Source: a virus
Strand: one strand, 5' to 3'
DNA: 20,494 nt
IMG/VR virus record: IMGVR_UViG_3300009026_000081
Location: 1-20,494 of that record
Of the stretch, positions 1-20,494 are shown piece by piece. The position numbers and the translations under genes were made by a program. Positions within the stretch are counted from its first letter, which is position 1. The number at the start of each line of letters is the position of its first letter. Under the pieces are notes generated by a model. The model had not been told where the DNA came from. It worked only from the letters and a program-made list of their open reading frames with translations, and made no database searches.

Positions 1-2
1 AT

Positions 3-1811
3 GGTAATACTGCGGTAGGTTTATCTTCGGGTAGAAGAAATAACGGAGGCTTTAATACTTTTATTGGTTTTCAATCGGGGCAAGGCTCTATAAACACATC
101 AAATAACAACTCTTTCAATAATACTGCATTAGGTTATTTTTCATTGAATAAACTAACAAGCGGAAATAGTAATACGGGAGTTGGCTCAGCTGCGTTAGAA
201 GATAACACAACGGGAGTTTTAAACACTTGTTTGGGGCAAGGTTCGGGGAAAGACATTACAACGGGTTCAAAAAATGTAATACTTGGATCATTTACGGGTT
301 TTTCGGGAGGAACTGACATAAGAACATCAGACAACAACATTATCATTTCAGATGGTAGTGGGAATAATAGAATACAAGTTGATAGTGGGGGTAATGTGGG
401 TATTGGAGTTACACCAACAGATGCTCATCAAATAAGTAGAACATCGGGAACAACTCAAGACGCAAAAAACATTCAATTAAGAATAGGTTCATCAACTACA
501 TCATTATCACCATATATTAGATTTCAAGGGCAAACATCAAGTTCTGTAAATCGTTTTGCGGACATTCAATTAGATACCGTTAATGATCTATTGTCATTTT
601 TTCCTCCATCTCAATATGCAAATGTTTCTTCTGCACTTAACATCTCAACGGGGGGCAACGTGGGTATTGGAACTACTACATTAGATGCAAACGCTAACTT
701 AACCGTATTCGGTAGTTATCAAACTGATTTTATACGAGATTTTTACGGTGGTAATAGAGGATATGTTTTGCGGTTTGGTGCTAATACGGCAAGTAGTGGA
801 CACGTTATAGGTTCTCAAATATTAGGAACTTTAGCGGGTGATGATGTTAATGGATCACTTGAGTTCTATACAAAAGATGCGGGTAATTTAAGAAAACAAC
901 TCACCATCTCATCGGTAGGTGATGTAACAATTGGCTCAGCAAATGATCCGTATTTATATATGGTTTCAAGCGGTGGAAATGGATACAATAGCCGTTTTAG
1001 GATGTACGGTTATGCTGATGGTGGAACTTATGGAGGTGGATTTAAGATTGATACAAGAGATTCTAGTAATGTTTTTAATAACGCTTTAGCCATCTCATCT
1101 ACGGGTGTTGCAACTTTTACGGGTTTAATTAAGTTTGTTGATACGACTGCGGGAAGCGCGGGAACGCCACAATTTAAAACATTACTTAGTTATCAATATT
1201 CTACTATAAATGCTTTATCAACTATAAAAGGAGGAAATGAAGCGGGTGGCACTAACGGAACATATTTAAAGTTTTCTGTTAATTCAAGTGCTGCGGTAAA
1301 TACACCAATTGATATACTGACATTAAAATCTGCATTTGTTGGAGGAACAACCGCACAATTTGACGCATTAATAAAAGCAAATAACGGTATCAGTTTTCCT
1401 AATCAATCAGCGAGTAGCGGAACATCAACAAGCGAAACCTTAGACGCATACGAGGAGGGGACTTGGACGCCTAACGTTGAGTCTACTGCGGGCGGTGCTT
1501 ATACAATATCAAATGCAAGAGGTAAATATATAAAGGTAGGGAAACACGTGACGGTGCAATTTTATTTTATTGTAAGTAATGTAAATGGTGGAACGGGAGC
1601 AAAAATAACTAACTTACCTTTTACCACAAAAAGCGGCGCGGCGGGAGATAATTATATAGGGAATTCTTGGAACACAAGTAACGGCCAATTATCTAGTGCA
1701 GTTGCCGCACAAAATGGAACTATTGCTTATTTATATGTATATAGCGGAGGAAATCCAATTGGACAAGGGCAAGGAAATACGGGAACTATCACATACATAT
1801 CACAAAGTTAA
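3..1811 (+). CDS. Virion fibre / adhesin, 5'-truncated by window edge
   Basis: The frame is open from base 3, so the start lies outside the window; 602 residues are visible. The first ~90 residues carry repeated N-T-x-(V/I/L)-G motifs (NTAVG, NTFIG, NTALG, NTGVG, NTCLG), the pattern of YadA-like trimeric beta-solenoid heads found in phage fibres. Two GGNVGIG segments (around bases 385-420 and 650-685) match the repeat found in many phage tail fibres, but the S74 chaperone domain that often follows is not present. The last ~130 residues begin with a LDAYEEGTWTP motif (about 1437-1472), the start of a C-terminal beta domain common in marine phage fibres. The role is probably receptor binding or capsid/tail decoration. 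The gene lies upstream of the tail terminator, so a head fibre is possible. Fibre class is confident; exact location on the virion is not. Confidence 0.8.
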   Translation, partial: GNTAVGLSSGRRNNGGFNTFIGFQSGQGSINTSNNNSFNNTALGYFSLNKLTSGNSNTGVGSAALEDNTTGVLNTCLGQGSGKDITTGSKNVILGSFTGFSGGTDIRTSDNNIIISDGSGNNRIQVDSGGNVGIGVTPTDAHQISRTSGTTQDAKNIQLRIGSSTTSLSPYIRFQGQTSSSVNRFADIQLDTVNDLLSFFPPSQYANVSSALNISTGGNVGIGTTTLDANANLTVFGSYQTDFIRDFYGGNRGYVLRFGANTASSGHVIGSQILGTLAGDDVNGSLEFYTKDAGNLRKQLTISSVGDVTIGSANDPYLYMVSSGGNGYNSRFRMYGYADGGTYGGGFKIDTRDSSNVFNNALAISSTGVATFTGLIKFVDTTAGSAGTPQFKTLLSYQYSTINALSTIKGGNEAGGTNGTYLKFSVNSSAAVNTPIDILTLKSAFVGGTTAQFDALIKANNGISFPNQSASSGTSTSETLDAYEEGTWTPNVESTAGGAYTISNARGKYIKVGKHVTVQFYFIVSNVNGGTGAKITNLPFTTKSGAAGDNYIGNSWNTSNGQLSSAVAAQNGTIAYLYVYSGGNPIGQGQGNTGTITYISQS

Positions 1812-1816
1812 AAATT

Positions 1817-2074
1817 ATGAGTTTAGAAAAAGTAATAAAAATAGATCAAATCGAAATAGTTGGAGACTATAAAGCGATTCAAGTTAGAACGGCAACCGTT
1901 GTAACAGATGATGGCGTAGAGTTGTCACGCTCATTTCATAGGCACGTCTTACAATGTGATGCTGACATAAGCGGAGAAGATTCAGAAGTTCAATCGGTAT
2001 GTAATGCGGTATGGACGGATGAGGTAAAGGATGCTTATCAGACATTTTTAGATAATCAAACCCCAATAGGATAA
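1817..2074 (+). CDS. Small fibre-associated phage protein, unknown function
   Basis: This 85-residue protein starts five bases after the fibre stop and its TAA overlaps the next ATG by one base (TAATG), so the three genes look co-translated. The body alternates a short beta-rich half (IQVRTATVV) with a motif SRSFHRHVL and a C-terminal part NAVWTDEVKDAYQ. From memory, small proteins of this type follow fibre genes in marine phages, but no function is established. There is no signal peptide or membrane segment. It may be a fibre-assembly or accessory structural protein; that is inferred only from position. Confidence 0.7.
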   Translation: MSLEKVIKIDQIEIVGDYKAIQVRTATVVTDDGVELSRSFHRHVLQCDADISGEDSEVQSVCNAVWTDEVKDAYQTFLDNQTPIG

Positions 2075-2349
2075 TGAAACAAATAGAACCAATTTCAATA
2101 TGGCAGAATGGAACAACCAAAACTGCGACACAGTTACAAGTACAAGGTACTAGTGTAACTTTAGGACAAAATGCATCTTTTTATTGGCAGTTGCTAACTG
2201 AAGAGGGACATCAAGTATCAAATGGTAACCTCGGAATTAGCGGTGAGCAATATACTGCTTGGGGTGCTGATGATGATTACGTTTATACAATTATAGCAGA
2301 GGATTTAAGCCTTGTTATTGTAGAACCATCTGAGGAGGCATCAGCATGA
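2074..2349 (+). CDS. Small structural-region protein, unknown function
   Basis: This is a 91-residue protein whose ATG overlaps the stop of the preceding gene by one base and whose own stop overlaps the next ATG (ATGA). It is predicted beta-rich, with W-Q-N-G near the N-terminus, a central segment NASFYWQLLTEEG and a later GEQYTAWGADDDYVY. This resembles small proteins found beside fibre genes in other phages that have an 'IxIWxNG' opening and a '(A)xWGxDDxY' motif. I do not recognise an enzymatic signature. The position between the fibre and the DUF5675 gene suggests an accessory virion or fibre-maturation role. Confidence 0.7.
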   Translation: MKQIEPISIWQNGTTKTATQLQVQGTSVTLGQNASFYWQLLTEEGHQVSNGNLGISGEQYTAWGADDDYVYTIIAEDLSLVIVEPSEEASA

Positions 2350-2795
2350 ATTTAGAATTAAAGAGATTTAGTTCACAAAATGATTCTACTTTAGGATTAC
2401 TTTTTGTTGATGGTGAATTTGAATGCTTTGTGTTAGAGGATGAATACAGAGATGTAAAAGTTAAAGGTGAAACAAGAATACCTTGTGGCTCTTATGACAT
2501 CAAAAAACGAGAAGTACTAAGTGGATTAACCAAAAAGTATAGGGCAAAATTTGATTGGTTTGATTACCATTTTGAAATACAAGACGTAAAAAACTTTAAC
2601 TATGTATATTTGCATATTGGAAATGACACGTCAAATAGCGATGGTTGTCTTCTCCTAAACGATGGAATAAAATCTAATGCTCATGGATTAAGCCAAAAGA
2701 ATAACGGCTCAAGCAGTACATCAGCATTTAAGAGATTATACCAAAAGATGAGTAAAAATGAATGTATAACAATTAATATAACAGACAATGTTTGA
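2346..2795 (+). CDS. DUF5675 family protein, possible L,D-transpeptidase-like cell-wall enzyme
   Basis: The 149-residue protein has the DUF5675 pattern: C-F-V-L-E-D near residue 27-32, G-E-T-R-I-P-C-G-S-Y at 41-50, and a terminal active-site-like block H90-I-G-N ... S98-D-G-C101. His and Cys arranged as HxG...xGC recall the catalytic motif of L,D-transpeptidases (YkuD-like fold), so an action on peptidoglycan peptides is plausible but is my inference; the family itself is annotated as unknown. A GAGGAGG sequence lies about twelve bases before the ATG, one of few good Shine-Dalgarno matches here. The start overlaps the previous stop (ATGA). Its place among fibre genes suggests a virion-associated or late-lysis role. 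Confidence 0.75.
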   Translation: MNLELKRFSSQNDSTLGLLFVDGEFECFVLEDEYRDVKVKGETRIPCGSYDIKKREVLSGLTKKYRAKFDWFDYHFEIQDVKNFNYVYLHIGNDTSNSDGCLLLNDGIKSNAHGLSQKNNGSSSTSAFKRLYQKMSKNECITINITDNV

Positions 2796-3204
2796 AAACA
2801 AAACAATCACATTTAAGGAGGCAGAGGATTACCACAAAGGTTTAATGATTTTAACCAATGCGGTAGAAGCCTCAGAAAAAGGAGTAGGTTTAGATTTAAC
2901 CTATAAACTAATACAAGGATTAAAAAAGATTGAGGAGCAAGTTGAATCAATCAATAAGGCTAGGACTAAATTATACGAGGTTTACGGCACTTTAGATGAC
3001 AAAGGTGTACTTACACCACATGAAGGAAAAGAAGACATTCTAGAGCCTCTAAATAAGGATATGGAAGAGTTCTTAGCCAAAGAAGATGAGTTTAGTTTAA
3101 TTAAGGATAAAATTAAAGTTGAGGATATAAAACATCTCATATTAAAGCCAAGTTTCTTGATTTTATGGGATAAATATCTTGAAGGATTAGAAGAATATGA
3201 ATGA
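2788..3204 (+). CDS. Small helical phage protein, unknown function
   Basis: The 138-residue protein is mostly helical and charged. The middle, around residues 38-72, reads as an amphipathic/coiled segment (LIQGLKKIEEQVESINKARTKL) followed by Y-G-T-L-D-D-K-G. This layout (long helix with I-x-x-x-x-x-x-I-x-x-A-R-x-K-L, then YG-x-x-D-x-x-G, then an acidic helix) resembles small phage proteins of the DUF1617 type, but I would not assign it to that family without a profile search. It overlaps the DUF5675 gene by eight bases and the tail terminator gene by eight, so it belongs to the tail operon. Confidence 0.7.
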   Translation: MFENKTITFKEAEDYHKGLMILTNAVEASEKGVGLDLTYKLIQGLKKIEEQVESINKARTKLYEVYGTLDDKGVLTPHEGKEDILEPLNKDMEEFLAKEDEFSLIKDKIKVEDIKHLILKPSFLILWDKYLEGLEEYE

Positions 3205-3625
3205 TACTAGTAAGAATGTAAGAGCGTATATATATGGGTTACTAGATGGAAATGTAACACATGATGCTAGTGCCGTTCCGGTAGTGGCTAAACCAACCGA
3301 TCTTACTGATTATCCTTACATAGTAGTTCAATCATCTAATTTTGCTGATGATAGTTTAAAAGATAGGTTTTATGGTGTGCATGAAGTAGAGATACAAGTT
3401 CACACCAAATTTCCACTAAACTTCGGAGGACAAGATGATTGTGATGACATATCAAATTCAATATTACAATTAATAAGAACTCGTAATGCTACTTCTGATT
3501 TTGGTAGTGATACAATGTTTGTATTTAAACAAACTACACAAAGGTATTTAAATGATGATGATGGGCAATTTGATTATTACACCAAATCATTATTCTTTGA
3601 TGCAGATGTTATAAGCAATAGTTAA
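3197..3625 (+). CDS. Tail terminator / tail completion protein (DUF3168- or gpU-like)
   Basis: The 142-residue protein has the length and the alpha-beta-beta layout of phage tail terminators: an N-terminal helix (VRAYIYGLLDG), a loop with proline-rich D-Y-P-Y-I-V-V-Q, strand-rich centre HEVEIQVHTKF, then a helix DDISNSILQLI and a C-terminal strand region. Such proteins cap the tail tube after it reaches the length set by the tape measure and join it to the connector. The gene stands directly before the tail-tube genes, the usual place for this family. It overlaps the previous gene by eight bases and the next by one base. Assignment is by fold pattern and synteny rather than clear motif identity. 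Confidence 0.65.
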   Translation: MNDTSKNVRAYIYGLLDGNVTHDASAVPVVAKPTDLTDYPYIVVQSSNFADDSLKDRFYGVHEVEIQVHTKFPLNFGGQDDCDDISNSILQLIRTRNATSDFGSDTMFVFKQTTQRYLNDDDGQFDYYTKSLFFDADVISNS

Positions 3626-4176
3626 TGAATGGAAGTAGCTTACTCTTATATATTGATAACGATAAACTTTTATATTCAAAATCTCACAGTTTTTCGTTTA
3701 GTGGGGATACGGTTGACATCTCTACCAAGTTATCAGATATATCTGCAATTGAGGAAAGCTACTATTGGGAATCTGCAAACTTCAATTGGGAACAACTTGA
3801 TGAAACTTGGGAAGGTATAGCTAGATCAAAATCAGTTAGTGGTTGGAGTGAAAGTATGCCTAGTTTTCGTTCAGCAAACTTTTCTTCTGAAGGATTATAT
3901 GTTGTAGATGGAATAACCCAAACTTGGGACACAACAGATTATTATTGGGAGTTGTTTAATGTAGATTGGGAAGATGGTGCAATTGAACCAAATCCAACAA
4001 CTACTTTAGATAATTTAGTAATTACCGGTGAGGAAGTTAAATTTGAAATATTAGATAGTAATTTAAATTCTGTATTTGTTGGTAGATGCTATGTGGCTAA
4101 CTATGAATTAGTGGCTGATAATGAGGGAGCAATGTTTTATAACGCTGATTTTAGCGTAACAAGTGGGGTAGCATAA
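3625..4176 (+). CDS. Tail tube protein paralogue with tryptophan-heptad insertions
   Basis: This 183-residue protein opens with NGSSLLLYI and has DTVDISTK at 29-35. These pair closely with NGTSLTLYV and DTPDISTK in the following gene, a TP901-1-type tail tube protein. It therefore appears to be a diverged duplicate. It differs by two insertions in which tryptophans repeat every seven residues: W48, W55, W62 (bases 3766-3816) and W101, W108, W115 (bases 3925-3975), mostly followed by E or D. The S-M-P-S-F-R-S-A-N-F-S segment between them matches the M-K-S-F-S-I-D-F-S segment of the paralogue. It could be a minor tube, tail-initiator or decorated tube subunit. The start overlaps the terminator gene's stop (TAATG). 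Confidence 0.7.
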   Translation: MNGSSLLLYIDNDKLLYSKSHSFSFSGDTVDISTKLSDISAIEESYYWESANFNWEQLDETWEGIARSKSVSGWSESMPSFRSANFSSEGLYVVDGITQTWDTTDYYWELFNVDWEDGAIEPNPTTTLDNLVITGEEVKFEILDSNLNSVFVGRCYVANYELVADNEGAMFYNADFSVTSGVA

Positions 4177-4195
4177 TTATATATATTTTTTTATT

Positions 4196-4203
4196 TATCT
4201 TTG
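4196..4203 (+). promoter_or_regulatory. Candidate -7 promoter element before major tail tube gene
   Basis: TATCTTTG is a perfect match to the Bacteroidota -7 consensus TAnnTTTG, placed in the only sizeable gap (43 nt) between tail genes and upstream of the gene expected to be made in highest amount. I see no TTTG or TTG at the expected -33 distance, and this 8-mer pattern arises by chance about once per kilobase at this composition, so confidence is low. GTTAA-AA-TTAAC, a short inverted repeat, follows at 4205-4216. Confidence 0.3.
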
Positions 4204-4219
4204 AGTTAAAATTAACAAT

Positions 4220-4672
4220 ATGGCTGCAATTAACGGAACTTCATTAACACTTTACGTACCTCAAGGTGCATCGGGATCAGAAACTTGGGTAGCAATAGGA
4301 TTATCAAAATCTGCTAGTTTATCTATTTCTGCTGATACTCCGGATATTTCTACCAAAGACAGTAGTGCTTGGACAGAAGTAATGGCGGGTATGAAAAGTT
4401 TTAGTATAGATTTTAGTGCATTATTAGATTTGGGAGATGATGCTAGCGCAAATGGATTTGTACCTTTATATACTTATTTTACCTCACAAGCAACAATAAG
4501 AGTTGCATTTGGTAAAGATTCAACTTATTGGTATGGAAATGCTATCATATCTTCATTAGAACAAAGTGCTGAAGCAGAACAACCGGTAGAGTTTAGTGGT
4601 TCTTTAACGGGAACGGGAGCATTAACTTATGGAACAACGGGTAGTGGAGTACCAACATATCCCGGTAATTAA
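4220..4672 (+). CDS. Major tail tube protein (TP901-1 major tail protein type)
   Basis: This 150-residue protein carries the usual pattern of siphophage tube proteins: an N-terminal NGTSLTLYV strand, SLSISADTPDISTKDSSAWTE around residues 34-54, then M-K-S-F-S-I-D-F-S, a central region with VPLYTYFTS and a strand pair ending in EQPVEFSGSLTGTGAL. Tube subunits of this family stack as hexameric rings around the tape measure. The gene follows a paralogue and precedes the tail assembly chaperone, which is the standard order. It is the only tail gene with its own spacer upstream, holding a possible promoter, in keeping with a need for high expression. Confidence 0.85.
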   Translation: MAAINGTSLTLYVPQGASGSETWVAIGLSKSASLSISADTPDISTKDSSAWTEVMAGMKSFSIDFSALLDLGDDASANGFVPLYTYFTSQATIRVAFGKDSTYWYGNAIISSLEQSAEAEQPVEFSGSLTGTGALTYGTTGSGVPTYPGN

Positions 4673-4693
4673 TTTAACTTAAATTAAATTTTA

Positions 4694-5083
4694 ATGGCAA
4701 AAAACAAACACAGAGGTACTTGTATCATAGATATAGGTGGCAAAAAAAGAGGATTAGTATTTAATATGAATACCTATGCAATATTTTGTGAAGGTATGGA
4801 TATTAACCTAACTGAGATGGATGTAGTATTTTCTGACAGAAGACAAGCAAAGGCTTTGTGTTGGTTATTTTATTCCGGATGTTTTGCTTATGATGAAAAG
4901 AATGGTAAATCTATAGATTACGATATACATGATTTTTATGATTGGGCAATGAGTGTAACTCCGGAAGATACTAATAAGATTATGGAAACCATGACGGGTT
5001 CTCAAGAGTTATCTAATTCATCTAACAATGGAATGTCTAGAAATGTTGTTGAATCAACCAAAGATGATATAAAAAAAAATTAG
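4694..5083 (+). CDS. Tail assembly chaperone, short (zero-frame) product
   Basis: The 129-residue protein lies between the tube gene and the tape measure, where nearly all siphophages encode the G-type tail chaperone that coats the tape measure during tube polymerisation. Its compact N-terminal part (I-D-I-G-G-K-K-R-G-L-V-F-N-M-N-T-Y) and helical middle (RRQAKALCWLFYSG) fit that role. The reading frame ends in A9 followed by T-TAG. The heptamer A-AAA-AAA (5071-5077) is in the right phase for a -1 slip, after which the downstream frame continues for another 105 residues. Most ribosomes should stop at 5083 and give this short form. Confidence 0.8.
   Translation: MAKNKHRGTCIIDIGGKKRGLVFNMNTYAIFCEGMDINLTEMDVVFSDRRQAKALCWLFYSGCFAYDEKNGKSIDYDIHDFYDWAMSVTPEDTNKIMETMTGSQELSNSSNNGMSRNVVESTKDDIKKN
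5071..5083 (+). promoter_or_regulatory. Programmed -1 ribosomal frameshift site
   Basis: Nine adenines (5071-5079) contain the slippery heptamer A-AAA-AAA in the frame of the upstream gene; the zero-frame stop TAG follows one codon later at 5081. Slipping back one base after codon 5075-5077 moves ribosomes into the frame that is open through 5394. The downstream half has no ATG of its own near the junction and only a TTG at 5122. Placement is as in the lambda G/GT and other tail chaperones. Confidence 0.85.
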
Positions 5084-5394
5084 TATCATTTGATGACATA
5101 TTAGATCAAGGAATAGGAACGTTGGGTTTATCACCCGACGTTTTTTGGTTATTAACATGGGCAGATTTTATTCGAATGCTAGAATCATGGACACATAATC
5201 AAAATCAATCATGGGATAGGACAAGATATCAATCTACAATGATAGCTAATTGTGCTATGGGTAGAAAGAAAACAATCGCTCCAAAAGATTTGTTTAGGTT
5301 ACCACATGACATGGATTCAAAGAAAAAAGTACCATTACCAACAAAAGAAGAAGTAGCTGAAATCAAAAACAAGCTATTTAAATTACCTATTTAA
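5077..5394 (+). CDS. Tail assembly chaperone, frameshift extension (T-like domain)
   Basis: Read after a -1 slip at 5071-5077, this frame adds 105 residues to 128 of the upstream protein, giving a ~233-residue long chaperone. The extension begins K-L-V-S-F-D-D-I-L and then has GLSPDVFWLLTWADF followed by a basic helix. The pattern 'G-L-x-P-x-x-F-W-x-L-T-x-x-(E/D)-(F/L)' is typical of the small domain of phage tail chaperones that binds the tape measure. Independent translation from the TTG at 5122 would remove the start of this domain and has no good ribosome site, so I regard the frameshift product as the real one. The tape measure starts 19 bases after the stop. Confidence 0.8.
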   Translation, partial: KLVSFDDILDQGIGTLGLSPDVFWLLTWADFIRMLESWTHNQNQSWDRTRYQSTMIANCAMGRKKTIAPKDLFRLPHDMDSKKKVPLPTKEEVAEIKNKLFKLPI

Positions 5395-5413
5395 TATTAA
5401 TTAAATTTGTGCT

Positions 5414-7579
5414 ATGACGGAAAAGAATAGAATAGTTTATGAAACCTTGATGAAGGTTAAAAACTTTACAAAGGGTGTATCAAAAGTACAGGCCGGATTT
5501 AAGAAGTTATCAAACTTAGCTAGTGCGTTTGCAACGGGTTTTATGGGTTCTCAATTACTAACAATGTTTCAAGATTGGGCAAAAGAAGCCGGTAAAGTAG
5601 AAACCGTTAATAGAAGTTTTTCTAGATCATTTGGTGTAATGGCATCTGAAACTGAAGCTAGTTTAATTAAAATGTCTACTATTTTAAAAAGAAATACTTC
5701 CGAAATGAAAAAGGGGGCAGTTTCTTTTCAAGCATTTTTTACGGGATTGGGTTTTGCTAGTAAAGCCTCATCACAAATGTCCGTTGATTTACAGAAAATG
5801 TCTGTTGATTTAGCCTCATTTTTTGGTATAGCTGATGCAAATGCACAAAAAAGATTTTTGGCAGCTTTAGCGGGTTCTCCGGAAGTTCTTGATCAGTTTG
5901 GTATAAACCTAAAACAAGCTGCTTTACAAGTTGAATTATACAATATGGGTATAAAGACAACTGTACAAAATACAAGTGAAACCGTTAAAACAACCGCTAG
6001 ATTAGCTATTATAATGCGTTCGATGTCATCTGCCGGAATATTGGGGGATGCTTTTAGATCAATGGATACATATGCGGGAAAAGTTAAAGCATTGGATTCA
6101 CAATTTCTTGAGTTTCAACAAAATATGGGTAATGTTGTTATTCCCGTTTTAATTAAGGGAATGGAGACGTTAAGCGGATTGTTTACTATAATTGATAATA
6201 TATTAAAACTTCGCGATCTATCTGATTTCTTAGCGGGTAATGCTATTGAAGCAGCAGAAATTAGAAAATATAGAGAGGAACTTGAAAAAATAAAAGAGAC
6301 TCAAACAATACTTAATTTTCTTGCTGAAAATAATACTAGATTCAGAAACGCTGATAAAGTTTTAAATGATGAAGAGTATGCTCTTTTTGTTTCATTGGTT
6401 ACAAAAGAAAAAGAATTAAAAAAACTTTTAGAAGAAGGTAATTTAGAGAGAACAGATGAGGTTGAATTAAAAAAAGAACATTTATATTATTCAAATGAGA
6501 TTCAAAAATTTCAAGTAAGGATTAATGAACAAATTAAAGAACAAGTAAAACAACAAGAAGAATTAAATAGACTAAAACAAATAGAAGCGGATGGTTTTAC
6601 TTCAGAAATAGAAGCAATTAAAGAAAAATTTGATACTCAAAAAAGGCATCAAAAATTATTTGAAAAAGATTCTTCTGAATTAGAAACTCAAAAACAACTT
6701 CAACAAGAACTTTTAGTTATATACGGTAAACAATTAAAAGCGGGTGTATTAACTACAGAAGAATATAAAAAACAAACTGATGAATTATTAGCCATTAATA
6801 CTGCATTAATGACTGTAAATACTACAGAATTTAGAAGCATAGAAAGAGAAAGAAGAAGAAAAGCTACTAAGGATTTTGATTTTGTTGGAGCGGGTGATAA
6901 AATCGGAAGTCTTAATCAGAGAAATTTAGATTTACTTGGGACTTCTGTTATTTCCGATCAATCTGCTGCCATGGCAGATGCTTTACTAGATAAAGATAAA
7001 TTTATAAATAGAATAAAGAATACATTAAGTAATATAAAAATTTCACTTATTGATGTACTTAAAGGTAGTTTTCAAGAAGATATGAGAATGATGCAAATTT
7101 CATTAGAGCAAATAGCAATGCCATTTATTAATGCATCAATGCAATTATTTGATCAAATGTTAACTCCTCCGGATGCTACATTAAGTAAGGAAGAACAAGC
7201 AGAAAAAACTAAAGGAGCATTTGCCGGAATTATAGTTGGTTTGGGGCAAGCTATGATGGCAATTGGACAAGGAATGGTTCTTACGGCTATTGGATTAGAA
7301 ACATTAAAAAAAGAACCTATAGTTGGTGGTGCTATTGGTGTAGCAATGATTGGTATTGGGGCGGGTTTAGTTAAATCGGGAAAAGGTAAGCTACAAAATT
7401 TAAAGAATTCAGCACATGCAAGAGATGCCGGAGGAACTGCAAATTCCGGTAGTGGTGTAGGAGGATTTGGAAGTATGATGAATGCAATACAAGGAGAACA
7501 AGTTTTTAGATTAGCCGGTAATGATTTAGTAACGGCTATTAATAGAACAAATACATTTCAAGGATCAATAGGAGGATAA
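5414..7579 (+). CDS. Tape measure protein
   Basis: The 721-residue protein is the largest helical protein of the tail module and follows the chaperone directly. Residues ~1-60 contain a KVKNFTKGVSKVQAGFKKLS helix and a small hydrophobic stretch. A conserved tape-measure core follows (about 65-240), with RSFGVMASETEASLIKMST, F-F-G-I-A and GSPEVLDQFGI. The middle (about 280-480) is charged and coiled-coil-like. Residues ~601-654 (bases 7214-7375) form a glycine-rich hydrophobic block (IIVGLGQAMMAIGQGMVL, then IGVAMIGIGAGLV), the part thought to help DNA cross the inner membrane in this family. By the usual ~0.15 nm per residue rule the tail would be about 100 nm long. TAAATTTG just upstream (5402-5409) looks like a -7 box but lacks a -33 partner. 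Confidence 0.9.
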   Translation: MTEKNRIVYETLMKVKNFTKGVSKVQAGFKKLSNLASAFATGFMGSQLLTMFQDWAKEAGKVETVNRSFSRSFGVMASETEASLIKMSTILKRNTSEMKKGAVSFQAFFTGLGFASKASSQMSVDLQKMSVDLASFFGIADANAQKRFLAALAGSPEVLDQFGINLKQAALQVELYNMGIKTTVQNTSETVKTTARLAIIMRSMSSAGILGDAFRSMDTYAGKVKALDSQFLEFQQNMGNVVIPVLIKGMETLSGLFTIIDNILKLRDLSDFLAGNAIEAAEIRKYREELEKIKETQTILNFLAENNTRFRNADKVLNDEEYALFVSLVTKEKELKKLLEEGNLERTDEVELKKEHLYYSNEIQKFQVRINEQIKEQVKQQEELNRLKQIEADGFTSEIEAIKEKFDTQKRHQKLFEKDSSELETQKQLQQELLVIYGKQLKAGVLTTEEYKKQTDELLAINTALMTVNTTEFRSIERERRRKATKDFDFVGAGDKIGSLNQRNLDLLGTSVISDQSAAMADALLDKDKFINRIKNTLSNIKISLIDVLKGSFQEDMRMMQISLEQIAMPFINASMQLFDQMLTPPDATLSKEEQAEKTKGAFAGIIVGLGQAMMAIGQGMVLTAIGLETLKKEPIVGGAIGVAMIGIGAGLVKSGKGKLQNLKNSAHARDAGGTANSGSGVGGFGSMMNAIQGEQVFRLAGNDLVTAINRTNTFQGSIGG

Positions 7580-7582
7580 AAT

Positions 7583-10500
7583 ATGGCTATATATCAAAAA
7601 AAGTACACATTAGAGTTTGATGATATTATTAAGGATGAGTTTAATAATTATAAACTTGAAATATTTAAGAAATATAAAACAGAAAATTTAAGCACTTCTG
7701 ATAATGTTTATATAACGGCTACTGCTAATACTGCTATTACCAAGGGTGATCCGATTTTTATAGAATCAAATGGAAATGCGGTTCGTGCCAAAGCATCTAC
7801 TAGTTCCTTAATGCCCGCGATAGGCATAGCATACGAAGATATACCTTATGGAAATTCGGGACAAATATTAATTAGTGGTTATGTTAATGATTTTTTGATT
7901 TCAGTAGCCACAAATGCATATGTAGGTGAAAACGGAGGCTTAACTAATACTACAACGGGACTTACTCAAGTTCAGTTATTAGGAGTACAATCTACTGTTA
8001 GTAAATTTATTTTATTTGATCAAGAAGTAACATTAAAAGGAACGGGAAATCCTATTAAACTTAATTATAATTTAGTTGATGATGATATGTTATCTCCATT
8101 TAGATCAAGTTATTTAGATATTTCTTTTTATAAAGAAAGTTTTTCTGATGATTATTCAGAATTATTTGCAGCAGAAAATGATGCATTTAAAGTAACACTT
8201 AAAAAAAATAATGTTTTATTTTGGCAAGGATGGATTGGATCACAATTATTTTCAGAACCATTTGCATCTCCTCCTTATCCCATATCATTAAGAGCATATG
8301 ACGGATTGCATTTATTAAAAAATAAACCTTATTTTGATGATCCGGAAGTATTTCAAGCAACATCTAATTTATTTAATGATAGATATGGTTACCACAATAT
8401 AGTAGATGTTGTAGAAAAATGTATTTATAATACGAGCGTTTTAAATGACGTTTTTTATTGTATAAATGTTAGTAATTCAGAAAACTCAGATGTTCCAACT
8501 TTATTTCCCGTAAGATCAAGAATTCATCATCAAACATTTTTAAAAGGTGAATCAAACTCCATGAATATGGAAGAGGTTTTGCAGATGGTTTTAAGATCAT
8601 TAGGTGCAACAATTTATCAAAGAGATGGTGATTGGTGTGTAATTAAAATTTCTGATTTTACTCTTTCCCCAATTCCCGTTCTTATCAAAAGAAGTAATTG
8701 GATTACCGGTAGTACAACAGAAACAAATTACATAACAAATACACAAACATACACTAGTTCTGATGACGTATCAAAAAACATAAATCTATTTCAAGTAGAT
8801 TCGGGATCAACCATGACTATTCAGTATCCATTAAAAGAAGTTACTATAGAGCATGAATTTGATCACAATATGGTGACTAGTACAACTATTGATTCTGTAA
8901 GAGATTTAGGCGCGGATGATCCATCGGGTACATATTTATTTACTGAATGGGAAACAAGCGGAACTAACATACAAGAGGCGGTTGTATTGAGAAAAAATGA
9001 AACACTAAGTGAGGCAAAAAAGTTACCAAAATCATTTATTGAAGCAGATTTAGGTGCTAGTGGTGTAAATATTGATTATTGTGATTCATATTTATATTAC
9101 CCCGTTTCTCATACTTGTACTGTTGATAGTTCAAAAATAACCGGATTAAGTTCAGAAGTTAATGCTCGTCCATTAGGTAGAAGTTTAGTTGATGATGAAG
9201 CGTTTTCATTAATTTTTAGTCCAAAATTAAGATATTTTGATGGCACTACAAAGGAGTATGGTTTTGGTACAGTTGAAACTTTTGAAACATCTATGATTAA
9301 TAATAAAATATTAAGAATGAACGCAGAAGCCTTTGATCCGGCTGAAGGGCAACCTTTAATTATTGGTGGAATAGGTGTTAGAATTAATCAAAATTCTAGT
9401 TCAACTTCATGGAGAATTACTATAACACAAAATAAAGATACATTTTTTACAAGTCAAGTTTATACTACACCCGCAAACACCTCATCATATAACGATTATT
9501 TTTTTGGAGGAGGCTCAACTACAAACGTAACTTGGCTTGAATCATTTACTTTAACTCAAGCTGATTATGAGGTATCTTTTGAACAAATTACGGGAAACCC
9601 AATTGCATCTTTTGTGTGGTACGTTCAAGGATATAGAGTGCCTACTCCTACATTTCGATATGAATTTCAGCAATGGGGGAGTAACATTGATTTTTCTAAT
9701 ACTTCTGAATCGGATATGACAACAGACTTTCAATACGTTCTTAGAAATGATTCAAGCAACCCTATAACAATTACACCTAGAGAAGGAGGGAATATAGGAA
9801 CAACACCGCCTAATGTGGGAGAAAACGATTTAGGAGCAGATAATTTTAGAAAAACATGGGATTGCACTATTCCCGCTCCGGATTATTTAAATTCAACCGG
9901 ATTTGCTGCTAGTCAAATTAGGGGTAAAGGTATTAATCAATGGACAAAATACAGTATAACCGCATCTCAAAATTGGAATTCTAATATATCTAATTTATAT
10001 TTATCTATGAATATATTTGGTTCAGCTAAAGCATTTGATGCCTCCGGTATTCAAATTGATTTTCCGGAAGATGCCTCCGGTAATCCAATAACCACTAATC
10101 CACGTTATACTGACACCTATGATGTTAGTTATTCTGATGTAAAACTATATCCTCTAGTAACTCAAAACAAATTTACACCAAGAGTGCAAGAGTATAAAAT
10201 AACTCAATCAGCTAATTTTAGCAGTAAAATAACAAAAAAAGTAAAAATAGGTTCGGGTTTATTTAATGTTGGTTCTAATAGATATATAACATTTACATCA
10301 GAAAGTGGTTCTACCGCAAAAAAAAGTTGGGATACTTTTCGTGATCGTAGGGGATTATCTGCAACGGGGGTTGAGAATGCCACATTGCAACATTTAGTGG
10401 GTGCTTGTTACATGGAGTTATATAGAATTTCAGTTAGAAGATTAGATACAACTCATTATGGAAATTACAAGTATGGTGATAAATTAATGCCAATAGTTAA

Positions 10501-10699
10501 TGGAACTGTAGAAACATTAAACGGAAGTCAAGGTAGATTTTTTCCTATGAATGTTGTAATGGATTTAAAAATGGCTAGGACAAGTTTTAGTGGAGATGAT
10601 TTATTAGACAATACCGGAACAGATTGGCAGACGGGATTAACTAAAACAATTAAGTGGATTGGTGAGAATGATATTACCGAAACAGAAACTTTAACCTAA
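7583..10699 (+). CDS. Tail tip / distal tail protein with inserted decoration-type domain
   Basis: This 1038-residue protein follows the tape measure, the position of distal-tail and tail-hub proteins. AGGAGG seven bases upstream of the ATG supports the start. The first ~35 residues (YTLEFDDIIKDEFNNYKLEIFKK) continue logically at ~149 (TLKGTGNPIKLNYNLVDDDMLSPFRSS), the opening of a tail-tip protein type seen in Bacteroidota phages. Between them, residues ~38-146 form a separate beta domain with A-I-T-K-G-D-P-I-F-I, MPAIGIAYEDIPYG and Y-V-G-E-N-G-G-L-T, a module otherwise found in phage fibres. Later regions are beta-rich with no enzyme motif (F-W-Q-G-W-I near 214; repeated strands to the end). 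It probably forms the adsorption tip that contacts the fibre or the host. Confidence 0.75.
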   Translation: MAIYQKKYTLEFDDIIKDEFNNYKLEIFKKYKTENLSTSDNVYITATANTAITKGDPIFIESNGNAVRAKASTSSLMPAIGIAYEDIPYGNSGQILISGYVNDFLISVATNAYVGENGGLTNTTTGLTQVQLLGVQSTVSKFILFDQEVTLKGTGNPIKLNYNLVDDDMLSPFRSSYLDISFYKESFSDDYSELFAAENDAFKVTLKKNNVLFWQGWIGSQLFSEPFASPPYPISLRAYDGLHLLKNKPYFDDPEVFQATSNLFNDRYGYHNIVDVVEKCIYNTSVLNDVFYCINVSNSENSDVPTLFPVRSRIHHQTFLKGESNSMNMEEVLQMVLRSLGATIYQRDGDWCVIKISDFTLSPIPVLIKRSNWITGSTTETNYITNTQTYTSSDDVSKNINLFQVDSGSTMTIQYPLKEVTIEHEFDHNMVTSTTIDSVRDLGADDPSGTYLFTEWETSGTNIQEAVVLRKNETLSEAKKLPKSFIEADLGASGVNIDYCDSYLYYPVSHTCTVDSSKITGLSSEVNARPLGRSLVDDEAFSLIFSPKLRYFDGTTKEYGFGTVETFETSMINNKILRMNAEAFDPAEGQPLIIGGIGVRINQNSSSTSWRITITQNKDTFFTSQVYTTPANTSSYNDYFFGGGSTTNVTWLESFTLTQADYEVSFEQITGNPIASFVWYVQGYRVPTPTFRYEFQQWGSNIDFSNTSESDMTTDFQYVLRNDSSNPITITPREGGNIGTTPPNVGENDLGADNFRKTWDCTIPAPDYLNSTGFAASQIRGKGINQWTKYSITASQNWNSNISNLYLSMNIFGSAKAFDASGIQIDFPEDASGNPITTNPRYTDTYDVSYSDVKLYPLVTQNKFTPRVQEYKITQSANFSSKITKKVKIGSGLFNVGSNRYITFTSESGSTAKKSWDTFRDRRGLSATGVENATLQHLVGACYMELYRISVRRLDTTHYGNYKYGDKLMPIVNGTVETLNGSQGRFFPMNVVMDLKMARTSFSGDDLLDNTGTDWQTGLTKTIKWIGENDITETETLT

Positions 10700-10703
10700 A
10701 ATA

Positions 10704-10735
10704 TTTGCAGTTGTAGAATCTATTATATACAATTG
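10704..10735 (+). promoter_or_regulatory. Bacteroidota-type promoter of the recombination/replication operon
   Basis: TTTG at 10704-10707 is followed after 20 bases by TACAATTG (10728-10735), one mismatch from TAnnTTTG. Spacing fits the -33/-7 promoters of Bacteroidota. Transcription would start near 10740, about 30 bases before the ERF gene. It falls exactly at the junction of the structural and recombination modules. Confidence 0.5.
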
Positions 10736-10738
10736 TAG
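10711..10738. promoter_or_regulatory. Palindromic candidate operator overlapping the -7 box
   Basis: TACAATTGTA (10728-10737) is a perfect 10-bp palindrome covering the -7 element. TTGTAG occurs at 10711-10716 and again at 10733-10738, 22 bp apart (about two helical turns). TTGTA/TACAA can also form a hairpin. The arrangement would suit a dimeric repressor, but no repressor gene is recognised in the window. Confidence 0.35.
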
Positions 10739-10772
10739 GGTTAAACATTTTTTAAACAATAAACAAGCATAT

Positions 10773-11303
10773 ATGACAAAGACAAGTAAATCTCTAAACG
10801 AGAAGTTATTTGCTTTACAAAATGAGATAGGTGCTATTAGTAAAGATGCTAAGAATCCTTTCTACAAAAGCAAGTACTTTGACGTTAATTCATTAATTAA
10901 ACAACTACAACCATTACTTCAAAAGCATAGATTATTGCTATTACAACCAATAGAAGAAACGTTGGTGTATAGTAAAATGATATGTATTGATAGTAATGAG
11001 TTTGCAGTTAGTTGTATGAAATTACCGGATATACCCGATCCTCAAAAGATGGGTTCTGCGGTAACATATTACCGTAGGTATACTTTGGGTTCATTGTTAG
11101 GATTACAATCCGTTGATGATGATGCAAACCTTGCTAGTAGCGTTGGTAATAGTAGTTCCAATAAACTTCCAAAGGATAGATTTGATAAAGCAATAAAAGC
11201 ATTTAAAAGCGATCCCGAAGGAGTTAAAAAAGAGTTGAGAAAGTATATATTGGATGCTCCTCAGTTAACCATTTTAAAACAAAACAAAATAGATTTAAAA
11301 TAA
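10773..11303 (+). CDS. erf: ERF family single-strand annealing protein
   Basis: The 176-residue protein shows the ERF signature: N-terminal helix, FYKSKYFDVNSLIKQLQPLL (30-49), then P-D-P-Q-K-M-G-S-A-V-T-Y-Y-R-R-Y-T-L-G-S-L-L-G-L (about 88-111) and the acidic D-D-D-A-N at 115-119. ERF proteins bind single-stranded DNA and anneal complementary strands in phage recombination and circularisation. It is shorter than many ERFs, which carry longer C-terminal tails. It is the first gene after a promoter and is followed closely by a RecE-like exonuclease, making a classic annealase/exonuclease pair. Bases 11256-11270 near its 3' end are exactly complementary to the 5' part of the hammerhead ribozyme at 19743-19757. 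Confidence 0.9.
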   Translation: MTKTSKSLNEKLFALQNEIGAISKDAKNPFYKSKYFDVNSLIKQLQPLLQKHRLLLLQPIEETLVYSKMICIDSNEFAVSCMKLPDIPDPQKMGSAVTYYRRYTLGSLLGLQSVDDDANLASSVGNSSSNKLPKDRFDKAIKAFKSDPEGVKKELRKYILDAPQLTILKQNKIDLK

Positions 11304-11305
11304 TT

Positions 11306-11545
11306 ATGGCTGATTTATATTTAGGTAGTTTGAATATCGAAGCGATTGAAAAACTAAAAAGTAAAGCATATAACAACAAAAATTTAAATGTTGCTATTTG
11401 GGTAAATAACGATGTTGATCCAAATGATGATAATGAGAATTGGAAAGCAATTAGCATATCACATGGTAATAAGAAACAAGGTGAAGACGTTGTATATCTT
11501 GGTAATGCAAAGAAATTTGTTACTCAAGAAAAAGTGCCATTTTAA
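11306..11545 (+). CDS. Small unknown protein between ERF and exonuclease
   Basis: The 79-residue protein starts two bases after the ERF stop and overlaps the exonuclease start by one base. It has an N-terminal Y-L-G-S-L-N-I-E-A-I-E-K-L helix, a strand V-A-I-W-V-N-N-D, an acidic loop and a terminal FVTQEKVPF. I do not recognise the family. The tight linkage on both sides suggests it works with the annealase/nuclease pair, perhaps as a ssDNA-binding or regulatory partner, but nothing in the sequence proves this. Confidence 0.65.
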   Translation: MADLYLGSLNIEAIEKLKSKAYNNKNLNVAIWVNNDVDPNDDNENWKAISISHGNKKQGEDVVYLGNAKKFVTQEKVPF

Positions 11546-12297
11546 TGTTTAAAATAAAGAAGGTTATACCGGATTTATCAAACGAATTATACCATTCAGT
11601 AGGAGCGGGGATTATATCCTCCTCCTTTTTGAAGGGTGTATATAAACATAGCGTAAGAAAAGCTAAGATACCTTTAGAGCCAAATGATGCTTTAACGTTT
11701 GGTTCTCAATTTCATGACATATGTGAATTGGGTAGTAAAAAGTTTCAGAGCAAATACTCTGTCATTCCCGAAGAGAATAGTAATAAAAGAACTAAGGCTT
11801 ATAAAGATTTTATCAAGGACAACAAAAATGCCATTACAAAGGCTGATAGTGTTAGAATAAATAAAATGTTTGATAACTTAAATAGTAATGAATTTTATCG
11901 AAGCCTAGAGGATAATTATGATGTTCACGCAGAGCATTCATTTTATGCAGAAAGAGATGGTTTAGATTTTAGGATACGTCCGGACAAGCATTACTCACAT
12001 GAGGGTGAAATATTATATGTTTGTGATTTTAAAACTACTTCTGATTGCAGTACTTTTAAATATGACATAACTAAATATTCTTATGATTTACAAGCAGTTT
12101 TCTATTCGGATGTACTCGGTATTAATCCGTCTGATTTTTACTTTATCGCTATTGAAAAAACGTACCCGTACACATGCCAAGTGTTTGGATTATCGGATGA
12201 TTCAATACGAAGAGGTAGAACCAAAATGGATATAGCCATAGGTAAAATTAAAAGAGGTGAACAATCTCTTGGTTACGAATTAGTAGAGAGAGTATAA
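11545..12297 (+). CDS. PD-(D/E)XK exonuclease, RecE C-terminal/DUF3799-like
   Basis: The 250-residue protein carries the ordered motifs of the RecE/Exo VIII-like nuclease family: S-F-L-K at 27-30, G-x-x-x-H with H57 and E61 (GSQFHDICE), E136, R-P-D at 145-147, D161-F-K163-T-T, and Y180-x-x-Q183-x-x-x-Y187. D147, D161 and K163 form the PD-(D/E)XK centre; the Q/Y helix binds DNA. These enzymes degrade the 5' strand of duplex ends to give 3' single strands for an annealase. It lies one small gene downstream of ERF and overlaps both neighbours, so co-expression is likely. Confident for the nuclease class. Confidence 0.88.
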   Translation: MFKIKKVIPDLSNELYHSVGAGIISSSFLKGVYKHSVRKAKIPLEPNDALTFGSQFHDICELGSKKFQSKYSVIPEENSNKRTKAYKDFIKDNKNAITKADSVRINKMFDNLNSNEFYRSLEDNYDVHAEHSFYAERDGLDFRIRPDKHYSHEGEILYVCDFKTTSDCSTFKYDITKYSYDLQAVFYSDVLGINPSDFYFIAIEKTYPYTCQVFGLSDDSIRRGRTKMDIAIGKIKRGEQSLGYELVERV

Positions 12298-12911
12298 TGT
12301 TATTAAAAGATTATAAAAAAGTATTACCAAACGATGTGTACATATTTGGTAGTGGCTCATCTTTGGACTTATATGCAGAAGATTATTGGGATGGTAAGTT
12401 TACTGTTGGAGTAAATAAAAGCTATCAGTTTGATAAGCATTTAGATGCAGTTGTATTGTCTCATGGGACTTATATAGAAGACGTAGAGCAAAATTACTCT
12501 CATTTAGACTTGTTTGTATCTAGATACGATTCAACGCACGTTAGATACGGCTTAAATAAGTTTAACGATGCAATAACATATGTTTATGATCATTACGAAA
12601 ACACCGGATTTGATATTATACCAAAAATAGGGTTAATAGATAAGCCGGAAGATAATAAAGTTATTACATGTGGTGATACAGTATGTAGAGCGATTGGTGT
12701 ATTTGTATATCTTGGAGCAAAAAATATATGGCTAGTAGGATGTGATGGTGTAGGTAATCCGGAAAACAAAATAAACAGAAAGGATTATTACCCTAAAAAC
12801 GTAAACATTAATGCTACCGTAGGACATGCTACAAGAAGTATGAAAAGTAAAATATATCTAAGAGATAATCTAAAAAAGTACGGGATAAATATTAAATTTT
12901 TAAAACCATGA
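12297..12911 (+). CDS. DUF115/MptE-like or sialyltransferase-like Rossmann protein
   Basis: The 204-residue protein begins with a nucleotide-binding-type strand and loop V-Y-I-F-G-S-G-S-S-L (14-23), then V-G-V-N-K-S (37-42) and D-A-V-V-L-S-H-G (50-57). The second half has C-G-D-T-V-C-R-A-I and Y-L-G-A-K-N-I-W-L-V-G-C-D-G (125-151). The pairing of a GxGxSL loop with 'G-(N/D)-T ... A-x-Y-L-G-A-K-x-I-x-L-V-G-x-D' is shared by DUF115 proteins (flagellin glycosylation, MptE-like) and GT42 sialyltransferases. A sugar-nucleotide-dependent transferase is the likely class; the acceptor (surface glycan, virion protein or DNA) cannot be told. It overlaps both adjacent genes by one and four bases. Confidence 0.6.
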   Translation: MLLKDYKKVLPNDVYIFGSGSSLDLYAEDYWDGKFTVGVNKSYQFDKHLDAVVLSHGTYIEDVEQNYSHLDLFVSRYDSTHVRYGLNKFNDAITYVYDHYENTGFDIIPKIGLIDKPEDNKVITCGDTVCRAIGVFVYLGAKNIWLVGCDGVGNPENKINRKDYYPKNVNINATVGHATRSMKSKIYLRDNLKKYGINIKFLKP

Positions 12912-13060
12912 AAATAGATTTATTAACGGTTTATATAAATGAAAAAGATTTTTACGGATTTGATATATTATCTGTAAATTCAAAGTGCTTGTTAAGCATT
13001 GCTTATGACAAGTTTTTTAAAAGGCTACAAATAGAAATATTTTTTAAGCCTTTGTATTGA
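12908..13060 (+). CDS. Small ORF (50 aa), translationally coupled, unknown
   Basis: ATG at 12908 overlaps the preceding TGA (ATGA) and the stop TGA at 13058 overlaps the next gene's ATG (TGATG). The 50 residues begin MKIDLLTVYINEKDFYGFDI and end F-K-P-L-Y, with no membrane segment. The perfect coupling at both ends, in an otherwise gapless operon, is the main evidence that it is real. There is no family match that I recognise. Confidence 0.55.
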   Translation: MKIDLLTVYINEKDFYGFDILSVNSKCLLSIAYDKFFKRLQIEIFFKPLY

Positions 13061-13434
13061 TGAGAAAACCAAAGACAAGGAATAATGGCTCAATGACAGA
13101 GGCAGCGTTCTTTGGTTGGTTGCGTTCATTGCTTAGAAATAGGTACATGAGGGGTTGGAAACCTCACAATGAAGTTGCTAAAAATAATCGTAGGGCAATA
13201 ACATATAAAAGCAGATCAAAATGGGAATACCAATGCGCTGATTGCGGTAATTGGTTTTTAAGAAAAGAGATTGATATTGATCACATAAACCCATGTGGTA
13301 CATTAAAATCTTTTGAAGACTTATCTGAATTTGCTAAGAAATTATTTGTAGAAAAGGATGGATTGCAAGTATTGTGCAAACCTTGCCACAAAAACAAGAC
13401 ATATGACAATGAAACTAATTCACCATTACTTTAA
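13060..13434 (+). CDS. HNH endonuclease
   Basis: The 124-residue protein has a zinc-bound HNH core: C59-x2-C62, I-D-I-D-H-I-N-P (D74, H75), then G-L-Q-V-L-C106-K-P-C109-H110-K-N-K. HNH enzymes of this small phage type cut or nick DNA in packaging, replication/recombination or homing. I choose the ATG at 13060, which overlaps the upstream stop, over the in-frame TTG one codon earlier. The basic N-terminal 55 residues (W-L-R-S-L-L-R-N-R and many R/K) could bind DNA. Context among recombination genes favours a role in DNA processing, but a free-standing homing nuclease cannot be excluded. Confidence 0.85.
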   Translation: MRKPKTRNNGSMTEAAFFGWLRSLLRNRYMRGWKPHNEVAKNNRRAITYKSRSKWEYQCADCGNWFLRKEIDIDHINPCGTLKSFEDLSEFAKKLFVEKDGLQVLCKPCHKNKTYDNETNSPLL

Positions 13435-13612
13435 AAATTACAAAGAAGACAAAATTGTTGATCTAGTAATTAAAGATAATAGAGTATACGCTATAAATAA
13501 ATCAACAAAATGTAAACATATTTTTGTTAATTCAGAGGAAAGTATTAAGATTACAAACAAAAAGGATTTAGAAAAAGTTAAAGATTACATTTATGACAAG
13601 AACAAGTTTTAA
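13403..13612 (+). CDS. Small unknown protein overlapping the HNH gene
   Basis: About 69 residues if it starts at the ATG at 13403 (a second ATG at 13409 is equally possible). An open frame extends further upstream to 13358, but that would bury the start deep inside the HNH core and is unlikely. It begins MTMKLIHHYFKNYKEDKIVD and contains two short beta hairpins (LVIKDNRVYAI, KHIFVNSEESIKI) and a C-terminal helix. The C-terminus overlaps the next gene by 20 bases. Function not recognised. Confidence 0.5.
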   Translation: MTMKLIHHYFKNYKEDKIVDLVIKDNRVYAINKSTKCKHIFVNSEESIKITNKKDLEKVKDYIYDKNKF

Positions 13613-13874
13613 ACATAAACACCAACCAACCAAAGCATCATTGATTTTATTTGATAGTTTGATACATAAAAGAATAAATCAGTATGATAGCTTGGAGGAG
13701 GCTTACCATATGAATAGATATGATTGGATGGCTAAAACCAAATGTTATTTGCCAACAACTTACAATGGATATAGAGCAAAAGTTAGTAAAATGACTCGAA
13801 AAAAGTTTACGGGTGTTAAGGCAAATAGACTAGCTAATAACTTAGTTAATTTCTATAGAGAATTACAATCATGA
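13593..13874 (+). CDS. Small basic protein, unknown
   Basis: This 93-residue protein is rich in K and R (MTRTSFKHKHQPTK at the start; KVSKMTRKKFTGVKANRL near the end) and helical, consistent with nucleic-acid binding. It overlaps the preceding gene by 20 bases and the ATPase gene by four (ATGA). Sitting directly before a DnaB-type ATPase, it could be a helicase loader or primosome accessory. That is position-based speculation; no motif supports it. Confidence 0.6.
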   Translation: MTRTSFKHKHQPTKASLILFDSLIHKRINQYDSLEEAYHMNRYDWMAKTKCYLPTTYNGYRAKVSKMTRKKFTGVKANRLANNLVNFYRELQS

Positions 13875-14896
13875 TTGATTCATTTTTAGAAAATATTGAT
13901 CATTTACATGATTTGGTAGTGATTAAAACTAATATACCAAAAGGTGTAAAAAAGGATGTTGTAATGCGTATTCGAACAATGAAGAAAAATCTTGTAGAAT
14001 ATGTAGAAAGTAATGCATTAACTGATGTTGATGGTGTAAATGCTGATAAAGCAGATTTTTGGAGTTGGTTGAACAGTAGTAATAGTGCTGAAACAACTTT
14101 TATAAAAGAATACGATAGGATATTTAAATGGAAGAGAGGTTGGGTAAACACTTGGACGGGATATTCAAATGAAGGTAAGTCATCTTGGTTGTATTTTATT
14201 TTGTTAATAAAGCTATTACAAGATAAAAATGCGAAGGTTGCCATATTTAGTCCGGAAAATTATCCTAGAAATAGATTTGTAAAGGATTGGGTTAAAACTA
14301 TGTTGGGTTATGATCCAAAAAATAGCACAAAGGCAAAGTGTGAGAAGATGATAGAGATGTTTGAGGATAGGTTATTTTATGTTTATCCATCATCACATGA
14401 TATTGATTCTATTGAAAATCAATTTCAAAATCTTGTTAAACTTCATCAAGTAAATATTACTGTAATTGATCCTTACTTAAAAATTAGTAAACCTAGTGGA
14501 GTAAATGATTTACAGTATTTAACATCATTTGTTAAAAGGCAAGAAGTTTTTGCCAAACAAAATAATGTAAGTCATCATGTAGTTTATCATCAACTAACAC
14601 CACAAATGGATGAAAGTGGTAATTATGTTCCGGTTGATATGTATAGGATAAAAGGTGGAGGTAGTATTACTGATGGTTCTGATACTGTTAGTTCTGTACA
14701 ACGTCCTTATAGAAAGACGGATGCTGAAGATAAATCAGTTGTAATAACAACACAGAAGGTAAAAGATTTTGATTTGTTTAGTGACGGGTATTTACGGATT
14801 GAATATCATTTGAGTAAAAATAGATATTTTTTAAATGGAATTGATATCTTTGAACAAGCTATGAAGAATAGCGAGTTCAAGACTGAACTATTTTAA
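13871..14896 (+). CDS. RecA/DnaB-like replicative ATPase (helicase core)
   Basis: The 341-residue protein has a RecA-type ATPase core after a ~90-residue N-terminal part. Walker A is G-Y-S-N-E-G-K-S at 97-104. F-S-P-E-N follows the second strand (126-130), with E129 in place of the usual catalytic Glu. Walker B is I-T-V-I-D at 196-200. A V-V-Y-H-Q segment at 237-241 matches the DnaB motif 3 position, and K-G-G-G-S-I-T-D-G-S-D (261-271) matches the DnaB 'RGSGAIxxDAD' loop. It has no primase domain, unlike T7 gp4, so a primase must be elsewhere. It is the likely replicative helicase of the phage. It overlaps the upstream gene by four bases. Confidence 0.8.
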   Translation: MIDSFLENIDHLHDLVVIKTNIPKGVKKDVVMRIRTMKKNLVEYVESNALTDVDGVNADKADFWSWLNSSNSAETTFIKEYDRIFKWKRGWVNTWTGYSNEGKSSWLYFILLIKLLQDKNAKVAIFSPENYPRNRFVKDWVKTMLGYDPKNSTKAKCEKMIEMFEDRLFYVYPSSHDIDSIENQFQNLVKLHQVNITVIDPYLKISKPSGVNDLQYLTSFVKRQEVFAKQNNVSHHVVYHQLTPQMDESGNYVPVDMYRIKGGGSITDGSDTVSSVQRPYRKTDAEDKSVVITTQKVKDFDLFSDGYLRIEYHLSKNRYFLNGIDIFEQAMKNSEFKTELF

Positions 14897-14897
14897 T

Positions 14898-15377
14898 ATG
14901 AAAACGATAATAACGATACTAGCGTTGTTAAGTGCAGTAGCTGCACCGAACGCAACATTAGAGAATAATTACGATACATATTACTCTATAGAATACGATG
15001 ATGCACCATCAATAGATTCCCTCCTCCAAAGTATTATAAAAGTTGAATCAAATGGCGATTCATTGGCGGTAGGTGATAAGCACATGAGTACACCAAGCAT
15101 AGGTTTACTCCAAATTCGTAGAGTAATGGTAGATGAAATTAATAGGATTCTCAGAAAACGTAATGATACGATAAGATATTTTTATTCAGATAGGTGGAGT
15201 GCGTCTAAATCAATAGAAATGTATTACATATGGAAAGGTTATCACCATAATGAATCTAGTGATGAAGTAATAGCTAGAAATTGGAATGGTGGTACATATG
15301 GATATAAGAAAGTATCCACAGTTAAATATTGGGCAAAGGTTAAATCTAAAATGTATGGGAGTAAGAAAAGCGTTTGA
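14898..15377 (+). CDS. Exported lytic transglycosylase-like endolysin
   Basis: The 159-residue protein starts with a short signal peptide (K2, hydrophobic 4-13, A-V-A-A-P cut region near 13-17), so it should be exported by Sec. The mature part shows an SLT/goose-lysozyme-type pattern: I-I-K-V-E50-S-N-G-D with E50 as the likely catalytic acid, S-I-G-L-L-Q-I at 67-73, a helix S-K-S-I-E-M-Y-Y-I-W and N-W-N-G-G-T-Y-G at 128-135. It would cut the glycan strand between MurNAc and GlcNAc. A signal-bearing endolysin does not strictly need a holin to reach the wall. It lies in the replication operon, one base after the helicase stop, not in a lysis cassette. Confidence 0.8.
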   Translation: MKTIITILALLSAVAAPNATLENNYDTYYSIEYDDAPSIDSLLQSIIKVESNGDSLAVGDKHMSTPSIGLLQIRRVMVDEINRILRKRNDTIRYFYSDRWSASKSIEMYYIWKGYHHNESSDEVIARNWNGGTYGYKKVSTVKYWAKVKSKMYGSKKSV

Positions 15378-15390
15378 ATTAAACATTAAT

Positions 15391-15576
15391 ATGTTAGAAG
15401 AGATTTTAGATGTATTAAATGATGAATACGAACAAATAGAATATGTTGACATATCAGATTATAACAACAAAGAAAAGATAATTGCAAGGTTAATTGAATG
15501 TATGTTAAGTTTTAATGAGGATATACACAATGAGATGATAGAAGATGAAATATATAAAATATTAAGCGATGATTAA
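15391..15576 (+). CDS. Small acidic protein, unknown
   Basis: From the ATG at 15391 this gives 61 strongly acidic, helical residues (MLEEILDVLNDEYEQIEYVD ... EDIHNEMIEDEIYKILSDD). In-frame ATGs at 15355 and 15286 exist but lie inside the transglycosylase gene; 15391 is the first start clear of that gene's stop. The stop overlaps the next gene by eight bases. The strong negative charge would fit a DNA-mimic or inhibitor protein, but this is only a composition-based thought. Confidence 0.55.
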   Translation: MLEEILDVLNDEYEQIEYVDISDYNNKEKIIARLIECMLSFNEDIHNEMIEDEIYKILSDD

Positions 15577-15766
15577 AGGATATTATCCCCCAAGAGACAT
15601 TGAAGGTTATCTAGTTGATAACTTATTAGATGTACCAAAAGAATCTGAATTGATTGATTACAACGAGTTTTATAGGTTGTTTAAAAATAAAAAAACGCAT
15701 TACATATATAAAATTAAAAAACCTAAAAGTCCATTATCAAATTTAATGAGCAAAATTCTAGATTAA
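15569..15766 (+). CDS. Small unknown protein
   Basis: This 65-residue protein starts MIKGYYPPRDIEGYLVDNLL, has an acidic middle and a basic C-terminal third (KNKKTHYIYKIKKPKSPLS). It overlaps the preceding acidic gene by eight bases and ends five bases before the next ATG. No domain is recognised. Its reality rests on operon packing and lack of alternatives. Confidence 0.5.
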   Translation: MIKGYYPPRDIEGYLVDNLLDVPKESELIDYNEFYRLFKNKKTHYIYKIKKPKSPLSNLMSKILD

Positions 15767-15771
15767 CACAT

Positions 15772-16224
15772 ATGAGAAATTGGACATTACCCACCTACAA
15801 ACCAAAGGTTACAGAGGTTGAATTTAATGTTAAGAACATACCTAGACAAATTACTCAAGGTATTATTATTAAAGCAGACAACGAGGATTACAATAAAAAA
15901 AGCATAGCACATGCTTACATTCATTTAAATGGTGAAATAAAACTATGTTTAGATGACAAAATGATATCGGAAAATGATAATTACTTAGTAATTAAAGTTC
16001 TTGTAATAAATAGACGTGATAACAAAACGGAAGGATTAAAACAAATAATTTCCGGAAGTGATTATCTTAAAGCACCTCAATTAGATGCAATAGCATGGTT
16101 ATGTAGAAAATGGTGTGTTGAATATTATACTGATAATATAATCAACGAGGCCGGTATAATGTTTCCTATGGATTTGTTAACAAAATATGTTCGTAACGAA
16201 GGTTTTACTAAGTATCAAGAATAA
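15772..16224 (+). CDS. Unknown protein of the replication operon
   Basis: The 150-residue protein has a proline-containing N-terminus (WTLPTYKPKVTEVEFNVKNIPRQITQ), a beta-rich middle (AYIHLNGEIKLCLDD, NYLVIKVLVINRRD) and a helical tail with L-D-A-I-A-W-L-C-R-K-W-C. Neither a signal peptide nor a membrane segment is visible. I do not recognise the family. It is an ordinary-length soluble protein transcribed with its neighbours. Confidence 0.65.
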   Translation: MRNWTLPTYKPKVTEVEFNVKNIPRQITQGIIIKADNEDYNKKSIAHAYIHLNGEIKLCLDDKMISENDNYLVIKVLVINRRDNKTEGLKQIISGSDYLKAPQLDAIAWLCRKWCVEYYTDNIINEAGIMFPMDLLTKYVRNEGFTKYQE

Positions 16225-16227
16225 ATA

Positions 16228-16350
16228 ATGAAATTAGGCAAAGCACAGAAACATAACATGATTATTGCTTTAATGGCATTATTCTCTTTCTGTATTGTTG
16301 TTTTTTCAATTTTAACAATAGTTTATTATGCGGTTTTTAGTTATAATTAA
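16228..16350 (+). CDS. Small single-span membrane protein (40 aa)
   Basis: ATG at 16228, three bases after the previous stop, opens 40 codons: a basic N-terminus (K-L-G-K-A-Q-K-H-N) then an unbroken hydrophobic stretch from I12 to Y35 (IIALMALFSFCIVVFSILTIVYY) and a stop at 16350. It overlaps the start of the glycosyltransferase gene by 23 bases in another frame. The positive-inside pattern predicts N-in, C-out. It could be a small holin-like or membrane-anchoring peptide; the sequence alone cannot decide. Confidence 0.5.
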   Translation: MKLGKAQKHNMIIALMALFSFCIVVFSILTIVYYAVFSYN

Positions 16351-17380
16351 ATCAAAACAAAGTGGGGTTTCTTATCATAGACTAATTAAGCCTTTTGAGA
16401 AACTAAAAGAAAAGGGTTGTTCTGTTGACATTGTTAAAACTTATCACGAGCAAGAAATAAATAAATCTGATTACGATTATTTAGTTTTCAATAGAGGACT
16501 AGGATATAACTATGAAGATTTGGCTATAATTGATGAGTTTAAGAATGAAGGGGTTAAGATTATCATGGACATAGATGATTATTGGGAACTTCCGGAACAT
16601 CATCCAATTAAGTGGAGGGAGGATATTGATTACGATATGTGGAGGGGAAGTATAGTAGCTAATTTAGCTTTGGCTGATTACATATGGACTTCAACGGAAT
16701 GGCTTAAATCTAAAATAGAAAAACTTGTACCTAATAAGCCAATTGCAATAGCTAGGAATGCAGTAGATTATTATGATGAAGATCAATGGAGTAAGGCACA
16801 GAGTAAATCTAAACACAATGATAAAGTTGTTGTTGGGTATGCCGGTAGCACAACACATTACAAGGATTTAGATATACTTAAATCACCTATAAGAAGAATA
16901 AACTCTAATAAGATTTTAAAAAATAAAACAGTATTTGGTTTGTTTGGTGTTGATCATATGTCAAATTACGGAATAAAAGTTTGGCAAGAGCAAATAAATA
17001 TATTTACAACCAATGGTAGAAACACTAACTATCAATTAGAATCCGGTAGATCAGTTTATCAATATGCATCTTTTTATGATGAGATGGACATATCAATAGC
17101 ATCTGTATTGGATAATGATTTTAACAAATGCAAAAGTGAACTAAAGATTATAGAAGCCGGAGCAAAATATAAACCATTCATTGGTACAGATATAATCACA
17201 TACAGTAGAACTAACGCTAACATAGATTTGTGTACTACAGAGGATGATTGGGTAGAATCAATAAAGGAATTGGTTTTAGATAAAACATTAAGAACAGAAC
17301 TAGGGAAAGAGTTAGGTGAATACGTTCGGGATGAATATATAATTGATAAAGAAAACGAAATTAGATTAAGTATTTTATGA
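16328..17380 (+). CDS. GT-B fold glycosyltransferase (GT4-like)
   Basis: The 350-residue protein starts on the first Rossmann strand (MRFLVII), which fixes the start even though it overlaps the small membrane ORF. N-terminal domain features are S-x-Y-H-R-L-I (15-20), I-I-M-D-I-D-D-Y-W-E (78-87) and W-T-S-T-E-W-L (120-126). The C-terminal nucleotide-binding domain starts at V-V-V-G-Y-A-G-S (167-174) and has the family motif K-S-E-L-K-I-I-E276-A-G-A (269-279). GT4 enzymes are retaining transferases using nucleotide sugars. Substrate unknown: host surface glycan, virion protein or modified DNA bases are all possible. The gene's stop overlaps the next ATG by four bases. Confidence 0.8.
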   Translation: MRFLVIIKSKQSGVSYHRLIKPFEKLKEKGCSVDIVKTYHEQEINKSDYDYLVFNRGLGYNYEDLAIIDEFKNEGVKIIMDIDDYWELPEHHPIKWREDIDYDMWRGSIVANLALADYIWTSTEWLKSKIEKLVPNKPIAIARNAVDYYDEDQWSKAQSKSKHNDKVVVGYAGSTTHYKDLDILKSPIRRINSNKILKNKTVFGLFGVDHMSNYGIKVWQEQINIFTTNGRNTNYQLESGRSVYQYASFYDEMDISIASVLDNDFNKCKSELKIIEAGAKYKPFIGTDIITYSRTNANIDLCTTEDDWVESIKELVLDKTLRTELGKELGEYVRDEYIIDKENEIRLSIL

Positions 17381-17745
17381 ACCTAGGAGAATACTCTGAA
17401 TCATTATTTACTACAATATGCATAGGAAAGGGATACACCGTTTCTAAGCCATTTTATTACGAGACAAGGTATGATTTAGTCGTTGATGTAGATAATGTCT
17501 TACAGAGGGTTCAAGTAAAGTCTACGGATCATGTGCGTCCGAAAGACAATCAATGTCAAGTTAGAGTAAATTATAACAAAGAGGAGGTAGATTGGTTTGC
17601 TATTTATATAAACAAAACCAATGATTGGTATGTATTACCAATAGATGTTGTTGAAGATATTAAGCAATTCTCAATAAAATTAGGTTATAAGTCAAAGTAC
17701 GATATTTTTAAAAATAATTTTGGATTTGTCAGACATGGTTTTTAG
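17377..17745 (+). CDS. PD-(D/E)XK nuclease, small (resolvase or intron-endonuclease-like)
   Basis: The 122-residue protein has the short-form PD-(D/E)XK layout: G-E-x-x-E (E5, E8) in the first helix, K-G-Y-T-V, Y-D33-L-V-V-D as the acidic strand, R-V-Q46-V-K48-S-T as the E/Q-x-K strand, and a W-Y-V-L-P ending motif at 84-88. This matches the group of phage/cyanobacterial nucleases related to I-Ssp6803I (PDDEXK_11) and archaeal-type Holliday-junction resolvases. With an annealase, exonuclease and helicase in the same operon, junction resolution is a reasonable role; a homing or degradative nuclease is the alternative. Confidence 0.75.
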   Translation: MNLGEYSESLFTTICIGKGYTVSKPFYYETRYDLVVDVDNVLQRVQVKSTDHVRPKDNQCQVRVNYNKEEVDWFAIYINKTNDWYVLPIDVVEDIKQFSIKLGYKSKYDIFKNNFGFVRHGF

Positions 17746-17779
17746 ATTTGATTAAATATCAAATTTTAATAGCAAATAC

Positions 17780-17845
17780 ATGGATGATACATATAATTTA
17801 AAAGAACTGTTTGAGGGTTTAAATCCTAAACCTAAAACAAAATGA
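17780..17845 (+). CDS. Tiny ORF (21 aa), possible leader of zinc-finger gene
   Basis: ATG at 17780 opens 21 codons ending with TGA that overlaps the ATG of the next gene (ATGA). The peptide M-D-D-T-Y-N-L-K-E-L-F-E-G-L-N ends P-K-P-K-T-K. It fills most of a 96-nt gap between genes. The coupling geometry is the only evidence; it may be a short-linear-motif protein or a coupling leader, or chance. Confidence 0.3.
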   Translation: MDDTYNLKELFEGLNPKPKTK

Positions 17846-18120
17846 TTTGTTTGAATTGTAAAAAAGAATTTACTTCTAAAGTAAAGAAAAAGTTTTGTTC
17901 AGTTGAATGTAGAACAATACAAGCATACAAGAGAAAACAAATAAGAAGAACTAAACCAAATTCCCTTGACGTGGATAAAATAATATTAAGTCATGATCCT
18001 AGTTTAGTTGTTGAAGATAATGATTGGGTATTTTCTGAATCATTAACTGATTGGTGTAGATCAAGTAAAAGTATTACTAGAAAAAAAGATAGAGATAGAT
18101 ATAGAAATAGAAAAAAATGA
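17842..18120 (+). CDS. Small zinc-finger protein
   Basis: The 92-residue protein begins with a zinc ribbon/treble clef: C3-x2-C6 and C19-x3-C23 within a basic stretch, like the zinc-binding N-termini of HNH and other phage nucleic-acid proteins. The rest is basic (KRKQIRR; terminal RKKDRDRYRNRKK) and has one acidic segment. It probably binds DNA or RNA. It overlaps the next gene by four bases. No enzymatic motif follows the finger. Confidence 0.65.
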   Translation: MICLNCKKEFTSKVKKKFCSVECRTIQAYKRKQIRRTKPNSLDVDKIILSHDPSLVVEDNDWVFSESLTDWCRSSKSITRKKDRDRYRNRKK

Positions 18121-18347
18121 AAAATAAAAAACACAAACAAAACATGTACGAAATGTTATTGAGTCATGTACAAGCTAAAAAAACTAAGGCTTTATTAACG
18201 TTAGATTTACTATGTGATAATCCCGCCGGTATTGGCGATCATTCAACAGATGATTTTTACAATAACGCTATAGATGCTATAGAAAAGTTAACTGATGCTC
18301 ATGATCAATTAATGACTATAAAAATTTACTTTGATGTCGATAGTTAA
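18117..18347 (+). CDS. Conserved small phage protein ('NPxGIGxHS' type), unknown
   Basis: This 76-residue helical protein contains L-L-C-D-N-P-A-G-I-G-D-H-S-T (32-45), followed by an amphipathic helix A-I-D-A-I-E-K-L-T-D-A-H-D-Q-L. From memory, short proteins with an 'L-x-x-N-P-x-G-I-G-(E/D)-H-S' motif occur in many myoviruses and cyanophages, with no known function. ATGA overlap links it to the zinc-finger gene. Confidence 0.7.
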   Translation: MKNKKHKQNMYEMLLSHVQAKKTKALLTLDLLCDNPAGIGDHSTDDFYNNAIDAIEKLTDAHDQLMTIKIYFDVDS

Positions 18348-18567
18348 AGATTATTTTGTTTTAAGTGAAAGTAGATATGGTAAAAACCTCATTATGTTTT
18401 GTAAAACTATTGATGGAGTTTACGCATATAACCATGATAAGGTTTATGATAACCACATAAAACACTTAGAAACATTAGATTGTTGGGGCAAATACAAAAG
18501 ATATACTAAAACTTTTGGGATTCCTCATCCTTTCTGTTTAGATTGTACATTAATAAGTAAAACATAA
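18334..18567 (+). CDS. Small unknown protein
   Basis: The 77-residue protein starts at the ATG at 18334 (the TTG one codon earlier is unlikely), inside the last codons of the preceding gene. It has a beta-rich N-terminal part (MSIVKDYFVLSESRYGKNLI), aromatic residues throughout and three cysteines towards the C-terminus (C51 and the F-C-L-D-C pair). No family recognised. Confidence 0.55.
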   Translation: MSIVKDYFVLSESRYGKNLIMFCKTIDGVYAYNHDKVYDNHIKHLETLDCWGKYKRYTKTFGIPHPFCLDCTLISKT

Positions 18568-18578
18568 ACACAAATATT

Positions 18579-18854
18579 ATGAAAAGACATACGGTGGTGG
18601 ATAGCGTGGTATATTTTTTAATTGGAGTTTTATTAACCTTGTTATTAAACGGGTGTTCACATATAACATACTCTAATGCGGGATACTCTCAAAATATCCC
18701 TAATTATTCTGTTATTAATTCTAGTAATCATACTAACTCAACTATGGTTATTACAACTACTAATCCTAATAAGACTTATATATATAATTACAACGATCCC
18801 AATAAATTTCCAAGACATTCTTGTAATCAATATACTAACTGTAATCACAATTAA
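18579..18854 (+). CDS. Small lipoprotein, asparagine-rich
   Basis: The 91-residue protein has a lipoprotein signal: basic start (K-R-H), hydrophobic segment 10-23 and a lipobox-like L-L-N-G-C26. After cleavage a ~66-residue mature domain follows, rich in N, S, T and Y with no predicted domain (V-I-N-S-S-N-H-T-N-S-T). Phage lipoproteins of this size may act in superinfection exclusion or as outer-membrane spanin parts; there is no partner inner-membrane spanin next to it. It is the last gene before the large non-coding region. Confidence 0.65.
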   Translation: MKRHTVVDSVVYFLIGVLLTLLLNGCSHITYSNAGYSQNIPNYSVINSSNHTNSTMVITTTNPNKTYIYNYNDPNKFPRHSCNQYTNCNHN

Positions 18855-18885
18855 GTTATAGTCAGTAAATAAACCTACACAACTA

Positions 18886-18942
18886 GAAAAGAATATTAAA
18901 CTTCTAAGTAATGTATTAGATTGTTTTTTATTCTTTTTTTTT
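18886..18942 (+). terminator. Candidate intrinsic terminator after the replication operon
   Basis: AAAAGAATA (18887-18895) can pair with TATTCTTTT (18929-18937). An inner stem TCTAA/TTAGA (18903-18907 with 18916-18920) lies within the loop, and a T run (18934-18942) follows or merges with the 3' arm. The stem is A/U-rich, so the call is weak, but the position 30 bases after the last operon gene is right. Confidence 0.3.
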
Positions 18943-19010
18943 ATTAATTAAATATTAAAATTATTTTGTAAAAAAAATAATAATTTCTTTAAAAATAAAA
19001 TTACTTCACA

Positions 19011-19085
19011 CCAAATTCTTTTAGGGCAAAATCGTTCAGTCCAAAATCGTTCAGTCCAAATTTCTTTAGGGCAAATTTTCTGCCA
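19011..19085. repeat. 15-bp tandem iteron-like array (4-5 units)
   Basis: Units start at 19011, 19026, 19041, 19056 and 19071. The first four share S-CAAA-W-T-Y-N-TT-Y-AG-K. Units 2 and 3 are identical except for base 1; units 1 and 4 match each other at 13 of 15 positions. The fifth is degenerate after GCAAAT, and a weaker unit may precede at 18996. Direct, in-phase, 15-bp period and an adjacent A/T tract are typical of initiator or repressor binding arrays. Confidence 0.65.
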
Positions 19086-19090
19086 CAGAA

Positions 19091-19102
19091 AAATCTAGAT
19101 TT
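19091..19102. repeat. 12-bp palindrome AAATCTAGATTT with flanking repeats
   Basis: The palindrome is perfect. AAAAATCT (19089-19096) also has an inverted copy AGATTTTT at 19106-19113, and TTTTAGTAAAA is repeated directly at 19110-19120 and 19129-19139. It directly follows the iteron array and may be part of the same protein-binding region. Confidence 0.45.
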
Positions 19103-19258
19103 CCAAGATTTTTAGTAAAATCTAATAATTTTAGTAAAAAAATATTTTTATTAAATTAATTTAAAAATTGTTTTGAATTTTGCCTTTTATTGATTATTCG
19201 CGCGGTTCAATATCTTAGAACAGTTTAAACCGGCATTATAAAATAAAGTAATAATTAT

Positions 19259-19289
19259 TTTGTTTTTTGAATGTGTTTAAATATACTTG
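19259..19289 (+). promoter_or_regulatory. Bacteroidota-type promoter
   Basis: TTTG at 19259-19262, 19 bases, then TATACTTG at 19282-19289 (one mismatch from TAnnTTTG). Spacing is ideal for a -33/-7 promoter. The start of transcription would fall near 19295, about 60 bases before the 126-aa gene, and the transcript would run through the hammerhead ribozyme into the DUF932 gene. Confidence 0.55.
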
Positions 19290-19301
19290 CTATCGAATAA
19301 C

Positions 19302-19313
19302 GGCAATATTGCC
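19302..19313. promoter_or_regulatory. 12-bp palindrome GGCAATATTGCC, candidate operator
   Basis: A perfect palindrome placed just downstream of the predicted transcription start (around 19295). In this position a bound dimer would block initiation or early elongation. The sequence is richer in G+C than its surroundings. It could also form a small leader hairpin in RNA, but without a loop it is better explained as a DNA site. Confidence 0.4.
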
Positions 19314-19356
19314 TTAATTACTAACACAATTAGCAAATACTAAAATTACTAGCACT

Positions 19357-19737
19357 ATGAAAAATACAACTGGAACACCTACAAAAACACAATTATTTAA
19401 TCAGTTAAAAGATAGAAATCTAAGATTTTCATTTATTAAAATGGGTATTATTAATAGTATTAAAGTTGCATATTATGCAGAAACCCTAAACGATTTTAAA
19501 TGTAATTTAATCCATGAAATGGACAGATTAAAGCATATAAAAGAATTGGATAACAAGGGATGTTATGAAATATCAGAACACAATTGCAATAAACGTTATG
19601 TTTATTATTTGGGTGAAAAACAATATTATAGATCATCCAAAGTAATACATCAAATTAAAAGCCTTTATTTAATGGCTAATTACATGGGTTATAATATATT
19701 ACCCCGTATTGGCGGGCATGACTTAATAGCTAAATAA
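19357..19737 (+). CDS. Unknown protein upstream of the ribozyme
   Basis: The 126-residue protein is basic and largely helical: an N-terminal part T-K-T-Q-L-F-N-Q-L-K-D-R, an aromatic centre Y-Y-A-E-T-L-N-D-F-K, a beta-like segment C-N-K-R-Y-V-Y-Y-L-G-E-K and an end with L-M-A-N-Y-M-G-Y-N-I-L-P-R. I do not recognise the family. It is the first gene after the iteron region and its promoter, so a DNA-binding initiator or regulator of that region is an attractive but unproven idea. It holds the only CTGG in the window (19370-19373). Confidence 0.65.
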   Translation: MKNTTGTPTKTQLFNQLKDRNLRFSFIKMGIINSIKVAYYAETLNDFKCNLIHEMDRLKHIKELDNKGCYEISEHNCNKRYVYYLGEKQYYRSSKVIHQIKSLYLMANYMGYNILPRIGGHDLIAK

Positions 19738-19822
19738 ATAGAGGTTAACTGAGGAGCGGATTATTTCCCGAAACAAGGTGAAAGCCTTGTCTTAATCAAA
19801 TTTTAACATAAATAAAAATAAG
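19738..19822 (+). other. Leader of DUF932 gene
   Basis: This 85-nt intergenic spacer holds the hammerhead ribozyme (19743-19797) and then an A/T-rich segment ATAAATAAAAATAAG ahead of the ATG, with no Shine-Dalgarno. No separate promoter consensus is seen inside it, so the DUF932 message probably derives from the promoter at 19259-19289. Confidence 0.6.
19743..19797 (+). ncRNA. Type I hammerhead self-cleaving ribozyme
   Basis: All conserved parts occur in order. Stem I 5' arm GGTTAA (19743-19748); core CTGAGGA (19749-19755, consensus CUGANGA); stem II G56 with C69 and GGA/TCC (19758-19760 with 19766-19768) around loop TTATT, with C57 bulged; GAAA (19770-19773). In stem III, A73 pairs with T90 and CAAGG with CCTTG, with a T·G pair capped by a GAAA tetraloop. 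C91 is the cleavage base in a GUC triplet. Stem I 3' arm TTAATC (19792-19797) pairs with GGTTAA through one G·U. Ends meet in stem I, so it is type I. Cleavage after 19791 would leave a 5'-OH RNA beginning 31 bases before the DUF932 ATG. A weak outer stem (AAAT/ATTT) could create the internal loop used for tertiary contact. Confidence 0.85.
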
Positions 19823-20494
19823 ATGAATAATTTAAATAATGACACATTCAATACATTAGAGAATACCGGTACAAATTACACGGTTAACAAATTGCCATTA
19901 TACGCAATGAATGAAAAGACGTTTGAATCTATGCAAACCAATTCATTTGGTATTTTTCGCAATGATTCCGGCGCATGGTTAGGCACAGTTGGCGAAAGAT
20001 ACACCACTATTCAAAACAAAGATCTAGTAGAGATAATAGTTAAGATTAAAAATGAATTTGGTGGTAAGATTCGCGGGGGATCCTTTAAGAATGGCGCAAA
20101 GGTTTACTATCAAAATAGTTTGCCGGATCACGTGATTAATGAGCATAAGATTAAAAGATTTATAACGTGTCTTAATTCGCATGATGGCAGTGGATCGGTT
20201 TCGTTTGGCGCATCTAATACAGTTGTCATTTGTGACAATCAATTTCATGCAATGTCTAAAGAGTTGGACACGTTTAGACACACAAGCAATGCAGAAGCGC
20301 GCTTGAAATTAGCCGTTGAAAACTTTAAACTCCAACTAGAACGAGAAAAAAACATAATTAATACATTTGACAAAATGAATGAGGTAAACCTAGATAAAAA
20401 CATTGTGTCTATGGTTATTGAAAATATGTTCAAAGTGAAACGTGATGATGATATCAAAAACATATCTACACGTAAACAGAATCAAATGAAAACC
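19823..20494 (+). CDS. DUF932 family phage protein, 3'-truncated by window edge
   Basis: The ATG at 19823 follows an A-rich leader; 224 codons are visible and the frame is still open at the end. Conserved DUF932 parts are visible: G-T-V-G-E-R-Y-T-T-I-Q-N-K-D (about 58-71), F-I-T-C-L-N-S-H-D-G-S-G-S-V-S-F-G (about 113-129), then V-V-I-C-D-N-Q-F and R-H-T-S-N-A-E-A-R. The family is widespread in phages and plasmids and is of unknown function, often in early or accessory regions. Here its mRNA leader contains the hammerhead ribozyme, 25 bases upstream. Upstream co-transcription with the 126-aa gene is likely. Confidence 0.85.
   Translation, partial: MNNLNNDTFNTLENTGTNYTVNKLPLYAMNEKTFESMQTNSFGIFRNDSGAWLGTVGERYTTIQNKDLVEIIVKIKNEFGGKIRGGSFKNGAKVYYQNSLPDHVINEHKIKRFITCLNSHDGSGSVSFGASNTVVICDNQFHAMSKELDTFRHTSNAEARLKLAVENFKLQLEREKNIINTFDKMNEVNLDKNIVSMVIENMFKVKRDDDIKNISTRKQNQMKT

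Follow-up and report, generated by a model that had tools for sequence, protein, structure and literature searches.

The window analysed here is a virus record of 20,494 nucleotides (20.5 kb), whose helicase is nearest to those of Tenacibaculum and Flavobacterium phages; because of this affinity and of promoter matches of the Bacteroidota type, the host of the phage is probably a member of the Bacteroidota. Close to the end of the window, a predicted promoter is followed on the same strand by an open reading frame (ORF) of 126 amino acids and then by a gene of the DUF932 family, and between the two genes lies a type I hammerhead ribozyme (Table 1). The initial annotation had described these genes as co-oriented members of one predicted transcript from 19259, and the ORF, the assignment of the downstream gene to DUF932 and the Bacteroidota-type promoter pattern were all confirmed. 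The 126-aa product has no Pfam match; its homologues occupy the same position in two related loci (L004 and L007) and are encoded by the first of two inserted genes in three others (L005, L008 and L009). In close relatives with a readable 3' end, the DUF932 protein is 297 aa long and the end of its gene overlaps a second hammerhead. About 2 kb upstream of the element, positions 17377-17745 encode a PD-(D/E)XK endonuclease-like protein (PF11645, E 2.1e-19).

Table 1. Features of the DUF932 junction in the window, and second hammerheads in related loci (prefixed by locus)
Feature	Position	Strand	Composition or pairing	Basis
Predicted Bacteroidota-type promoter	19259-19289	+	TTTG 19259-19262, 19-nt spacer, TATACTTG 19282-19289	Pattern match
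Upstream ORF, 126 aa, co-oriented	19357-19737	+	Stop TAA 19735-19737, 5 nt before stem I	ORF list
Type I hammerhead ribozyme, whole element	19743-19797	+		RF00163 match at identical coordinates; covariance model R1 match 19742-19798
Stem I, 5' strand GGUUAA	19743-19748	+	6 bp with UUAAUC 19792-19797	Sequence
Core CUGAGGA (C3-A9)	19749-19755	+		Sequence
Stem-loop II	19756-19769	+	G19756-C19769, bulged C19757, G19758-C19768, G19759-C19767, A19760-U19766, loop UUAUU	Sequence
Core GAAA	19770-19773	+	G12-A13-A14 19770-19772, A15.1 19773	Sequence; invariant in alignment A2
Stem-loop III, ACAAGGU-GAAA-GCCUUGU	19773-19790	+	19773-19779 with 19784-19790, 7 bp including A15.1-U16.1	Sequence; two-sided changes in relatives
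C17, predicted cleavage after this base	19791	+	GUC 19789-19791, U16.1 = 19790	Inferred from NUH rule
A/U-rich leader of DUF932 after predicted cut, 31 nt	19792-19822	+	Stem I 3' strand makes up nt 1-6	Sequence
DUF932 gene (PF06067), truncated by window end	19823-20494	+		E 6.3e-22
Second hammerhead overlapping DUF932 end	L001:5888-5946, L002:5870-5931, L003:5903-5962, L004:4396-4455, L006:5852-5910, L008:2565-2624			

The element contains the conserved hammerhead motifs in the order CUGANGA, GAAA and NUH, the last being the general rule for hammerhead cleavage sites, and stems of 6, 4 (with a bulge) and 7 bp join at this core; stem I is open-ended, as in the type I topology. The complete core and three stems reported by the initial annotation are thus all present where it had placed them. 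Its emphasis on a GNRA-capped stem III is only partly borne out: the window has a GAAA loop, closing over a U-G pair, but a GNRA cap is not conserved in relatives. The weakest helix is stem II, which is short (4 bp) and carries a bulged C. Minimum-energy folding of the element was no better than that of shuffled sequences, by a calculation whose energies score a three-way junction with tertiary contacts poorly. At the level of sequence, a type I hammerhead with an intact core on the plus strand of the window is confirmed, and cleavage by it is predicted.

That so complete a match was very unlikely to arise by chance proved correct. When 600 random sequences matched to the window in length and dinucleotide composition were searched on both strands, the expectation for a core whose stems I and III have 5 bp each was 0.0017 per window, and none of the 600 contained one with 6+6 bp; the window element has 6+7. 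Two other places in the window were considered and attributed to chance: a second pattern match at 8145, loose, with 4+4 bp and a 22-nt stem II and located within coding sequence, and a weak match to covariance model R1 at 18285-18315 (13.7 bits, E 1.7, or 0.275 in another run).

Comparison with covariance models, which had been suggested as a check, gave a divided answer. When a stretch of 201 bases was submitted to Rfam cmscan, RF00163 was returned at exactly the coordinates of the element, with 12.6 bits and E 4.1, below the family's gathering score of 34, which is a threshold set by curators and not a biochemical feature; a scan of the whole window against Rfam gave no match at the element. 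The other unambiguous hammerheads, about 35 in 15 related loci, nevertheless all miss the same cut-off (none was reported above threshold; the best RF00163 score in a subset of these loci was 27.2 bits), so that the low score reflects the Rfam model and not the element. The covariance model R1, trained on 44 phage hammerheads from contigs outside the DUF932 family of the window (among them L104, which precedes a DUF932 gene only 42% identical), assigned the window element 44.9 bits (E 7.6e-8, 130 kb searched). The alignment of the 44 hammerheads has 99.7% paired cells and 129 two-sided changes, as against 30 in shuffles. A pattern with one core base altered found no match in the viral contigs, as against at least 120 matches with the true core, many of them on contigs with several copies.

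A search of related phages for the same element before DUF932, and covariation among homologues, had been suggested as checks, and both were positive: in the set consisting of the window, its relatives and the second hammerhead that follows DUF932 in relatives, 98.3% of paired cells are complementary and 31 two-sided changes are present, as against 10.1 in shuffles, and compensatory changes are seen in all three stems among relatives. A hammerhead lies 32-33 nt before the DUF932 start in seven of nine close relatives. L154, a further relative, forms the structure with an entirely different but still complementary stem I (GACUUA/UAAGUC) and with a GUA site. On these grounds the initial reading of the region is supported: the leader of a phage DUF932 gene, predicted to be co-transcribed from 19259, contains a type I hammerhead whose predicted cut falls after 19791.

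A guide to what the ribozyme may do is its distribution at the DUF932 slot, compared over about ten loci. All close-family members that include the region have a common promoter, TTTG-N19-TATACTTG (TATAATTG in L002 and L153), with its following leader upstream of DUF932, whether or not genes have been inserted in between. In L002, L003 and L153 this leader goes directly into DUF932, no genes are inserted, and no hammerhead stands before DUF932; in the window and in L001, L004, L005, L006, L009 and L154, by contrast, at least one gene is inserted upstream and a hammerhead stands directly before DUF932. The inserted genes vary from phage to phage, while the hammerhead stays with DUF932. The empty junction of L153 reads TTAATC, the post-cleavage strand of stem I, which could be a remnant or an older leader; we do not rely on it. 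The window itself, ending inside DUF932, carries one copy, and relatives have copies both before and after the gene: DUF932 is flanked by two hammerheads in L001, L004, L006 and L008, and the cleavage triplet of the second is GUA in most cases and GUC in L008. In L001 the gene after the second hammerhead belongs to the GP88 family; genes of this family also follow hammerheads in other phages.

Similar arrangements are found before more distant DUF932 genes of other phages (L254, L256, L257 and L259-L261), which share about 41-57% identity with the family or with its relative L104 and where the hammerhead lies 24-29 nt before the start; in L259-L261 there is again a second hammerhead at the DUF932 end. 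In the wider family, none of the DUF932 genes with a recognisable promoter just upstream carries a hammerhead. Some 16 DUF932 loci at which no promoter match lies nearby also have no hammerhead, and the idea that every internal DUF932 gene requires one was therefore rejected. The ribozyme thus tracks the loss of the promoter-proximal position, and is not obligatory.

The DUF932 junction belongs to a much larger set of hammerheads in viral contigs, and the counts that follow hold among the matches listed. An ATG-led ORF begins within 70 nt after the cut in 187 of 198 hammerheads, 166 of the 187 at 18-35 nt, and the stop codon of an upstream ORF falls inside the element or at most 28 nt before the core in 183 of 201. 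Stem I is exactly 6 bp long in 188 of 204 relatives. Since the search pattern of this first sample contained part of stem I, the layout was measured again on a second sample, obtained with stem I left free: here 114 of 115 have a stem I of exactly 6 bp flanked by an A at either side, a nearby start is present in 98 of 112 and an abutting stop in 105 of 113. Intervals from one hammerhead to the next are tiled with ORFs in 76 of 81 cases, 35 of them containing a single ORF. In the two large contigs with most copies (82.7 kb and 51 kb), all copies lie within one region of 4-5 kb.

Relatives share a stem II of 4 bp closed by a pentaloop UNANU (U1 in 139 of 140, A3 in 124 of 140). An additional stem Ib beyond the flanking A's was considered and rejected, as the longest helix there (3.12 bp) is no longer than in shuffled pairings (3.31 bp). 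The UNANU loop, the A's flanking a 6-bp stem I and the lack of a helix beyond them together suggest that loop II may contact the end of stem I. The leaders of the class show A at -3 and -11/-12 among the matches listed, base preferences resembling the initiation signals of Flavobacterium johnsoniae, which have A at -3, -6, -12 and -13 (PMC6847099). Some second-sample leaders contain a Shine-Dalgarno-like sequence, so the junction layout probably extends past the phages of Bacteroidota. A common function of the downstream genes was rejected: the families of 148 proteins are scattered (GP88 4, DUF932 3, DUF6876 2, Tad2-like 1), and the element is therefore not bound to one function.

Bacterial genomes gave few exact-pattern matches, and those outside MAG bins with a genus name (Pedobacter, two Mucilaginibacter and Aquimarina) are all Bacteroidota. 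A Pedobacter contig also has a Pistol ribozyme (RF02679, 6625-6701 on the plus strand, 52.5 bits) about 370 nt upstream of its hammerhead at 7075-7124. Among cultured phages, clear matches were obtained in Flavobacterium phage elemoB (46.3 bits) and pelagiphage Jormungand (43.1 bits), and weaker ones in HTVC019P (26.8 bits) and Streptomyces phage Spernnie (28.6 bits). In elemoB the hammerhead occupies 11996-12055 and the annotated start of the gp69 coding sequence (12035-12331) falls within it, so this start codon is probably mis-annotated. The hammerheads of the pelagiphages Jormungand (4996-5058) and HTVC019P (2947-2986) lie upstream of a regulator-integrase region and, in a departure from the usual layout, are separated from the next annotated gene by more than 400 nt; the match in Spernnie (3996-4047) is GC-rich, hammerhead-like and near the start of a small gene.

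From these arrangements we consider it likely that the ribozyme cuts a polycistronic early message at the cistron junction and so gives DUF932 a short 5'-OH leader of its own, insulated from the inserted genes. Transcription starting at the 19259 promoter would read across the 126-aa gene and on into DUF932; the intergenic RNA would fold and cleave itself after C19791; the upstream message would still include its stop codon and would end in the hairpins of stem-loops II and III, bearing a 2',3'-cyclic phosphate; and the DUF932 message would begin with a 5'-OH and the 31-nt A/U-rich leader. DUF932 would then receive nearly the same leader with or without genes inserted after the promoter, and the element would most likely serve as a processing site and natural insulator, uncoupling DUF932 expression from whichever genes separate it from the promoter. 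Across the class, transcripts would be cut at each junction and each downstream gene would open its message with a short A-rich leader. Self-cleavage of the window element is expected from its family, and we infer the insulator function from gene arrangement. It counts against insulation that many DUF932 genes directly follow another gene without a hammerhead, which means that one is not required for internal genes; and ribosomes terminating at the nearby stop codon could hinder folding of the ribozyme.

An active ribozyme might instead mainly shape the upstream message, providing a defined, hairpin-protected 3' end after the stop codon much as a terminator would, with the downstream gene secondary. 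The stop codon within or beside the element in 183 of 201 hammerheads among the matches listed agrees with this, since after cleavage the upstream message would end in stem-loops II and III; but the distance to the downstream start is constrained as well, and at the DUF932 slot the upstream genes differ between phages whereas the ribozyme keeps its place beside DUF932, so that we regard such a role as unlikely, if worth keeping in view. The same position of the stop codon admits a sensor of translation, in which stem I and the core are masked by ribosomes that are completing the upstream gene, and the RNA is cut only when upstream translation is low. In many relatives the stop codon is indeed the UAA of stem I (64) or the UGA of CUGA (32, both among the matches listed), yet in the window it ends 5 nt before stem I, and genome compactness, together with the stop codons that chance to be contained in UUAA and CUGA, could by itself account for the overlap; gating of this kind seems to us rather improbable.

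The genes lying between two hammerheads, such as DUF932 in L001, L004, L006 and L008, raise another idea, namely that a linear RNA with a 5'-OH and a 2',3'-cyclic phosphate is released and then ligated to a circular mRNA. Such ends have the right chemistry for RtcB-type ligation. Twelve hammerhead-bearing phage records, several of them fragmentary, contain neither RtcB (PF01139) nor a PF09414 RNA ligase, although a host enzyme could act. Perreault et al. sought circular or spliced products and found none (PMC3088659), and we consider circular messages very unlikely. Scarcely credible, finally, is a chance or decayed hammerhead-like sequence that is inactive: an Rfam score far under the cut-off, the bulged stem II and the unremarkable folding energy would fit it, but the expectation is below 0.002 per window, and relatives show compensatory changes and conserve both core and position. 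Processing at the cistron junction to the benefit of DUF932 remains the reading that we prefer.

The role of hammerheads in phages has been a standing question since at least a survey in 2011, and the DUF932 slot offers a natural comparison, with the same promoter, the same downstream gene and a ribozyme only where genes are inserted; this contrast makes the idea of processing or insulation directly testable. More tentatively, and with somewhat less than even confidence, we propose that hammerheads of this layout form a rule-bound class of insulators that ease the insertion and exchange of accessory genes in phage operons without disturbing the downstream gene, common in phages of several hosts groupings and largely missed by RNA annotation. 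The rules, as part of that proposal, would be a 6-bp stem I flanked by A, a UNANU loop, an upstream stop in or beside the 5' strand and a start about 20-30 nt after the cut. Since the curated Rfam cut-off missed every such hammerhead in the loci tested, the number of hammerheads in phage genomes is probably underestimated.

Among known systems, Rfam Hammerhead_1 (RF00163) has the same topology (stem I open-ended, II and III closed), the same core and the same coordinates, with a score below gathering, whereas RAGATH-1-hammerhead (RF03152) has partial matches to the relatives L061 and L134 (at most 34.8 bits; gathering 56.3) and none to the window element, even at E 10. Insulators of the RiboJ type were engineered from plant satellite RNA and are placed after promoters, where the cut frees the leader from preceding sequence; the working principle proposed here is alike, while the window element is natural and lies between genes, and we claim no common origin. 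A structural variant, HHphage, is described 13 nt upstream of the start of a helicase gene in the archaeal haloviruses HF1 and HF2 (PMC3088659); both elements are thus just upstream of a phage gene start, but the window element has a canonical core and precedes DUF932, 31 nt from the start. The phage and prophage hammerheads of Perreault et al. (2011) occur in several copies per genome region, flank single genes or short blocks and were proposed to split long phage transcripts; tandem prophage copies cleave in vitro, and one triple array cleaves in E. coli (PMC3088659). The suggestion that the placement in the window might be undescribed is superseded by that report: hammerheads between phage genes and the transcript-splitting idea were already known, and the catalytic core and the copies between co-oriented phage genes are alike (PMC3088659). 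As far as the portion of that report covered here extends, it does not name the present locus, nor does it contain the fixed spacing of stop, ribozyme, leader and start, the 6-bp A-flanked stem I or the link to insertion at DUF932 (PMC3088659). Relative to the part of the literature covered, what the present analysis adds is the window locus itself, the link between the ribozyme and gene insertion at DUF932, and a measured layout of the junction.
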